Below, in pieces: positions 1 through 64,000 of a stretch of DNA of 64,000 nucleotides. Under the pieces are notes generated by a model. It worked only from the letters and a program-made list of their open reading frames with translations, did no database searches and had not been told where the DNA came from. The stretch comes from an uncultured Spirochaetaceae bacterium (GTDB lineage Bacteria; Spirochaetota; Spirochaetia; Sphaerochaetales; Sphaerochaetaceae). The stretch covers positions 62,001 to 126,000 of the forward strand of contig CALXKJ010000003.1 in the NCBI GenBank assembly GCA_944388955.1, given 5' to 3'. Every line of letters begins with the position of its first letter. Position 1 is the first letter of the stretch. The translations under genes and the position numbers were made by a program.

Positions 1-72
1 TAACTTATTTTAAGTTACAAATCAAATATTATTTATATAATCAAATATGTAAAGAAAATATACATCATATAG

Positions 73-107
73 ATAAGGCCCATCTTACCAGACAGGCCTT
101 ATTTTTT
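73..107. terminator. hairpin downstream of the GH2 gene
   Basis: Inverted repeat ATAAGGCC (73-80) and GGCCTTAT (95-102) with a 14-nt loop. The T-run (102-107) follows on the plus strand; on the minus strand the tail is only TA-rich. It lies just past the stop of the minus-strand GH2 gene and may act in both directions. The rest of 1-131 is AT-rich with no gene seen. Confidence 0.5.
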
Positions 108-131
108 AAGTTACTATCTTTCTTGTTTTGC

Positions 132-1898
132 TTATCTGCCCTCATAGAAATCAGCAAGGATTCTAAAGGCTTTCTTCTTTGTCTTCCTATCGTCATCAAT
201 AAGGCCCTTCCTGTTGTACCCCTCCTGATAACGATTGAAACGTCTTGAAGCACGGAAGTCATAGAGAATCCAAGGAGTCATACCTTTTATGTAAGAGCAC
301 TTTTCGATTGTCTTCACCTGCTTCTTATAGAATTCTTCCTGGAATTCCTCTGTCCATAGCATATCCTTAGGACCATGGTTACCAGCTCTGGCATCAGCGC
401 CTACTTCAGAGATTATCACAGGCTTGTCAGGATGCGAGTTCTCAAGAACACGGCGGAGCATGTCGAAATCGGGACTATACCACCCGTAATACTCATTAAC
501 GCCTATTATATCGAGAGCGTCAGTAAGTCTGTCATCGATACGCTCCTCACTCTCATTCACAAGACATGCTGCGCTTATGCATCTTGTCTCGTCAAGCTCC
601 CTTGCTTTCTGTGCAAGAGATGACATGAAAGCAAATCTCTCATCAGTGTCCGGATTCTCGTTGCCGACAGACCAGATGCATACCGACACTCTATTTCTAT
701 CCCTCAAGATCAGCTCGGAAAGCTGGTTCTCAGCATCTTTATATGTCTCCTTATCAGAGAATGCGATGGACCAGTATACAGGCACTTCCTCCCAGAGGAT
801 GATTCCTTCCTCATCGGCAATGCGCGCGAAAAGCCTTGAGTGAGGATAATGCGCAAGGCGGAGCATCTGAGCGTGAAGCTCATCCTTCGCAACTCTTATC
901 GTCTCGCGTATTGTCGTCTCATCCGTCGTCTTTCCTAATCTGGTGCTGTCCTCGTGAACAGATACGCCTTTGAGGAAGACAGGCTTACCATTGAGAAGGA
1001 TATCCCTTCCTTCGGTACGTATCTCCCTGAAGCCCACTCTGTCGCTTATCGTGTCTCCTTCTATTGAAAGAGATACATCATACAGCTTCGGGTTATCAGG
1101 AGACCAGAGTTCCGGATGCGCTTCTATGACGGTACTCGCTTTGCCTTTCTCAGCTTTCACATCCTTCTCGATTCCAAGCTCAGGAATTGAAACATGAATC
1201 TCCGAATCACTGTCATCCGAGAGTGTGACATCCAGCGCAATCTTTGAGAAATCAGTATTGGGAAGAAGTCGCATAAACCAATTCTTTATGAATCTCTTTC
1301 CCGTTCTGAAGATATAAACATCACGGTATATTCCACCATAATTGAACCAGTCGTTGTTGCTCATCGGGACACGTGTGTCTTTCCTCTCTGCCTCGACAGC
1401 GACGACAAGCCTGTTATGCTCCTTCAATTCATCTGTTATCTCAAACATGAACGGAGTGGATGCGCCGTCATGACAGCCAAGGTATACGCCATTCAGGAAT
1501 ACATATGCCCTGTATGATGCGCCTTCAAAAGCAATGAAAGCTCTTTCATCATCACTGTGCTTTCTATAATCGAAGGTACGGAAATATACGCCCATCGATT
1601 CAAAATAGAAGAGCTCTGGACGCTGAAGATTCCAGCATGATGGAACATCTATCTCATCCCAATGCTCAAAATCATAATCAACGGGAAGTTCACGCCCGTC
1701 AGGAGCGTACTTCTTCTCCTCATACCATCTTTTTCTCAGACAGGATTCATATGGGTCGGGAGAGAATGACCATCTGCCATCAAGGCTCTCTGTTTCCCTA
1801 CCCTCTATTGATATAAGTGATGATGAATCAGCCTTCTTTGACTCATAGGCTGTTCTGAATTCCGCGAAATGTATTGTAGATGCGAATATTCTCGCCAT
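132..1898 (-). CDS. GH2 beta-glucuronidase-like glycoside hydrolase
   Basis: Predicted retaining exo-hydrolase of 588 residues that removes beta-linked uronic acid from oligosaccharides. The N-terminal sugar-binding domain (about 35-195, with YGGIYRDV at 187-194) precedes an Ig-like domain and a TIM barrel from about 300. The acid/base is E414 in WSVGNEN and the nucleophile E498 in VIISEVG. The C-terminal N562-R563-K564 matches the NxK motif that reads the carboxylate in known beta-glucuronidases, which favours this over beta-galactosidase. The ATG at 1898 is chosen because GGAGGG precedes it; the reading frame is open further upstream but without a ribosome site. No signal peptide, so probably cytoplasmic. 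It is the last gene of the polysaccharide locus. Confidence 0.85.
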   Translation of the reverse strand: MARIFASTIHFAEFRTAYESKKADSSSLISIEGRETESLDGRWSFSPDPYESCLRKRWYEEKKYAPDGRELPVDYDFEHWDEIDVPSCWNLQRPELFYFESMGVYFRTFDYRKHSDDERAFIAFEGASYRAYVFLNGVYLGCHDGASTPFMFEITDELKEHNRLVVAVEAERKDTRVPMSNNDWFNYGGIYRDVYIFRTGKRFIKNWFMRLLPNTDFSKIALDVTLSDDSDSEIHVSIPELGIEKDVKAEKGKASTVIEAHPELWSPDNPKLYDVSLSIEGDTISDRVGFREIRTEGRDILLNGKPVFLKGVSVHEDSTRLGKTTDETTIRETIRVAKDELHAQMLRLAHYPHSRLFARIADEEGIILWEEVPVYWSIAFSDKETYKDAENQLSELILRDRNRVSVCIWSVGNENPDTDERFAFMSSLAQKARELDETRCISAACLVNESEERIDDRLTDALDIIGVNEYYGWYSPDFDMLRRVLENSHPDKPVIISEVGADARAGNHGPKDMLWTEEFQEEFYKKQVKTIEKCSYIKGMTPWILYDFRASRRFNRYQEGYNRKGLIDDDRKTKKKAFRILADFYEGR

Positions 1899-1913
1899 AT
1901 TCCCTCCAGAGAG

Positions 1914-1938
1914 AGAAGAGGGCCAACGGCCCTCCTCT
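1914..1938 (-). promoter_or_regulatory. intercistronic hairpin after the solute-binding protein gene
   Basis: Stem AGGGCC/GGCCCT with loop AAC (1919-1933), extended by imperfect GA/CT pairing. It lies between the stop of the binding-protein gene (1951) and the GH2 start, with no U-run. A likely role is 3'-end protection or partial attenuation, giving more binding protein than hydrolase. That role is inferred. Confidence 0.5.
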
Positions 1939-1950
1939 GCGATTATAATC

Positions 1951-3600
1951 TCAAAGCGTCCTTTCGTAAGCGTCCTGAGCGATTTCAAGCCATCTTGAAA
2001 GTCCCATGTTCTCAAGCTCTGCGAGATACTGGTTCCAGTCTGCGTCGCTATTTGGATCACGAGCGCCTGTCACAAATTCCGCAAGAGTCTGTGTAACATA
2101 TGGCGGAATGTTGATGATAGCTTCCTGAATCTCCTCAACCTCATTCACTGTGTAGTAGAGAGGAGGAAGGACATTCTCAGGATGACGAGGAACATACCAT
2201 TCGTAGTTCTTTGCGTAAAGCTGTGTAGGATCCTCTGGATCATATGGCTTATCAGCGACAGATGTGCTGTTCACCTGATACTCATTGACGTATCTCGGGT
2301 TAACTGCATGCCAGTTCCTGTTTCCGATTGTATACCAGCTCTGTGTTATATCAGCGACATAGACACTGTCATAGATACCAGCTTCAACGTAAGCGTTGCT
2401 CTGAGTCTTCATGAATTCAGGATCTCTTGTCCAATCGACATTCTCCTCACCATAGCGAGCGATGATTGATGTATCAGATGCATAGAATGCATCGATGAAC
2501 TTGAGCGCGAGCTCAATCTTATCAGTACCATTGAAGATGAATGCAATCTGTGATGGTCTGAAGAGGTTGTACATTGTGTAGCTGATGCCTTCCGGTCCTG
2601 TAAGTGGTGGAATGAGCTCCATCTCAAGGAAGTTCTTGTTGTTTGCTGCATCAGGCCAGTTGGAGAGAGAGCCTGCAGAAACAAGGCCAACTACGTTGTC
2701 AGTCTCATTGAGACGTGCCTTGAACTGGCTGTCCGCATCAGTAAAGATGGAAGGAGCAAGAACCCCCTCATTGTAAAGATCGTTCATATACTTAAGACCT
2801 TCTCTCCATCCATCAGATGTGAAAGGTGCATATACCGTCTCCCCATCCGGAGCGAGGTCAAGCCCATAGTTGAAAATCTGGTCATTGTAATATACGAATG
2901 CGTTCATGATAGAAGCAATCGTGTTCTGACCATACTTTCCCTGATATCCATATACACCAAGCTCATCCTGGATTCCATTTCCATTCGGATCGTTATCACG
3001 GAAAGCGATAAGAACTTCCTTGAGTTCGTCTGTGGTCGTAGGAACTTCAAGACCGAGCTTATCGAGCCAAGCGCCATTGATGAATGTCCTGTAAGGTGTG
3101 TAGTTCCAGATTTCCGGCTCGAAACGCACAAAGCTGTACATATGGCCATTCGCCATTGTCATTGTCTCAAGCATCACGCTTCTGTCTTCTTCTGGAATAG
3201 CATTGAAGTTTGGAAGAAGCTCTGCATCGTCTACATAATCATCAAGAGGCACGAATACCCCGCTTTCGCCATAAGAGAGGATTGTCTCAGGTGTAAGCGC
3301 ATCTGTCAGAAGCACATCAGGCAGGTCATCGCTTGAAGCCGCGAGAAGAGAGACATTCGTTCTCACATCTGCCTTTGCTGGCGGAAGCTCATAGAACTCG
3401 ATATCGATACCTGTGAGATCCTCGATATACTTCGTAAGATAGTTATCATCATAATCCGAGACCATGCTATGTGTCTGGATAGCTACAACAAGCTTATTAT
3501 CATCCGCGCTGGATGCTGCTGATTCCTTGCCACCGCCTGCAAAAACACTGCCTATCAGGAGTGTGGCGATGAGAAGAACAGTAAAAACTCTTCTGTGCAT
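1951..3600 (-). CDS. ABC transporter solute-binding protein (family 1, LplA-like)
   Basis: A 549-residue periplasmic oligosaccharide-binding protein, probable partner of the two CUT1 permeases at 6831-8678. It has a signal peptide with hydrophobic core about 7-19 ending S-V-F-A-G-G-G-K-E-S; there is no lipobox cysteine, so signal peptidase I cleavage after FA is likely. The size and the acidic mature start fit the large LplA-type binding proteins that serve LplB/YtcP-like permeases. The start at 3600 has GGAGG upstream; the frame runs on upstream without a site. No ATPase gene is in the locus, so a shared MsmX-type ATPase encoded elsewhere is presumably used. The ligand is inferred to be an unsaturated or uronate-containing oligosaccharide. 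Confidence 0.85.
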   Translation of the reverse strand: MHRRVFTVLLIATLLIGSVFAGGGKESAASSADDNKLVVAIQTHSMVSDYDDNYLTKYIEDLTGIDIEFYELPPAKADVRTNVSLLAASSDDLPDVLLTDALTPETILSYGESGVFVPLDDYVDDAELLPNFNAIPEEDRSVMLETMTMANGHMYSFVRFEPEIWNYTPYRTFINGAWLDKLGLEVPTTTDELKEVLIAFRDNDPNGNGIQDELGVYGYQGKYGQNTIASIMNAFVYYNDQIFNYGLDLAPDGETVYAPFTSDGWREGLKYMNDLYNEGVLAPSIFTDADSQFKARLNETDNVVGLVSAGSLSNWPDAANNKNFLEMELIPPLTGPEGISYTMYNLFRPSQIAFIFNGTDKIELALKFIDAFYASDTSIIARYGEENVDWTRDPEFMKTQSNAYVEAGIYDSVYVADITQSWYTIGNRNWHAVNPRYVNEYQVNSTSVADKPYDPEDPTQLYAKNYEWYVPRHPENVLPPLYYTVNEVEEIQEAIINIPPYVTQTLAEFVTGARDPNSDADWNQYLAELENMGLSRWLEIAQDAYERTL

Positions 3601-3669
3601 TTCTGCCTCCTTTTCCCCGGTCCTACCCGGTACACGAAAAATGCTAATACAACACTTCAGGCTTTCCAC

Positions 3670-3747
3670 TCCCGATATCGGAAAAGACTACCAATATTCC
3701 AGAAAATGGAGAACCAGATTCGGACATCTATCCCGATTATCCGAAAT
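3670..3747. promoter_or_regulatory. two similar dyads upstream of the binding-protein gene
   Basis: TCCCGATATCGGAAAA (3670-3685) contains the perfect palindrome CCGATATCGG, and a related TCCCGATTATCCGAAAT lies at 3731-3747. Both are in the 184-bp gap between the lyase stop and the binding-protein start. They could be operator sites for a sugar-responsive regulator. No clear -35/-10 pair was seen in this gap. Confidence 0.35.
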
Positions 3748-3784
3748 CCTTCAATATATGTTTGTGCAATATAAAGAATTGCAT

Positions 3785-5710
3785 TTAACACCTAACTCTA
3801 ACGACATCACAATCTTCCTTTCGGAAGAATACTCTGGCATATGCCTCAGCCTTACCCGCACGGAGAAGATAGCCGCCATTACGGAACTCATTACGGATGA
3901 AGCAGACATCGTATCTTCCGCTTTTGATATCGAGTTCAAGACCAAGGCCATCTGTCTCAGGAACCGTCGTCCCGCTCTTGCTCTTATCTACAGGAATCTG
4001 CTTTACAGCACCTTCCCCATATGGGAAGATGACGCACCAGCGTATACCGATACCATCCTGTATCTCATCTCGCCGTACTATCGCAAGCGATTTCTCCTTC
4101 TCGTTGTACTTACTGCTTATATAGCATTCCTCGGAAAAGAGCTCGGACTGAGGCGAGAATACAAGCTTCATCATCCTTTCAGGACTATTTATCTCCGCCA
4201 CATTCCCATTCAGCTCCATGGAGATGGTTGGATCGAGATGGAAAAGCGCCTCTACGCTATGATTCCCCATTCCGGAAAATTCATCCTCGATAATCACAGC
4301 CTCATCAGATAGTGTCAGGATTCTCCGTCTTACTGTCATGCCTATATCGCTGTATGCAAGATTGATTCCCTCATGGAATGTATAGCTATCAGTAATGATG
4401 GATTTCGTTATTGCTGCATCTGCGCTTTTCATGATGCTGTTATTCGGATCCGCCATCTCTAAGCCGTCAACCATGATTGTGTTGTGAGCGCGTGTACCCT
4501 TGAAATACCATCGCTCATCATCAGGAACATAAGTGAAGCGGCCTGAATCGGTGATGAACACCCTGTCATTCCCGAAAAGGTCGAAATGGAGTTGATCAAG
4601 ATGCCCATGACCGCTTCCGGAGCCTCCAGCTCTGAAATGAAGAGCTGTATCGGAAGAGAGACGAATAAACGCGTTTCCGCTGTCTGGGAAATAGGCAGAA
4701 ATGCTATCAGGAATCATAGCATCTGGCTTTTTCGCCTCAAGCGGGAAATCCCAGAGAATCTCCTCAGGCTTAACGTCATGGCAGAAATACGAAAGATTGC
4801 CATCGGAGAAGATGATGGAAGCCTTATAGAGTATATCTGTCATATCAATCTCATCGCTATCACCGAAGAGATAGCTTATGCCGTCTGGTCTTAAGCTCTT
4901 CGAAAAAGCTATCGCTGTCTTATGAGTGCGCTCTATTATGCATAGAGGAAGCTCTATAGATTGTCTTTCCGTAATGAGAATGACATCGAGAAGAGCCCTG
5001 AGCACTTCGCCCATATACATCGTCGCTTCTTCCCATGTGCTTCCATCCGGATAAATCTGCAGCAGAGTCTCTTCCTCAAGTCTCTTTATAGCCGTTTCAA
5101 GGCTTTCCTTATCACCAAGGAAGACAGACGCGAGGAATAGCCCATGATCCTGCAGTACGCCCCAGTTTGAAAGCCTATGGAAGCCATCACGCGATCGGAG
5201 AAGATGGAATACATGCTTTCTCATGTTATCTTCCATCATTTTCCGTATCTCTTCAGGAAGAGGTTTGATGCTGTCCAGAATCTCGAAACTCCTGAGATGG
5301 TTCTCAACCCTTATTCCTGTATCGAGGCTTCGCCAGGAACGGGTAACTGAAAGCTCATCAAGATCCGTCCTGGTGCAGAAATCCGAGAAGAGCCTTATCC
5401 AGCCATCACGATATCTCTCCTCCCCTGTCATCGCATACGATTTCGCCAGATGCAGAAGGAATGTATGTCTGCTGAACGCAAAATTCCATTCAGGATCCCC
5501 GAAAGGAACATGGTTCCAGTCTATCTCATTACTGAAAACGACAGGCTCAGTACATCTCTCCATTTCATGCCTGTCACGGAAGATGAATGTATTTCTGAGC
5601 GCATTCTCGGCAACTTTGATCTCATTATCATAAACGTCATCATATCGTTTAGCTTCAGCTGCTGCTGATAGCGGATCATCAAGCCAGAAGTATTTCATTT
5701 TTCTCACCAT
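3785..5710 (-). CDS. heparinase II/III-family polysaccharide lyase
   Basis: A 641-residue protein with an alpha/alpha-toroid N-terminal half (about 40-310, including SNWG at 181-184) and a C-terminal beta-sandwich of the heparinase II/III type (GHGHLDQLHFDLFG at 367-380, AHNTIMVDG at 408-416). Family members cleave uronate-containing polysaccharides by beta-elimination, leaving unsaturated uronic acid ends, the substrate of the GH88 gene next to it. No signal peptide is seen, so it probably acts on imported oligosaccharides. The ATG at 5710 overlaps the GH88 stop by 7 nt; an ATG at 5698 with GGTGAG just upstream is an equally good start. Substrate (heparosan, hyaluronan, alginate or other) cannot be fixed from sequence. 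Confidence 0.8.
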   Translation of the reverse strand: MVRKMKYFWLDDPLSAAAEAKRYDDVYDNEIKVAENALRNTFIFRDRHEMERCTEPVVFSNEIDWNHVPFGDPEWNFAFSRHTFLLHLAKSYAMTGEERYRDGWIRLFSDFCTRTDLDELSVTRSWRSLDTGIRVENHLRSFEILDSIKPLPEEIRKMMEDNMRKHVFHLLRSRDGFHRLSNWGVLQDHGLFLASVFLGDKESLETAIKRLEEETLLQIYPDGSTWEEATMYMGEVLRALLDVILITERQSIELPLCIIERTHKTAIAFSKSLRPDGISYLFGDSDEIDMTDILYKASIIFSDGNLSYFCHDVKPEEILWDFPLEAKKPDAMIPDSISAYFPDSGNAFIRLSSDTALHFRAGGSGSGHGHLDQLHFDLFGNDRVFITDSGRFTYVPDDERWYFKGTRAHNTIMVDGLEMADPNNSIMKSADAAITKSIITDSYTFHEGINLAYSDIGMTVRRRILTLSDEAVIIEDEFSGMGNHSVEALFHLDPTISMELNGNVAEINSPERMMKLVFSPQSELFSEECYISSKYNEKEKSLAIVRRDEIQDGIGIRWCVIFPYGEGAVKQIPVDKSKSGTTVPETDGLGLELDIKSGRYDVCFIRNEFRNGGYLLRAGKAEAYARVFFRKEDCDVVRVRC

Positions 5711-6834
5711 GCTGTAAAAGTGCTTCCTCTGAGTCTCATAAGAGCCTCTATGAGGTAATAGTCACCATAGATTATCGGGTAGCCATGCTTCTCTTCCCTG
5801 TATTTCGCGCTGCAGCGGAGAAGAATGGAATCAGTTTCTGAAGAAAAATCCGAGCACTTTGCAAGAAGCACATCAAGCAGCCTTACAGCTGTCTCTCTGT
5901 ATAGTCTTCCTTCATCGCCAAGGGAAGAAGAGAGGAGAATAAGTGCGCTCGCAGCAGCTGCAGCAGCGCTGTCATCCTCAAACCCGCATTCCTCGGGCTG
6001 CATGAAATCAACAGGGATGATTCCGCTCTGAGGAATATGTTTTATGAAGGAATCTGCTACACGTCTCGATATCTCAAGAAATGCTTTTTTACCTGTATGC
6101 TTATATGCTTCAGCAAAACCATATATTCCCCATGCCTGTCCTCGTGTCCACATAGAGCCAACCGCATATCCTTGTCCCGCTTCTGTTCTCAATAGCGCGC
6201 CTGTCTCGATATCAAAAAGAGCAATATGCGACACAGAGCCATCTGGCCTCACAAGGGCTGAAGAGGCACTCACCGCGTGTGATAGCGCTATATCAGAGAA
6301 ACGAGGATCTGAAAGGATATCTGAAGCCCACCAGAGAAGAGGAAGATTCATCATCGTATCGATAATCATCTTTCCACGGTTATCAATCCCGCGTTTCTCC
6401 CAATTGTTCCAGGCACTTATATATCTACCGCGCGGCACATACCTTCCAGCTAGAAGCTGAGCGGCTATAAGCGCCCTATCTCTGGCTCTCCTGTCACCAT
6501 CATCACGATAATGCATGACGGACGAAGGAAGGAATCTGAAGCCTGCATCATGATCTAGGTCTTCATAACGCGAGAAGAGAGCATCAAGCTTCTCTTCCGC
6601 TTTTATCGCCTCAGCTCTGTATTCGCTTTTACCGGAGAAGGAATACATCAGCCACAGTACTCCGGACCAGAACCCATTAGTCCAAGCTCCGATAGTCTCA
6701 TCGCCAGACATATCAACAAACCGGCCATTTTCCGCTGTGTATGGGATAATGCCCTTGCTCCGTTTAAGGACAGATGAAAGCTTTGCTTCTATCCTGGAAA
6801 GCTGTTCATCTGCCCATGTATAGACATCACTCAT
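5704..6834 (-). CDS. GH88 unsaturated glucuronyl hydrolase
   Basis: A 376-residue enzyme predicted to hydrate and release the 4,5-unsaturated uronic acid left at the non-reducing end by lyases. Family signatures are AWTNGFWSG (50-58), LDHDAGF (93-99), D159 in IDTMMNL as the likely catalytic acid, and WTRGQAWGIYG (229-239). Size matches the family. No signal peptide, so cytoplasmic. It starts in an ATGA overlap with the upstream permease and its stop overlaps the lyase start, so the genes form one translationally coupled unit. The pairing of lyase and GH88 defines the pathway: import, beta-elimination, release of unsaturated uronate. Confidence 0.88.
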   Translation of the reverse strand: MSDVYTWADEQLSRIEAKLSSVLKRSKGIIPYTAENGRFVDMSGDETIGAWTNGFWSGVLWLMYSFSGKSEYRAEAIKAEEKLDALFSRYEDLDHDAGFRFLPSSVMHYRDDGDRRARDRALIAAQLLAGRYVPRGRYISAWNNWEKRGIDNRGKMIIDTMMNLPLLWWASDILSDPRFSDIALSHAVSASSALVRPDGSVSHIALFDIETGALLRTEAGQGYAVGSMWTRGQAWGIYGFAEAYKHTGKKAFLEISRRVADSFIKHIPQSGIIPVDFMQPEECGFEDDSAAAAAASALILLSSSLGDEGRLYRETAVRLLDVLLAKCSDFSSETDSILLRCSAKYREEKHGYPIIYGDYYLIEALMRLRGSTFTAW

Positions 6835-7721
6835 CCTTTTATCGAGCCAATCATGACACCTTTCACGAAGTATTTCTGGATGAAAGGATAGATGATGAGA
6901 ACTGGAACCATGCTGACCACGATAAGCGCGTATTTGATAACGCCTGCAGCTTCCGCAAGCCGTGCCTGCATTTCCGGATCAGATACTGTTGAAGGATCAA
7001 TCTGGTCGGCCATGAGGATATCACGAAGGAAGAGCGTCAGAGGATAAAGATCCTTGTCATGAATGTAGATCATAGCGTTGAAGTATGAATTCCAGTGCTT
7101 GACTCCATAGAAAAGGACAAGAACCGCGATGATAGCCTTCGAGAGAGGAAGGACTATCTTTATGAAGTAACCGAAGTCCGAGCACCCATCTATGGTAGCA
7201 GCTTCAAGAAGCTCATGCGGGATTGAATTCGCAATGAATGTACGTGCAACAATGAGGTTGTATACGGTTATCGCTCCTGGGATAAGAAGCGCCCATCGCG
7301 TGTTGAGCATGCCAAGCTTCTGGATAAGAAGATATGTCGTGATGATTCCTCCGTTGAAGAACATCGTAAACGTAAAGAGGAACATGATACCGTTATGTCC
7401 CGGCATGTCCTTTCTTGATAGACAGTAAGCGGCTGTCATCGTCATCGCGACATTTATCAATGTACCGAAGACTGTATAGAAAAGGGAGTTCGCGAAACCT
7501 GTCCAGATTGAAGGAGTGTTGAAAACCGTCTTATAGCCTTCAAGGCTGAAATCTACAGGCAGCAGCACTACTTTTCCGCTCTGTACAGCCGCGCCTGAAG
7601 AGAAAGAGGCGCTGAGTACGAATATGCAAGGATAAAGAACGACAATAAAGAATGCAGTGAGGATAATCATCACAACAGTGAGGAATACTTTATCTGATTT
7701 CGTCTGATTTCTGAATTTCAT
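6831..7721 (-). CDS. CUT1 carbohydrate ABC permease (LplC/MalG-like)
   Basis: A 296-residue inner-membrane permease with about six membrane segments (first at about 15-35). The cytoplasmic EAA loop that contacts the ATPase is EAATIDGCSDFGYF, followed by the usual LPLSKAIIAVL. It forms a heterodimer with the permease encoded just upstream. Start ATG at 7721 has AGGAG six bases upstream; 9 nt separate it from the preceding gene. The C-terminal MIGSIKG ending is common in this permease family. Confidence 0.9.
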   Translation of the reverse strand: MKFRNQTKSDKVFLTVVMIILTAFFIVVLYPCIFVLSASFSSGAAVQSGKVVLLPVDFSLEGYKTVFNTPSIWTGFANSLFYTVFGTLINVAMTMTAAYCLSRKDMPGHNGIMFLFTFTMFFNGGIITTYLLIQKLGMLNTRWALLIPGAITVYNLIVARTFIANSIPHELLEAATIDGCSDFGYFIKIVLPLSKAIIAVLVLFYGVKHWNSYFNAMIYIHDKDLYPLTLFLRDILMADQIDPSTVSDPEMQARLAEAAGVIKYALIVVSMVPVLIIYPFIQKYFVKGVMIGSIKG

Positions 7722-7730
7722 GCCATACTC

Positions 7731-8678
7731 CTAGAATATTCCGCTTCCACTGAGCTTCTTGCTTCCCCAGTTGGCGACAATGAGAAGAATAAAGTTGATG
7801 ACTGAGTTGAACATGCTTATTGCTGTCGAGAGCGAGAAATCATTGAGTCCGCTTGCAAGTCCTACTTTATACACATATGTCGAGATAATCTCACTGTAAT
7901 TGAGATTGAGGTTGTTCTGCATGAGAAGCACCTTCTCAAATCCGATGTTCATGATATTCCCGACCGCGAGTATAAGCATGATACTTGCAGTAGGAAGGAT
8001 TGTCGGGACATCTATATATCTCACACGCTGCAGTCTTGTCGCGCCATCAATAAGCGCTGCCTCATGGAGGCTCTGGTCTACGTTTGTAAGAGCTGCTATG
8101 TAGATAATCGCACTATAGCCTGTCGTCTGCCAGACAGCGGACCACACATAGATATGCTTGAAAAGCGAGCCATCCGCGAAGATGTTAGGACCGATAGTAC
8201 CAGTGAGCATCTTATAGACAGCGCCGTAGATACCGCTTCTGTTATCGAGAATCTGGAAAATAAGGCCGACCATGACGACTGAAGAGATGAAATACGGGAT
8301 ATATGTCACAGTCTGTATCATCTTCTTGTAGATACGCCCGTTCATACAGTTGAGAAGAAGCGCGAAGATAATCGGTATAGGGAATGTCACAACAAGGCTG
8401 TATAACGATATGACTATCGTGTTCTTCATGATTATCGGGAACTTATATGACGAGAAGAACTTGCGGAAGTTATCAAAACCAACCCATGGGCTATCGAATA
8501 TACCAAGCCTTACATTATACTTCTTGAACGCTATGATAAGCCCTGCCATAGGTCCATACGCGAAGATAAGGATATAAGCGACAGGGATGAGCAGCAATAA
8601 ATAAAGCTGCCAGCGAGCGAGCATGCGCTTCTTCAGCGTTCTCTTTCCCTGTGAAACGACGACATCATGCTTTGCCAT
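7731..8678 (-). CDS. CUT1 carbohydrate ABC permease (LplB-like)
   Basis: A 315-residue permease with six predicted membrane segments and an EAA loop HEAALIDGATRLQRV near the C-terminal third. It is the first gene of the transport and degradation operon. The ATG at 8678 is chosen because AGGAGGA lies 5 nt upstream; a GTG one codon earlier would crowd the site. The basic N-terminus (GKRTLKKR) is typical of LplB-type permeases. Together with the downstream permease and the binding protein it imports an oligosaccharide. Confidence 0.9.
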   Translation of the reverse strand: MAKHDVVVSQGKRTLKKRMLARWQLYLLLLIPVAYILIFAYGPMAGLIIAFKKYNVRLGIFDSPWVGFDNFRKFFSSYKFPIIMKNTIVISLYSLVVTFPIPIIFALLLNCMNGRIYKKMIQTVTYIPYFISSVVMVGLIFQILDNRSGIYGAVYKMLTGTIGPNIFADGSLFKHIYVWSAVWQTTGYSAIIYIAALTNVDQSLHEAALIDGATRLQRVRYIDVPTILPTASIMLILAVGNIMNIGFEKVLLMQNNLNLNYSEIISTYVYKVGLASGLNDFSLSTAISMFNSVINFILLIVANWGSKKLSGSGIF

Positions 8679-8824
8679 CACAGTCCTCCTTTCTCTGTTA
8701 CAGGAAAAACTGTATCAGGTGGCAGTAAAATCACCAGTGCCGCGATTTAAAAGTCCTACCGTAGTGGAAGAAAAGTCTATCCCTCTTTTTGAGAAGAGTA
8801 TCATTTCGCAAGAATCGGTAAAAT

Positions 8825-11065
8825 TTATTCTTTATTATTCAAGAAATTATCTTTATACACCTTGGGAGTGACGCCCATTTGCTTGCTGAAGTTGCGATAG
8901 AATGTATTGACGCCTCCGAATCCAGTGAGCTCCGCAATCTGCTCATTGCTGTAATCTGTTTTCTCAAGATATCTGATTGCCGCTTCGATTCTTATCTTCC
9001 TGAGATATTCGGCAAAAGAGACACCGGTCTGCTCTTTCAGGAACTGTGAAAGGTATTTCTCTGAAATTCCCATATCGCTAGCGACAGAGAATGCGGATAA
9101 TCCAGCTTCACTGAAATGCTCATTCATGTAGACAATGATACGGTCCCTGAGCTCCTCATTGTGGCTCTTCTTGCGGTCATGGAATGCACGCTCTATCTCT
9201 TCTGCCCTGATTCTGAAGTATCCGACCATCGTTTCTGTATTCATCTGCCGTATACGGGAGGCCGCATCCTCTGCCATAAGATTGCTGGTACTGCCGGAAA
9301 CTGATGAGAAGACATTATCGATAGCGTAGAAGATCCTTTCCTTCCATTTCTCGAACATGAATGGATTCTTCTCCAGCTTGCCTTCAATCTCATCAAGGAC
9401 ATGACTGACGCTATCTCCTTTGCCGCATGAAAGGAATGCGGATAGCTTCTCAAGCACATCGAGACTGACAGGATTCTCATCATCGAGTTCAAGAGATGAA
9501 TCATATTCCTTGATTATAGTCTCCGCCTCATCTGCATAGAGAGAGCGCTCTATGCGTCTCGCCTCTTCAAAGGCACTGTCAATTCTATAGAGATCGCTGA
9601 AAATGCGGCTGATGCCTCCATGAATCACAGCCCCCTGCGATGAGGAGATAGCTATAGCAGACTCCGTTATCTCCTGAAAAAGTCCGGAATCATTTTCAAG
9701 AGAGAAGATGAAAACTTCGTTACCATCTCCGTCATGGACACTCCTGAATGTCAATTCCTTCTCCGACAGAGATGCAGATAGAGCCATGATGATTCTCTCA
9801 TATCCATCTTCCTCATTGCATAGCACTCTTATTACAGCCACTGCATAAAACGGGCTTTCATAACCGGAAAGACGTATGAACTGAGCCTTATCATGATCAT
9901 CATGTATTCCGAATTCAATAAGATGGAGAAGATTTATAGCAGCATTCTGCTTCGATAGCTCCTCCAGTTTTTTTCTGTACTCCTCTCCTTCATCCTTTAT
10001 CTTCTGGATGCTTGTGGAAAGAATCGCGTACTCGTTTCCGTTATCTATCGTATCATCACGCTCAAGCACTTCGGAGTATATATGCCTGAAACCACCGAAT
10101 CGCCGGAGACTGAATGTTATTGAAAGCACAATAGCAAGCAGAAGACCGCCGATGACATAGATTGCTAATATCCTGATTACAGGATACATCTGATTCCAGA
10201 TATAATCTTCCGACACTCCCGCGATGATTCTCCATCCAATTGAAGAAACGGAATCAGTTGTGATGAAATAGCCAGGAACCTGGGAGCCATCAGAGATATA
10301 CTCTTCAAAACCTTCCGGGATATCACCATAGGAGAGAAGATTCTCCCCCGCACTCGAGTAGATCGAAAGGAATGAGTAATCCCGGATACTTGGATCGAGA
10401 ATCCTCTCAGCCACACTATCAGGATCAAGGACAAAGACCATTATATACTGCGGCTTGCCATAGATTCCTTCAGTGCTCAACAGGAAAAGGATAGGATTAT
10501 CAATAGCCACACTCTTGTCATTGAGCGTGAAACTCAGCCTGTCTATAGCTATATACTGCAATCCTCCGGGATATGACTGGAAGAGAAGCGAGCGGAAATC
10601 GTCACCGCTTTCGATACGTCTGCCACCAGCTTCCGCTTGCATCAAAGAGCCGTAATAATCAGAAAAATCAAGGGTGTCAGGACCGGAGGAAAGGAATATG
10701 TCATTGTTTCTGAAAAGCACAAAAGCGTAGGAAAAATCATCGATAATGATTCCAGCTTCAGCAAAGACATCCCCTGTCTCCAGAAGCGATAGAACAGCCC
10801 GGCTGCTGTCATCACCATCGCGGAAGAATGATAGCTGCCCGAGATTCCCGCTGCCTATAAGCATTCTATTCATTATCGTGATATCAGAGATGCTGTCAGC
10901 GATATCAGCAATCCCACGCTCTTTCGTGACATTCCAGCGCGAAAGCATGTCTGAGCGTATGATTCTGAATGAAGAGACTGCAACAAGAAACGAGCACATG
11001 AACATGATGAGAAAACCTGCAAGATAGATTGCAAGGAATCGGAAGAAAAGTGTTCTGAGCTTCAA
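8825..11065 (-). CDS. membrane-anchored AraC-family regulator with extracytoplasmic sensor
   Basis: A 746-residue one-component regulator. One membrane segment lies at about 10-32 and another at about 292-318, framing a periplasmic sensor of roughly 260 residues. A cytoplasmic linker follows, and the C-terminal 100 residues are an AraC-type double helix-turn-helix (ISEKYLSQFLKEQTG and LTGFGGVNTFYRNFSKQMG). This is the YesM/YesN-like sensor-plus-AraC layout often next to LplABC systems, so it probably activates the downstream operon when its sugar is sensed. The start is a TTG with GGAGG 7 nt upstream. A good promoter lies 25-50 nt upstream. Confidence 0.85.
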   Translation of the reverse strand: MKLRTLFFRFLAIYLAGFLIMFMCSFLVAVSSFRIIRSDMLSRWNVTKERGIADIADSISDITIMNRMLIGSGNLGQLSFFRDGDDSSRAVLSLLETGDVFAEAGIIIDDFSYAFVLFRNNDIFLSSGPDTLDFSDYYGSLMQAEAGGRRIESGDDFRSLLFQSYPGGLQYIAIDRLSFTLNDKSVAIDNPILFLLSTEGIYGKPQYIMVFVLDPDSVAERILDPSIRDYSFLSIYSSAGENLLSYGDIPEGFEEYISDGSQVPGYFITTDSVSSIGWRIIAGVSEDYIWNQMYPVIRILAIYVIGGLLLAIVLSITFSLRRFGGFRHIYSEVLERDDTIDNGNEYAILSTSIQKIKDEGEEYRKKLEELSKQNAAINLLHLIEFGIHDDHDKAQFIRLSGYESPFYAVAVIRVLCNEEDGYERIIMALSASLSEKELTFRSVHDGDGNEVFIFSLENDSGLFQEITESAIAISSSQGAVIHGGISRIFSDLYRIDSAFEEARRIERSLYADEAETIIKEYDSSLELDDENPVSLDVLEKLSAFLSCGKGDSVSHVLDEIEGKLEKNPFMFEKWKERIFYAIDNVFSSVSGSTSNLMAEDAASRIRQMNTETMVGYFRIRAEEIERAFHDRKKSHNEELRDRIIVYMNEHFSEAGLSAFSVASDMGISEKYLSQFLKEQTGVSFAEYLRKIRIEAAIRYLEKTDYSNEQIAELTGFGGVNTFYRNFSKQMGVTPKVYKDNFLNNKE

Positions 11066-11088
11066 ATGCAGACCTCCGGACTGCCTTG

Positions 11089-11118
11089 ATTATACCCAGA
11101 TGGTCCAGAATATGAAAA
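11089..11118 (-). promoter_or_regulatory. promoter of the AraC-type regulator gene
   Basis: On the minus strand a -35 TTTTCA (11113-11118), an 18-nt spacer and a perfect -10 TATAAT (11089-11094). The start site would be near 11082, giving a short leader that contains the GGAGG site. Confidence 0.6.
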
Positions 11119-11231
11119 GAGTAAAACCAATCCCTATCTCATCTTGATCATTTGCCTGCTTCAGGGTTTCCAGCGATAACGCAGATATAAAAAGAATCTG
11201 CCAATAAGCGATGTATATCTGAATTTCTTTT

Positions 11232-11272
11232 TTCAAAACGATAGCAGAGCTTAGCGGTAGTTACGTTTTGAA
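11232..11272. repeat. inverted repeat between slyX and the regulator gene
   Basis: Perfect 9-bp arms TTCAAAACG (11232-11240) and CGTTTTGAA (11264-11272) around a 23-nt centre. A T-run precedes it on the plus strand, so neither strand has U after the stem and it is not a normal terminator. Function unknown. Confidence 0.4.
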
Positions 11273-11293
11273 GCTGCTTATTTGCAAGGTAAA

Positions 11294-11494
11294 TCAATAG
11301 TGAGGGGGTCTTCTGTTCGGCCTTGCTTCACCCGATTCCTCTATCAAATCCTCCACCTTCTTCTCAAGAAACTCTATGCGCTTCTCAAGAAGGACAATGG
11401 ATTTTCCCTGATCGATTATCACATCATTAAGCTCGGCATTCTGGCTTTCAAGATAGCTTATCTTTATCTCAAGTCTCTCGATATCATCATTCAT
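11294..11494 (-). CDS. slyX: SlyX family protein
   Basis: A 66-residue coiled-coil protein. Heptad leucines/isoleucines run through residues 5-55, the central LNDVIIDQGKSI segment and the terminal RPPHY match the SlyX family, whose members almost always end in PPHY. The family function is not known. It is divergent from the WYL gene and upstream of the AraC regulator. No Shine-Dalgarno site is obvious before the ATG. Confidence 0.75.
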   Translation of the reverse strand: MNDDIERLEIKISYLESQNAELNDVIIDQGKSIVLLEKRIEFLEKKVEDLIEESGEARPNRRPPHY

Positions 11495-11594
11495 GGCTCA
11501 ATCCTAGCTTTCACTTCTGTTTTCTTCAAGGAAAATTACTGCAACAAAGATGCAACACTGTGCTTTATCTGGTATCATTTCTGAAGGAGTGCTT

Positions 11595-12557
11595 ATGAAA
11601 GGTGAACGCGTTGCACAGCTGGAGCTCCTTCTCCGGTCTCATCCAGAAGGAATCAGACGAGCAGAGATAGCAAGACGCCTTGGCGTACACAGATCCACGA
11701 TATCAAGATATGTATCTGTACTTTCAGAAAGAATGGATATCTATGAGGAAAACAACCTCATAAAACTCAGAGACAGGGATGAGGAATCATCACCTATGGA
11801 GCTTTCAGTCTATGAAAGCCTGGCATTCAACATGGGCGCAGAAGCTCTTGTCTCCAGCGCGGAGTTCGCGAATCCCCATCTCGCATCGGGGCTAAGGAAG
11901 CTTGCGATGAATCTCCGCTCCTACGCGCCGCGTATCAGCGACAACGCCTTGTTCCTGGCAGATAAAATCGATAAGGAAGTACAGAAGAACAGGAATCTCT
12001 CCGGTCATTACAATCAGATTCTCGAGGTGCTCATCGACTGCTGGGTCTCCGGACATCTTGCAAGACTATCGACAACACTTCCAGATAACGAGGAAATCGA
12101 GATAGCACCCTACTTCATCGGTTATAAAGATGAGGGCGAAGGCAGAAAGCCTATAACAGTCACAGGCCGTCTCAGGCACACGAAGGACATCATCACATTC
12201 GATATCTCTTCCATAACAGAGGCGAGAATGCTTGATGAGACATACACCATCCCAGATAATCTCAAACCATTCCTCCATAGCACAGAGAAAAAATATGATG
12301 CTATCGACATGATTCCACTCAAGCTGTGGCTCAGCGAGAAGAGCGCGCTCAACTCCTTCAGGGAAGTCATCCATGACACCCCGCTTCTTGAAAAAGCACA
12401 GAATGGCAGCTGGATATGCACTATGAAAGCTGAGAATTCAATCGAGCTGATGCTGAGAATCATCCAGAGCGGGACATCTGTTCGGGTTCTGGAGCCCGAA
12501 AGCTTCAGAAGAAAGCTTATAAGTCTGCTTGACAGTATTCTCAGGATGTACCGCTGA
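11595..12557 (+). CDS. WYL-domain transcriptional regulator with N-terminal HTH
   Basis: A 320-residue regulator. Residues 1-60 form a winged helix (IARRLGVHRSTISRYVSVL), and a WYL-like sensor domain lies around 140-220 (EIAPYFIGYKDE, VTGRLRHTKDIITFDIS). WYL domains usually bind a small ligand or nucleotide and control DNA binding. The start at 11595 has AAGGAG 8 nt upstream. Its stop overlaps the ATG of the response regulator by one base (TGATG), so it is the first gene of a WYL-response regulator-kinase operon, an uncommon combination. Confidence 0.75.
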   Translation: MKGERVAQLELLLRSHPEGIRRAEIARRLGVHRSTISRYVSVLSERMDIYEENNLIKLRDRDEESSPMELSVYESLAFNMGAEALVSSAEFANPHLASGLRKLAMNLRSYAPRISDNALFLADKIDKEVQKNRNLSGHYNQILEVLIDCWVSGHLARLSTTLPDNEEIEIAPYFIGYKDEGEGRKPITVTGRLRHTKDIITFDISSITEARMLDETYTIPDNLKPFLHSTEKKYDAIDMIPLKLWLSEKSALNSFREVIHDTPLLEKAQNGSWICTMKAENSIELMLRIIQSGTSVRVLEPESFRRKLISLLDSILRMYR

Positions 12558-14143
12558 TGTATTCGATACTCTTTGTGGATGATGAGGATGAAGCAAGAAA
12601 AGCCATAAAGGAATTCACGCCTTGGAGTGACTATGGATTTGAAACTCCTCGTGAAGCCTCTAATGGACGCGAGGCGCTGGAGATGATTGATGACAATCTT
12701 CCTGATGTGATCATCACAGATATCAGGATGCCATATATGGACGGGATCGAGTTCATTGAGAAAGTCCGTACCGAATACTCATCCTCTGTCGATGTCATAA
12801 TCCTCTCAGGCTATGATGAATTCACATTCGCGCAGACGGCGATGAGACTGAATGTCGCAGATTATGTCCTCAAGCCAGTAAGCATCGAATCGATGAAGGA
12901 AGTGCTGAAAAGGACGAAGGAAAGACTTGATCAGGACAGGGCGAAAGTCTCTGACATGGCAAAGCTTGAAGCATTCTACAACAGTACCATAGACCTCTAT
13001 AGAGAAAAATTCCTTGTCTCATTGATCTTCCCGGCGCGTAAATCAGAGGATTCATTCATTTCCGAGAAAGCAAAGGAATACAATCTCCCTCTCAGTGGCA
13101 ATCTCTTCGCCGTCTCTGTTATAGATTTGCCTCAGGAAACACTATCATCAGTCGCGGTAAGGGAAGTTATCGAGGATGCTGTGAAAAAGAGGAATGATAT
13201 CATCTGCTTCCAATACGAAAGCCAGATTGTCCTCATCTTCATCTCTGATATGGAGAAAAGCTTCTCCACCCTCTTCTCCCGCCAGATATTCAGAACGCTT
13301 TCCATGATGCAATCTGAATTCATCCATTACTTCTCACGCTCATTCTACATAGGTCTCGGCGAGATCGTGACATCAGCTGCAATGCTTCCAGATTCATACA
13401 AAAGCGCGATGATAGCCCTGAATTACTCATCAATATATCCAGAACAGCACATCATTGACATAAGGGACGTTGAATCATCAGAGAGCATCAGCAAGAGTCA
13501 TACTGGAGAGAACCGCTCAGAGCTTGTCATGGCTATCAAATTCGGCAACGCAGAAGATACAGAGAAGGCTGTTCATCCTTTCTTTCAGGGCATCACAGAG
13601 ACAGAGAACATCCAGAATACTGTACTGTCCGTATTGACGATAATCTCTGAGATATGCTCATCGTATGGTAAGAACATCGCAACGCTGCTGGATGGAGAGG
13701 ATTTATTTCTTGCCCTGTCACACGCAAACACGCTCTCAAGGGCGGAAAGCCTCGTCACGAAGCTCGCGATAGCAGCCAATAAAGCAGCATCCGGCATAAG
13801 AGAGAATTCACGTATCCAGTTTGTCGAAAATGCGAAACGTATCATAAAGGAAAAATACAGTGACCCTCTCTTAGGTCTGGATCAGATAGCAGAAGAGACC
13901 TCGGTTTCTCCCGCCTACTTCTCGACGACATTCAAAAAAGAGACAGGACTGTCATTCGTGCAGTATCTCACGAACATCCGCCTTGAGAAAGCCAAGGAAA
14001 TGCTCAGGAACAGTGACGCGAAGACTTATGAGATAGCGGAAATGACAGGATTCTCAGAGCCTAATTACTTCTCTTTCACATTCAAGAAAAACGTGGGAGT
14101 ATCACCTTCACAATACAGGGGGGTGGAAGTGAGGAAGAAGTGA
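12557..14143 (+). CDS. YesN-type response regulator, receiver plus AraC HTH
   Basis: A 528-residue two-component regulator. The receiver domain (1-120) has acidic pair D8-D9, phospho-acceptor D55 in ITDIRMP and lysine in LKPVS. A middle region of about 290 residues of the YesN type precedes a C-terminal AraC double HTH (SVSPAYFSTTFKKETG; TGFSEPNYFSFTFKKNVG). It likely controls a carbohydrate operon, with the adjacent polysaccharide locus or the mgl operon as the nearest candidates. It is coupled at both ends: TGATG with the WYL gene and a 4-nt GTGA overlap with the kinase. Confidence 0.88.
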   Translation: MYSILFVDDEDEARKAIKEFTPWSDYGFETPREASNGREALEMIDDNLPDVIITDIRMPYMDGIEFIEKVRTEYSSSVDVIILSGYDEFTFAQTAMRLNVADYVLKPVSIESMKEVLKRTKERLDQDRAKVSDMAKLEAFYNSTIDLYREKFLVSLIFPARKSEDSFISEKAKEYNLPLSGNLFAVSVIDLPQETLSSVAVREVIEDAVKKRNDIICFQYESQIVLIFISDMEKSFSTLFSRQIFRTLSMMQSEFIHYFSRSFYIGLGEIVTSAAMLPDSYKSAMIALNYSSIYPEQHIIDIRDVESSESISKSHTGENRSELVMAIKFGNAEDTEKAVHPFFQGITETENIQNTVLSVLTIISEICSSYGKNIATLLDGEDLFLALSHANTLSRAESLVTKLAIAANKAASGIRENSRIQFVENAKRIIKEKYSDPLLGLDQIAEETSVSPAYFSTTFKKETGLSFVQYLTNIRLEKAKEMLRNSDAKTYEIAEMTGFSEPNYFSFTFKKNVGVSPSQYRGVEVRKK

Positions 14144-15897
14144 AGAGAAAAGCCCTTTCTATACAGACATTATTCTCCACTTCTATGGCCATGATGATAG
14201 CATCCTCGATTCTCATCATCGGCAGTTTCCTCAGTTTCTTCTTCTCAAAGGCAATAGAAGGCACAGTGCTGACTTCCACTGAAGAGATAGTCACACAGGT
14301 AAACAACAACCTCAATTTCTATATCTCAGATATCATAGGGGTCTCAGACTACGCGAGGAATCTTTCACGTTCTACATCAAATCTAGCAGCCGATGATATA
14401 AAGCTGAGGCTGGAAGCTCTTGTGGATTCGCGTGATGACCTTATCAGAATAACAGTCTTCGATATGAATGGAGATACGATAGTCTCCACTGAATCCGGAA
14501 AGACATGGGATAGGAATGCCGTCATGAGCGAAAAGTGGTTTCAGAGGGCAAAGGATGGGGAAGGTGATTTCTTCTTCACAGGACCTCACACACAGACACT
14601 TTCCGCATCAGATGACATTGTCATTTCATACTCGACCATCATAAATTACGGAGACATAAACAGAGAGACTTCTCCAGCGGTGCTTCTCATCGATCTTAAC
14701 TTCAACGCAGTCTCAAATCTTTCCGAGAACGTCAATCTCTCATCATCTGGGTATATCTACATCATCTCAAACGATGGGAACATCGTCTATCATCCGATGC
14801 AGAATCTCATAGAGCGCGGTGATTTCACCGAAGATCTCGAAAGTGTGAATGAGAATGTGTATGGCACATATATCTCTGAATTCGAAGGAAGCAAGCGCCT
14901 TACGATAATCCAGACAGTAAATCAGACAAGATGGAGGATTGTAGGAGTGGCATTCATGGATGAGCTTCTCAATCCGCTTGTCCTCTTCAGAATCACGCTG
15001 ATTGTGCTGATTGTCACATCAATACTCATAGCGACAATCATATCGAAAAGTATCTCCATGCGCCTTACAAGGCCTCTGAGAGTCCTGGAGGCCGAGATGA
15101 GGGATATCGACTACAGAGTATCAGCAGGAATCCCCTCTCCAAGGCACGCTTCAAAAGAAGTGCTTTCGCTCTATAAGTCATTCAACTCCATGCTGCAGCG
15201 AATCAATGAACTCGTGGAGAAAGTGAAGAATACAGAAGCTGTAAAAAGACAGCGCGAGCTTGACGCTCTTCAGGCAAAGATCAATCCTCACTTCCTATAT
15301 AACACGTTAGATAGCGTTGTATGGATGGCGGAGAGCGGCAATAGCCATGGCGTTGTGAAGATGGTGACATCGCTCGCAAGTCTTTTCAGGATATCAATCG
15401 CGAAGGGCCATGATATCATTACACTGAAAGAGGAGCTATCGCATGTGAGAAGCTATCTCGATATCCAGTCCATGCGCTATAAGGATAAGTTCAGCTTCAC
15501 GATAAATCTTCCGGAAGAACTCGAGGACAGACCTACTATAAAGCTCATTGTCCAGCCGATTGTGGAGAATTCAATCTATCACGGCATCAAATATCTGCAG
15601 GAAGAAGGCAATATCAGCATTATTGTGAAAGAAGGCGGGGAAAATGACATCATCATATCCGTCCGCGATAATGGTATCGGAATGACAGAAGAAACTGTGG
15701 CATCCCTTCTTACTGCGTCAGCAGAACATATCTCTGATGGGAATGGCATAGGACTGAGGAATATAGATGAGAGAATAAAGATATGCTATGGAAATGAATA
15801 TGGTCTCAGGATCACATCAGAGCTGGATGTCGGGACTGAAGTGACGATAAGGATTCCAAAACTCGATCCTATTCCGCCTGTCGTAATCAAGCGATGA
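14140..15897 (+). CDS. YesM-type sensor histidine kinase
   Basis: A 585-residue membrane kinase. The first membrane segment is at about 10-35, then a periplasmic Cache-type sensor to about 285, a second membrane segment (LFRITLIVLIVTSILIAT), a HAMP-like segment, and the His_kinase domain with INPHFLYNTLD and phospho-acceptor H384. The ATPase domain has N-box IVENSIYHGIKY and G-box DNGIGM / NGIGLRNIDER. The GTG start lies in a GTGA overlap with the response-regulator stop, preceded by GAGGAAGAA. It phosphorylates the YesN partner in response to an extracytoplasmic ligand, probably a sugar. Confidence 0.9.
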   Translation: MKRKALSIQTLFSTSMAMMIASSILIIGSFLSFFFSKAIEGTVLTSTEEIVTQVNNNLNFYISDIIGVSDYARNLSRSTSNLAADDIKLRLEALVDSRDDLIRITVFDMNGDTIVSTESGKTWDRNAVMSEKWFQRAKDGEGDFFFTGPHTQTLSASDDIVISYSTIINYGDINRETSPAVLLIDLNFNAVSNLSENVNLSSSGYIYIISNDGNIVYHPMQNLIERGDFTEDLESVNENVYGTYISEFEGSKRLTIIQTVNQTRWRIVGVAFMDELLNPLVLFRITLIVLIVTSILIATIISKSISMRLTRPLRVLEAEMRDIDYRVSAGIPSPRHASKEVLSLYKSFNSMLQRINELVEKVKNTEAVKRQRELDALQAKINPHFLYNTLDSVVWMAESGNSHGVVKMVTSLASLFRISIAKGHDIITLKEELSHVRSYLDIQSMRYKDKFSFTINLPEELEDRPTIKLIVQPIVENSIYHGIKYLQEEGNISIIVKEGGENDIIISVRDNGIGMTEETVASLLTASAEHISDGNGIGLRNIDERIKICYGNEYGLRITSELDVGTEVTIRIPKLDPIPPVVIKR

Positions 15898-16091
15898 CAA
15901 TCTTCACACAATCTACACATTGATTTCCTTACCGAAAGATACCACATAAAGCGTATAGATTATTGAGAGAGGATGTTCGCTATACCCCCTTCATTGCATC
16001 CGCTCTCCCACCCAATGGCAGGAAACTGAAAACAAACATAGAGTGGCTCGATAAGGAGGTGAAAGGAAAAACAAACTATTGCTCTGTCGAG

Positions 16092-16111
16092 GGCCGGCTG
16101 ATCCCCCGGCC
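16092..16111. terminator. GC-rich hairpin between convergent yesM and mglB-like genes
   Basis: Stem GGCCGG (16092-16097) and CCGGCC (16106-16111), 8-nt loop. TTTCATT follows on the plus strand; no U-run on the minus strand. It sits against the stop of the mglB-like gene and about 200 nt after yesM. The rest of 15898-16113 has a second, weaker stem (GAGAG/CTCTC) and no gene I can support. Confidence 0.45.
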
Positions 16112-16113
16112 TT

Positions 16114-17085
16114 TCATTGCATTCTTCGATGAGGTATCCAGACATATTTCCCGTCCATCTCATAGCCAATTGAGGATGAATCGGGATTTCCGTCTTCCGC
16201 AAGAATACATGCTATGTTATACGCAGCTCGGGCTTGGTTGTACGCGTCATTGTAGACAGTGCCGAGAAGAGTCCCATCCTCAAGCGCTTTTCTTCCCTGT
16301 GGAGTTCCATCAACACCTACAACAGGCATGAATGCACCATCCTGGAAATAGCCATATTCCTTTAATGCTTCTATTGCACCCAGTGCCATGTCATCATTGT
16401 TCGCAAATACAGCTTCAATCTGCTCACCGGATCTGTTGAGGAAATCAAGCATGACATCATAGCCCTTATCTTTCTTCCATTCTCCGGAGCTTTCATGGAG
16501 TTTTTCCAATGGGATACCTGCACTAAGAAGTGTTTCGATGAAATATTCAGTCCTTAATTCAGTATCCTGATGTCCTGTCTCACCTTTGATGATTACAAAC
16601 TGAAGGATACCATCACCGTTTTTATCAGCAGAAGGATGAGAGAGCCAGTATTCGGCAAGGATATCCGCAGCAATGGTACCGGCATCTTCTGCATGTGAGC
16701 CGACATAATAGACTTTTTCCCATCTTGCCATATCCTCTCTCACAGGCTCCCTGTTAAAGAAAACAAGCGGGACATCACTGCGTCTGCATTTCTCGATTAT
16801 AACCCCAGAAGCTGTCCGATCCACAGAGTTGACTATTATCGCGTCGTAGCCTTTATCAATGAAATCCTCTATCTCTGAATTCTGCTTCTGCTGTTTACCT
16901 TCAGCGTCGCATACTGTGACAGGAATGCCCTCAGCACTCAGCTCTGTGATTACATTCCTTACTTCTGTTATGAAAGAGTCATCAAAATCATAAATTGCTA
17001 CGCCGATCCTGGTTTCTTCCTCAGCACCGCCCGCAAAAAGCATCGTTGATATGAATATGAAAAGGAAAATAAGAGAGCGTTTCAT
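16114..17085 (-). CDS. canonical MglB-like galactose/glucose-binding protein
   Basis: A 323-residue periplasmic binding protein in standard type I order: TRIGVAIYDFDDSF (25-38) first, then VPLVFFNREP (105-114), the D-x-N-x-D-G calcium loop (ADKNGDGILQF), FANNDDMALGA and VVGVDGTP. The signal peptide ends L-F-A-G-G with no cysteine. It is a paralogue of the permuted MglB at the head of the same operon. The ATG at 17085 lacks a Shine-Dalgarno and sits 4 nt after the U-run of a terminator; the frame is also open to an ATG at 17133 that overlaps the mglC stop as ATGA. A second ligand specificity or a sensing role is possible. Confidence 0.8.
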   Translation of the reverse strand: MKRSLIFLFIFISTMLFAGGAEEETRIGVAIYDFDDSFITEVRNVITELSAEGIPVTVCDAEGKQQKQNSEIEDFIDKGYDAIIVNSVDRTASGVIIEKCRRSDVPLVFFNREPVREDMARWEKVYYVGSHAEDAGTIAADILAEYWLSHPSADKNGDGILQFVIIKGETGHQDTELRTEYFIETLLSAGIPLEKLHESSGEWKKDKGYDVMLDFLNRSGEQIEAVFANNDDMALGAIEALKEYGYFQDGAFMPVVGVDGTPQGRKALEDGTLLGTVYNDAYNQARAAYNIACILAEDGNPDSSSIGYEMDGKYVWIPHRRMQ

Positions 17086-17089
17086 TCTG

Positions 17090-17120
17090 AAAAAAGGAGA
17101 AGCCGGATACCGGCCTCTCC
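17090..17120 (-). terminator. intrinsic terminator/attenuator between mglC and the second mglB
   Basis: On the minus strand: GGAGA-G-GCCGG, loop TAT, CCGGC-T-TCTCC, then TTTTTT. Ten base pairs with one mismatch followed by six U, a textbook intrinsic terminator. It lies between the mglC stop (17130) and the signal-peptide ATG (17085), inside the longer reading frame that starts at 17133. Confidence 0.8.
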
Positions 17121-17129
17121 TGTTGTCTA

Positions 17130-18812
17130 TCATTTCTTCTTCAGATACTTGAGGCTATCGAGTGTGACAGCTGCAAGAATGATGAAGCCTTTGAACACAA
17201 ACTGGAGGTTCGTGTCGATACCAAGGAATGTAAGGCAGTAAGTAAGCGAGGTGAAGATTATAACACCGACTACAGCACCGCCTATCTTTCCGATACCACC
17301 ATTGAATGAGATACCGCCGACAACACAGGCCGCGATGGCATCCATCTCATATCCCTGTCCGGTTCCAGCAGAAGCATTTGCTCTGAAAGCCTCAAGGAAT
17401 GCGCCACAGCCATAGAAGACGCCAGCCATGATGAATACTCCAAGTGTCACCCAGAAGACTGAGATTCCAGACACAGCCGCAGCCTCGGAGTTGCCACCGA
17501 CAGCATACATATTCTTTCCGAATGTTGTCTTATTCCAGATCAACCATGCGATAATCACTGCGATGATTGCCGGAATGATAAGCTTCGGGAATGTTATAGC
17601 CTGCCCATTCGAGAGATATCCCAAGAGCCATCTTCCGCCGATAAGATCCTTGATATTCCTATCAATAGAGCCAACCGGAGTTCCAGATGTTCCGAAGAAC
17701 AGCAATCCGTAAATGATAAGCTGTGTGGACATCGTTGAGATGAATGGGTGCATCTTCAGCTTTGCGGAGAAGAATCCAGCGAATGCTGAGAACGCTGCAC
17801 AGAACAGAACGGAAAGCACAAGAGCCATCAATACTCTAAAAAGCATCGGGAGAGAATCGAAATTCCATGGTCCCATTCCCATGAATGAAACGATATTCGT
17901 GCCCGGATGCAGGATAAGGCCTGTCGTGACTGAGCCAAGCGCAACCATTCGCCCGACGGAGAGGTCGGTACCTGCAAGGAGAATAAGACCAGCGACTCCA
18001 AGTGCATAGAACATCCTCGTGGAGCACTGCTCGAGAATCGTGAGGATATTAGGCAGTGTCAGCAGATTTCCCGCTCCCTGAAGCGGCGCGAGGATTATAC
18101 AGACAATGAAGAATATGAGAATCGTTATGTAAAGACCATTCGAGAGGAAGAACTGTGACGGACGGAAATTCGTCTTGTAGTTCAGCCACTTCATCTTCAT
18201 ATCTTCCGCGAAGTTCGTCTTTCCATTCCTCAGCTCTCTGTTCTTCTGGATGTGATCGACATACGCCTGGTTCTTAGCAGCCTTGCACTTGTCGATTTCA
18301 TGGATATAGCGGCTCTTCGCATCATAAAGTGCACTCTTTGTCTCATATGCAGCTACTGAAAGCTCATTCTTGAGGACCTTCGGATCGCCCGATGAATACT
18401 CAGAGCGTATGTTAGCCTTTCTTTTCTCGCCATTGGCTTTGATTTCCAGAACTTCCTTCTGATAGTAAGCCTTGGCCTTGGCCATCCTCGCGTTCTGATA
18501 CTCATTGACTTCATCCTCAATGGGCTTCGACACTGAGTTGACGTAGCGTACAGCCTCCTTGGCAAGCACTGCAACCTCATTCTTCTTCGAGACCGCGACC
18601 TTCTTTGCCTTCTCAAGCTCAGCTTTCTTCTCAGCTATCGCTTTGGTGCGATCGGAAGCTTCCATCAGCTGGTTCTTCTTCAGTGCGGCTATCTCAATCC
18701 TGAGATCTGCAGCTCTCGTTTCGCCATCCTTCCTCAGAGCTCTGAGGCGGGCGGAATAATCCTGTATTTTCTTATCTTCCTCAATTGACCTGATTTCAAT
18801 ATTATCTGCCAT
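17130..18812 (-). CDS. mglC: MglC-type sugar ABC permease with N-terminal coiled-coil extension
   Basis: A 560-residue CUT2 permease. The C-terminal 340 residues from about 220 are a normal MglC/RbsC permease (GLILLAGTDLSVGRMVALGSV; AVGGNSEAAAVSGI; ACVVGGISFNGGIGKIGG). Residues 1-215 are a lysine/glutamate/alanine-rich, largely helical cytoplasmic segment with heptads (IAEKKAELEKAKKVAV) not present in the usual 330-350 residue family members. Start ATG at 18812 has AAAGGAGG upstream. Its stop overlaps a possible start of the second mglB. The extension could scaffold the ATPase or report transport; that is inference. Confidence 0.88.
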   Translation of the reverse strand: MADNIEIRSIEEDKKIQDYSARLRALRKDGETRAADLRIEIAALKKNQLMEASDRTKAIAEKKAELEKAKKVAVSKKNEVAVLAKEAVRYVNSVSKPIEDEVNEYQNARMAKAKAYYQKEVLEIKANGEKRKANIRSEYSSGDPKVLKNELSVAAYETKSALYDAKSRYIHEIDKCKAAKNQAYVDHIQKNRELRNGKTNFAEDMKMKWLNYKTNFRPSQFFLSNGLYITILIFFIVCIILAPLQGAGNLLTLPNILTILEQCSTRMFYALGVAGLILLAGTDLSVGRMVALGSVTTGLILHPGTNIVSFMGMGPWNFDSLPMLFRVLMALVLSVLFCAAFSAFAGFFSAKLKMHPFISTMSTQLIIYGLLFFGTSGTPVGSIDRNIKDLIGGRWLLGYLSNGQAITFPKLIIPAIIAVIIAWLIWNKTTFGKNMYAVGGNSEAAAVSGISVFWVTLGVFIMAGVFYGCGAFLEAFRANASAGTGQGYEMDAIAACVVGGISFNGGIGKIGGAVVGVIIFTSLTYCLTFLGIDTNLQFVFKGFIILAAVTLDSLKYLKKK

Positions 18813-18824
18813 CCCATCCTCCTT

Positions 18825-20321
18825 TTACAGATACTTTGCTGAAAGCCTCAGGAGCTCTTCCTGATTCGTTTCCTTCGTGTTGACGATACCGGCAAGCTTA
18901 TGGTTGGACATGACCGCAATCCTGTTTGTGATACCTAGAATCTCAGGCATCTCAGACGAAACCACGATAATCGTCTTCCCTTCTTTGGCCATCTTTATAA
19001 TCAGCTGATAAATCTCATACTTCGCACCGACATCAATGCCTCTTGTCGGCTCATCCATGAGGAATATCTGGGGTGCGCGTTCAAGCCACTTGCCTATGAT
19101 GACTTTCTGCTGATTTCCTCCGGAAAGCGCCGTGATAAGCTCATCAGGAGAAACACACTTGGTGTTCATCTGCTTTATCTCTCTCGTGGCTGCTTCGTAC
19201 ATCTTCTTGTTGTCCAGAAGACGCATCGTCTTATATGCCTCAAGATTCGTGATAGTCGTATTGAACTTGATAGTATCCTTTCCGAACATGCCATTGAGCT
19301 TTCTCTCTTCAGTGACAAGCGCGAAAGAATGATTCATAGCCTGCTTTGATGAGTGGAAGCTCATCTTCTTTCCACCAACGATAAGCTGTCCTGACGCGAT
19401 TGTCCTGATGCCGAACATCGACTCAAGAAGCTCGCTTCTGCCAGCTCCGACAAGCCCGTATATTCCGAATATCTCACCCTTTCTTACAGAGAATGAGATA
19501 TCTTCAAGTACAGGCTCATACTTCGTTGTAAGATGGCTTACCTCAAGGAATGGATCACCCGGGGTGTTATCCACATCGGGGAAACGCTTATCGAGAGAGC
19601 GGCCAACCATTGCGGCGATAAGCTCATTCATATCTGTATCTGATGTATGCTTCTTGAAGATCATCTTGCCATCACGAAGCACCGCTACATCGTCACATAT
19701 CTCAAATATCTCATCCATCTTATGGGAAATATAGACGAATGAAACACCTTGCTTTCTAAGATCATCGACTATCGAGAAGAGCTTTTTAACCTCCCTTTCA
19801 GTAAGGGAGCTGGTAGGCTCGTCAAGAACGATAAGCTTCGCGTCATATGACACGGCCTTCGCGATCTCAACCATCTGGCGCTGAGATACTGACATCGTTC
19901 TCATGACAGTCTTTGGATTGACATTCATCTTAAGACGCGCGAAGAGATTATTCGCTTCCCTGAGCATCCTCGCCTCGTCTATCATTCCGCCTTTTGTCGG
20001 ATAACGGCCAAGGAAGAGATTATCTGTAACCGTGCGGTCGAGACACTGCTGAAGCTCCTGATGCACCATCGCGACACCATTCTCGAGAGCTTCCTTCGGT
20101 CCTCTGAAATCCACCGGCCTTCCAAAGAGGTTGATCTGCCCCTCATCTTTCGCGTAGATGCCAAAGAGGCACTTCATCATCGTGGACTTGCCTGCGCCAT
20201 TCTCACCCATCAGACCGCAGACTGTACCTTCTTCAACCGTTAGGTTTATTCCATCAAGAACCCTGTTCTTACCGAAGGATTTTGACAGATTCTTTATTTC
20301 CAAAACAGTTTTTCCACTCAT
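18825..20321 (-). CDS. mglA: MglA-type sugar ABC transporter ATPase (two nucleotide-binding domains)
   Basis: A 498-residue duplicated ATPase. Domain 1 has Walker A GENGAGKST, signature VSQRQMVEIAKAV and Walker B LIVLDEPTSSL. Domain 2 has degenerate Walker A GLVGAGRSE, signature LSGGNQQKVIIGKWL and Walker B IFLMDEPTRGIDVGAKYEIY. This asymmetry is usual for CUT2 ATPases. It energises MglC for glucose/galactose uptake. The start at 20321 follows GGAAGGAAG; an upstream in-frame start has no site. It lies 12 nt before mglC. Confidence 0.93.
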   Translation of the reverse strand: MSGKTVLEIKNLSKSFGKNRVLDGINLTVEEGTVCGLMGENGAGKSTMMKCLFGIYAKDEGQINLFGRPVDFRGPKEALENGVAMVHQELQQCLDRTVTDNLFLGRYPTKGGMIDEARMLREANNLFARLKMNVNPKTVMRTMSVSQRQMVEIAKAVSYDAKLIVLDEPTSSLTEREVKKLFSIVDDLRKQGVSFVYISHKMDEIFEICDDVAVLRDGKMIFKKHTSDTDMNELIAAMVGRSLDKRFPDVDNTPGDPFLEVSHLTTKYEPVLEDISFSVRKGEIFGIYGLVGAGRSELLESMFGIRTIASGQLIVGGKKMSFHSSKQAMNHSFALVTEERKLNGMFGKDTIKFNTTITNLEAYKTMRLLDNKKMYEAATREIKQMNTKCVSPDELITALSGGNQQKVIIGKWLERAPQIFLMDEPTRGIDVGAKYEIYQLIIKMAKEGKTIIVVSSEMPEILGITNRIAVMSNHKLAGIVNTKETNQEELLRLSAKYL

Positions 20322-20356
20322 TATCTTCCTTCCAGTGATAAATAAAGGCAAATAAT

Positions 20357-20377
20357 GGCGGAAGCTTTGCCTCCGCC
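20357..20377 (-). promoter_or_regulatory. intercistronic hairpin after permuted mglB
   Basis: GGCGGA and TCCGCC with inner GGC/GCT pairing around loop AAA gives a 9-bp stem including one G-U pair. It lies between the binding-protein stop (20402) and mglA and lacks a U-run. A probable RNA stabiliser raising binding-protein level over the ATPase. Confidence 0.6.
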
Positions 20378-20401
20378 ACCATTTCTCCCATCAAAGCAGG
20401 A

Positions 20402-21736
<1,335 letters not shown>

Positions 21737-21753
21737 TCAGAGAAAAGAGGAAA

Positions 21754-22059
21754 TCACACGATTTCCTTGTCGAGAACTCCTCTGATAGTGAAAGTACCGT
21801 GTCTTCCTGTGACACCATTGCCGCGCACTGAGAGATGGTCAACACTGCCGCGGATTGTGAAATCTATCGTGCCTACATATGAATCGACAATACCTGCGAC
21901 TTCAAAGCTATCCTCACCTGTCAGAAAGCCTTTGAAAGTCCCCTCATAGCCTATGAATGAATAATGCCCGTCAATCTTGCCATCTTCCGAAAGATCGAAA
22001 TCAAAGACAGCGGCAAAGTCCCCATAAAATGTATCGATTTCCGCACGAACCGAATTCAT
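21754..22059 (-). CDS. small hypothetical protein, beta-rich
   Basis: A 101-residue protein not recognised. It is rich in alternating aromatic/charged residues (GHYSFIGYEGTFKGFLTG, GTIDFTIRGSVDHL) suggesting a small beta-sheet domain with three related G-x-F/I repeats. No signal peptide or membrane segment. There is no Shine-Dalgarno before the ATG. Instead a promoter (TTGCTC at 22088-22093, 16-nt spacer, TATTAT at 22066-22071) ends 6 nt upstream, predicting a leaderless mRNA. It lies between the nifJ terminator and mglB. Confidence 0.6.
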   Translation of the reverse strand: MNSVRAEIDTFYGDFAAVFDFDLSEDGKIDGHYSFIGYEGTFKGFLTGEDSFEVAGIVDSYVGTIDFTIRGSVDHLSVRGNGVTGRHGTFTIRGVLDKEIV

Positions 22060-22065
22060 AGCTTA

Positions 22066-22093
22066 ATAATACCAATAGAATGGTCTTGAGCAA
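22066..22093 (-). promoter_or_regulatory. promoter placed for a leaderless transcript
   Basis: Minus-strand -35 TTGCTC, 16-nt spacer, -10 TATTAT ending 6 nt before the ATG at 22059. Transcription would start at or within a base of the start codon. Confidence 0.5.
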
Positions 22094-22141
22094 ACACAAT
22101 AAGGAAATCCCCCGACATTTTTTTCGCTTTTGCTGTTTTGG

Positions 22142-22171
22142 CAAAAAAGAATGGCTGCCCGAAAGCAGCCA
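22142..22171 (-). terminator. nifJ intrinsic terminator
   Basis: Minus strand TGGCTGC, loop TTTCGG, GCAGCCA, then TTCTTTTTT. It lies 25 nt after the nifJ stop. Confidence 0.9.
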
Positions 22172-22195
22172 CCCTTATTGTCATCTGACTCAGCC

Positions 22196-25100
22196 TCAGA
22201 TTGTCTCGCCGAGAACCTCACCGCATCTCTGATAGAATGCAAGTCTTTCCTTTGCATCCTCAGCAGCTGCAGCAAAGAGCTCATCAGCATGCTCTGGGTT
22301 TGTCTTATAGAGTGAGGCATATCTTGTCTCGCCCTTGATGAATTCCTCATAGTCCGCTGTTGCAGGCTTTGTCTCCCAGATGAATCTCTTACCGCTCTCG
22401 AGCCTTGGATCGAAGCGATAGAGTGGCCAGTAACCAGCCTCAACTGCCTTCTTTGCCTCAACCTGAGAATATCTCATGTTGATACCATGGTTGATACATG
22501 GTGCGTAGCAGAAGACGATTGATGGACCATCATAGGATACAGCTTCCTGAAGAGCCTTCTGAGCCTGCTGTCTGTTGTATCCAAGTGCAATCGATGCAAC
22601 ATATGCATGGCCATAGCTCATCATCATGAAGCCCATGTTCTTCTTGCCAACCTTCTTACCAGCATTAGCGAACTTAGCAACTGCTGCCATAGGTGTTGAC
22701 TTGGAAGCCTGTCCACCTGTGTTGGAATAAACCTCTGTATCGAGAACGAGGATTGTCACGTTCTTGCCAGAAGCAACTACGTGGTCAACACCACCGAATC
22801 CGATATCATAAGCCCATCCATCACCACCGATGATGATGACATCCTTCTCTGAGAAGTAATCCTGAAGCTCGATGATCTTGTCAAGGAGAGCCTGAGATGC
22901 CGCATCTGCAGCCTTCTCTTCTGCGAGGACCTTCTGAACTTCCTTCTGTGCTGTGATGGAAGCCTCTGTTGTGTCTGTCCAGAGTGAGTAGCACTTCTCG
23001 ATAGCTGCCTTGAGTGCCTCAGAGCATCCCTTAGCGATAAGCTCATCACACTTCATCTTGAGAAGTGTTCTGTTGGAATCGACAGCGAGGCGCATTCCGA
23101 GACCATACTCAGCATTATCCTCAAAGAGTGAGTTACCCCATGCCGGACCACGTCCATCAGCTCTCTTTGTGTATGGGATTGTCGGGAATGTACCGGAGTA
23201 GATTGAAGAACAGCCTGTTGCGTTAGCAATCACTGCTCTCTCACCGCAGATCTGTGAAAGCATCTTCACATACGGTGTCTCACCACAGCCTGCACATGCA
23301 CCGGAGAACTCAAAGAGCGGCTGCTTGAACTGAAGACCCTTCACTGTCGACATATTGAGACCATCAAGGTTGTCATATGTGAGACCTTCGAAGAATGTGC
23401 AGTTCTCAATCTCGCCATTAGCTCTCTCTTCTGCAATCGGCTTAAGCTCAAGAGCCTTCTCCTTAGCAGGACATGCTTCTACGCAGACGCCACATCCCTG
23501 GCAGTCCTCTGTGTAGACCTGGATCTTGAACATAAGACCGCGGTCATTCTTTGTATTGGACTTGATAGCATGGAATGTTGCAGGTGCTTTCTCCATATCC
23601 TCAGGTGTAATCTGCTTAGCGCGGATTGCTGCATGCGGACAGGACTGTACGCACTGGTTGCACTGGATACACTTCGTGCTGTCCCAATGTGGTACATAAG
23701 CTGCAACGCCTCTCTTCTCGAGCTTTGCTGTTCCTGTAGGAAGCTTTCCATCGAAAGACATCTGTGAGACAGGAATGTCATTGCCCTCAAGGTGCATGAT
23801 GCGCTCGATGACATTCTTTGTGAAATCATCAGCGTCATCCGGAATAAGTCTCTTAGGCTCGTAGCTCTTTGTGATCTTCTCAGGGACCTTGACCTCAACA
23901 AGAGCAGCAGAAGCTGCATCGACAGCTGCCCAGTTCTTGTTGACGACTTCCTCGCCCTTCTTGAGGAATGTCTTCTTGATGTACTTCTTGATAAGCTCAA
24001 TAGCCTCTGTCTCAGGAAGAACATTAGCAATCTTGAAGAATGCAGCCTGCATAACAGTGTTGATTCTCGAGCCAAGACCTACACTTCTTGCGATATCGAG
24101 AGCATCGATATTGTAGAAGTGGATGTGCTTGTTGATGATCTGCTCCTGCATATCCTTTGTAAGATGCTCGAAGACCTCATCTGAAGGAATCTGGCTGTTA
24201 AGAAGGAATACACCATTCTCCTTAAGAGCTGAAAGCATATCATAGCGGCCAATATAAGCAGGATTGTGGCATGCTACGAAGTCAGCATGGTCAATGAGCC
24301 ATGGCATGTCGAGCTTGCCCTTACCGAATCTCAGGTGTGAGATTGTGATACCGCCTGACTTCTTTGAGTCATATGCGAAGTATGCCTGAGCATTCATATC
24401 AGTGTTGTCACCGATGATCTTGATGGAGTTCTTGTTAGCACCGACTGTACCATCAGAGCCAAGACCCCAGAACATACAGGAAACAACGCCCTCTGGTGTA
24501 ACATCAATCTTGTCACATACAGGAATAGAGCGGCCTGTAACATCATCGTTGATACCGATTGTGAAGTTATGCCATGCATCGTCGCGTGAAAGGAAGTCAA
24601 ATACAGACTTGGCATGTGTAGGTGTGAAGTCCTTTGATGAAAGACCATAACGGCCACCGATAACCTTGATGCCTGTTCTGCCTTCCTGGCTGAGAGCTGT
24701 TACAACATCTTCATAGAGAGGCTCACCAAGAGCGCCTGGCTCCTTTGTCCTATCCATGACTGCAATCCTCTTGACTGTTGAAGGAATGCACTTCACGAGA
24801 TCCGCAGCGGAGAACGGTCTATAGAGTCTGACCTTTACAAGACCTGTCTTCTTGCCATTGCTGTTGAGGTAATCAACAACCCACTCGAATGTGTCAGCAG
24901 CAGAGCCCATGATGATAATGACATCTGTAGCATCTGGAGCTCCGACATAATCGAAGAGATGATACTGGCGGCCTGTGATAGAAGCTACCTTATCCATGTA
25001 CTTCTGGACAATGCCAGGAACTGCGTCATAGTACGGATTTACAGTCTCTCTTCCCTGGAAGTAGACATCTTCGTTCTGTGCCGCAACCTTTGTCATCGGG

Positions 25101-25738
25101 TGCTCAGGGCGCTGTGCGCGTGAGCGGAAACGCTCGATATACTTCTCATCAACGAGTGAGCGGATATCGTCATAGCTGATTTCCTCAACCTTCTGAATCT
25201 CATGAGATGTTCTGAATCCATCGAAGAATGCGAGGAAAGGAACCTGTGACTCAAGTGTTGCAAGGTGAGCGACAAGTGCCATATCCATTGTCTCCTGGAT
25301 AGAAGAAGCACATGTCATTGCAAAGCCTGTGTTGCGGCATGCCATGACATCGGAATGGTCACCGAAAATCGAAAGCGACTGAGCTGCAAGAGATCTTGCG
25401 CTGACGTGGAAGACCGTCGGGATCATCTCACCAGCGATCTTATACATATTAGGAATCATCAGGAGAAGACCCTGTGAAGCGGTGAATGTTGTTGTCAGAG
25501 CACCAGCTGCAAGAGCTCCGTGAACTGCACCAGCGGCACCTGCCTCAGACTGCATCTCCATGATATCGACTTTTTTGCCCCAGAGGTTCTCGCGGCCCGT
25601 GCTGGACCACTGCTCTGCATACTCGCCCATTGGAGAGGACGGAGTAATCGGGTAAATAGCGGCTACATCACTGAAAGCGTAAGCTATGTGCGCCGCAGCG
25701 GTGTTGCCGTCAATGGTAACCATTTTCTTGTCTGCCAT
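22196..25738 (-). CDS. nifJ: pyruvate:ferredoxin (flavodoxin) oxidoreductase
   Basis: A 1180-residue single-chain enzyme converting pyruvate and CoA to acetyl-CoA and CO2 with reduction of ferredoxin, central in anaerobic fermentation. The domain order is as in the family: pyrimidine-binding domain I (GNTAAAHIAYAFSDVAAIYPITPSSPMGE), domain II, gamma domain, two 4Fe-4S clusters (CIQCNQCVQSCPHAA and CQGCGVCVEACPAK), and the C-terminal thiamine diphosphate domain (GGDGWAYDIGFGG, DTEVYSNTGGQ) with further cluster cysteines (CAGCGET). Full length for the family. The ATG at 25738 has GAGGAG upstream. It has its own promoter and terminator and an unusually long leader. Confidence 0.97.
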   Translation of the reverse strand: MADKKMVTIDGNTAAAHIAYAFSDVAAIYPITPSSPMGEYAEQWSSTGRENLWGKKVDIMEMQSEAGAAGAVHGALAAGALTTTFTASQGLLLMIPNMYKIAGEMIPTVFHVSARSLAAQSLSIFGDHSDVMACRNTGFAMTCASSIQETMDMALVAHLATLESQVPFLAFFDGFRTSHEIQKVEEISYDDIRSLVDEKYIERFRSRAQRPEHPMTKVAAQNEDVYFQGRETVNPYYDAVPGIVQKYMDKVASITGRQYHLFDYVGAPDATDVIIIMGSAADTFEWVVDYLNSNGKKTGLVKVRLYRPFSAADLVKCIPSTVKRIAVMDRTKEPGALGEPLYEDVVTALSQEGRTGIKVIGGRYGLSSKDFTPTHAKSVFDFLSRDDAWHNFTIGINDDVTGRSIPVCDKIDVTPEGVVSCMFWGLGSDGTVGANKNSIKIIGDNTDMNAQAYFAYDSKKSGGITISHLRFGKGKLDMPWLIDHADFVACHNPAYIGRYDMLSALKENGVFLLNSQIPSDEVFEHLTKDMQEQIINKHIHFYNIDALDIARSVGLGSRINTVMQAAFFKIANVLPETEAIELIKKYIKKTFLKKGEEVVNKNWAAVDAASAALVEVKVPEKITKSYEPKRLIPDDADDFTKNVIERIMHLEGNDIPVSQMSFDGKLPTGTAKLEKRGVAAYVPHWDSTKCIQCNQCVQSCPHAAIRAKQITPEDMEKAPATFHAIKSNTKNDRGLMFKIQVYTEDCQGCGVCVEACPAKEKALELKPIAEERANGEIENCTFFEGLTYDNLDGLNMSTVKGLQFKQPLFEFSGACAGCGETPYVKMLSQICGERAVIANATGCSSIYSGTFPTIPYTKRADGRGPAWGNSLFEDNAEYGLGMRLAVDSNRTLLKMKCDELIAKGCSEALKAAIEKCYSLWTDTTEASITAQKEVQKVLAEEKAADAASQALLDKIIELQDYFSEKDVIIIGGDGWAYDIGFGGVDHVVASGKNVTILVLDTEVYSNTGGQASKSTPMAAVAKFANAGKKVGKKNMGFMMMSYGHAYVASIALGYNRQQAQKALQEAVSYDGPSIVFCYAPCINHGINMRYSQVEAKKAVEAGYWPLYRFDPRLESGKRFIWETKPATADYEEFIKGETRYASLYKTNPEHADELFAAAAEDAKERLAFYQRCGEVLGETI

Positions 25739-25762
25739 TTGTACACTCCTCAAATATTTCAT

Positions 25763-25775
25763 GTGGCAAAGCCAC
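25763..25775 (-). promoter_or_regulatory. hairpin just upstream of the nifJ ribosome site
   Basis: GTGGC, loop TTT, GCCAC, a perfect 5-bp stem in the leader about 12 nt before GAGGAG. It could modulate ribosome access. Confidence 0.4.
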
Positions 25776-25980
25776 TGCCTTTAACCGAGAGGGTATCAGC
25801 GATTATATAGAATATCGCAACAATCCCCGTTCAGCAACTCTAAGCTCATATTAATACAGGAGAATTTCTCGATAAAGAAGGAAAAGGAGCGGCCCCAGGA
25901 GGATTCTGCCCAGAGGAATACCAGAAACTGGCCAGAACGGGAATGAGCCCAGCCGCTTCCAATCCTATTAGGAATGACTT
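25776..25980 (-). ncRNA. structured 5' leader of nifJ, type unknown
   Basis: This stretch holds no gene I can support and would be transcribed as the nifJ leader (about 250 nt from the predicted start). Its promoter-distal half is GC-rich with a long-range pairing of GCGGC (near 25955) and GCCGC (near 25890), enclosing further complementary G/C runs. I could not match it to TPP, FMN, cobalamin, SAM, T-box, SRP or 6S signatures. A cis-regulatory RNA is plausible but unproven. Confidence 0.35.
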
Positions 25981-26000
25981 GGTTAGCTATGGCTAACTAA
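25979..26000. promoter_or_regulatory. 22-bp palindromic operator candidate at the nifJ promoter
   Basis: Minus strand TTAGTTAGC, spacer CATA, GCTAACCAA: nine-base arms with one mismatch. It directly follows the -10 region, where a repressor would block initiation. The half-site resembles DtxR/IdeR-type iron boxes (TTAGGTTAG) but the spacing differs. A metal- or redox-dependent repressor would fit an iron-sulfur enzyme. Confidence 0.5.
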
Positions 26001-26030
26001 TATTTATCATACATCCCAGAATGCTGTCAA
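26001..26030 (-). promoter_or_regulatory. nifJ promoter candidate
   Basis: Perfect -35 TTGACA (26025-26030) with an 18-nt spacer to TAAATA (26001-26006) or 17 nt to ATAAAT. It is followed immediately by the palindrome. Confidence 0.5.
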
Positions 26031-26050
26031 CAGGAAATTTCATTCCTCTT

Positions 26051-26085
26051 GGAAAAAGAAAAACCGTCTCCCAGCTGAGAGACGG
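26051..26085 (-). terminator. terminator of the outer-membrane protein gene
   Basis: Minus strand CCGTCTC, loop, GAGACGG, then TTTTTCTTTTTCC. It lies 24 nt after the stop at 26109. Confidence 0.9.
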
Positions 26086-26108
26086 CTCCATGAAATAGAT
26101 GTGCTTTA

Positions 26109-26714
26109 TCAACCGAAGTTGAAAAGAACAGCTGCGGAGAATCTTGTAGACTCCCAGCCAGGGGTGAAGATATCACCGATATCATCGGAGCTGAATGGGC
26201 CTTCGCAAGGAACAACAGCATTGACGCTGATACCGATGAATGTAAGATTCAGTGTGACACCTGCTCTGTAGACAAGATTCATGCCTGAGAATGCCTCACC
26301 TGCATTGCTGAATGGGAAGCCATTCATTGTCCACTGCTTATCTGCATTCACGAACTCAAACTGAGTACCAGCACCGATAGCGATATCAAGACCGATACCA
26401 TCTGTGATATAGACAGGGATGTTGAGGTTGAGTGTAGGAATAACTCCGATGCTGAAACCTTTCTCTCCACTGCCTACTCCGAACCCGAGTGTTGCAGGAA
26501 TATCGATGGAGAACCATTTACCCGGATTGATACGGATGTCAGCACCAAATGAAAGATTATGGAGATTAAGGACATCTACACCCTCATCCTTAACGTCAAC
26601 GACTGTCTTGTTATATGCTACATATGGGCCAAGCTGAAAAATCGGAGTTGATGCAGCCAGTGTTGCCGGGATAATAGCAAGCACTAAAAGAACAATTGCA
26701 ATTCTTTTCTTCAT
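26109..26714 (-). CDS. predicted outer-membrane beta-barrel protein
   Basis: A 201-residue protein with signal peptide (hydrophobic 5-20, cleavage near A-A-S-T). The mature chain has alternating amphipathic strands (LSFGADIRINPGKWFSIDIPA; LNLTFIGISVNAVVP) and ends in a phenylalanine (AAVLFNFG), as expected for a small barrel. Function not recognised. SD AGGAGGG precedes the ATG, and a strong terminator follows, so it may be monocistronic or the last gene of the LPP20 group upstream. Confidence 0.65.
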   Translation of the reverse strand: MKKRIAIVLLVLAIIPATLAASTPIFQLGPYVAYNKTVVDVKDEGVDVLNLHNLSFGADIRINPGKWFSIDIPATLGFGVGSGEKGFSIGVIPTLNLNIPVYITDGIGLDIAIGAGTQFEFVNADKQWTMNGFPFSNAGEAFSGMNLVYRAGVTLNLTFIGISVNAVVPCEGPFSSDDIGDIFTPGWESTRFSAAVLFNFG

Positions 26715-26794
26715 GTTTTTAACCCTCCTGGAAAATTTAACTTATCCAGCGTGCTTATTCTCGCACAGCTAAATTCTTTCGTCTATAGAATCTG

Positions 26795-27475
26795 TCACGT
26801 CAGATCATAACCATTGCTTATAAGCGTAGCCGCTACAGCTTTTGCAAGCTCCTCAGGGGAGATGGAATCGAGAATCTCATTGAGTTTCTCATTCTCTCTC
26901 TGATAATAAGAATCAACAGCAGCAGAGACTGCATCTGTTGCTTCATTTTTCTCCTCGTCCGCCACGATATCTGCCATCAGCGAAAGATATTTATCCTGAA
27001 GCACAAGCTTGTCTTTCTCAAGCTTGTTCAGATACTGATTCGCCTCTAGCTCGTATGTCTTGTCGAGATCTTTTGTCCTCACGGATACGATAGTCCACAC
27101 CGTTCCATCTGGAGCTGTCCAGCTCTGCTCTGTCTTTATGCCTCTGATGGACATGCTGACAGTCTGCACAGTAATCTGCTCGTATGCCGCGAGCACTGAT
27201 CCTTCAGAATCATTTGAATAGACAGAGACAGCATCATTCAGCATAACCTGGAGCTTTCTCGAGAGATCTGCTCTTGCATTCGCATCGGCCGCGGTCCTGC
27301 TATTCTGCTGAGTAGACAGCTTTGCAGAGCCTACACCGTAAACATATTTGTTGCTCTGAGGAACTTCCGTGGTCCAGATAGGTGAACCATCGGCATTCTT
27401 CTCCGTAATATCTGTTTCGGTAGCACAGGAAGCGAGCATTATAGCAATAACAAGAATAACAAAGAGCTTTTTCAT
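26795..27475 (-). CDS. LPP20-type lipoprotein
   Basis: A 226-residue lipoprotein: basic start, hydrophobic stretch and lipobox L-A-S-C17. The mature part has the LPP20 pattern: W-x-x-x-x-P, then YVYGVGSAKLS, then a long helix with repeated alanines (NSRTAADANARADLSRKLQVML) and later SMSIRGIKTEQSW and WTIVSVRTKD. Such proteins sit in the outer membrane or periplasm and are often linked to motility or surface assembly; the exact role is unknown. Third member of a three-gene set with 27491 and 28254. Confidence 0.75.
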   Translation of the reverse strand: MKKLFVILVIAIMLASCATETDITEKNADGSPIWTTEVPQSNKYVYGVGSAKLSTQQNSRTAADANARADLSRKLQVMLNDAVSVYSNDSEGSVLAAYEQITVQTVSMSIRGIKTEQSWTAPDGTVWTIVSVRTKDLDKTYELEANQYLNKLEKDKLVLQDKYLSLMADIVADEEKNEATDAVSAAVDSYYQRENEKLNEILDSISPEELAKAVAATLISNGYDLT

Positions 27476-27490
27476 TCAAACCCTCCCCTT

Positions 27491-28252
27491 TTACAGCTTT
27501 GCGCCCACTAAAGCCGTATATGTCCTATTATCGGGGTCATAGTAGTAAGCAAGTACCGTGAACCCCTTAAGAATATTGAAGCCAATCTGATAGGAATACG
27601 ACATCATGTCTGTGTTTTTCATCGTGATTTCCTCATTGACCGCAATAATTGATTTCTGATGATTGAGAACAAGATTCACAGCCCCCTCATAAGCGGCGGC
27701 ATTGATGGAATCCTGAATGTAGTAGTATTCACCCACGGTACCGACTGCGAATGCATATCCTGGAACTTCGATAGAAGATGCAACCCATGTTCTATCATGA
27801 TCCCACTGGATTCTTGTCCCATCGCCATACTTTATGAAGGCAACAGCACCTATATCACCGCCGTACCAGATAAGGTCCTCAATTTCCATACCTGCCATCA
27901 CTGTTTCATAGACAGTCCCATCGTATGAGCCAGAAGAATAAACACGGAAACTGTCCCTGTCATGGCGTGTATCTGTAATCATATCGAGATCCGCACGCAT
28001 TCTCAGGCTCTGCGAAAGAGCGACCATCGTGCAAGCGTTCTCCAAAGCTTTCCTATACGCCGTGTTCTTATCTGTATAAGGGCCGGAAATGCCCATGTAT
28101 ACAGAGCCTTCATATTCTTCATAATCGCTGAATACACGATTGAAATCAGAAGACTGAGCCGCGGCCAAAAATGGACTCTGCGGCATGAATACCGCAAAGC
28201 CCATCATCAAAAGTGCAATAACAGCAGTTCTGATATATACACGTTCCGACAT
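27491..28252 (-). CDS. exported protein, distantly LPP20-like
   Basis: A 253-residue protein with an N-terminal hydrophobic segment (8-32) ending A-A-A-Q, consistent with a signal peptide, no lipobox. It shows MGISGPYTDKNTAYRKALENACTMVALSQSLRM, a G-x-S-x-x-x-x-x-A-x-x-x-A pattern like LPP20/FlgT-N domains. Function unknown. The ATG follows one base after the stop of the upstream lipoprotein (TAATATG) and lacks a good Shine-Dalgarno, so translation is probably coupled. Confidence 0.6.
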   Translation of the reverse strand: MSERVYIRTAVIALLMMGFAVFMPQSPFLAAAQSSDFNRVFSDYEEYEGSVYMGISGPYTDKNTAYRKALENACTMVALSQSLRMRADLDMITDTRHDRDSFRVYSSGSYDGTVYETVMAGMEIEDLIWYGGDIGAVAFIKYGDGTRIQWDHDRTWVASSIEVPGYAFAVGTVGEYYYIQDSINAAAYEGAVNLVLNHQKSIIAVNEEITMKNTDMMSYSYQIGFNILKGFTVLAYYYDPDNRTYTALVGAKL

Positions 28253-28253
28253 A

Positions 28254-28868
28254 TTACTCAGTTACGCTGACTGATCCAAAATACTTGCTGATAGCTGCAT
28301 CCATCATTGCGTTAGCCTCTTCAGCAGCTTCATTCTTCACAAATGCAGTCTGTGTCTGTGCAATTGCATCTGATACTGCGCCATACATCTGATCAGCGAC
28401 ATTCTCTACAGGGATACCAACGAGAACATATACTCCGCCTTCAGCATCAATCCACATATCTTCCTGCTTCGAGCCGGAAAGGAGTGCCTGTGCTCTCTGC
28501 TTTGCAACTGTCTCAAATGCATCCATTGCCTGCCTGTTCATGTTGCTGCCTGCATCATTTGTGTATGTCGTGATGATTTCATCAACAGCTGTCATAACCC
28601 ATTCAGCAATTACATTTCTGGCTTCTGCCTGTGCTCTCTTCATGGAATTCATCTGGTTGGACATCTTTGCATAGCCAACTGCGAAATGAACATCCTGTGT
28701 TGACTGATCAGCATACACCCAATCCGGCATTGGAACGCCATTAAGACCAAGAACCTGACCAACCTGAGAAGCTACCGTCTTATTCTCACCAGAAATAGTT
28801 GGCTCTGTAGATGCACATCCAGCAAGAACTACAAGTGCTGCAATAGCGATAATTGCAAACTTCTTCAT
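28254..28868 (-). CDS. LPP20-type lipoprotein
   Basis: A 204-residue lipoprotein with lipobox L-A-G-C18. The mature domain: MPDWVYADQS, VHFAVGYAKMSNQMNSMKRAQAEARNVIAEWV in two pieces, then KQRAQALLSGSKQEDMW and VYVLVGIPVENV, the LPP20 fold order. First gene of the three-gene operon (28868 to 26795), with GAGGAGG upstream and a strong promoter about 160 nt further up. Likely outer-membrane associated; role unknown. Confidence 0.75.
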   Translation of the reverse strand: MKKFAIIAIAALVVLAGCASTEPTISGENKTVASQVGQVLGLNGVPMPDWVYADQSTQDVHFAVGYAKMSNQMNSMKRAQAEARNVIAEWVMTAVDEIITTYTNDAGSNMNRQAMDAFETVAKQRAQALLSGSKQEDMWIDAEGGVYVLVGIPVENVADQMYGAVSDAIAQTQTAFVKNEAAEEANAMMDAAISKYFGSVSVTE

Positions 28869-29027
28869 ACCTCATCCTCCTCAATTCTCGGCAGCAGACA
28901 ACTCCTGCTACCGTAATCTAGGTAATATACATAATTCTGTTTGTGGTTCAGACGCAGATAACGATTTCTTTATATCCGAGACAAGAATAAAGAAAAACGG
29001 AAGCTTCTCCCCACACTCAACATAGGT

Positions 29028-29057
29028 ATTATATTCATCCATTTATTTTGCGGTCAA
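29028..29057 (-). promoter_or_regulatory. strong promoter of the LPP20 operon
   Basis: Minus strand TTGACC (29052-29057), 18-nt spacer, perfect TATAAT (29028-29033). Start near 29021, leader about 150 nt. Confidence 0.75.
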
Positions 29058-29063
29058 CAAAAA

Positions 29064-29098
29064 TAGGAGCTTCTAGAGGCCATCATTAAGACGGTCTC
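29064..29098 (-). terminator. terminator of the 777-residue envelope protein gene
   Basis: Minus strand GAGACC and GGCCTC pair (one G-U) with an outer GGAG/CTCC, followed by TATTTTTG. It partly adjoins the next promoter. Confidence 0.5.
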
Positions 29099-29107
29099 CA
29101 TCATCTA

Positions 29108-31441
29108 TCAATGCTTATAGAGCGTTATATATGCCACTCCTGACAATGGTGTGTCATCATAATCCTTCACTCTATAAAAATCATAGCGGACGCCAAGGGA
29201 GAAACCCCATCCTAGTCCATGGCTAAGTGAGCCATACGCGATAGCACCTTCCACTCCACAGTTGATAGAGCCTTTTCCGATTACATATCCCGCCGTGCCA
29301 TATCCCATAATCGAGACGAAGTTGTCTGAGAATGTATATGTACCGCCAAGACCAAGCCTTGCTCTCGCCTCGAACATTGTGCCACCTTCAATGTCAACAT
29401 TCTTATAGTCATTATTCTTAAGAACGGTAATCATGTTGACATCCACACCTGCCGCGAGTGCAAGCCCGATAGGCATTCCGACTTTGTTGAAATGGAGCTC
29501 TCCAAACGCCCCTATGCCAAATGGGAGATAATGACCTATATCCTCATTGATAGCCGAGACATGATAACTTCCAGCCAAGACTGCATTGACGCTGAAACCG
29601 CCGATAGCGCTCATTGTCATATCTCCATAGAGATTGCGTCTACCCATACCATCATCGGTGCTGAACATGCTTCTGTTATCAGCATTGGTCAGAAGAGCCT
29701 CTCCCCTCTTGGAGATATTTTTCCTCTTCATCTCCTTCTCGATAATACCGTCCGCATCGAAGAATGGCAGCATGCTTCTTGCATCATTTGAAGTAGGATA
29801 AAAATCAAGGAGATTGATCTTATCATTTGAAATCGTAATCGTCCCCAGCCTTCCATCGGAAATCTTCTCATTGATGATTCTCTTTCCGGTATCAAGACGA
29901 GTAAGCTCCCAATGCGTGAGAACAACGCCATAGCTTGAGGAATCGAGATATGGCTCGAGATAGAAATCGATTTCAAGCATGATCAGAGAGGAATCATTTC
30001 TAAGTGTCTTCAGCCAGTCTGTGGCAATCTGTCCATAGACATCATATTCGTATGATGTAGGATCAGGAACTTTATCACCTGTCCACTTCTCATAGGAGAA
30101 CTCGATCGGGAAACTGATGCTTGATGCACCGATTGACATCGTCGCCTCGCCAACGAACATATGACTGCTGTTATCATAATAGGAAATCTCAACTGAAAGC
30201 TCATCATTGGCAAAGGAGTTGTATGTCATGACCTCTTCGTTGATATCCTCGACATCGTCGATGATATCCCCCACGACTTCCCGCATCTGGGTTACAGATG
30301 TTCTGAACTGCTCTTCAGCCTCTCTGATGTAAGGTGGCTGGATTTCATTAGTGATATAATCATTTGCTCTCTGAACTCTGCCCTGCCTCGCCTCAGCCGT
30401 AGGATTGCCAAGAGAATCCAGAAGGATTTCCGCGTAAGGCTGCGAAAGCTCATTATTCATATAATCATCGGATGCTGACTTCATCTGACGGTAGATTTCA
30501 CCCAGCGTTGCCGTCATATTGTCACGGATATAAGCGAATACGCGCTTATTTGATTCGATGCTGTTGACGGCCTCGGTGATAGAGAAATCCCCCTTCTTGG
30601 AGAACTCCTTATAAATCTTGGCGAGATCAACTTTCGAAGCTGAGCCAAACTGGGCCTGGGCATCGCGGATGCTCGCCTCAGCCTGTTCACGTCTGATTCT
30701 GTTCTGCTCTTCAATCATAAGACGCTGTGCTTCGGCATTCTCCGTCAGCTCAGCAAGAGCTTCCTGTCCTTCCGCATTGAGATAACCATAACGTGCGAGA
30801 GACTCGGAGTAAGACATATCGCTGGCAAGGGCGTTCAAACGCTCGTTATCCCTGGCATTGCGGGCCGCAACCACAGCTGTTTTTGAGACAGCTGGCGTAT
30901 CAAGAGAGTTTCTTGATGATGGATCAAGCACAAGGAGAACACGTCTGTTGGCATCGTAATCCGTCAGAAGCGATTCAAGCTGCTCAAACTGAGCATCTGT
31001 TATTGAAGTGTAATCCGAAAGCTGTCCAAGTCTTGCATAGAGCGCATCGATGTCTTTCACAAGAGACTCGGCGGCATCGACATAAAGATATGCGGAGCTC
31101 TCCGGTATCGTCACCGTTACGCGGTAATTGTTTTTCGAGAGCTTCTCTGCCTTGCCGACTTCCAGACCTAGGAATACAAAGCGGGAAGACTGTGTGCTTG
31201 TCTCACGGAAGCTATCACTGGAAGCATTCCTGCCATCATCATAGATAGATGTCTGGACAAGAACCTCAACTTCAGTTGAAATCTGCTGCGCAAGATTCTC
31301 CATCGCACTCTGCTCAGCTTCATCTGCCGTGCTGCCTTCTCCCACTCCTTGCAGTGTAGCCGCAAAGAGCATACCAGAGATGGCAAGCATCAAGGCCATT
31401 GTAAACAGTGTTTTTCTTATGCTTTTCATATTATCCGGCAT
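29108..31441 (-). CDS. giant envelope protein, LPP20/FlgT-N-like head and barrel-like tail (paralogue 1)
   Basis: A 777-residue exported protein. Signal peptide ends M-L-F-A-A. Residues about 29-120 have the head pattern VGEGSTADEAEQSAMENLAQQI, shared with the proteins at 46962 and 49345. A helical, coiled-coil-rich middle follows (EEQNRIRREQAEASIRDAQ), then a conserved beta domain (SVEISYYDNSSHMFVGEATM; SISFPIEFSYEKW) and a C-terminal 180-residue strand-rich region with glycine/aromatic alternation ending in TLYKH. Probably spans periplasm and outer membrane. The start at 31441 or 31429 is uncertain; neither has a close Shine-Dalgarno. Function unknown. Confidence 0.7.
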   Translation of the reverse strand: MPDNMKSIRKTLFTMALMLAISGMLFAATLQGVGEGSTADEAEQSAMENLAQQISTEVEVLVQTSIYDDGRNASSDSFRETSTQSSRFVFLGLEVGKAEKLSKNNYRVTVTIPESSAYLYVDAAESLVKDIDALYARLGQLSDYTSITDAQFEQLESLLTDYDANRRVLLVLDPSSRNSLDTPAVSKTAVVAARNARDNERLNALASDMSYSESLARYGYLNAEGQEALAELTENAEAQRLMIEEQNRIRREQAEASIRDAQAQFGSASKVDLAKIYKEFSKKGDFSITEAVNSIESNKRVFAYIRDNMTATLGEIYRQMKSASDDYMNNELSQPYAEILLDSLGNPTAEARQGRVQRANDYITNEIQPPYIREAEEQFRTSVTQMREVVGDIIDDVEDINEEVMTYNSFANDELSVEISYYDNSSHMFVGEATMSIGASSISFPIEFSYEKWTGDKVPDPTSYEYDVYGQIATDWLKTLRNDSSLIMLEIDFYLEPYLDSSSYGVVLTHWELTRLDTGKRIINEKISDGRLGTITISNDKINLLDFYPTSNDARSMLPFFDADGIIEKEMKRKNISKRGEALLTNADNRSMFSTDDGMGRRNLYGDMTMSAIGGFSVNAVLAGSYHVSAINEDIGHYLPFGIGAFGELHFNKVGMPIGLALAAGVDVNMITVLKNNDYKNVDIEGGTMFEARARLGLGGTYTFSDNFVSIMGYGTAGYVIGKGSINCGVEGAIAYGSLSHGLGWGFSLGVRYDFYRVKDYDDTPLSGVAYITLYKH

Positions 31442-31516
31442 TGTCTATCAGCTTAAAACCGATAACTCTGCGCTCCCTCCTTATTGCAATGATATCTCTA
31501 CCCATATCCTTGATTC

Positions 31517-32200
31517 TCAAAAGAGATCCAAAGGAATGGATATTACTGCATCCATTCCGAAAAGCAGTTTGCTATCCAGCCATGCACCCGATGCTCCAAA
31601 TCGGAAAATAACTGGAATATCCATATGTGACGGAAGTATGAAATAGAATCCAAGATCCGCCATCGCTCCGAAATAAAGCTGCTCAATAAAATCAAAAGAT
31701 GGAGCGTCCGGATTATGCCACACACCAGCACCTGCGCTCGCTTCAAGATAGAAATACATGTAATCCGGAGCTATCGGAATCATAAGGCTTGCAAGCGGTC
31801 CAATGTAGTAATTATAGATACTAGGGCTTGTAACCACCTCGTCTTTATCTTTCGTGGGTATGAGTGCTGCGAACTCTACACCAAGCGAGAAGGTCTTTGC
31901 TTTCGGAATCACACTGACAGAAATACCGACATTAATCTTATCGGTACTGAATCCGGCATCCATATTATCCGTATCCAATGAAGCAAAATATGTATCTGCG
32001 CCTATATTTAAAAGAAACCTGCCATTCAAAGCCCCTCTTTCGGCTTTCTGCCTGAAAGTCTCTTCTGGTTTTGAGTCAGCAGTTTTCGGACTTTCTTTCT
32101 CTGTAGACAGAGTGAAATCACTATGCACCACATATCCATCCTCTGCTGCCAGTGAAAAAGCACAGAGAAACAGAATCATTATAGCTATTGCTTTCCTCAT
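31517..32200 (-). CDS. predicted outer-membrane beta-barrel protein
   Basis: A 227-residue protein with signal peptide (cleavage near L-A-A-E), a polar linker (KESPKTADSKPEETFRQKAE) and strand-rich remainder (FLLNIGADTYFASL; ISVSVIPKAKTFSLGVEFAA; FYLEASAGAGVW) ending in leucine-phenylalanine (SIPLDLF), the terminal aromatic typical of outer-membrane barrels. Not recognised further. It has its own promoter after gdhA and precedes paralogue 1 by 75 nt. Confidence 0.6.
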   Translation of the reverse strand: MRKAIAIMILFLCAFSLAAEDGYVVHSDFTLSTEKESPKTADSKPEETFRQKAERGALNGRFLLNIGADTYFASLDTDNMDAGFSTDKINVGISVSVIPKAKTFSLGVEFAALIPTKDKDEVVTSPSIYNYYIGPLASLMIPIAPDYMYFYLEASAGAGVWHNPDAPSFDFIEQLYFGAMADLGFYFILPSHMDIPVIFRFGASGAWLDSKLLFGMDAVISIPLDLF

Positions 32201-32232
32201 CCCGTATCCCCTTCGGACTGAAAATCATTGCT

Positions 32233-32261
32233 ATTCTATAGTTGTGAAAGTCTTGATTCAA
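32233..32261 (-). promoter_or_regulatory. promoter of the barrel-protein gene
   Basis: Minus strand TTGAAT (32256-32261), 17-nt spacer, TAGAAT (32233-32238). Leader of about 26 nt with AAGGGG. Confidence 0.55.
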
Positions 32262-32286
32262 GAAGATGGGAGAAAAGAGAAAGCTA

Positions 32287-32314
32287 AAATGACCGTCAGA
32301 TAATTCCAACGGCC
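32287..32314 (-). terminator. gdhA terminator candidate
   Basis: Minus strand GGCCGT, 12-nt loop, ACGGTC (one G-U pair), then ATTTTAG. It lies 12 nt after the gdhA stop; the short U-run makes it moderate. Confidence 0.5.
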
Positions 32315-32326
32315 CTGTAATACTGA

Positions 32327-33664
32327 TCAGAATCCCTGATCGCACATCGCATCCGCCACTTTGCAGAAGCCAGCGATGTTTGCGCCTTTTGCGTAATCGA
32401 TGTATCCACCATCCGTCGCCCCATGCTTCACGCATTCAGAATGGATTGATTTCATTATACCTTTCAGCTTCTCATCGACTTCTTCCGCGCTCCAATGATA
32501 ATGCATTGCATTCTGGCTCATCTCCAGACCTGAGACCGCTACTCCTCCCGCGTTGGCTGCTTTGCCAGGAGCGAAGAGAATATGGTTTTTCCTGAATAGC
32601 TCAATAGCTTTATCAGTGCATCCCATATTCGATGTCTCGATGACATATTTCACTCCATTTCCTATCAAGGAGGAAGCATCTTTCTCATCAAGCTCATTCT
32701 GAATAGCGCATGGGAATGCAAGATCAACAGGTACTTCCCAAGGCTTCTTATCGGGGATGAAATCAGCACCAAAACGCTTGGCATATGGTTTTACGACATC
32801 ATTGTTTGCAGCTCTGAGCTGAAGCATGAAAGCCCACTTTTCCGGTGTGTTTATACCATTCTCATCGTAAATATAGCCATCCGGCCCTGATATAGTCACA
32901 ACCTTTGCCCCCAACTGGGAAGCCTTCATCACAGCACCCCATGCAACATTGCCGAAACCGGAGATGGCTATACGCTTTCCCTGCATCGTCTCTCCATTCT
33001 CATGAAGCATGTTCTCCGCAAAATACATCGTTCCGAAGCCTGTTGCCTCAGGCCTTATCCGTGAGCCACCCCAGCCGAAGCCTTTTCCTGTGAGCACTCC
33101 TGTGTTCTCTGTCTTGATTTTCTTGTACTGGCCATAGAGATAACCTATCTCCCTTCCACCGACACCTATGTCACCTGCAGGAACATCCGTATCTGGCCCG
33201 ATGTATTTGTAAAGCTCAGTCATGAATGCTTTGCAGAAACGCATGATTTCCTTATCCGAACGGCCTTTGGGAGAAAAATCAGAGCCACCCTTACCGCCAC
33301 CCATCGGAAGTGTTGTCAGCGCATTCTTGAATGTCTGCTCGAAAGCGAGGAACTTCATCGTGCCTTCTGTTACGGAAGCATGGAAGCGGAGACCTCCTTT
33401 ATAAGGTCCCAGCACGTTGCTGAATTGCACGCGATAACCTCTGTTCACCCTTATATTCCCGTCATCATCCTCCCATTCCACCTTGAATGAAATCACACGA
33501 TCGGGCTCAGTTATGCGCTCCAGTATTCTGTTCTGGATGTATTTGGGGTTGTCGTTGACTGTGTCGATGACAGACTCCACAACCTCCCTGACCGCCTGGA
33601 TAAACTCCGGCTCCGAAGGATTCTTCCTCTCAATACCAGCCATGAAATCATCAAGCCTGTACAT
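32327..33664 (-). CDS. gdhA: glutamate dehydrogenase (hexameric, probably NADP-specific)
   Basis: A 445-residue enzyme interconverting glutamate and 2-oxoglutarate plus ammonium. Signatures: GPYKGGLRFHASV near 92, the catalytic-lysine motif PMGGGKGGSDFSPKG, GDIGVGGREIGYLYGQYK, and the Rossmann segment ISGFGNVAWGAVMKA. Length fits the S50-I hexameric class. Likely used for ammonium assimilation or amino-acid fermentation. AT-rich sequence upstream (33665-33800) probably holds its promoter, not resolved. Confidence 0.95.
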   Translation of the reverse strand: MYRLDDFMAGIERKNPSEPEFIQAVREVVESVIDTVNDNPKYIQNRILERITEPDRVISFKVEWEDDDGNIRVNRGYRVQFSNVLGPYKGGLRFHASVTEGTMKFLAFEQTFKNALTTLPMGGGKGGSDFSPKGRSDKEIMRFCKAFMTELYKYIGPDTDVPAGDIGVGGREIGYLYGQYKKIKTENTGVLTGKGFGWGGSRIRPEATGFGTMYFAENMLHENGETMQGKRIAISGFGNVAWGAVMKASQLGAKVVTISGPDGYIYDENGINTPEKWAFMLQLRAANNDVVKPYAKRFGADFIPDKKPWEVPVDLAFPCAIQNELDEKDASSLIGNGVKYVIETSNMGCTDKAIELFRKNHILFAPGKAANAGGVAVSGLEMSQNAMHYHWSAEEVDEKLKGIMKSIHSECVKHGATDGGYIDYAKGANIAGFCKVADAMCDQGF

Positions 33665-33822
33665 ATTGCCTCCGCTTTCAGCTTAAGGCAGCATATTCAT
33701 GTCGTCAAGAAAAAGCTTTTCATTATAATTTTTTGCTTTTTATGAAGTAATCATTAAATTTTAAACAGAATTCTTATATATAGCTCAATTACTGCATATT
33801 AATATCTAAGCACCCGTCGATG

Positions 33823-33851
33823 TGGCTAAACAGACAATCTGCGGCTATAAT
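33823..33851 (+). promoter_or_regulatory. promoter placed for a leaderless transcript
   Basis: Perfect -10 TATAAT (33846-33851) ends 7 nt before the ATG at 33859; -35 TGGCTA with a 17-nt spacer. No Shine-Dalgarno fits between. Confidence 0.6.
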
Positions 33852-33858
33852 ACCTGAT

Positions 33859-34056
33859 ATGAACAGAAGAGATACCATCATATACAGAACCTCTCTGATA
33901 CTCATCGGACTGGAAATACTCATCACATCGCTGTCTATCCTTCTCAATCCTGTCTCTGATGCATTCCTCAGGACAATGGGCGTCCTGATTATCATCACAG
34001 CAATTCCTGCCTTATATGGATTCATCGTCAAATACATAGTTGACCGGAGGAAATGA
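33859..34056 (+). CDS. small two-helix membrane protein
   Basis: A 65-residue protein, MNRRDTIIYR start, two hydrophobic helices (about 9-30 and 34-57) and a basic tail (KYIVDRRK). Not recognised. The reading frame extends 13 codons upstream, but a perfect -10 box lies there, so the ATG at 33859 is preferred and the mRNA would be leaderless. Its stop overlaps the start of the PEP-synthase-like gene (ATGATG), with GGAGG inside the end of this gene serving the next one. Possibly a membrane partner of that protein. Confidence 0.6.
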   Translation: MNRRDTIIYRTSLILIGLEILITSLSILLNPVSDAFLRTMGVLIIITAIPALYGFIVKYIVDRRK

Positions 34057-36980
34057 TGTATCTTCTCGATCCGACCTGGCTGCCATTCGCGAATCTGATG
34101 CTCCGTCATGTCTACAGTGTTATTCTCATATGCTCAGATTATGACAGGTTCATGCTCGACGAAGATGGAAGGGTCGAAGAGGAGTTATACAAGGAATATA
34201 CAGCACTCGGGCTTTCCAACCCACCGAAGATCACTCATGTCTCGAATGAAGCTGATGCACTTGCCCTTATCCGAGAGCGCAATTTCGATCTTGCAATCTC
34301 AATGCTTGATTTAGGCTCAGACAGAGTCGAAGCGCTCAGTAAAGCCATCAAGGAAATAAAACCATCAATGCCTGTGATAGCGCTCTCCCCTTCTCCCGAT
34401 CATCGTAAGGCTAGAGAGCTCAGGGGTGAAAACTGCCCTTACATAGACTATCTCTTCTACTGGCAGGGCAACCCATCGCTTTTCCTGGCGATGGTAAAGC
34501 TTGTTGAAGACAGGATGAATGCGGATCATGACACGAGCGAGGCTGATGTGCAGGTAATCCTTCTTGTAGAGGATTCGGTGAGATTCATATCAGCATTCCT
34601 GCCTGAGATGTACACCTCGCTCATAAGGCAGAACAGGCATTCAATACAGGAAGCACTCAACGAATGGGGCAAGACACTGAGAATGAGAGGACGCCCAAAG
34701 ATTCTTCTCGCGAAGGATTATGATGAGGCGTGGTCTCTCTATGCAAGATACAGCTCGAATATTCTCGGCGTCATAACAGATGTGAACTTTCCGTCCCCCT
34801 CTGGCCGGAAAGATTCAGGACTGAGACTTGCTGAGAACATCAAGAAGGATAATCCCGAGGTCAGGATTCTCATACAGAGCACAGAGATTGAGAACAAATC
34901 TGACGCGGAAAGACTTGGAGCAGCTTTTATCTGGAAGTTTTCTCCATCTATGTATCATGAACTTGAAGAGCATTTCACAGCCGAGTACGGCTTTGGTCCA
35001 TTCATCTTCAGGAATCCTGACAATGGGAAGGAAATCGCCAGGGCAAACACAATGCGCGAGGTGCAGGAGATGATAAGAATCATCCCGATTTCATCCTTCA
35101 GGTACCACTCGAAGCGCAATGACTTTTCCAGATGGCTCAGGGCCCAGTCTCTCTACACGCTTGCAACCAAGATCAAGAATATAAATCTCGATGCCGGAAT
35201 GGATGACGAGGAAGTACGCAATCTTCTATACACGACTATAAAGAACTACAGAGCTGAACGCACAAGAGGTGTCATCGCGGAATTCTCACCATCGGCATAT
35301 GACGAGACAGTCCTATTTGCCCGTATAGGCAAAGGCTCCATGGGAGGAAAAGGAAGAGGACTCGCTTTCATCGCCATGGAGATGAAAGCAAATGGCATGA
35401 TGGAGAAATATCCATCTGTATATCTGTCCATCCCGAAGACCATTGTCATAACGACAGAGCTATTTGACGCGTTCAGGGCGCTCAACCATCTTGAGAATAT
35501 TGATTATGAGTCAATGAGCGATGAGGAGATACTCAGGATTTTCCTCGATTCAGAAATTCCAGAGATTCTCGACAGGGATTTAAGGGCGGTTCTTCAGATA
35601 CTGAAGAAGCCGCTTTCTGTACGCTCGTCGTCACTTCTTGAAGATTCACACTTCCAGCCATTTGCAGGTGTTTACCAGACATCGATGATTTCCAATAAAG
35701 GCGATATGGAGAAAAGGCTATCAGAGCTGAAGATGGCTATAAAGACTGTCTGGGCTTCCACTTATTTCTCGACAGCAAGAGAGTATCTCAAGAGCACGCT
35801 CCACTCCCTCGATGAAGAGAAAATGGCTGTTATCATACAGCAAGTGACAGGCTCTGAGCATGGAAGATACTGGTATCCTAATATCTCTGGTGTCGCAAGA
35901 TCCCTCAACTACTACCCCATCCCGGGGCAGAAAGCTGAGGATGGCGTTGGCATGCTCTCTTTCGGACTTGGCAAGATGATTGTGGACGAGGGTGTGGCTT
36001 TCCGCTTCTGTCCGGCAAAACCGAAGATGCCATCCGATTCGCTTTCCGGCGAGTCCTCGAGCCAGGACAGATTCTATGCTCTCAATCTTGATTCATCATT
36101 CAACCCCCTTGAGAATTCAGACAACCTGGTAACAAGAGACATACAGGAAGAGGCGCGGGAATTCCCAAAGGCCTTCAAGGCTATAGCTTCGGTCCTTGAT
36201 CCGATGACAGGCATGCTCTCTGAATCCATCAGGGCTGAAGGCATACGCATGCTTACATTCAACGGCATACTGAAGTACGACACAATGCCGCTTGCTTCTA
36301 TTGTAGATGACATGCTCAAGCTTGGATCAGAGGCGATGGCAGAGCCTGTGGAGATGGAATTCGCTGTCGACACGGAACACCCCGACCGCCCAGATTTCTC
36401 AATTCTGCAGATGCGCCCGATATCAGGGACAAGTGGATACACATATGTTCCTGTCACAGAAAACGACAAGGAAGAGGCACTCATTTATGCCGAGAAGGTA
36501 ATGGGCAATGGAATCATTCCGGAAATCCGGGACATCATCACGATAAAGCCGGACGCGTTCAGCACAAAGGAAATGCCGGAGATGGCTCTTGAGCTGGAAA
36601 AACTGAACAGAAAAGCAGAAGGAAGCTATGTGCTCATAGCAGCAGGCCGTCTTGGCTCATCCGACAGATGGCTGGGCATCCCTTGCACATGGTCACAGAT
36701 ATCAAAGGCTCATGTTATCGTGGAGACAGGATTGAAAGAGCTGCAGGCAGAGCCTAGTCAGGGAACTCACTTCTTCCAGAACATGACATCGCTTGGCTGT
36801 CTCTACCTTACGGTGAATCCAATGTACAATGATGGGATTTTCCGCTATGACGCTATAAAAGCGCTTCCGAATATTGAAGAAACTAAGCATTTTCTGCACG
36901 TAAGGGCAGATAATGATCTGATTATCAAGGCAAGTGGCCTTGAAAGCAAAGCAGTAATAAGACTTAAGGAGAAAACCTGA
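34053..36980 (+). CDS. PEP synthase/PPDK N-domain protein with two receiver-like domains
   Basis: A 975-residue protein. Residues 1-140 resemble a receiver with D in AISMLDLGSD. Residues about 165-310 form a second with ILLVEDS, phospho-acceptor candidate in GVITDVNFP and lysine in IWKFSP. From about 415 a pyruvate/PEP-dikinase nucleotide-binding domain follows: GKGSMGGKGRGLAF, LSVRSSSLLEDSHFQPFAGVYQ, VIIQQVTGSEHG, FGLGKMIVDEG and LQMRPIS. The phospho-histidine swivel domain (TSH motif) and PEP-binding barrel are absent. So it is probably not a complete synthase but an ATP-dependent phosphotransferase or signalling protein. An ATG at 34056 is better spaced from GGAGG. Adjacent to an alcohol dehydrogenase. 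Confidence 0.75.
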   Translation: MMYLLDPTWLPFANLMLRHVYSVILICSDYDRFMLDEDGRVEEELYKEYTALGLSNPPKITHVSNEADALALIRERNFDLAISMLDLGSDRVEALSKAIKEIKPSMPVIALSPSPDHRKARELRGENCPYIDYLFYWQGNPSLFLAMVKLVEDRMNADHDTSEADVQVILLVEDSVRFISAFLPEMYTSLIRQNRHSIQEALNEWGKTLRMRGRPKILLAKDYDEAWSLYARYSSNILGVITDVNFPSPSGRKDSGLRLAENIKKDNPEVRILIQSTEIENKSDAERLGAAFIWKFSPSMYHELEEHFTAEYGFGPFIFRNPDNGKEIARANTMREVQEMIRIIPISSFRYHSKRNDFSRWLRAQSLYTLATKIKNINLDAGMDDEEVRNLLYTTIKNYRAERTRGVIAEFSPSAYDETVLFARIGKGSMGGKGRGLAFIAMEMKANGMMEKYPSVYLSIPKTIVITTELFDAFRALNHLENIDYESMSDEEILRIFLDSEIPEILDRDLRAVLQILKKPLSVRSSSLLEDSHFQPFAGVYQTSMISNKGDMEKRLSELKMAIKTVWASTYFSTAREYLKSTLHSLDEEKMAVIIQQVTGSEHGRYWYPNISGVARSLNYYPIPGQKAEDGVGMLSFGLGKMIVDEGVAFRFCPAKPKMPSDSLSGESSSQDRFYALNLDSSFNPLENSDNLVTRDIQEEAREFPKAFKAIASVLDPMTGMLSESIRAEGIRMLTFNGILKYDTMPLASIVDDMLKLGSEAMAEPVEMEFAVDTEHPDRPDFSILQMRPISGTSGYTYVPVTENDKEEALIYAEKVMGNGIIPEIRDIITIKPDAFSTKEMPEMALELEKLNRKAEGSYVLIAAGRLGSSDRWLGIPCTWSQISKAHVIVETGLKELQAEPSQGTHFFQNMTSLGCLYLTVNPMYNDGIFRYDAIKALPNIEETKHFLHVRADNDLIIKASGLESKAVIRLKEKT

Positions 36981-38164
36981 TGCTGACATCGCTTTACACA
37001 CCGACCCATGTGCTTCTAGGACAGGGCGCAGAAACAAAAGCAGGAGAAGAACTCAGGAAAGAAGGGGCAAGGAAAGTCCTTATTCATTATGGCTCAGACA
37101 GGATTATAGCTGATGGTCTGATGAAGAGAGTGACAGACCAGCTTGATGAAGAGGGAATCAGCTACATACTTCTTGGAGGTGTCAAGCCGAATCCAAGGCT
37201 CTCGCTCGTAAGAGAAGGAATCGAAATTGCGAGAAAGGAGAATGCAGATTTCATACTTGCCGTCGGCGGCGGCTCTGTTATAGATAGCGCGAAAGCTATC
37301 GCGTATGGGCTTTATGACAAAGACGGAGATGTCTGGGATTTCTATACCGGAAAAAGGAAGCCCGAAGGCTCTTATCCGATAGGTGTCATACTCACGCTTG
37401 CAGCAACAGGCTCAGAGATGAGCGATAGCTCCGTAATAACAAACGAGGATGGAAATCTCAAGAGAGGATGCAACTCCGATTATTGCCGTCCACGCTTCGC
37501 GCTCCTTAATCCCGAGCTTACATATACAGTGCCGCCTTATCAGACATCGTGCGGAACTGCAGATATCATGATGCACACGATGGAGAGGTACTTCCACTCT
37601 GGCGAATCCCTTGAGCTTACGGATAATCTGGCTTTCGCTCTTCTGAAGACTGTCACAGAAAATGGACAGAAGGCCCTTTCAAATCCAAAGGATTATGAAG
37701 CACGGAAGAATCTCATGTGGGCTTCCTCGCTTTCACACAACAATCTTCTGGCTATGGGAAATGATCAGAGAGGCGACTGGGCTTGTCATCAGATTGAGCA
37801 TGAGCTTTCAGGCATGTTCGACGTTGCGCATGGCGCAGGTCTTACCGCAATCTGGGCATCGTGGGCAAGATATGTCTACCACAAAGATCCAGAGCGCTTT
37901 GCTGCGCTTGGAGCTGGTGTCTTCGGTCTGAGACGTACCGCCTCTCCCGAGCGTGACGCGGAAGAGACTATAAAGGCGTTCGAGAATTACTTCAGCTCGA
38001 TACATATGCCTATTTCCCTCAAGGAGCTTGGCATAAATCCAACAGACAAGGAGATTGATGAGCTGGCTGAGAAAGCGACATTCTGGGGCGGAAGAACGCT
38101 AGGAGCGTTCATGATACTCGGAAAAGATGCGATAAAAGCCATATACACAGCTGCAAGGAAATAG
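36980..38164 (+). CDS. iron-containing alcohol dehydrogenase (butanol dehydrogenase-like)
   Basis: A 394-residue NAD(P)-dependent enzyme for aldehyde/alcohol interconversion in fermentation. Nucleotide-binding region VGGGSVIDSAKAIAYG, the family segment TLAATGSEMSDSSVITN, and metal ligands in CGTADIMMHTMERYF and HQIEHELSGMFDVAHGAGL. Size and pattern fit the BdhA/YqhD branch, often NADPH-linked. The ATG overlaps the preceding stop by one base with AAGGAG upstream, so it is co-transcribed with the PEP-synthase-like gene. No terminator is obvious before the antitoxin promoter that follows. Confidence 0.9.
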   Translation: MLTSLYTPTHVLLGQGAETKAGEELRKEGARKVLIHYGSDRIIADGLMKRVTDQLDEEGISYILLGGVKPNPRLSLVREGIEIARKENADFILAVGGGSVIDSAKAIAYGLYDKDGDVWDFYTGKRKPEGSYPIGVILTLAATGSEMSDSSVITNEDGNLKRGCNSDYCRPRFALLNPELTYTVPPYQTSCGTADIMMHTMERYFHSGESLELTDNLAFALLKTVTENGQKALSNPKDYEARKNLMWASSLSHNNLLAMGNDQRGDWACHQIEHELSGMFDVAHGAGLTAIWASWARYVYHKDPERFAALGAGVFGLRRTASPERDAEETIKAFENYFSSIHMPISLKELGINPTDKEIDELAEKATFWGGRTLGAFMILGKDAIKAIYTAARK

Positions 38165-38180
38165 CAAGACAGAACGTTGA

Positions 38181-38209
38181 TTGACGAGCAGAATGTGATG
38201 GCTTAATAT
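38181..38209 (+). promoter_or_regulatory. antitoxin RNA promoter, copy A
   Basis: TTGACG (38181-38186), 17-nt spacer, TAATAT (38204-38209). Identical -35 and -10 hexamers with the same spacing recur at 38596. Start near 38216. Confidence 0.75.
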
Positions 38210-38215
38210 TCAGGA

Positions 38216-38310
38216 AAGAGGCACTGCCAATGGGCGGTACAGCCTCGCTATTCTAGAAACGAATACCCGTATCAGCCTTTGCGAGAGTGATGATGACGGG
38301 TATTTTCTTT
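38216..38310 (+). ncRNA. putative antitoxin RNA, copy A
   Basis: About 95 nt, convergent with the peptide mRNA. The 5' hairpin has GAGGC/GCCTC and ACTGCC/GGCGGT stems with loop AATG (38218-38246). The 3' end is the shared terminator (38262-38304) followed by TTCTTT. The RNA overlaps the 3' end of the peptide gene. Its GCACTGCCA is a near direct repeat of GCAATGCCA at 38464, so the two 5' regions can base-pair. Confidence 0.65.
38262..38310. terminator. shared bidirectional terminator, copy A
   Basis: AATACCCGT (38262-38270) and ACGGGTATT (38296-38304), nine perfect base pairs. TTCTTT follows on plus and CGTTTCT on minus. The loop contains the stop codon of the peptide gene. Confidence 0.75.
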
Positions 38311-38382
38311 ATCTCCGATAAGAGCCAAAAGCTCGCGTAGAACCTTCAGGAATCCTAGAATCACTTCGAGAATCTCTTTCAT
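38272..38382 (-). CDS. 36-residue amphipathic peptide, putative type I toxin A
   Basis: Peptide of 36 codons, too short for ordinary gene calling. It starts MKEILEVILGFLKVLREL, continues LALIGDKEN and ends TRHHHSRKG: a hydrophobic/amphipathic helix of about 22 residues and a polar basic tail. AAGGGA lies 4 nt before the ATG. The leader is about 90 nt from the predicted start at 38471. Fst-family toxins share this size and plan (one membrane helix plus charged C-terminus); I see no direct sequence identity. The stop codon lies inside the shared terminator. Membrane damage on overproduction would be expected by analogy, not shown here. Confidence 0.65.
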   Translation of the reverse strand: MKEILEVILGFLKVLRELLALIGDKENTRHHHSRKG

Positions 38383-38477
38383 ACTGTCCCTTCTCCGCAT
38401 GGATCAGGAGCATACTGTTGCCTTGCGTAGAAAACACGAGGACAGAACCGCCTACCGCTTACAGCAATGCCACAGAC

Positions 38478-38506
38478 AATGTATCATATAGCTTGATTAT
38501 GCTCAA
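38478..38506 (-). promoter_or_regulatory. toxin mRNA promoter, copy A
   Basis: Minus strand TTGAGC (38501-38506), 17-nt spacer, TACATT (38478-38483). Copy B has TTAAGC-17-TACATT. The downstream 35 nt are also nearly identical between copies. Confidence 0.6.
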
Positions 38507-38595
38507 TTATTGATTTTTTTCATTATAATATTAAGGTATATTACTTAATACTTACTATTATCGATAAGCCATGCTGATAGACAATACATGTTTGA

Positions 38596-38624
38596 TTGAC
38601 GACTTAAACGCAATGGCTTAATAT
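38596..38624 (+). promoter_or_regulatory. antitoxin RNA promoter, copy B
   Basis: TTGACG (38596-38601), 17-nt spacer, TAATAT (38619-38624); predicted start near 38631. Confidence 0.75.
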
Positions 38625-38630
38625 TAAAGA

Positions 38631-38740
38631 AGAAAGAGGCACTGCCGATAGACGGTTGACCTCTGAGTCCGCTATCTCAAGACGGACGCTTTATAGGAGA
38701 ATCCGCCCTTAATGCTTGCCAGAGCTGGGGCGGTTATTTA
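38631..38740 (+). ncRNA. putative antitoxin RNA, copy B
   Basis: About 110 nt. The 5' GCACTGCCGATAGAC (38639-38653) is a direct repeat of GCAGTGCCATAGAC in the toxin leader (38906-38919). As RNA the two can pair over about 13 of 14 positions with one bulge, the loop GATA of the antitoxin facing UAUC of the toxin leader. The 3' end is the shared terminator followed by TTATTTAT. Confidence 0.65.
38703..38740. terminator. shared bidirectional terminator, copy B
   Basis: CCGCCC (38703-38708) and GGGCGG (38728-38733), with an inner CCAG/CTGG. TTATTTAT follows on plus. The stem overlaps the C-terminal codons and stop of the peptide gene. Confidence 0.65.
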
Positions 38741-38819
38741 TGAAGAGGAGAATTGCTGTTACAAGGGAGAGAGCCCTAGAGGCCAGATCCGCAAGTTTCA
38801 GTAATATATCCAAAACCAT
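38709..38819 (-). CDS. 36-residue hydrophobic peptide, putative type I toxin B
   Basis: Peptide of exactly 36 codons like copy A. It starts MVLDILLKLADLASRALS, continues LVTAILLFI and ends NNRPSSGKH: one hydrophobic helix followed by a polar, basic tail with a proline. AAAGGAG lies 6 nt before the ATG at 38819; an in-frame ATG at 38834 precedes that site and is not preferred. The leader is about 94 nt. Apart from length and plan it shares little with peptide A, although the flanks are conserved. By analogy with Fst a membrane-active toxin is expected. Confidence 0.65.
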   Translation of the reverse strand: MVLDILLKLADLASRALSLVTAILLFINNRPSSGKH

Positions 38820-38919
38820 ATAAGCTCCTTTCATCATGAAGAATCCATGAAGCCTATACAGGCTCCAGTGTGTTACGACTGGAAGCCAACCGCTTACCGT
38901 TTACAGCAGTGCCATAGAC

Positions 38920-38948
38920 AATGTATCACATAGTTTGATTATGCTTAA
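38920..38948 (-). promoter_or_regulatory. toxin mRNA promoter, copy B
   Basis: Minus strand TTAAGC (38943-38948), 17-nt spacer, TACATT (38920-38925). Start near 38913. Confidence 0.6.
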
Positions 38949-39039
38949 TTATTGACTATTCCGATTCTGAGTCAAAGAATATTACTCAATATTTATTATT
39001 TACATCTTTCAAAGAAAGTGATTTAGTAAAAGAATGCAT

Positions 39040-39738
39040 TCATCCCTCGACAGAAAGCCTTCCCAGAAAATAACCCCAAAGATTATTCTCAGGAGGCTCA
39101 GCAGTTATATCAATCCTCTCCTTCTTCACAGGATGGATGAATACAATGCGCCTTGCGTGGAGGGATATACCTCCATCAGGATTGGAGCGTGCAGCACCAT
39201 ATTTCAGATCCCCTTTGATATGTACACCGATTGCCGCAAGCTGCGCTCTTATCTGATGGTGGCGTCCCGTGTGAAGCTCTATCTCCAACAGATGGTAGTT
39301 ATCTGAAGAAGCGAGCACTTTATACGAAAGCTTTGCAATCTTCGCTCCTTTTCTCTCCTTGCTCGATGCAATGCTTTTGTTATTCGCGGCATCACGCGTT
39401 ATGTAATGGACAAGCTCTCCTTCAGTCTTTCCGGGCATTCTGTCGACTATAGCCCAATATGTCTTTCTTACATCCGAAGTACGGAATAAAGCTGTCATAC
39501 GGGAGAGTGCTTTGTCAGTCTTGCAATAGACAACAATTCCCGATGTCGGCCTATCGAGACGATGAGGAATCCCAAGATAAACATTACCTGGCTTGTTGTA
39601 AGCAGTCTTAAGGTACTTCTTGACGTCATCCGCAAGTGTCCTATCCCCTGTTTCATCGCCCTGCACAAGCTCTCCGGGGAGCTTGTTGACGATTATCAGA
39701 TGATTATCCTCATAGAGGATTCTGTCATTTATTCTCAT
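39040..39738 (-). CDS. RluA-family 23S/tRNA pseudouridine synthase
   Basis: A 232-residue enzyme converting uridine to pseudouridine in RNA. Catalytic motif GIPHRLDRPTSG with the essential aspartate, then KTYWAIVDRMP and LHTGRHHQIRAQLAAIG, in family order. No S4 domain, so a short RluA/YqcB-like member; target not predictable. The ATG at 39738 overlaps the end of parC by 14 nt; earlier in-frame starts lie deeper in parC. It forms one unit with the topoisomerase IV genes. Confidence 0.88.
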   Translation of the reverse strand: MRINDRILYEDNHLIIVNKLPGELVQGDETGDRTLADDVKKYLKTAYNKPGNVYLGIPHRLDRPTSGIVVYCKTDKALSRMTALFRTSDVRKTYWAIVDRMPGKTEGELVHYITRDAANNKSIASSKERKGAKIAKLSYKVLASSDNYHLLEIELHTGRHHQIRAQLAAIGVHIKGDLKYGAARSNPDGGISLHARRIVFIHPVKKERIDITAEPPENNLWGYFLGRLSVEG

Positions 39739-41719
39739 CAAGACCATCCAATAGCGAAGGCTCCGCTTCTGCTGTTGTAGAAGCATCCTTTGTCTGTCTT
39801 ATCGAAAGCGATTGCAATTCCTTTCCTGTCAGGCGCTGCCCTGCAGCCGCTGGTGATTTATAAACAGGGAAATCAGCGAATCTTGCGCTATCCTCAAGTA
39901 TCTTGTAGCCATAGCCTGGACGGAATTTCATCGAGATGATAGCACTCGGCCACAGTGACATCTTCTTGACCTTCGCTCTCTCTCCCGAAACAACGGAATA
40001 TGGTTTATCGGTAGAGAACGAGGAAATGCGGAAGCGCTTTATCTGATAGACATTCTTGTCACGGATTCTGTCACGGTAAATGACTGTGAATATCTCCTTC
40101 GAAATAAGCTCTTTGTCCCCGTAATTGATATAGAATATGCCTTCAGAGCCAATAAAGACCTTATCCTGTACGGATATCACGCGGTATTCACCATTCTGCT
40201 TCATGTAGAAGACTTTATCGAATGGACTGACTTTCAGAAGAGACTCGCCTGTCTTGATGCTTGTACCGAGATAACCTGTCTCCTGATCGTACCTTATATC
40301 CATATTGCGGACAGCAACCTGTCTTACATTGAGCGTCTGGAATGATGATATCTCAGTCTTGCGCTTAAACTCGTCTTTGTCGAGCATGTCCTCAAGCTCA
40401 GTAAGAGTGGCTTCTGCATAGTCGATGATATGCCTGAGATTATGGTTTATCTTCTTTATGCTGCCATTGATCTCAGCAATCTCATCCTTATTCTTCTCGA
40501 TATCAAAAAGGCTTATGCGTCTGATAGGTATCTTCAGAAGCTTATCGAGATCATCATCAGATAGAGGAATATTCCCGATTTCTGCCATAAACGGCTCAAA
40601 CCCCGTTATGATAGCAGTCTTCACGTCCTCCGCGGTCTTCTTTGTCTCGATTTCCTTATAAAGGCGCTCCTCGATGAAGATACGCTCAAGAGTCCTCGCC
40701 CTCAGCTTCTCTTCAAGGTGCTTCTTCTCATTCTCAAGCTCTGCTTTCAGCACCTCCACAAGATGCTTTGCATGGAAGCTTATCATTTCGGAGATAGGAA
40801 CTGCTTTAGGATAACCATCCACGATCACAAGAGGATTTACAGATATCTTCTTCTCGCAATCCGTTGCCGCGTAAAGGACGTCAACCATATCCTGCGAGTA
40901 CGTATTACGCTGCCAGCATATCTCTATCTGGGCTTTCTCTGCGGTGTAGTCGCTGATTGACGCAATCTTAAGCTTCCCAGTCGCATTCGCTTTCTCAATC
41001 GATGCGATAAGTGAATCGCTTGTGACACCATATGGAAGCTCCTCAATAATAAGCTTCTTCGGATCTTCTGCGTTGAGTCTTGCTCTTACAGCTATCTTCC
41101 CTAGTCCATCGTTATACTCAGAGACATCTATGATTCCACCACCGGGGAAATCTGGATAAATAGACACCTTCTCGCCACGGAGTGCTTTCTTCTCTGCTTC
41201 CAGAACCTCAAAGACATTGTGGGGAAGAATCATTGTTGACATGCCTACTGCAATGCCTATTGTTCCCTGGATGACAACTACAGGAATCTTTGCAGGGAAC
41301 ACCACAGGCTCCTTGCGCCGTCCATCATAGCTATCTGTATACTCTGTTATCTCAGGATTGTAGAGAACTTTCTTCGCAAATGGCTTCAACCGACATTCGA
41401 TATATCTTGAAGCAGCAGCGCCATCGCCTGTGAGAAAGTTACCATAGTTTCCCTGCTTCTCAATGAAGAGCTCCGCATTCGCAAGATTTACAAGCGCCTC
41501 GTAAATCGAAGAATCTCCATGAGGATGGTACTTCATCGCCTCACCCACGACGTTGGCGACTTTGACAAAACGGCCATCATCCATCGTGAAGAGTGTATGC
41601 ATGATTCTACGCTGGACAGGCTTGAAACCATCAACAAGATCAGGAATAGCCCTGTCGCGGACTACATATGATGCGTATTCGAGAAAATAATCCTTATAAA
41701 GACCGTCAGCCTGAGACAT
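39725..41719 (-). CDS. parC: topoisomerase IV subunit A
   Basis: A 664-residue subunit that cuts and religates DNA for decatenation. Active-site tyrosine Y106 in AAASRYIECRL, the QNYGNF-type segment KQGNYGNFLTGDG, and HPHGDSSIYEALV of the breakage-reunion domain. The C-terminal domain is short and lacks the gyrase-box (QRRGGKG), which supports ParC rather than GyrA. Its start overlaps the end of parE by 14 nt. Confidence 0.9.
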   Translation of the reverse strand: MSQADGLYKDYFLEYASYVVRDRAIPDLVDGFKPVQRRIMHTLFTMDDGRFVKVANVVGEAMKYHPHGDSSIYEALVNLANAELFIEKQGNYGNFLTGDGAAASRYIECRLKPFAKKVLYNPEITEYTDSYDGRRKEPVVFPAKIPVVVIQGTIGIAVGMSTMILPHNVFEVLEAEKKALRGEKVSIYPDFPGGGIIDVSEYNDGLGKIAVRARLNAEDPKKLIIEELPYGVTSDSLIASIEKANATGKLKIASISDYTAEKAQIEICWQRNTYSQDMVDVLYAATDCEKKISVNPLVIVDGYPKAVPISEMISFHAKHLVEVLKAELENEKKHLEEKLRARTLERIFIEERLYKEIETKKTAEDVKTAIITGFEPFMAEIGNIPLSDDDLDKLLKIPIRRISLFDIEKNKDEIAEINGSIKKINHNLRHIIDYAEATLTELEDMLDKDEFKRKTEISSFQTLNVRQVAVRNMDIRYDQETGYLGTSIKTGESLLKVSPFDKVFYMKQNGEYRVISVQDKVFIGSEGIFYINYGDKELISKEIFTVIYRDRIRDKNVYQIKRFRISSFSTDKPYSVVSGERAKVKKMSLWPSAIISMKFRPGYGYKILEDSARFADFPVYKSPAAAGQRLTGKELQSLSIRQTKDASTTAEAEPSLLDGLDENK

Positions 41720-43511
41720 TCAGAAGATTCTCCATGATGAATTCCCTTCTCTGAGGGGTATTATCTCCCATATAGAATTCCATTTTATCGCGGATATCCT
41801 TCAGGGATGCGATTGTAACAGGAAGCAGCTTGATATCATCTCCGATAAAGCGCCTGAATTCCTGAGCACCTATCTCTCCAAGACCTTTGAACCTCGTGAC
41901 TTCAGCCCCTTTTATCCTCTTCATGGCTTCATCACGCTCCGCTTCTGTGTAACAGTATTCAGTAACCTGCTTGTTGCGCACTCTGAAAAGCGGTGTCTCA
42001 AGAATGAAAAGACGACCAGAGGTGACGACCTCTTCGAAAAATGAAAGGAAGAATGTCATGAGCAGTATACGTATATGGTAGCCATCGGTATCGGCATCGG
42101 TCGCGATGACGACTTTCGAATACCTTATATCGTCAATCCCGCTCTCGATTCCAAGGGCGGCCATGATATTATAAAGCTCTTCATGCTTATAAAGCTCAGT
42201 GCGCTTGTAGCCTTGCACGTTGAATGGCTTTCCACGAAGCGCGAAGACTGCCTGCGTGTCTGGATTGCGGCTTTTTGAGATTGTACCCGCGGCGCTATCA
42301 CCCTCGGTGAGGAAGATCATCGAATTCTCCGCTTCCTTCCTGTGAGCGGCAGGCGCATTGTTTATATGATAACGGCAATCCCTGAGCTTCGCGATGTGTA
42401 CAGCTGTCTTCTTCGCCCTCTCCTTGGAATTGTTCCGCACCTCCTGCTCTTCCTTGTGGACTTTCTCATTGGTGGAGACTTTATCCTGAAGGCCCTGAGC
42501 TTTCGCCCTGTCCTTCATCAACGCGTCAATAACGGCTTCCTTCACCTCGCTGACTATCCAGGTCCTGACTTCTGTAGAACCCAGCTTATTCTTTGTCTGG
42601 CTTTCAAAGACAGGATTCTGCATCTTGATAGCTATCGCGGCAACGATACCGTCTCTTATCTCTGGAGCCTGCCAGCTCTTCCTGAAATACTCATTGATTC
42701 CCTTGAGGACACCTTCCTTAAAAGCTGCAAGGTGCGTTCCACCATCCGCTGTATGCTGTCCATTGACGTATGAGAAATAGTTCTCCCCGTATCCTGAGGT
42801 ATGGGTGAATGCGAATTCCAGATGCTCATTGCGGAAATGGATGGCTGGATAAAGCCCGTCATCCCCGATAACCTTGGAAAGCAGATCCAATAGCCCATTG
42901 CGGCTTCTGAGGATTTTCTTGTTGTATTCAATCGTAAGACCTGAATTGAGATAAGTATAATTCCAGAGTCTATCGAGAACGAAATCCTCATTGAAATGAT
43001 AATCAACGAAAATCTCGGGATCTGGCGTGAACTTCACGAGAGTGCCATCTGGCTCATCGGTTGTCCCGCTGTGCTTCTTCTTCAGATTACCTCTCTCAAA
43101 CCACGCCTCAACATATTTTCCTTCTCTGAAAGACTTCACGTAGAATTGCGATGAAAGAGCGTTAACGGCTTTAGTTCCAACACCATTGAGACCGACAGAG
43201 AACTGGAAAGCCTCATCATCATACTTTGCACCGGTATTGATGACAGATACGCATTCCACCACCTTACCTAGCGGGATGCCTCGGCCATAGTCACGCACAG
43301 TGACTTCGTTATCAAGAAGAGTTATCTCGACACGTGATCCATACTTCATGATGAATTCATCTATCGAGTTATCAACTACTTCTTTGAGCAATATGTAGAT
43401 ACCATCATCCGGATGTGAGCCGTTCCCGAGCCTTCCTATATACATGCCCGGCCTTAATCTGATGTGATCAAGCGATGACAGTGATTTTATATTTTTTTCA
43501 TCATACGCCAT
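41706..43511 (-). CDS. parE: topoisomerase IV subunit B
   Basis: A 601-residue ATPase subunit. GHKL motifs: EVVDNSIDEF, DYGRGIPLG, GLNGVGTKAVNALS; Toprim EGDSAAGT and IATDADTDGYHI; C-terminal GLGEIGAQEFRRF. No insertion as in enterobacterial GyrB. The ATG at 43511 has no Shine-Dalgarno; a promoter TTGCGG-18-TATACT ends 7 nt before it, so a leaderless mRNA is predicted. parE, parC and the pseudouridine synthase overlap and form an operon. Confidence 0.92.
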   Translation of the reverse strand: MAYDEKNIKSLSSLDHIRLRPGMYIGRLGNGSHPDDGIYILLKEVVDNSIDEFIMKYGSRVEITLLDNEVTVRDYGRGIPLGKVVECVSVINTGAKYDDEAFQFSVGLNGVGTKAVNALSSQFYVKSFREGKYVEAWFERGNLKKKHSGTTDEPDGTLVKFTPDPEIFVDYHFNEDFVLDRLWNYTYLNSGLTIEYNKKILRSRNGLLDLLSKVIGDDGLYPAIHFRNEHLEFAFTHTSGYGENYFSYVNGQHTADGGTHLAAFKEGVLKGINEYFRKSWQAPEIRDGIVAAIAIKMQNPVFESQTKNKLGSTEVRTWIVSEVKEAVIDALMKDRAKAQGLQDKVSTNEKVHKEEQEVRNNSKERAKKTAVHIAKLRDCRYHINNAPAAHRKEAENSMIFLTEGDSAAGTISKSRNPDTQAVFALRGKPFNVQGYKRTELYKHEELYNIMAALGIESGIDDIRYSKVVIATDADTDGYHIRILLMTFFLSFFEEVVTSGRLFILETPLFRVRNKQVTEYCYTEAERDEAMKRIKGAEVTRFKGLGEIGAQEFRRFIGDDIKLLPVTIASLKDIRDKMEFYMGDNTPQRREFIMENLLNVSG

Positions 43512-43518
43512 AAAATGC

Positions 43519-43548
43519 AGTATAAAGCAGATTTGCAGAATACCGCAA
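43519..43548 (-). promoter_or_regulatory. parE promoter, leaderless arrangement
   Basis: Minus strand TTGCGG (43543-43548), 18-nt spacer, TATACT (43519-43524); the 7 bases GCATTTT then lead straight into the ATG. Confidence 0.65.
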
Positions 43549-43558
43549 CTCTATGGAA

Positions 43559-44437
43559 TCATCCCCTCTTTTCCGAGATGAATAGTCCTAGAAGTGTGAG
43601 AAGTGTTCCAAGGATTATCATGAGAGTAACGGGCTCATCGAGGATTATCGCTGAGAATATAATCGTAATGACTGGCACAAGATAGATATATACACTGCTT
43701 TTCACAGCACCAAGGACTCTGACTGAGAAATTCCATGTGACAAAGCAGAGCGCGGATGCGCCAAAGCCAAGAAAGAGCATCGGGAAGAGCATCTCCGGCT
43801 CCGAGAGAGGCGTAAGGCTGAATGAAGCTCCGGATACTATGAATATTGGCAGAATGAACAGTATTCCATAGAAGAATATATGCCTCGTGACACGAATGAT
43901 ACTGTCTCCAGCTTTACCGATTTCCTTCGTGATAATCGAGTAGACAGCCCAGAGGAGAGCGGCAGCAAGCGCCAGGATATCTCCCTTGGGATTCAGCTCA
44001 AAGGAGTTTCCATTGAGGCTTATCATGACAATGCCTGTAATCGCGATAGCAAAACCGAGAAAGAAGCGCAGTGGTATTCTCTCTTTGTCTCTCTGAAGGA
44101 AATGCGCAAGAATAGCTGTGAAGAAAGGTGCTATGGAAACCATCACACTGACATTCGAGGCAAGCGTATATGTCAATGCGATATTCTCAGCAAAATAATA
44201 CAGGCACACTCCGGAAAGGCCTGCCGCGGCGTATAGCAATTCCCGTTTTGCGCTCTCAGGTTTCGTGAAATGCGGAGAAACAGCGAAAAGCGCTATATAG
44301 CCAAGAACAAAGCGGAAAAAGAGAATCTCTATCGGCATGAACACTTCAAGGAGAATCTTTGTCGCGACAAAAGTCGTCCCCCATATGACGACTGTCAGAA
44401 ATGCAGAATAGTCTGCTCCATGTATTTGCTTTTCCAT
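43559..44437 (-). CDS. DMT-superfamily (EamA) transporter
   Basis: A 292-residue inner-membrane protein with ten predicted membrane segments in two EamA repeats (first: AFLTVVIWGTTFVATKILLE; second: GDILALAAALLWAVYSIITKE). The typical VxxxxPxxxxxxA segment is SVMVSIAPFFTAILAHFL. Likely a metabolite or amino-acid exporter; substrate unknown. It stands 38 nt after the amino-acid ABC ATPase gene on the same strand. Confidence 0.88.
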   Translation of the reverse strand: MEKQIHGADYSAFLTVVIWGTTFVATKILLEVFMPIEILFFRFVLGYIALFAVSPHFTKPESAKRELLYAAAGLSGVCLYYFAENIALTYTLASNVSVMVSIAPFFTAILAHFLQRDKERIPLRFFLGFAIAITGIVMISLNGNSFELNPKGDILALAAALLWAVYSIITKEIGKAGDSIIRVTRHIFFYGILFILPIFIVSGASFSLTPLSEPEMLFPMLFLGFGASALCFVTWNFSVRVLGAVKSSVYIYLVPVITIIFSAIILDEPVTLMIILGTLLTLLGLFISEKRG

Positions 44438-44475
44438 CGATTGTCAAAAGAATCCGGGAAGACCCGGACTCTCAC

Positions 44476-45213
44476 TCATTTATCATTGAAGCGCGAGAGG
44501 AAATCCTTTGTCCTCTGGCTCTTCGGACTCGAGAAGATTTCCTCTGGTGAGCCTTCCTCCTCAATCCTGCCATCTGCCATGTAGACGACACGGTTTGAGA
44601 CTGAACGGGCGAAAGCCATCTCATGTGTGACAACAAGCATTGTCATACCGCTCTTGGCAAGATTCATCATGACATCCAGAACCTCTCCGACCATCTCCGG
44701 ATCGAGCGCTGATGTCGGCTCATCAAAAAGAAGGATTTCAGGATCCATAGCGAGAGCACGTGCAATAGCGACTCTCTGTTTCTGACCGCCTGAGAGCTGC
44801 CTCGGCTTCGCGTTGATATACAGCTCCATGCCGACTTTTGAAAGATATTTGAGCGCTTTTGCCTTCGCCTCTTCCTTTCCTCTCTTAAGAACGTGTGTCT
44901 GTCCGATGATACAATTCTCAAGCACGGTATAATTATTGAAGAGGTTGAAGGACTGGAATACCATTCCGACCTTTGTCCTGTATGTGTCCTCGTCAATCTC
45001 ACCACGGAGGATATCCTTGCCATGGTAGAGAATTCTTCCGCCTGTAGCTTCCTCAAGCATATTGATGCATCTCAGAAGCGTTGATTTTCCGGATCCAGAC
45101 GAACCGATAATACTTATGACATCACCTTTTGATACATTGAAGTCTATATCTTTCAAGACCTCGTTCGTGCCAAATGTCTTCACCAGGTGCTCTACTTTCA
45201 GAATCGTTTCCAT
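44476..45213 (-). CDS. polar amino-acid ABC transporter ATPase (GlnQ-like)
   Basis: A 245-residue ATPase. Walker [11 protein letters not shown]-loop [17 protein letters not shown], signature [15 protein letters not shown], Walker [17 protein letters not shown], switch histidine VVTHEM. The FNLFNNYT segment is typical of PAAT-family ATPases for glutamine, arginine or other polar amino acids. The ATG at 45213 overlaps the permease stop as TGATG with GGAGG upstream; an ATG at 45219 is also possible. Last gene of a binding protein-permease-ATPase operon. Confidence 0.92.
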
Positions 45214-46013
45214 CAGCATGTTCCTCCCTTCTTTGAATCATAGCGAGTGAGACCGCTTGTGAATGCGAGAGTGTCCGTAGTCGCAAGATCGAAATTAGAA
45301 GGCCCGTCCATCCTTGATTCAATATAGCGGAGGATCCGCGAGCATGCGAAAGTAAGCACGAAGTAGATTATCATTGTCACGGTCGCGGCTTCAAAGTATG
45401 TGTAAAGAGCACCGGAGATGCTCTTGAATGTGAAGAAGAGCTCGACTGTACCGATAATCGAGAGTACACAAGTATCCTTTATGTTGATGATGAGGTTATT
45501 GCCAATCTGAGGCATTATGTTTCTCAGAGCCTGAGGCAGGATGACAAGTATCATCGTCTGGAACTGTGACATACCGATAGCTCTTGCACCTTCTCTCTGT
45601 CCCGGGTCAACAGAAAGGATTCCTCCCCTGACTGTCTCAGCCATGTACGCGCCGGTGTTTACAGAGACGATTATAATCGCAGCGCTCCACATGCCGAGAT
45701 TGATACCGAACACAGAGCTCATTCCGTAATAAATGAAAGCAGCCTGAAGCATCATAGGAGTTCCCCTGAATATCTCCACATATGCATTCAGTATGAATTT
45801 CACGACTTTGAGAAAACCTCTTTTGAAAAGACCATCTTTTCTATGGGGCTCTATAGTCTGGACAAGCCCGACTGCGAATCCTATCACGCAGCCGAGCAAG
45901 GTGCATATGATGGCTATTGCCATCGTAGTGGCGGCTCCCTTCAGAAGGGAACCGCTGTACTCCTGGAGGATATAAAGCATCCTCTGCAGGAAGTTCATTT
46001 CAGAAATAGACAT
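45213..46013 (-). CDS. polar amino-acid ABC permease
   Basis: A 266-residue HisM/GlnP-type permease. First segment around 20-45; the motif [18 protein letters not shown] is diagnostic for this family, and the EAA loop is [34 protein letters not shown] in two runs around the glycine. Likely a homodimer. It has GGTGG before the ATG and lies 11 nt after the binding-protein gene. A hydrophilic C-terminal tail of 25 residues ends in cysteine. Confidence 0.92.
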
Positions 46014-46024
46014 GTTACCACCGA

Positions 46025-46861
46025 TTACTGTGCGAGCGGCTGAACAGCGATAGCTTCATCCATCATTCTGTTGAAGTCATCCACTGTAAGCGTTGCAAGC
46101 ACGCTGTTGATTTTATCGAGAAGCTCTGTGTTACCTTTCCTTACGGAGATTCCGATGTTGATTTCTTCCTGGCTGACCTGGAAGTCATCATCAGAACCTG
46201 CGAAATCAAGAAGTCTCATATTAGGATAAGCAACGAGAGCGGCTGTTCCTGTAGGCATATCCGTGCAGACCACATCAACTCTTCCGCTGTTGAGTGCAAC
46301 AAGCATCGCAGGTGCGCTCTCCTGTGCAGGAAGGATATTGGCATCCGGAATCTGTGGCAGACATACATCATACCAGATAGTACCAAGCTGGCTTGTGCAT
46401 GTTGCACCCGCAAGATCCTGTACGCCCTGAGCGTTTTCATACTTGCTTCCAGCGTTCACGAGACAGATGATGGATGCGTAGTAGTAAGGAGTTGTGAAAT
46501 CTACCATCTGAAGACGCTCGGATGTGATTGACTGTCCCGCGATAACACAGTCTACAGTACCTGAGAGAACAGCAGGAACAAGGGAATCCCAGTCAAGCTT
46601 GACGATTTCAAGCTCCATTCCAAGTTCCTCAGCGATGAGCTTTGCCATCATTACATCATAGCCATACGCATAATCTTTGGAGCCAGAAATAGGGACAGCG
46701 CCATTGGCGTCTGTTGTCTGTGTCCAGTTGTATGGTGCGTAACCGCATTCCATAGCGACTGTGAGTGTATTATCCTGAGCAGATGAATTATCCTTGCTGC
46801 CACCCGCGAAAAGCGAGATAGACATAAGTACGATAAGAGCAATTGCTGTGAATCTTTTCAT
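46025..46861 (-). CDS. polar amino-acid-binding protein (SBP family 3)
   Basis: A 278-residue periplasmic binding protein for a polar amino acid. The signal peptide ends S-L-F-A-G-G-S-K without lipobox cysteine. Family features: VAMECGYAPYNW, GYDVMMAKLIAEELGMELEIV, DCVIAGQSITSERLQMVDFTTPYY, CTSQLGTI, and VDVVCTDMPTG. The start at 46861 is preferred because AGAGG is 7 nt upstream; the ATG at 46867 is only one base from that site. It has a strong promoter. Confidence 0.9.
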   Translation of the reverse strand: MKRFTAIALIVLMSISLFAGGSKDNSSAQDNTLTVAMECGYAPYNWTQTTDANGAVPISGSKDYAYGYDVMMAKLIAEELGMELEIVKLDWDSLVPAVLSGTVDCVIAGQSITSERLQMVDFTTPYYYASIICLVNAGSKYENAQGVQDLAGATCTSQLGTIWYDVCLPQIPDANILPAQESAPAMLVALNSGRVDVVCTDMPTGTAALVAYPNMRLLDFAGSDDDFQVSQEEINIGISVRKGNTELLDKINSVLATLTVDDFNRMMDEAIAVQPLAQ

Positions 46862-46890
46862 TTTCATACCTCTTGAATATGTATGAATGG

Positions 46891-46919
46891 ATAGTAGCCA
46901 CCAGTTACAATAATGTCAA
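46891..46919 (-). promoter_or_regulatory. promoter of the amino-acid ABC operon
   Basis: Perfect -35 TTGACA (46914-46919), 17-nt spacer, TACTAT (46891-46896). Start near 46884, leader about 20 nt. Confidence 0.75.
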
Positions 46920-46941
46920 GATGTTACAAACAAAAGATTCT

Positions 46942-46957
46942 TGTTATTATAATAACA
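46942..46957. promoter_or_regulatory. perfect 16-bp AT-rich palindrome upstream of the amino-acid operon
   Basis: TGTTATTATAATAACA, fully symmetrical, 23 bp upstream of the -35 and just after the stop of the neighbouring gene. It could be an operator. As RNA it would make an 8-bp AU stem, weak for termination. Confidence 0.45.
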
Positions 46958-46961
46958 TTGT

Positions 46962-49325
46962 CTAAAAAACAAAGCCAGCTCCCACATCCACGCTCCACCA
47001 AAGTTTGTTGAATAAATACGCGCCACCCACCTTCACTATGAGGTCGATATCGAAAACTTCCTCTCCTGTCTCAGTATTTGCCATCGATATTGTCATAATA
47101 GCACCAAGACTGAGATTGGCGTATATCGCCTCGACTGGTTTGATATTCTCAAAATAGACGCCGCCGAGTCTTGCGGAAAAGATAAGACCAACCATCTCTT
47201 GCAGAGGATAAATAAAATCTGCACCAGCAGCTCCGCCAAGTGCCCTATTCTGTTTTGGCAATATGAGCAAATCGACTACAGGTCTCAATGAACCCCTGTA
47301 ATTCCAGAAATCCAAGTTGAATGTGACTCTCACTATAGGATTGATAGTATATGGAGAAGTTGAGTTCGGAAATTTATCCATCAATACATTGAATCCAACC
47401 TCCGGAGTGCCGAAATTTCTGTCTTTAAGATAGGAAATACCATTTATTGTAGAGGCGCGGAATTCAGCAAGCGCCTGCTCCCTCCGCTGGGCCTCTCGCT
47501 GGGCCACAGCGGCCTTTCTCGCCTCTTCTTCTTTTCTTGCCTCTTCCTTCGCTCTTCTTTCTTCTTCAGCTCTCAGCCGCTCAAGCCGTTCCTCTTCCGC
47601 TTTCTTCCTCTCCTCAATTCTCCTTTCCTCCGCCGCTTTTCTCTCTTCTATCCTTTCTCTTTCTCCATTGGCATCAAGACTCCAATAGCTACTATAAAGC
47701 GTACTGACCTTTTCTTCTGGGTAAAATGCAGAACTAGTATCAAAAAGCTTTGAAGAGGGCACATAAACCACGAATTCCGCATAATGAGAGAGAGGAAGAT
47801 CCATCTCATATCGCTCATCAGATGAATAAAGCAGCGCATTGTTATCCCTACGGCGCACCTCAACAGAGGTTATCACTATGTGACACGAGCTATCGCCGGC
47901 ATAGCATTTCACGCTGTAATCTATATCAAGAATATAGGCATAGGAGTAAGACGTGAGGAAATTCAGAAGCTCGTTGACTTCGTCACGGTAAGCGTAATAT
48001 GTGTCATTCTCATCATTTTCAATACCAAGCCAGTCCCATAAGGATATATAGAAAGGTATCCTGATTGATTCTGTGCCGATTGTAAGGACGGCTTCTCCTA
48101 CCCATCTATTGTCTCCCAAGTCGAACCCGAGAATCCTAGTCGATAGCTCAGAACTCGGCGACGTAATGCTGAACGTGGAGTCTGTAAGATTTCTCATCGC
48201 ATTCTGTCCACGCTGGGAAATAGAGATAAGCTCCTGGACTGCCAAATTGTAATTCCGCATGGCAGTAGCCTGATATTCCTCAAGGATTTCTTTCTTGGCT
48301 TCCCTTATCTCCGCCTCTCTTGCTTCCTTGGCCGCATCCGTGACACGTCCGAGCGAATTCCGCTCAAAAGGAAGATACTCTTCCGCTCTTATGCTCTCCT
48401 CTGCAGCTCTTACTTCATTCTCATAACGCGCTTCATAATTCGAGAAGAGCGTCTGGATTCCGTTTTTTGCGAAATTATAAGCCTGCATGAAGCCTTCTAT
48501 GCGTCTGATTGACGAAAGAGCCGGGGAAGCGGCACTTTCCGTGTTTATCTCAATAGAAGAAAGACTCTCAACCAGCTCTCTCTGGGATTTGCTGAACGCC
48601 CAGAGGTCATCTTCCGCTTCCTTTTTCTGGGCCAATCTCAGCACTCTTTGCTCTCTCTGGATACGATCCAAATCTTCCAGGGCCTTCTCCAGCTCTTTTC
48701 TCCCCAGCTGCGATATGGTGCCAAGCTCCTCCTGCATCTCAAGATTGTCAACACTCTGCTGAGCCTTGTTGAGGTTAACGACAAGAGCATTCTGGTACAT
48801 TGCTTCAATATCGGCAGAATTCGTCGGAACAGAAGGAATATCCATATCATCATCAAGCATGGAGACTATGACTGAATAGCGTTCATACATCTTTAACTGC
48901 GCATATATTCTCTGATATGTCTCATATGTAATGCCATCCTTCTCGATTGTCTCATAGAGATTGTTGATAATCGAAACGCTATCCCTGATACGATCCAGAT
49001 AAAGATTGATTGAGCTTTCAGGGATTATCCTTGTTGCTGTGAATACCCCTTCGTGTTCTTCTATGCTGTACTCCGCACCAAGAAAGTCTGTGGAATACGA
49101 GGAATGGATTGCGGTAATCATGTAGCTGACATTATCAGTACCATCATCTGCATCAATTATCTTTGTCCTGGAAATCGTAGTCAGCGCTATACGCTGAGCG
49201 AGCGCGTCATCTGCATTCTGCAGCGCTTCTGCCCTCGTTTTTCCAGTACCCTCCGCTTTTATGTCTTCAGAAAAAACGGGAAAGGCCATAACAATCATGA
49301 TAATGGAAGCAATCAGAAACCTCAT
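46962..49325 (-). CDS. giant envelope protein with single-helix segment (paralogue 2)
   Basis: A 787-residue exported protein, sister of 49345-51675 and 29108-31441. Signal peptide (to about 19, P-V-F-S-E). The head AEGTGKTRAEALQNADDALAQRI matches the LPP20/FlgT-N pattern. A helical middle and a conserved beta domain follow (RWVGEAVLTIGTESIRIPFYISLWDWLG; YSVKCYAGDSSCHIVITSVEVRRRD). Next is an uninterrupted charged stretch at about 550-620 rich in E/R/K/A (RKKAEEERLERLRAEEERR), then a C-terminal strand-rich region ending GAGFVF, probably an outer-membrane barrel. GGGGG before the ATG. Function unknown. Confidence 0.7.
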   Translation of the reverse strand: MRFLIASIIMIVMAFPVFSEDIKAEGTGKTRAEALQNADDALAQRIALTTISRTKIIDADDGTDNVSYMITAIHSSYSTDFLGAEYSIEEHEGVFTATRIIPESSINLYLDRIRDSVSIINNLYETIEKDGITYETYQRIYAQLKMYERYSVIVSMLDDDMDIPSVPTNSADIEAMYQNALVVNLNKAQQSVDNLEMQEELGTISQLGRKELEKALEDLDRIQREQRVLRLAQKKEAEDDLWAFSKSQRELVESLSSIEINTESAASPALSSIRRIEGFMQAYNFAKNGIQTLFSNYEARYENEVRAAEESIRAEEYLPFERNSLGRVTDAAKEAREAEIREAKKEILEEYQATAMRNYNLAVQELISISQRGQNAMRNLTDSTFSITSPSSELSTRILGFDLGDNRWVGEAVLTIGTESIRIPFYISLWDWLGIENDENDTYYAYRDEVNELLNFLTSYSYAYILDIDYSVKCYAGDSSCHIVITSVEVRRRDNNALLYSSDERYEMDLPLSHYAEFVVYVPSSKLFDTSSAFYPEEKVSTLYSSYWSLDANGERERIEERKAAEERRIEERKKAEEERLERLRAEEERRAKEEARKEEEARKAAVAQREAQRREQALAEFRASTINGISYLKDRNFGTPEVGFNVLMDKFPNSTSPYTINPIVRVTFNLDFWNYRGSLRPVVDLLILPKQNRALGGAAGADFIYPLQEMVGLIFSARLGGVYFENIKPVEAIYANLSLGAIMTISMANTETGEEVFDIDLIVKVGGAYLFNKLWWSVDVGAGFVF

Positions 49326-49344
49326 TAATTATCCCCCTGCATAA

Positions 49345-51675
49345 TCAGAAATGTGACATAACGGGCGCAAGACCGATTATCAACGTTCCACCGATACCGA
49401 AATTGCCAAAAGCCCATACAAAATCAACGGTTCCTCCAATCGTCATATCAACTCCCGGGAAAATAGAAGGAATTTTCATTGTTACTCCACCTCCGAGATC
49501 CGCAAATATGCTTGTTCCGAAAGAGACACCATCGAAATACACGCCACCCAGCTTTGCAGAAGCAATCAGGCCGATACTATCAGACAACGGATATATGAAA
49601 TCACAGCCAATCGCGCCGCCGATAGCATCAGATATTCTGCTTCTGCCCTCATCTGCACGACCTAAGATAAAACTGATATTGGGCCTTAACGAATTTCTGT
49701 AATTGAAATAATCCATGTTGTATGTGAATCTTACCATTAAGGACATATCTGCATGGAGCTTGTTCATGTTCTCATTGACCATGAAATAAGAACCGGTACC
49801 GATTTCGAAAGAGCCAATACCCCATGAAGCAAGATACTGGTAGCCGTTGATACTGGTAGCTCTGTACTCCTCAGCTTCAGCCCTTTCCTTTCTCTGTCTT
49901 GCCTGTTCCTCCCTGAGCCTCTGCTCTTCCTGAGCTCTCGCAGCTTCTCTGGCTTCTCTTTCCTCAGCTTCTTTTTCCTCTTGCATTTTCGCTTGAATTC
50001 TCTCTTCCTCGCGTCTTGCCTCCCCTTCTTCAGTAATCGAGGAATATGCACTATCCAAGCTCTGAATGGAATATTGAATCGTGCTGTCAAGATAAGACTC
50101 CACAAGGTAAGAATCTGGTACATAACCAGTGAAAATAGTGTCGGAAGAGAAAGGTAGATGGAAGACTGTAGCATCAGCCACCCTTCCAACTTTTCTCCCA
50201 TTTTCTGCATTCCGGACTGTGAAAGACTCGATAGTTACACGATAACCTTCTTCTCCCGCATAGCATTTCATTGAGTACTCGATATCAATGGTGATGGCAT
50301 AAGGGAAAGATTGGAGGATATCAGTAAGATGCTGTATTTCCTCTCTGTAGCGGTAATATGTCTCATCATTATCTGGATGTACGCCAAGCATGTCCCAGAG
50401 TGATATGTAAAATGGTATCGTAAACGTTCCTGAGCCGATTGTCAGCTCAGCCTTTCCATTCCATCTAAGGTTCTCTGCATCGAATCCTGATACACGGCAA
50501 GACATATCCTGTCCCGGAAAAGATGCAGAGAAAGACGGCGCGTCGTTGAGCTTTATCATCGCCTCCTGTCCCATCTCGGCAATTGCCGAAATCACAGGAA
50601 AGACCGATTGATAATGATCCATGGCATCTTTCTTATAAAGGGCTTCAATCTTTTCTTTCTCTCCTGCAATGAATTTATCACGGGCTGCTAAAGCGTCTGA
50701 AGAAGGCGCGAATCCAAGGCTTCCCTTTTCCCACTCAAAATATTCCGCTTCCTTGATTTCCGCTTCTATCTCATCGCCAGCTTCTTCGCACTGCTTTTCA
50801 TAATTTTTGATAACATAATCAAGATCATCGATGTATGAGCGATAGGCCTTCCTGACAGCTTCTATCTCATTCATATAGGAAGCTGCGGTCTGCAGACTCT
50901 CATTCTCTGCGATTTCAACCTGGCCATATCTGAGACCGAATGCTTTTCTTTCAGCTTCCGCTTCCATCTGCTGTATTTCGGAGAGCGTGTCCCTTTCCAT
51001 GTACAGCGCCTCAAGCTCTGCTTTGGCAGCTTCGATTTCCTTGCCTTCTTCATCTGACAGGAGACCAAGTTCACGCTGTATCTCAAGCTCTCTTATCCGC
51101 TGCTCAGCTGTATTCACACCTTGTGAAAGCGAGCTTTGATACATTGCCTCGACATCAACGGAGTTCGTTGGGATTGACGGAATCTCAACCTTTCCGTCGC
51201 GAAGCAGGCTGACGATGACTGAATTCCTCTCGTAATCGTCAATCGCCTCAAGCAATCTATGATAATATTCAAGATCTATACCGTTACGTTTAACTCGACT
51301 ATAAAGGCTGTTTATCTCAGAAACATTTTCATCAAGAAGCTTTCGGTAATCACGATAAGATCTCTCCTTGATTGTTCTCTCCGCTTCAAAGCTTCCATTT
51401 TCTTTCTCTTTTACTTTCAGATCGGAAAATGGAAACTCCCCTGTATCTGACGAATCGCTGGAAATATCTATAGAATCCACAGCTTTCGAGCTATTATCAG
51501 CAGAAACTCTGCGCATCTCTGCGGAATAAGAAGCATATATCTGCTGACTCAGCGCCGCATCTGCTTTCGCTATCGCCTCTTCTTCCGTTGCTCCTGTACC
51601 AATACCGACTATATCGCGAGAGAAAACTGGAAGCATTGCTAATAAAACAGCGCAAAACAGTAAGATTCTTCTCAT
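49345..51675 (-). CDS. giant envelope protein with single-helix segment (paralogue 3)
   Basis: A 776-residue exported protein, 19 nt upstream of paralogue 2 and co-transcribed. Signal peptide ends L-P-V-F-S-R. The head VGIGTGATEEEAIAKADAALSQQI, SIPTNSVDVEAMYQSSLSQ (also in paralogue 2), a helical middle, and the beta domain WNGKAELTIGSGTFTIPFYISLWDMLG are shared. Then comes an E/R/K/A-rich helix of about 65 residues and the tail INGYQYLASWG with C-terminal strands. A tandem duplication is likely. Predicted to bridge periplasm and outer membrane; function unknown. Confidence 0.7.
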   Translation of the reverse strand: MRRILLFCAVLLAMLPVFSRDIVGIGTGATEEEAIAKADAALSQQIYASYSAEMRRVSADNSSKAVDSIDISSDSSDTGEFPFSDLKVKEKENGSFEAERTIKERSYRDYRKLLDENVSEINSLYSRVKRNGIDLEYYHRLLEAIDDYERNSVIVSLLRDGKVEIPSIPTNSVDVEAMYQSSLSQGVNTAEQRIRELEIQRELGLLSDEEGKEIEAAKAELEALYMERDTLSEIQQMEAEAERKAFGLRYGQVEIAENESLQTAASYMNEIEAVRKAYRSYIDDLDYVIKNYEKQCEEAGDEIEAEIKEAEYFEWEKGSLGFAPSSDALAARDKFIAGEKEKIEALYKKDAMDHYQSVFPVISAIAEMGQEAMIKLNDAPSFSASFPGQDMSCRVSGFDAENLRWNGKAELTIGSGTFTIPFYISLWDMLGVHPDNDETYYRYREEIQHLTDILQSFPYAITIDIEYSMKCYAGEEGYRVTIESFTVRNAENGRKVGRVADATVFHLPFSSDTIFTGYVPDSYLVESYLDSTIQYSIQSLDSAYSSITEEGEARREEERIQAKMQEEKEAEEREAREAARAQEEQRLREEQARQRKERAEAEEYRATSINGYQYLASWGIGSFEIGTGSYFMVNENMNKLHADMSLMVRFTYNMDYFNYRNSLRPNISFILGRADEGRSRISDAIGGAIGCDFIYPLSDSIGLIASAKLGGVYFDGVSFGTSIFADLGGGVTMKIPSIFPGVDMTIGGTVDFVWAFGNFGIGGTLIIGLAPVMSHF

Positions 51676-51702
51676 CCTCAGCCCCCAAATGCAATATGTT
51701 TT

Positions 51703-51732
51703 AGTTTACAGTCCATAAAATACACTGGTCAA
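51703..51732 (-). promoter_or_regulatory. promoter of the giant-paralogue pair
   Basis: Minus strand TTGACC (51727-51732), 18-nt spacer, TAAACT (51703-51708). Start near 51696, about 20 nt before the ATG. Confidence 0.6.
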
Positions 51733-51810
51733 CGAAAATATCCCTTCTTGTGAACAAACGGCAACTGCTTCATATAGCCATTCACAACGCTTAATGATAT
51801 CCTCTGCCGT

Positions 51811-54324
51811 ATGAGCAGATATCCTTTCAATGAGATAGAGCCGAAATGGCAGAATTACTGGGAAGAGCATAAGACTTTCCGTGCTACGGAAGATGAATCA
51901 ATACCAAAGAATAAAAGGAAATATGTCCTTGACATGTTCCCGTATCCATCGGGAGCGGGCCTTCATGTAGGACATCCAGAGGGCTATACAGCCACAGATA
52001 TCTATTCCAGATACCTCAGGATGCGTGGCTATAACGTTCTCCATCCGATGGGATTCGACTCATTCGGACTTCCAGCTGAGAACTACGCTATAAAGACCGG
52101 CACACACCCATGGGAGACGACAAAGAAGAATATCGATACATTCCGACGTCAGATAAAGAGCCTTGGCTTCTCGTATGACTGGGACAGAGAGGTATCGACA
52201 TGCGAGCCTGATTACTACCACTGGACACAGTGGATTTTCGAGAAGCTCTATGAGAAAGGACTGGCATACGAAGCAGTGACTCCAATCAACTGGTGCCCGA
52301 GCTGCAAGACCGGACTTGCAAACGAGGAAGTCAAGGAAGGCAGATGCGAGCGCTGTGGAGAGAAGGTTGAGAAAAAGAACATCAGGCAGTGGATGCTGAG
52401 AATCACGGCCTATGCAGACAAGCTTCTTGAAGGTCTTGATAAACTCGACTGGCCTGAATCGGTAAAGGCGATGCAGCGCAACTGGATTGGCCGCTCTGAA
52501 GGTGCTGCTGTGTTCTTCACGGTGGAATCGACTGGAGACAAGCTCGAGGTATATACAACACGCTGCGATACACTTTTCGGCGCTACATATATGGTAATAG
52601 CTCCGGAGCACCCGCTTGTCGGGAAACTCACGACTCCTGAGCAGAAGGAAGAAGTCGAGAAATATCTTGATGAGGTAAAGCACAAGTCAGATCTTGAGAG
52701 AACGGATCTCGCAAAGGAGAAGACGGGTGTATTCTCCGGTTCATATGCCATCAATCCAGTAAACGGAAAGAAGATTCCTATCTGGATTGCCGATTATGTA
52801 CTCATCAGCTACGGTACCGGCGCTATCATGGCTGTTCCGGCACATGACACAAGAGACTGGGAATTCGCAAAGAAATTCAATCTTCCTATCATCGAAGTTC
52901 TCAAAGGCGATGTGGATGTACAGCAGGAAGCCTGGACTGAAGACGGCCTCCATGTGAATTCAGAGTGGCTTGATGGTCTGAATAAGGAAGATGCTATCAA
53001 CAAGATGCTTGAATTCCTCGAGAAGAATGGTTATGGGCACAAAGCAGTGAACTATAAGCTCCGCGACTGGGTGTTCTCCCGCCAGCGCTACTGGGGTGAG
53101 CCTATCCCACTCATTCACTGCCCTCATTGCGGAACAGTCCTCGTGCCTGAGAATGAGCTTCCGCTCACCCTGCCTGAGGTCGATAAATATGAGCCTACAG
53201 GTACAGGAGAATCCCCTCTCGCCAATGTCGAGTCATGGGTAAACTGCAAATGCCCGAAATGCGGCGCAGATGCAAAGCGCGAGACGAATACAATGCCTCA
53301 GTGGGCTGGTTCATGCTGGTATTACCTGAGATACATCGATTCCCATAATGACAAGACATTTGTTGACCCGGAGAAAGAGAAATACTGGATGCCTGTCGAT
53401 CTCTATGTCGGAGGCGCAGAGCACGCAGTTCTTCATCTTCTCTATTCAAGATTCTGGCACAAAGTGCTTTACGATCTGGGACTTGTTTCAACTGATGAGC
53501 CATTCCAGTCTCTTGTTAATCAGGGAATGATTACATCATTTGCATACCAGAAAGCAAACAAGAGCCTTGTTCCTGTCGACCTTGTTGAGGAAAAGGATGG
53601 CAAGTACTTCGACAAGGAAACAGGAGAAGAGCTTACACAGGTCATCGCAAAGATGTCTAAATCGCTGAAGAATGTCATCAATCCTGATGATTTCATCAAG
53701 AACTATGGCGCAGACAGCGTGAGAATGTATGAGATGTTCATGGGACCGCTGAGAGAATCAAAGCCATGGGCAACAAATGGATTCATAGGCGTCTACCGCT
53801 TCCTCGACAGAATCTGGAGAATCTCGACAGAGAAGCCTGTTGTTGAGAAGGATATTTCACCTGAGCTGGACAAGCTTATGAACAAGACCATCAAGAAAGT
53901 GACTGAGGATACAGAGACGCTCGCTTTCAACACAGCTATAAGCCAGATGATGGTCTACGTGAATGAGCTCAACAGACTCGATGAAATTCCGAAGAAGGCG
54001 CTTGAGACTCTGACGCTTCTGCTCTCTCCATACACACCGCATCTCGCGGAGGAGCTCTGGTCAATGCTTGGCCATGAGCCATCGGTTGCGAAAGCTGAAT
54101 GGCCTTCATATGACGAGGCGAAGACCGTCGATGATGAGATTGAGATTGTCATTCAGGTCAATGGTAAGGTGAGAGACAAGATGATGCTCTCGCGCACAGC
54201 TTCAAAAGAAGAAATGCTCGAAGCAGCTAAGAAGAGCGAGAAGATACAGAGCTGGACTGATGGAAAGACGGTTATAAAGGAAATCGTCATTCCCGGAAAG
54301 CTGGTGAATATCGTTGTGAAATGA
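51811..54324 (+). CDS. leuS: leucyl-tRNA synthetase
   Basis: An 837-residue class Ia synthetase charging tRNA-Leu. HIGH motif [16 protein letters not shown] near 47-62, editing domain with [14 protein letters not shown] and the conserved [19 protein letters not shown], zinc-like cysteine sets ([27 protein letters not shown]), and KMSKS at 614-618. Full length for bacterial LeuRS. No Shine-Dalgarno precedes the ATG; the predicted leader is very short. A strong terminator follows. Confidence 0.97.
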
Positions 54325-54330
54325 CACAGG

Positions 54331-54355
54331 GGGCGCTCAAATGCGCCCTTTCTTT
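54331..54355 (+). terminator. leuS intrinsic terminator
   Basis: GGGCGC (54331-54336), loop TCAAAT, GCGCCC (54343-54348), then TTTCTTTT. Seven nt after the leuS stop. Confidence 0.9.
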
Positions 54356-54361
54356 TCACAC

Positions 54362-55567
54362 TCACATCTCATGTATGCGGGCAAGTCCACCCATTGAGGT
54401 CTCTCTGTAAAGAGATGGAAGGGCATGCCCTGTCTCCATCATTACTTCAACGACATCATCGAATGAGATTTTATGTCTTCCATCGCCCATGATTGCATAG
54501 GAAGCGTGGTCAATCGCCCTTAAAGTCGCCATTGCGTTGCGCTCGATGCATGGAATCTGCACAAGCCCCATCTGGGGATCGCATGTCAGGCCAAGATGAT
54601 GCTCAAGTCCCATCTCCGCAGCATATTCAATCTGCCTTATCGTTCCTCCGAGAAGCTGTGCAGCCGCGGCTCCAGCCATCGCACAGGCAACCCCTACTTC
54701 TCCTTGGCATCCAACCTCAGCCCCTGATATCGAGCCATTTGTCTTCACGATATTGCCAACCATACCAGCTGTAAGAAGCGCCCTGAGTATTCTTATCTCC
54801 GGAATCTGGTACTCCGTCATCATATGGTAGAGAACACCAGGCAGGATACCACAGCTTCCGCATGTAGGCGCCGTGACAATCTTCCCTCCTCCTGCATTCT
54901 CCTCAGAAACAGCAAGCGCGTATGAGAAAGCGAGAGCTGTGCTTCCAAGAGGACCTGAAAAATCCTTGGCCTTCGCGTATGACTGGCAGGCTTTGCGCTG
55001 GAGATGGAGACCTCCGGGAAGCACTCCTTCCGCCTCAAGCCCATTACTGATGGATTCTTTCATCACCGACCAGACAATGCGCATATAGTCGAGAATATCA
55101 TCGCCTTCAGCTTCTATAGCCACTTCCCAGAACTGGTAGCCATTTGAGTCGGAATATCTAAGAAGTTTCGACATCGAGCCAAGTGTTTCGTTATCATAGG
55201 GCTCCATTGCAGTCTCGCTGTCCTCGCCTTCCCTTACGATCTTGCCTCCACCTACGGAGTAATATGTCTCCTCAATGTTTCCAGGCTCCATCTCCACAAG
55301 CGTAAGAGCATTTGGATGAAAAGGCTTGAATACATCGGGAAACCATCTTATTTCTGCATCAATCCCATGCTCCGAGAGTACTGAGCGTATCGCATGGTCT
55401 GTAAGGTGTCCCTTACCTGTAGCCGCCAGCGAGCCATATAGCTCTGCTCTCACTTTTCTCGCCTCAGGATGGGAGGAGATGAACATCTCAACTGCAGAGC
55501 GAGGCCCCATTGTATGCGATGATGATGGACCATATCCGATTCTATACAGCTCTCTCAAGGATTCCAT
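54362..55567 (-). CDS. sdaA: L-serine ammonia-lyase (iron-sulfur, single chain)
   Basis: A 401-residue enzyme deaminating serine to pyruvate and ammonia, feeding pyruvate oxidoreductase. The beta domain (GYGPSSSHTMGPRSAVEMF at 12-30) and alpha domain (TAPTCGSCGILPGVLYHM, AGMVGNIVKTNGSISGAEVGCQGEVG with cluster cysteines, GLTCDPQMGLVQIPCIERNA) are in one chain, as in Gram-negative SdaA. Slightly shorter than the E. coli enzyme. Convergent with leuS; 9 nt after the lipoprotein gene stop on the same strand. Confidence 0.95.
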   Translation of the reverse strand: MESLRELYRIGYGPSSSHTMGPRSAVEMFISSHPEARKVRAELYGSLAATGKGHLTDHAIRSVLSEHGIDAEIRWFPDVFKPFHPNALTLVEMEPGNIEETYYSVGGGKIVREGEDSETAMEPYDNETLGSMSKLLRYSDSNGYQFWEVAIEAEGDDILDYMRIVWSVMKESISNGLEAEGVLPGGLHLQRKACQSYAKAKDFSGPLGSTALAFSYALAVSEENAGGGKIVTAPTCGSCGILPGVLYHMMTEYQIPEIRILRALLTAGMVGNIVKTNGSISGAEVGCQGEVGVACAMAGAAAAQLLGGTIRQIEYAAEMGLEHHLGLTCDPQMGLVQIPCIERNAMATLRAIDHASYAIMGDGRHKISFDDVVEVMMETGHALPSLYRETSMGGLARIHEM

Positions 55568-55576
55568 ACGAAGAGC

Positions 55577-56290
55577 TTACCATAAAGGAAGCTCTGAAAG
55601 CATCATGCTCACTTCTCCTTCTTCGGTTATTATCAGAGAAAGAAGGATTCTTTTACTGATTTCTGCGAATCTGTATATCCCTGGATAGAGCAGAAAGTGT
55701 ACGATATCAGAGCTAAAATTCACTTCAAATGAAGGCACATCATACCGTTCCGACACCCACACACCTGAAGGGATTGAATCCGAGGAATACGCTATTTTTT
55801 CTGTAAGCTTTATCCCATAACCAAGCGTCCCATTGAAGACATCCTCAAGAAAAGCGCTTTCATCAACCCTCTGAAGATTATCGGCATTTTTCATCACGGC
55901 CTCCATCGATAGTCTTCTCACGGCTTCGGGACGATAAGATGCCGCAGAGATAAGCATATCAGCAAAAGAGCCATATTCGGGAAGCATATGCAATTCTCCA
56001 TGCATACCAGGCTCGTAAAAACCTCCTAAGGAGCCCAGTTCCCCAAGCGGTTTCAGCGCAAAGACAGAAAGACCTCCGCTCTTGACTCGCACTTTTACTT
56101 TTCTTGTCCCGCTTGGCACATGCATTTCATAGATTCGCTCTCCATCGAAAACTGTCAGCGTGTACCAGAAATCACGATACTCCTCTTTCTCAAAAGGGTG
56201 CTTCTCCGGAACAGATAATGTGACATCATAGCCATATTGAAATGAGCATGATGAAAGAATGCATATGATAAGCAATGCGATATATCTCAT
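55577..56290 (-). CDS. predicted lipoprotein of unknown function
   Basis: A 237-residue protein with lipobox L-S-S-C15 (RYIALLIICILSSC). The mature region has beta-rich segments (DVTLSVPEKHPFEKEEYRDFWYTLTVF) and no family I recognise. No good Shine-Dalgarno is seen. It lies between serine dehydratase and the DUF4416 gene on the same strand, so it may be co-transcribed with both. Confidence 0.6.
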   Translation of the reverse strand: MRYIALLIICILSSCSFQYGYDVTLSVPEKHPFEKEEYRDFWYTLTVFDGERIYEMHVPSGTRKVKVRVKSGGLSVFALKPLGELGSLGGFYEPGMHGELHMLPEYGSFADMLISAASYRPEAVRRLSMEAVMKNADNLQRVDESAFLEDVFNGTLGYGIKLTEKIAYSSDSIPSGVWVSERYDVPSFEVNFSSDIVHFLLYPGIYRFAEISKRILLSLIITEEGEVSMMLSELPLW

Positions 56291-56317
56291 ATATCGATAT
56301 ACGCTCTGAATAATGTT

Positions 56318-56839
56318 TTATGTAAGCTTTCTCAGATGGAGATATTCATTGCGGAAGCCAAGGAGAATGCGCTGAACCTCATTGCTTCTATAGTCGGCGT
56401 ATGTCCAAGGCAGCGCTTTGTAGCCATGATTCTGGTATATAAGCGTGACTTCAGCATAGAGATTCCGGCCTATCGCGATTCTATGCGATCTGTTCTTTGT
56501 CGTCGCAAGCACAATATTCGATTCAGTCAGAATACCAGGATCGAGGTTTATCTTTCGCTTTCCATCCTCGCTGTATTCCATCTCGATTGAATCTGTCATG
56601 GTTTTTATATCCTGAAGCGTATCAGGAGACACAAGTGACGAGAAAGCAATGAAGAAGCGCTCAATGCCTTCTCCCATCTCGCTGTTGTAGTAATCCGTGA
56701 AAGAGAAAGGAAAAGGCTCACTCCTGAGCACAATCGGGCCATAAAGCTCCGTAAGCTTTGTCTCAAGAGAGGCTGGGAATCCTCTTGTGGTGAGGATCCC
56801 CATGAATAACATTGATTTATCGTAAGGACGCAGGATCAT
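56318..56839 (-). CDS. DUF4416 family protein
   Basis: A 173-residue cytoplasmic protein. It carries the family pattern: FPFSFTDYYNSEMGEGIERFF, IKTMTDSIEMEY, INLDPGILTESNIVLATTKNRSHRI and LPWTYADYRS. The family is found in spirochaetes and other deep lineages; biochemical function unknown. Its ATG overlaps the stop of the aromatic biosynthesis fusion gene (ATGA), so the two are translationally coupled. Confidence 0.8.
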   Translation of the reverse strand: MILRPYDKSMLFMGILTTRGFPASLETKLTELYGPIVLRSEPFPFSFTDYYNSEMGEGIERFFIAFSSLVSPDTLQDIKTMTDSIEMEYSEDGKRKINLDPGILTESNIVLATTKNRSHRIAIGRNLYAEVTLIYQNHGYKALPWTYADYRSNEVQRILLGFRNEYLHLRKLT

Positions 56840-58749
56840 TCGATAGCTGAAGCGTAAAGGCCGAGCACGCGGAATGTGACTGTCTTCTCCTTCATCTCCT
56901 CACAGAGTGTGTCGAATGTTCCCCTGTCAGGAAGCTGGAGCTCAACGAAGAAAAGATACTCCCATGGCTTTCCCGGAATCGGACGAGACTCAAGTTTTGT
57001 CATGTTCACGCCTTTGTCCGCTATAAGATGGAGAACATTCATAAGCGAGCCTGACTCATCTGAGACAGAGAATGATATGGATGCTTTATCGAGAGGTGCC
57101 TGAGAGCGATAGATTCCAGCGTTTTCCTCTCTCGAGAGGATGTAGAATCTTGTGTAGTTGGATGCATCGCTTTCAATACCGTTTCTGAGGCTTTCAAGAC
57201 CGTAATACTCCGCAGCGGGTGCACCAGCAATCGCCGCGATAGATTTGTCTTTTGTCTTCGCCACGAATTCCGCAGCTCCGGCTGTATCGAAAAATGCAAC
57301 CTGCTCCGCATCCGGAAGCTCCTTCTCAAGGAATGTCCTGCACTGCTTGAGCCCCTGAGGGTGTGAATATACTTTCTTTATATCCTCAAGCTGAGTACCG
57401 GGAAGCACAATCAGATCATGCTGTATCCTCACCTGCACTTCCCCAACGACTGTCAGCTCAGGATGCATTGCAAGAAGATCAAGATTGTCATAGATAGTAC
57501 CGCCAAGCGTGTTCTCTATCGGAAGAACAGCATATTTTGCATTTCCTGATGAAACAGCATCGAATGCATCCGTGAATGTATGACATGGAAGTACGCCAAC
57601 ACTTTCATCGAACGCACGGCGTACTGCAAGCTCGGAATATGCGCCACGAACGCCCTGGAATGCCGCTGTCACACTCTGCTCGTTTTTCTTCTCTTCCTTT
57701 CCCGCCTGCTCTGCAATAACAGTTTTCCTCGGCACCCTCTCAAGGCTCTTGCCGACAACAGGACAGAGCGCCTGGATATCATGGACAAGCTTCCTGAACT
57801 GCGACGGATAAAGCGACTGAGGACCATCCGAGAGTGCGTTCTCCGGATGGTTATGGACCTCAACGATTATTCCCGACGCACCGGATGCCACAATAGCGAG
57901 ACTCATTGGAGCGACCATGTCACGGATACCGGTAGCATGTGACGGATCCCCGATTACAGGCAGATGCGTCAATTTCTGCACTACAGGAATCGCAGAGCAG
58001 TCAAGCGTATTCCTCGTAGCCTTCTCATATGTCCTGATTCCCCTCTCGCAAAGCACAACCTGATCAGTACCAGAAGCCATGAGATACTCAGCAGCCATAA
58101 GCCACTCTTCGATTGTTGCTGCAAGACCTCTCTTAAGAAGAACTGGCATACCCGTCTTTCCGACTTCCTTCAGAAGCTCGAAGTTCTGCATGTTCCTCGC
58201 ACCGATCTGGAACATATCGACATACTCAGCCATCATCTTCACATCTGACGGGGATACGACTTCCGATGTTATAGGCATATCGAAGGCATCGCCAGCTTTC
58301 TTCAGAAGCTTGAGGCCTTCCTCTCCAAGACCCTGGAATGCATATGGGCTCGTACGCGGCTTGAATGCACCGCCACGAAGCATCACAGCCCCTGACTCCC
58401 TCACAGACTCGGCGATTGTCATGATCTGGTCGTAATTCTCTACCGCACAAGGCCCTGCGATAACGGCAACCCTGTTGCCTCCTATGCTTACTTTCCCAAC
58501 GTGGACTATCGTGTCCTCTTTCTTGAGCTCGCGGGATGCAAGCTTATATGGTTTGGAGATAGGAACAACCGAGCTTACACCAGGAAGAAGCTCAACAGTT
58601 CGCGGATCTATGGAAACCTTGCCGACTGCGCCAAGGATAGTATCCTGCTGGCCGACGATTTCCTTTACGATGAAACCTTTCTCGGTGAGAAAATCTCTTA
58701 CTTTATCTTTTTCCTGGGGTGTTATACCCTGCTTAAGGATTACAATCAT
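56836..58749 (-). CDS. DAHP synthase-prephenate dehydratase fusion
   Basis: A 637-residue bifunctional enzyme joining the first step of the shikimate pathway to phenylalanine synthesis. Residues 1-70 are the ferredoxin-like regulatory domain (MIVILKQGI). Residues about 75-335 are type I-beta DAHP synthase (AGPCAVENYDQI, MLRGGAFKPRTSPYAFQGLG, DPSHATG, EVHNHPENALSDG). Residues about 370-545 are prephenate dehydratase (FQGVRGAYSELA, LPIENTLGGT, YSHPQGLKQC, NYTRFYIL). An ACT domain with ESRPIP follows. The ATG at 58749 has no Shine-Dalgarno; TTGACC-17-TAGCTT ends 7 nt upstream, suggesting a leaderless mRNA. A TTG 12 codons earlier would fall within that -35. Confidence 0.9.
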   Translation of the reverse strand: MIVILKQGITPQEKDKVRDFLTEKGFIVKEIVGQQDTILGAVGKVSIDPRTVELLPGVSSVVPISKPYKLASRELKKEDTIVHVGKVSIGGNRVAVIAGPCAVENYDQIMTIAESVRESGAVMLRGGAFKPRTSPYAFQGLGEEGLKLLKKAGDAFDMPITSEVVSPSDVKMMAEYVDMFQIGARNMQNFELLKEVGKTGMPVLLKRGLAATIEEWLMAAEYLMASGTDQVVLCERGIRTYEKATRNTLDCSAIPVVQKLTHLPVIGDPSHATGIRDMVAPMSLAIVASGASGIIVEVHNHPENALSDGPQSLYPSQFRKLVHDIQALCPVVGKSLERVPRKTVIAEQAGKEEKKNEQSVTAAFQGVRGAYSELAVRRAFDESVGVLPCHTFTDAFDAVSSGNAKYAVLPIENTLGGTIYDNLDLLAMHPELTVVGEVQVRIQHDLIVLPGTQLEDIKKVYSHPQGLKQCRTFLEKELPDAEQVAFFDTAGAAEFVAKTKDKSIAAIAGAPAAEYYGLESLRNGIESDASNYTRFYILSREENAGIYRSQAPLDKASISFSVSDESGSLMNVLHLIADKGVNMTKLESRPIPGKPWEYLFFVELQLPDRGTFDTLCEEMKEKTVTFRVLGLYASAIE

Positions 58750-58756
58750 AGGAGAA

Positions 58757-58785
58757 AAGCTAGCTTTAACGGCTCTTTTGGTCAA
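58757..58785 (-). promoter_or_regulatory. promoter of the fusion gene, leaderless arrangement
   Basis: Minus strand TTGACC (58780-58785), 17-nt spacer, TAGCTT (58757-58762), then TTCTCCT and the ATG. The -10 is weak (3 of 6), the position is what supports it. Confidence 0.45.
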
Positions 58786-58793
58786 TAAATCAT

Positions 58794-59459
58794 ATGCTCG
58801 ATGAAAGATATATTGATGATGTTTTCACTGCGTTCTCAAAGAAACTGGAGGAGATAGGCTCTCCGCTTCCTTCTGTCAGCCTTATCGCTGAAGAGGATAA
58901 GGACCCATACAAAGTGCTTGTCTCAACGTTAATCAGCCTCAGGACGAAAGATGAAGTCACGGCAGAAGCATCAAGGCGGCTTTTCGCTATCGCTCCGGAT
59001 ATAAACACACTCTCATCACTTGATCCAGAGACAATCGCGGAAACCATAAAGCCTGCAGGCTTTTACAAGAGGAAAGGCATACAGCTCAGGGTAATCGCAG
59101 AAATCATCATTAATGATTACAACGGCATAGTCCCAGATGATATGGAAGAGCTTCTCGCTCTTCCTGGTGTCGGAATGAAAACCGCTTCGCTCGTACTCAA
59201 TCTGGGATATGGTGTTGATGCTATCTGCGTGGATTGCCATGTGCATCAGATTGTCAACAGACTTGGCTGGGTCTGCACGAAAACACCAGAAGAAACTGAA
59301 AGAAAACTCAGAGAAATACTGCCCAGGCGTTTCTGGATACCAATCAATGACCTCTTTGTACGCTATGGGCAGAAAGTATGCAAGCCTGTCTCTCCATTCT
59401 GCTCTCAGTGTCCGGAGAAAGAGGCTTGCCCTAAAACTGGAGTTACCAGAATGCGATGA
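58794..59459 (+). CDS. nth: endonuclease III
   Basis: A 221-residue DNA glycosylase/AP lyase for oxidised pyrimidines. Helix-hairpin-helix LPGVGMKTASLVLNLG with catalytic lysine, VDCHVHQIVNRLG with the catalytic aspartate position replaced by the VDCHV variant (D in VD), and the 4Fe-4S loop C-x6-C-x2-C-x5-C (CKPVSPFCSQCPEKEAC). Divergent from the aromatic gene with 44 nt between starts; no Shine-Dalgarno. Confidence 0.93.
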   Translation: MLDERYIDDVFTAFSKKLEEIGSPLPSVSLIAEEDKDPYKVLVSTLISLRTKDEVTAEASRRLFAIAPDINTLSSLDPETIAETIKPAGFYKRKGIQLRVIAEIIINDYNGIVPDDMEELLALPGVGMKTASLVLNLGYGVDAICVDCHVHQIVNRLGWVCTKTPEETERKLREILPRRFWIPINDLFVRYGQKVCKPVSPFCSQCPEKEACPKTGVTRMR

Positions 59460-59870
59460 TTATTTATTGCCAAGCTTCTTCACTGCCGGTGCCGCAACTT
59501 TATAGACACAGGAAAGAATAAGCAGGTGATAAACAAGATTCTCAAGCCACAGGAACCACTCCTCTCCATTGTTTCCCTTGAGGCCATACACGAAATCATC
59601 AAGGAAAATGAAGATTATCCAAGCCGCAAGGACAACAAGCGTCGATACTTTGACGAATGAGCCTTTGATTCCGCTTACGAATGCAGGAACAATAAGAAGA
59701 AGACCTGATACAAGAAGCACTACACCGACAATGATCTCAAAAACATCATCAAGCTCATCATAAAGTGAATTGCCACCAAATCCCGCGATGCCTTCAATTC
59801 CGATAACAACAAACAGGATGCCTACAAGTATTCTCAGGAGAAGATCCCCATTGAATTTGCTAGTTGCCAT
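59460..59870 (-). CDS. small integral membrane protein
   Basis: A 136-residue protein with four predicted membrane helices (LLLRILVGILFVVIGIEGIA; IIVGVVLLVSGLLLIVPAF; VSTLVVLAAWIIFIFL; ENLVYHLLILSCVYKVA) in a DoxX-like or DUF-type arrangement. Function not recognised. GGAGG precedes the ATG at 59870. Convergent with nth with stop codons adjoining. Region 59871-60147 upstream is AT-rich and holds no other gene. Confidence 0.7.
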   Translation of the reverse strand: MATSKFNGDLLLRILVGILFVVIGIEGIAGFGGNSLYDELDDVFEIIVGVVLLVSGLLLIVPAFVSGIKGSFVKVSTLVVLAAWIIFIFLDDFVYGLKGNNGEEWFLWLENLVYHLLILSCVYKVAAPAVKKLGNK

Positions 59871-60081
59871 ATTACACCTCCGAAGTGTGTTTTCGGTTTC
59901 ATGATAATCAGAAAAATGAGTATAAGAAAGCACTTGATTTCCATGTCAGAAGAAGATAGGCATCGTATCTAGAATAAATAAACGACATTTGAATATTAAT
60001 ATGTTTATTTTTGACAAATGGATTTATTTTTCAATGTTTGCATTTTATTTCTTTTCCGTAGCTGAAAATGGCAACAAAAGA

Positions 60082-60110
60082 TTGACAAAGCCATTCAACT
60101 AGACGAAGAT
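60082..60110 (+). promoter_or_regulatory. weak promoter candidate for the small membrane protein
   Basis: Perfect -35 TTGACA (60082-60087), 17-nt spacer, poor -10 GAAGAT. Leader about 31 nt. Confidence 0.35.
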
Positions 60111-60147
60111 TTACACAAATTCCTAATCTTAATGGGGAGAGGTTATT

Positions 60148-60456
60148 ATGGACGAAATCAATAACAACGATGTTCAGAATTCACCGTCACCGGCTCCAAG
60201 CGGTACAGCTGGTATAGTTCTCGGAATCTTATCACTGCTTTCCTTCTTCGGTATCACAACATGGGTACCATTCGGAGGTGCTGTAGGTCTGATCCTAGCT
60301 ATCATCGGATGCGTTTCTGGAAACAACTGCAAGAAGCAGGGAGGTTCAAGTGCTGGTCTTATCCTCAGCATTCTTGGACTTGTTCTCAACGGCATTGGCT
60401 TTGTTGCTTGCACCCTTTGCGTCGGAGGTCTTGGCGTAGCTGCACTTTCAATGTAA
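60148..60456 (+). CDS. DUF4190-like small membrane protein
   Basis: A 102-residue protein. A polar proline/serine N-terminus (1-18) is followed by two glycine-rich hydrophobic hairpin segments (TAGIVLGILSLLSFFGITTW; AVGLILAIIGCVSG) and a third pair near the C-terminus, the DUF4190 pattern. The family function is unknown. GGGGAGAGG precedes the ATG, and a terminator hairpin follows 11 nt after the stop. Confidence 0.75.
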   Translation: MDEINNNDVQNSPSPAPSGTAGIVLGILSLLSFFGITTWVPFGGAVGLILAIIGCVSGNNCKKQGGSSAGLILSILGLVLNGIGFVACTLCVGGLGVAALSM

Positions 60457-60466
60457 CAGCAGTGCA

Positions 60467-60503
60467 AGAGCCTTATCTTCGCATAAGGCTCTTTCTGTCT
60501 CTT
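60467..60503 (+). terminator. terminator between the DUF4190-like gene and lgt
   Basis: AGAGCCTTAT (60467-60476), loop CTTCGC, ATAAGGCTCT (60483-60492), a perfect 10-bp stem, then TTCTGTCTCTT. The lgt ATG lies only 17 nt beyond the stem. Confidence 0.8.
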
Positions 60504-60509
60504 CGTACC

Positions 60510-61304
60510 ATGCATCCGATTATCGCCTCATTCGGACATTTCACAATCCCATCTTATAGCCTGATGATTCTTCTAGGGGCATTCGCCGCCTGGGGGCTTT
60601 CATGCAGGAAGACTGTTACAATTCCTCATTATGACACTTTCTATTCAATATTAATGGCTGTTATCGGAGCAGGAATCTTCGGGAAAATCCTCTATTTCAT
60701 CGTTGATTATAAAACAGTCATTGCTCTTTTCAGGACTTATCCTCTGGAAGAAGCTCTCAAATACTCCCTAGAGGGCGGTTTAGTGCTCTATGGAGGTATT
60801 CTGGGAATGATTGTAGGCCTGAAGTCTGCAGCGATGCAGAATCATCTCGATTTTCCAATCCTTCTCGACAGTCTCGCGCCATCAATCGCAATAGGCATAG
60901 CATTCGGAAGGATAGGATGCCTACTTGGTGGCTGCTGCTATGGAATGCCATATGATGGACCTTTTGCTATTGTCTATCCAGAGGAATCTTTATCAGCGCC
61001 GTCTGGGATACCGCTCTTTCCATCCCCTATCGCAGAAAGCATCGGGGCAATCTCTATCTGCGTGATCCTCCTTCTGTATGAGAAGCGGGAAAACAGGAAA
61101 TACAGCCTGTTGTTCCTTTTCCTCATTCTTTACGCTGTATTGAGATTCACGCTTGAATTCTTCCGCGGCGATGCGGAAAGGGGATTTATCGGGATACTAT
61201 CGACATCGCAGTTCATATCATTGGCGGTATTGCTATTCCTCTCTATTCCAGGAGTCAGGAAAAGCAAGTTGTTCTCAAATCCTATGAGAAAACAGTGTTT
61301 ATGA
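60510..61304 (+). CDS. lgt: prolipoprotein diacylglyceryl transferase
   Basis: A 264-residue inner-membrane enzyme adding diacylglycerol to lipobox cysteines, needed by the several lipoproteins in this window. Motifs: LEGGLVLYGGILG (family H-G-G region), IAIGIAFGRIGCLLGGCCYG (the Lgt signature with R and G-CC), and RFTLEFFRGD near the C-terminus. About seven membrane segments. The ATG at 60510 is chosen from homology; no Shine-Dalgarno, and a terminator directly precedes it. Confidence 0.93.
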   Translation: MHPIIASFGHFTIPSYSLMILLGAFAAWGLSCRKTVTIPHYDTFYSILMAVIGAGIFGKILYFIVDYKTVIALFRTYPLEEALKYSLEGGLVLYGGILGMIVGLKSAAMQNHLDFPILLDSLAPSIAIGIAFGRIGCLLGGCCYGMPYDGPFAIVYPEESLSAPSGIPLFPSPIAESIGAISICVILLLYEKRENRKYSLLFLFLILYAVLRFTLEFFRGDAERGFIGILSTSQFISLAVLLFLSIPGVRKSKLFSNPMRKQCL

Positions 61305-61340
61305 TTGCTTTGATACGCTTTTGATGGGAAAATTCATAAT

Positions 61341-62204
61341 ATGAAAGCAAAGGTTGGTCTTGTTCTCTCTGGGGGAATGGGAAAAGGGGCTTACCAGATA
61401 GGGGCTCTGAGGGCAATAACAGAATACATAAAACCTGAGGATTTCACGATGGTCAGTGCATCTTCAGTAGGTGCTGTGAATGCCTATTCTTTTCTCATCG
61501 GGCACTTGGATGACATGACAGGAATCTGGGAGAGCGCTAATCCTGAAGGCAGGAGACAATTCATCACTTATGTGCTCAAAAGCACCTTCATACAGGACAC
61601 GATTGAGACAATAGCTGGCTGGGGAGGATCCGTTCCTTGTCCGCTTTATATTCCCCTTCTCAACCTTGCGAAGCGAAAGCTCTCCTATTATGACTTCGCC
61701 GCAGTTTCCAAGAATGATATAAGAAGCTACCTGACAGCAAGCGTAGCTATGCCTTTCTATAACAAAGGGGTGAAAATCGCAGACGAAGTGCTATACGATG
61801 GTGCTGTTGTTGACAACATACCGGTCTACCCTCTCATAGACAAAGATCTCGATTACATAATCTGCATCTGCTTCGACGACAGCAACTTCATATTCGAGAG
61901 TCCTGACTTCGAGAAAAAACTCATAAAACTCACATTCCATGATGGCAAGTTCGTTTCCAACTCTGTTATAATCCGACAGGAGTCGATACGCACGATGCTG
62001 AAAGATGGAGAGGAGTATGCGTCTTCACAGCTGAGTAAAATCTTCTCTTGCGGTACCGATGATATCGATGCGGTGTATGAAGCTATACGGGAAAGGAATA
62101 CGGAAGCAAAGGAGAACACAGGTCTCCGTATAACAGGCGATGTCATCGTTGATAACATGAATAAACTTGTGAACAAGCTCGTGCGGCGTGGCATGAAGGT
62201 GTGA
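61341..62204 (+). CDS. patatin-like phospholipase
   Basis: A 287-residue lipid hydrolase. Oxyanion loop LSGGMGKGAYQIG (9-21), nucleophile serine in SASSVGAVNA (a variant of G-x-S-x-G with serine at the first position), and catalytic aspartate in DGAVVDNIP. No signal peptide. It may act on membrane lipids in turnover. Lies 36 nt after lgt, weak ribosome site, and 4 nt before the DUF2974 hydrolase, which suggests a lipid-related operon. Confidence 0.88.
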   Translation: MKAKVGLVLSGGMGKGAYQIGALRAITEYIKPEDFTMVSASSVGAVNAYSFLIGHLDDMTGIWESANPEGRRQFITYVLKSTFIQDTIETIAGWGGSVPCPLYIPLLNLAKRKLSYYDFAAVSKNDIRSYLTASVAMPFYNKGVKIADEVLYDGAVVDNIPVYPLIDKDLDYIICICFDDSNFIFESPDFEKKLIKLTFHDGKFVSNSVIIRQESIRTMLKDGEEYASSQLSKIFSCGTDDIDAVYEAIRERNTEAKENTGLRITGDVIVDNMNKLVNKLVRRGMKV

Positions 62205-62208
62205 AAAT

Positions 62209-63336
62209 ATGGATTCAAAAGATAACGTTCTGGATTATATGGACTGGAGAGGAGATTTGTCCTTCTCATGTGCGGGAATGAATGAGGTTGACTCATTGAT
62301 TTTCTCCATCTTTGCTTATCTTGACTACCCTTTTGTCAACTCATCACCGATGACAATCGCTGCAGCTGCGGATCGTATATTCTCATCTCCGGATAAAAAC
62401 AGATACTGCTCAATCTCATTCATCGCCAAGAATGCTTTCGCGCTCCTTGATAAAGCACGTTCCTCCACACGATACAAGGATGTTGTCATAACCTCTTTCC
62501 GTGATATCTCAGATGAATCGAGGCAGATGCAATTCAGCGCTGTCACGTTTCTCATAAATGACGAGGAAGCATTCATAGCTTTCCGCGGTACGGATGAATC
62601 AATCATCGGCTGGAAAGAAGACCTTAACATGAGCTTCTCTGAAGCTGTACCTTCACAGCTTGAAGCCACAAGATACACAGAGACGATAATCAAAACCTAT
62701 CCTGATAAGAAATTCTATCTGGGAGGACATTCAAAAGGCGGGAATCTCGCTGTATGGGCATTATGCAATCTGAGCGCAGAACTTCAGGCGCACGTTATCA
62801 AAGCATACAGCAACGATGGGCCTGGATTCAGAGAGACATTCTGGCAGGATGAGGGACATGGAAAGATAAGGGAGAAAATCGAAACATTCATACCGCAATC
62901 CTCGATAGTAGGAGTGCTCATGGAGCAGGAGGATTATATAACAATAAAAGCATCCACACCTTCTCTCTTCCAGCATGATCCATTCTCCTGGCTCCTGAGG
63001 GGAGTAAAATTCATATACTGCGAAGAACGCTCGCTTGATGGACGGCAGCTTGAGAGAGTCATAAACTCATGGATCAATTCCATGAGTATCTCAGAGCGCG
63101 AGACGCTTGTCGACTCGCTGTATGAGATTGTCAAATCAACAAACGCTAAAACTCTTGGAGACCTTCTCAGGTCCGCGAATATCCGCTCACTACTGCAGAT
63201 GTCAAAGACATTCAGGGCGATGGGACTGAAGAAGCAGACTCAGCTTGTGTCATCGATGATGAAGCTTGCATTCAATGATGATACCCTTACAAACTATAAT
63301 CCGCTGACTCTCTTCAGCGATGATGCGAAGAACTGA
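62209..63336 (+). CDS. DUF2974/Mbeg1-like alpha/beta hydrolase
   Basis: A 375-residue lipase-like protein. FLINDEEAFIAFRGTDESIIGWKEDLNM in pieces marks the class 3 lipase-like beta strand, and GHSKGGNLAVW carries the G-x-S-x-G nucleophile. The start MDSKDNVLDYMDWRGDLSF is the DUF2974 N-terminal pattern (NxxDYL.WRGDLSF). Predicted cytoplasmic; substrate unknown. AAGGTG precedes the ATG. The next gene, pth, starts 1 nt after its stop. Confidence 0.85.
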   Translation: MDSKDNVLDYMDWRGDLSFSCAGMNEVDSLIFSIFAYLDYPFVNSSPMTIAAAADRIFSSPDKNRYCSISFIAKNAFALLDKARSSTRYKDVVITSFRDISDESRQMQFSAVTFLINDEEAFIAFRGTDESIIGWKEDLNMSFSEAVPSQLEATRYTETIIKTYPDKKFYLGGHSKGGNLAVWALCNLSAELQAHVIKAYSNDGPGFRETFWQDEGHGKIREKIETFIPQSSIVGVLMEQEDYITIKASTPSLFQHDPFSWLLRGVKFIYCEERSLDGRQLERVINSWINSMSISERETLVDSLYEIVKSTNAKTLGDLLRSANIRSLLQMSKTFRAMGLKKQTQLVSSMMKLAFNDDTLTNYNPLTLFSDDAKN

Positions 63337-63337
63337 G

Positions 63338-63871
63338 ATGATCAGACTCATAGCATTCTTAGGCAATCCTGGAAAAGAATATAGCGAAACACGCCATAAT
63401 GCAGGTTTCATGCTCTGCGACTATCTCTATCCGAATCTTTCATGGCAGGTGAAGTTCCACTCAGCGTTCGCTAAAGATGGGAATACTATCATTCTGAAGC
63501 CTATGACTATGATGAATCTCTCCGGGACTGCGCTCTCTGAAGCTGTTTCATTCTACAAGCTGAAGGATGATGAGATTATGATCGTGCATGACGATCTTGA
63601 ACTCCCATTGGGAAAAGCAAAAGTACAGAAAGGCGGAGGTCTTCAGGGACACAATGGGCTCAGGAGCATAAAAGAGCGGCTGGGTTATGACTCCTTCTAC
63701 AGGCTGCGTATAGGCATCGGCAGGCCTGTTCATGGCGATGTGAGGCTCTATGTGACAAGTCCATTCAAAAGCGATGAGAAGATAACACTTTCCCAGCTCT
63801 TTAGCAGAATCCAGTGCGGAGATATCTTTTCAGGCAAAAATACGGAATTCACAATTCTGCAAAACCGATAA
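63338..63871 (+). CDS. pth: peptidyl-tRNA hydrolase
   Basis: A 177-residue enzyme recycling peptidyl-tRNA. GNPGKEYSETRHNAGFM includes N and the catalytic histidine; MTMMNLSGTAL and HDDLELPLGKAKVQKGGGLQGHNGLRSI are the other signatures. A little shorter than usual, with a divergent last 40 residues. The ATG at 63338 follows the DUF2974 stop directly; a start 6 codons earlier lies inside that gene. Confidence 0.95.
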   Translation: MIRLIAFLGNPGKEYSETRHNAGFMLCDYLYPNLSWQVKFHSAFAKDGNTIILKPMTMMNLSGTALSEAVSFYKLKDDEIMIVHDDLELPLGKAKVQKGGGLQGHNGLRSIKERLGYDSFYRLRIGIGRPVHGDVRLYVTSPFKSDEKITLSQLFSRIQCGDIFSGKNTEFTILQNR

Positions 63872-63885
63872 GAGGGTCCTGCATT

Positions 63886-63913
63886 TTGGCAGATTGCTAC
63901 AATTAAATAATAT
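63886..63913 (+). promoter_or_regulatory. promoter candidate near the right edge
   Basis: TTGGCA (63886-63891), 16-nt spacer, TAATAT (63908-63913). What it transcribes lies outside or in the last 80 bases and cannot be named. Confidence 0.35.
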
Positions 63914-63964
63914 CGGGAAAACAATTACACTAAATAAAAGAACCTCAACTTATGGGACTATAGA

Positions 63965-64000
63965 CTAAGCCTGAGGCTTGATCTTCGTAGGTCTGCCCCT
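63965..64000 (-). CDS. C-terminal end of a minus-strand protein (partial)
   Basis: The last 11 codons read RGRPTKIKPQA and stop. RGRP is an AT-hook-like motif, often at the end of DNA-binding proteins. Only the tail is in the window, so identity and even coding status are uncertain. Confidence 0.3.
   Translation of the reverse strand, partial: RGRPTKIKPQA

Follow-up and report, generated by a model that had tools for sequence, protein, structure and literature searches.

An operon terminator retained in front of a second MglB-type binding-protein gene in the genus of Candidatus Ornithospirochaeta

The window analysed here, a stretch of 64,000 nucleotides, comes from a MAG assigned, within a group of gut spirochaetes, to the genus of Candidatus Ornithospirochaeta and carries on its minus strand a transporter operon in the order mglB1, mglA, mglC, mglB2. 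The first gene, mglB1 (20402..21610), codes for the binding protein of the transporter and matches the glucose/galactose-binding lipoprotein 5jx2 (E 1.4e-179), which we take to be that of Treponema pallidum; mglA (18825..20321; Pfam ABC_tran), whose start is an ATG behind a Shine-Dalgarno (SD) sequence, codes for the ATPase, and mglC (17130..18812; Pfam BPD_transp_2) for the permease. The mglC product has 560 aa, its match to the permease domain starts only at residue 255, and the stretch before the domain is long, charged and coiled-coil-like in look. The last gene, mglB2 (16114..17085; Pfam Peripla_BP_4), codes for an MglB-type glucose/galactose-binding protein with a signal peptide and the start MKRSL; in our search its closest named relative was Ca. 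O. stercoravium, with 74% identity. On the plus strand lie a gene for a response regulator with an AraC-type DNA-binding domain (12557..14143), which adjoins the kinase gene in relatives, and a histidine kinase gene (14140..15897; dCache, HAMP and His_kinase domains) that is convergent with mglB2. Where mglB2 and the kinase gene run towards each other, a GC-rich inverted repeat, short and followed by a T-rich tail, lies between their ends (16096-16111) and may be a terminator shared by both.

The best solved relatives of mglB2 are MglB-type proteins (8fxu, E 1.6e-100; 1glg, E 1.2e-66) and differ from the 5jx2 lipoprotein matched by mglB1, so that a recent duplication of mglB1 was rejected as its source. 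The aligned blocks hold what we presume to be the sugar contacts, namely DDxF, the N of FFNREP, the H, D and R of GHQDTELR, and further W, N, D and N residues.

The genes mglC and mglB2 are co-directional and 44 nt apart, and a predicted intrinsic terminator stands between them. Its hairpin, AGGAGAGGCCGG-TAT-CCGGCTTCTCCT (17121-17095, minus strand; loop UAU), has a stem of 12 pairs (given also as 11-12 bp), among them eight G-C and one G-U, and begins about 8-9 nt past the mglC stop (TGA, 17132-17130). It is followed by a run of six U (17090..17095, minus strand), the first of which can pair, and the four nucleotides CAGA separate the end of this run at 17090 from the mglB2 ATG at 17085. This is the form of an intrinsic terminator, a GC-rich hairpin and then a U-rich tract, and the folding energy of the spacer is -23.0 kcal/mol (z = -6.1 relative to dinucleotide shuffles). 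In a scan of 12500-19500, which gave 10 terminator-like sites versus 4.6 (sd 1.9) in shuffles, no hairpin was longer. The initial annotation had seen a terminator in front of the last gene, and its position, its six U and the 4-nt gap to the ATG all stand; the 10-bp stem that it described has 12 pairs. It had also stated that the signal-peptide ATG lacks an SD, and the duplex energy at this start, +0.2 kcal/mol versus -12.6 for mglB1 and -11.6 for mglC, bears this out. A putative SD, AGGAGAGG, lies within the 5' arm of the hairpin, but there it is engaged in the stem, and some 30 nt separate it from the mglB2 start.

How does this junction look in other genomes? The mglC gene was found in 40 of the 48 genomes that represent the genus, and the junction behind it was inspected in each of the 40: mglB2 comes next in 24 and is absent there in 16. 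A hairpin follows the mglC stop in all 40, with mglB2 (24/24) or without it (16/16), the method reporting the best hairpin of each spacer, and the fold z-score is below -2 in 23/24 and 15/16 junctions, respectively. By a strict core parse, at least 4 T are present in the 8 nt after the stem in 36 of the 40; two exceptions, G008 (1 T) and G025 (3 T), both carry mglB2, and in the other two, G032 and G011, the parse caught an inner stem. Across the 24 mglB2 spacers the stem covaries: seven of the ten consensus pairs form in every genome, and up to four pair types are found at one stem position. Because it is both conserved and covarying, the predicted hairpin is more than a product of chance. The comparison was extended to 40 genomes outside the genus, chosen from 87 with a match among 394 genomes of the class, several of whose stretches end at contig ends. 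A terminator-like site follows mglC in 18/20 genomes of the same family (sister genera), where mglB2 follows in 0/20, and in 12/20 genomes of other families, where mglB2 follows in two: G108, which has a hairpin, and G052, which has none.

Since the hairpin is present after mglC in 40/40 genomes of the genus and in 18/20 of the sister genera, which have no mglB2 behind it, the predicted terminator is the own end terminator of the mglB1-mglA-mglC transporter operon, independent of the gene behind. It does not need mglB2, yet it stays, to judge from these junctions, where mglB2 is present. The comparison with the mglB2-less genomes is the decisive evidence.

Two further features bear on the expression of mglB2. 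Its start lies just before the signal peptide in all 24 relatives that carry the gene, and an SD is found there in 6/24, versus 59% of 284 ORFs of the source genome whose starts were taken, uncurated, as the first ATGs (p = 0.002). In addition, codon adaptation drops at each hairpin of the operon, from mglB1 (CAI 0.861) to mglC (0.704) and mglA (0.685), and again to mglB2 (0.598, which ranks at the 23rd percentile among 286 ORFs). With a reference set from the source genome, the same order was obtained in 11 of the 12 relatives with all four genes (13 loci, L034 being left out for lack of mglA). The other hairpin, in the gap between mglB1 and mglA (20357..20377, minus strand), is strong but U-poor and was seen in the window and in 12/12 relatives folded; this is the textbook site for a terminator that sets the ratio between binding protein and translocator. 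The CAI gradient and the mglB1–mglA hairpin fit the published control of ABC-importer ratios by internal terminators. For lower transcription of mglB2, codon bias gives indirect support, and a low codon bias could have other causes.

What might be the role of the last gene? In Paenibacillus, Clostridium and Sphaerochaeta loci, a relative of mglB2 precedes its own mglA and mglC, and a similar kinase is often nearby. Within the genus, mglB2 stands behind another transporter, and in 19 of the 24 loci examined it is convergent with the genes for kinase, response regulator and one more regulator; of the remaining five, four are cut off where their contigs end and one, G063, shows no kinase across the 2.7 kb covered. 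The binding-protein and kinase genes go together: of the 48 genomes, the 24 with the one are exactly those with the other. This co-occurrence spans seven inferred changes on the mglC tree, and on supported branches 5/5 independent pairs agree (sign test p = 0.06). G028, the sister of G012, is without mglB2, kinase and response regulator, and there the next regulator gene directly follows the mglC terminator. The regulator gene at 11550-12557 of the window is kept near mglC in G028, G004 and G065, all without mglB2 and kinase, as if mglB2, kinase and response regulator had been lost as a block. The exact co-occurrence of mglB2 and the kinase suggests that mglB2 codes for a sensory binding protein of the kinase/response regulator pair, of which few copies may be needed.

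We propose, as a reading that we consider fairly probable, that leaky read-through past the retained operon terminator keeps the output of mglB2 low and that its product has a sensory role. The terminator would have been kept as an internal, leaky one where mglB2 follows; most polymerases would stop after mglC and a minority would read through into mglB2, and the start without an SD would cut the output further. The MglB2 protein would thus be scarce relative to the transporter, as would fit a sensor for the neighbouring kinase and response regulator. Since no more than 12 nt separate the mglC stop from the start of the full stem in 14/24 genomes, a ribosome on this stop, or one restarting at the ATGA that overlaps it, may raise read-through. 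We infer partial read-through, a low protein level and the sensory role; the hairpin, its conservation, covariation and presence without mglB2, the missing SD, the codon gradient and the kinase co-occurrence are read from the sequence itself. With leaky termination sufficing for some expression, the earlier view that the last gene is otherwise off is too strong. Weaker U tracts were rejected as a proof of leakiness: they are not significantly weaker at mglB2 junctions than at operon ends (p = 0.40-0.56; 0.06-0.09 with another parse), so that the sequence by itself does not reveal leakiness. Leaky read-through is also opposed by G052, outside the family, in which mglB2 follows mglC without a hairpin, and by the finding of Wu et al. 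2022 (PMC9045158) that stem-loops in Clostridia go with binding-protein genes at the 5' end, those at the 3' end more often having promoters.

In an alternative that we regard as unlikely, termination would be relieved by translation, ribosomes restarting at the ATGA (17130..17133, minus strand) or pausing on the mglC stop opening the hairpin and delivering translation to the SD-less mglB2. The ATG at 17133-17131 overlaps the mglC stop, and the initial annotation is borne out in that the frame ATGA-MIDNRRGRYPASPFFR-MKRSL, with a leader of 16 codons, is open through the hairpin in the window, as is the path in the closest relative, G030. The same note suggested that ribosomes entering this frame could open the terminator, and the comparison does not support such a device. 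From the ATGA register the frame enters mglB2 in G000, G030, G016 and G033, and in G027 with an ATA; an in-frame leader from ATG or GTG is thus found in 4/24 genomes (5 with the ATA) versus 4.7 expected from three frames, genomes being treated as independent of kinship, which is the level of chance and no sign of a conserved reading frame through the hairpin. As to the outcome that had been named as refuting the idea, conservation of only the downstream start, it largely holds, the start before the signal peptide being universal among these genomes and the leader not. Moreover, a start codon (ATG or GTG) overlaps the mglC stop in 22/24 genomes with mglB2 and in 12/16 without it (Fisher p = 0.20), and the overlapping frame is open across the hairpin in 14/22 and 6/12 of these, respectively (p = 0.49), so that ATGA and open frames are equally present where no mglB2 follows. 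The leader ATG is itself without an SD (-1.3 kcal/mol), and a review (PMC7858274) puts termination at close to 100% where a terminator lies within 100 nt of the beginning of a reading frame. Where a Lys codon precedes a TGA stop, an open ATGA frame across a terminator can arise as a by-product, and such a comparison is needed before it is taken for a coupling device.

On the other side, coupling is favoured by the absence of an SD from the mglB2 start in 18/24 genomes, by the closeness of stem and stop in the 14 genomes mentioned above, and by frame-compatible paths, which, with termination near the mglB2 start counted, number 14/24 versus 10.0 expected (P = 0.04). With a real start codon required the figure is 12/22 versus 9.3 (P = 0.12), and a termination-reinitiation hop model fits 18/24 versus 14.5 expected (P = 0.06; 0.12 and 0.15 with two other settings); all these values treat the genomes as independent of kinship. 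Together they give a weak hint of a translational delivery to mglB2, which fits the scarcity of SD sequences at its start. The core stem starts at a median of 17.5 nt past the stop in genomes with mglB2 versus 21.5 nt without (p = 0.03; full stem, p = 0.07), but each genome was counted as independent and the two misparsed rows, G032 and G011, were included, for which reasons this difference was set aside. The distance from stop to stem was also tried as a means of telling runaway from coupled transcription: in 464 kb of the source genome, 31 of 361 genes have a terminator-like site, and 11 of the 31 sites begin at most 12 nt past the stop, numbers too small for a decision. That ribosomes leaving mglC pass the terminator, either by extending in frame or by short hops of reinitiation, and that this is the main route to the SD-less start, seems to us rather improbable; if true, the number of sugar-sensor copies would depend on how actively the transporter is being translated and not on a fixed leak.

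We think it equally improbable that mglB2 has its own promoter inside mglC, with the hairpin in its leader or irrelevant, even if promoters are reported (PMC9045158) for 52.9% of the intergenic regions examined before 3'-end binding-protein genes in Clostridia. The initial annotation had named a separate promoter in 17090-17200 that drives the gene as what would refute its reading, and at 17085-17300 of the minus strand no promoter-like site was found in a scan that took in sigma-70-type sites only, a scope that leaves this rival some room. A hidden promoter was also sought through synonymous conservation and rejected, the mglC of mglB2-bearing genomes giving no signal of extra constraint, and a transcript from an upstream start would still meet the terminator. 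Finally, we hold it very improbable that the hairpin works as a regulated attenuator that either a trans factor or a ligand-binding RNA would open: a stem motif, GCYGGGC...GCYCRGC, does recur in the genus, but known RNA families were rejected after an Rfam search with none at gathering score, LoaP-type antitermination was rejected with only one NusG-domain protein found in the 95.6% complete genome, spacers of 39-67 nt would leave little room for a competing helix, and the junctions without mglB2 are alike in form.

With leaky read-through past the retained terminator as the favoured reading, the end terminator of the operon would double as an internal one before a probable sensor gene, and the genus offers a natural series with a terminator at the same site, 24 genomes with the downstream gene and 16 without. 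An internal terminator that sets protein ratios is a familiar kind of element. Li et al. 2015, as summarized in a review (PMC7858274), reported that coupled ribosomes can antiterminate intrinsic terminators in reading frames; our case is alike in that the terminator lies inside a possible reading frame, but this frame is putative and unconserved and its leader has only 16 codons. A precedent for a second binding protein that works with a kinase is CuaD of Ruminiclostridium cellulolyticum, where CuaD-CuaS-CuaR is described (PMC10384115) as a three-component sensing system in which the gene for a second sugar-binding protein likewise lies beside a two-component system thought to control a sugar importer. 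Unlike CuaD, mglB2 is of the MglB type and closes the transporter operon, with a terminator in front of it, and its contact with the kinase is putative. A further close parallel is with the ABC-importer operons of Clostridia, where internal intrinsic terminators have been measured (Wu et al. 2022, PMC9045158): there too a hairpin and U-rich tract lie between genes of one operon, the upstream genes being expected to be expressed more highly, and the mglB1–mglA hairpin is a direct match to this arrangement. Here, in contrast, a terminator whose action is predicted from sequence is also found at the opposite end of the operon, where it separates the permease from the 3'-end binding protein of a kinase/regulator set.

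Follow-up and report, generated by a model that had tools for sequence, protein, structure and literature searches.

The locus raises the question of what a protein that joins receiver-like domains to the nucleotide-binding domain of PEP synthase, but that lacks the PEP/pyruvate barrel, might do. The protein has 975 residues and is encoded at 34053-36980 on the forward strand of the window, i.e. the whole 64,000-nucleotide stretch of Spirochaetaceae DNA that was analysed. The ORF is real, being kept at full length in 35/35 of the genus relatives examined, and many genomes of the class also have full-length homologues; the label given to a relative in annotated records is 'PEP/pyruvate-binding domain-containing protein'. 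It belongs to a widespread family that has gone unstudied, no paper on it having been found in the open literature; the members are related to PEP synthase and would use ATP under signal control. The family is defined here by a core of PPDK_N followed by a domain with the motif S-x-G-[TS]-H-F-F, and by a gene for glutamate dehydrogenase (GDH) nearby, all of which are features of the window protein and its locus.

Read from the N terminus, the chain comprises a pseudo-receiver, a receiver, a DUF5752-like linker, the PPDK_N ATP-grasp domain and a C-terminal domain that carries a conserved histidine and has a swivelling-like organization; the coordinates given for these parts all refer to the forward strand. 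Residue conservation was assessed in an alignment of 50 sequences, i.e. the window protein and 49 homologues that are 38 to 43% identical to it. The second receiver (REC2, residues ~165-312, 34545-34988), which is apparent from Pfam (Response_reg at 203-283, E 1.3e-7), the AF2 model and the alignment, has conserved phosphorylation residues, with E173, D243, S276 and K295 present in 50/50 sequences and D174 in 49/50. The first (REC1, residues ~20-160, 34110-34532) is discernible from its alternating strands and helices in the AF2 model and from the alignment, but its acceptor position (Met84) is Met in 45/50 sequences and the Lys is missing, and it is therefore a pseudo-receiver. Of the two N-terminal receiver-like domains noted in the first-pass annotation, REC2 stands as a receiver and REC1 is degenerate. 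A helical linker (residues ~313-405, 34989-35267), with a marginal DUF5752 match under the Pfam cut-off, leads to PPDK_N (residues 429-807, 35337-36473, E 1e-39), in which the ATP-grasp residues K433, R524, E767, E769, Q786 and R788 are invariant in all 50 sequences; the nucleotide motifs are thus kept, as had been claimed. It is likewise borne out that the protein has no PEP/pyruvate barrel, in that the Pfam matches are to three families only and the chain ends after the C-terminal domain. The accompanying suggestions, of signal control by the receiver domains and of a role other than PEP synthesis, are supported. A single in-frame TAG occurs in this gene in some genus relatives (near codon 514 in L032; also in G029 and G001), which in L032 divides the ORF into 516 and 460 residues; a pseudogene, an error and recoding are all possible.

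The protein had been taken to lack the phospho-histidine domain of PEP synthase, a claim that is not upheld and is probably wrong. The C-terminal domain (residues 808-975, 36474-36977) has no match in Pfam, PF00391 (PEP-utilizers) included, but contains a highly conserved block, GR-W-GSSD-x-W-LGIP-x-x-W-x-x-I ... VE ... PSQGTHFFQN, with invariant His, Arg, Glu and Ser residues, the core of which is retained in ~25%-identical relatives bearing other N termini. A PDB sequence search with this domain gave no convincing match, hhalign of the domain against the PEP-utilizers profile was not significant (Prob about 1.5), and no significant match to PPDK emerged when the whole core was compared by hhalign. 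The sequence profiles being non-significant, the case for a swivelling domain rests on predicted secondary structure. It was made by comparing the order of elements in two AF2 models, one of the window protein and one of a PPDK encoded on a viral-collection contig (L219). After PPDK_N, the DSSP order in PPDK is H E E E H E H E [His]H E, followed by strands; the window protein repeats this order, with one extra short helix later, and both models have a helix that opens with the conserved His. An alignment of secondary structure that was blind to histidines paired His906 (S-Q-G-T-H-F-F, codon at 36768-36770), the proposed phosphoryl carrier, with PPDK His454, and scored above all 176 decoy windows (Z 4.0 and 3.7). 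Together with its place directly after PPDK_N, which in PPDK is taken by the swivelling domain, these predicted features suggest that residues 808-975 are probably a swivelling-type phospho-His domain with His906 at the position of the catalytic His. A cryptic phospho-histidine domain is therefore probably present at the C terminus, as judged from the AF2-based comparison.

Across the family, PPDK_N and the C-terminal domain are constant and the N-terminal modules differ. The window-type input consists of two receivers, whereas PAS and receiver-like modules precede the core in two members (L053 and L054), a ~290-residue module without a Pfam match does so in three (L047, L164 and L168), and one protein of 564 residues (L045) has almost nothing ahead of it. 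The ~290-residue module begins STGLxxLDxxLxxLxxGDNVVW, a start like that of KaiC/RecA-like domains, with no P-loop in the part read. From its domain composition, the family looks like a single output with interchangeable inputs. No family member was found in viral contigs, and a phage or viral origin was accordingly rejected.

The conserved partner of the family gene is GDH, which the first-pass annotation had overlooked. In the window, a GDH of 445 residues (NF010633) is encoded divergently at 32327-33664 on the reverse strand, 388 bp upstream of the 975-residue ORF. Within the phylum sample, GDH is adjacent (<1 kb) to 27/44 family genes, compared with roughly 0.1% expected by chance, and lies within 8 kb of six more; for the remaining 11 the contig carries no GDH, most of these assemblies being fragmented, a situation in which adjacency is underestimated. 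Where it is adjacent, GDH occurs in four relative arrangements, and loci elsewhere in the phylum and in Bacteroidota have it divergent, convergent, or on the same strand either upstream or downstream. GDH is present in 38/39 genomes with the C-terminal domain versus 85/159 without it (Fisher p 2e-8, uncorrected for phylogeny). The 60 genomes of the Bacteroides-group sample, which share ancestry, each have exactly one family gene, with GDH adjacent in 24/60 and within 6 kb in 44/60; in 20/60 the family gene is flanked by two GDH genes, upstream by a divergent one and downstream by a convergent one. Gap lengths in these neighbourhoods are approximate, because gene ends were estimated from domain positions. 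In Parabacteroides distasonis, the immediate neighbour is a divergent gdhA, and a further NADP-GDH is encoded 3.5 kb downstream. Adjacency of the family gene to GDH is far above chance.

The linked GDHs belong to several clades, one of which shares only about 30% identity with the window GDH, and some Bacteroidales have two tandem family paralogues, each beside its own GDH paralogue. In the tandem loci L053, L072, L077 and L079 the two proteins are of ~1180-1270 and ~995 residues, and each adjoins a different GDH paralogue. A close GDH relative (L206, about 70% identical) is present in some genomes without a family gene, and the genome from which the window derives encodes, on another contig (G000:C14:13142-13525), a further GDH that shares about 54% identity with the one in the window. 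Five GDH columns (D55, N83, P205, M387 and G415, window GDH numbering) are specific to linked genes; they were set aside, being inseparable from phylogeny with unlinked sequences numbering only 14.

We consider there to be about an even chance that the window protein is an input-controlled phospho-His phosphotransferase of PEP-synthase descent that works in the GDH system, where it is best read as modulating GDH or as acting on the substrates of GDH. ATP bound by PPDK_N would phosphorylate His906 on the swivelling-like domain, from which the phosphoryl group would pass to an acceptor, most likely GDH itself, the activity of which would be reversibly changed; the acceptor is placed in the GDH system because there is no PEP/pyruvate barrel. 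The rate may be set by phosphorylation of D243 in REC2 or, in relatives, by the other input modules. Such a protein would resemble PEP synthase and PPDK in having PPDK_N, the catalytic residues of which are invariant, and directly after it a domain with the predicted secondary-structure order of the swivelling domain and a His at the equivalent place. It differs from them in lacking the barrel, in having N-terminal receivers and a GDH-linked gene, and in its His domain, which has no profile similarity to that of PPDK and has the motif S-x-G-T-H-F-F rather than G-G-x-T-S-H. Like the PorX-type orphan response regulators, it pairs a receiver with an effector enzyme and has no DNA-binding output; however, weak PorX-type matches are confined to the first receiver, the effector is PPDK_N with a His-like domain, and there are two receivers, the first of them degenerate. 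A separate protein for signal-dependent control of GDH has a counterpart in GarA/OdhI of Actinobacteria, but these are FHA-domain protein inhibitors of GDH, and no sequence relation between them and the family of the window protein is known.

The phospho-His domain might instead phosphorylate a small molecule from the pathway of GDH, for instance glutamate or 2-oxoglutarate, the latter being, like pyruvate, an alpha-keto acid, with GDH merely supplying or removing that molecule. PPDK_N and a phospho-His carrier serve a non-pyruvate acceptor in rifampicin phosphotransferase, PigC/RedH and glucan water dikinase, and most of the characterised enzymes with this pair use small molecules or sugars. 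The window protein shares PPDK_N and a presumptive carrier with rifampicin phosphotransferase and the PigC/RedH ligases, and has weak NCBIfam matches to these and to PEP synthase, all far below cut-off (<50 bits, where the thresholds of the rifampicin phosphotransferase, PigC and RedH models are set at about 1000 bits or higher). The GDH linkage is compatible with a metabolic enzyme of this type. However, the window protein lacks the further domains of rifampicin phosphotransferase, PigC/RedH and glucan water dikinase, with no additional substrate-binding domain after the His domain, and receivers, PAS and other variable inputs are found more typically in a regulator than in an enzyme of a pathway; such a role is considered unlikely, if worth keeping in mind.

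A sensor that binds ATP but transfers nothing, controlling GDH or another partner by allosteric contact with the receivers as switches, would fit the divergence of the His motif (GTHFF compared with TSHAA) and the undetectable similarity to the PEP-utilizers family by hhalign. Against this, none of the ATP-grasp residues tested varies, nor do the His, Arg, Glu and Ser of the C-terminal domain, as catalysis predicts, and we regard a purely contact-based sensor as quite improbable.

The first-pass annotation had envisaged a PPDK_N kinase that, having no His domain of its own, may phosphorylate a separate histidine protein and is coupled to the neighbouring genes. Both of the neighbours it named do adjoin the ORF: a small hydrophobic membrane protein of 65 residues (33859-34056, forward strand), the stop of which overlaps the large ORF at its start codon (ATGATG) and which was found in about a dozen genus relatives only, and an iron-containing alcohol dehydrogenase (36980-38164, forward strand), the start of which overlaps the stop of the 975-residue ORF. 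The alcohol dehydrogenase is immediately 3' of the gene in nearly all loci of the genus, but the linkage is absent outside it, and the enzyme was therefore rejected as a functional partner. A separate histidine protein is not needed, given that the C-terminal domain resembles the supposedly missing one, and there is no stand-alone PEP-utilizers domain in the genome of the window, where the domain occurs only in a 908-residue PPDK and in a protein of 579 residues, the size of PTS enzyme I. Little credence can thus be given to this scheme. It is similarly hard to credit that family gene and GDH are an old pair co-inherited with no functional interaction since, although gene order within one genus is simply inherited, the proximity holds across several orientations, GDH clades and architectures, and across the phylum of the window, Bacteroidota and one Candidatus Delongbacteria record; a linkage that recurs in this way would be difficult to account for if it had no function.

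If the phosphotransferase reading is correct, it may bear on the control of nitrogen metabolism in gut bacteria, GDH being one of the main routes by which Bacteroides and its relatives assimilate ammonia. A 1996 paper by Baggio and Morrison reportedly, to go by its title, concerned an unnamed trans-acting gene downstream of gdhA that affects GDH activity in B. thetaiotaomicron, and a paper of 1987, not used as evidence here, reportedly described reversible inactivation of B. fragilis GDH in vivo. Some other genomes of the Bacteroides group have the family gene directly downstream of a gdh gene, in convergent orientation, and it is therefore a natural candidate for the trans-acting gene of 1996; it may be the missing GDH switch in gut Bacteroides and their relatives. 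More speculatively, and with rather more doubt than confidence on our part, the family could constitute a new class of nitrogen regulators, i.e. signal-gated phosphotransferases derived from PEP synthase that modify GDH via a swivelling phospho-histidine arm, that are ubiquitous in the Bacteroides group and that explain how Bacteroides GDH is controlled in trans. The present work provides a concrete candidate for that control, occurring once per genome in the 60 Bacteroides-group genomes sampled, with His906 as a candidate residue and GDH as a candidate partner. Were the proposal true, a PPDK-type phosphotransfer module would have been recruited to signalling, with receivers, PAS or nucleotidyltransferase domains mounted on a constant core.

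An NTP_transf_2 nucleotidyltransferase domain lies C-terminal to the core in two members (L045:4410-7571 and L179:2946-6131), an arrangement that, by analogy, would fit with protein nucleotidylation, as in nitrogen regulation of the GlnD/GlnE type.
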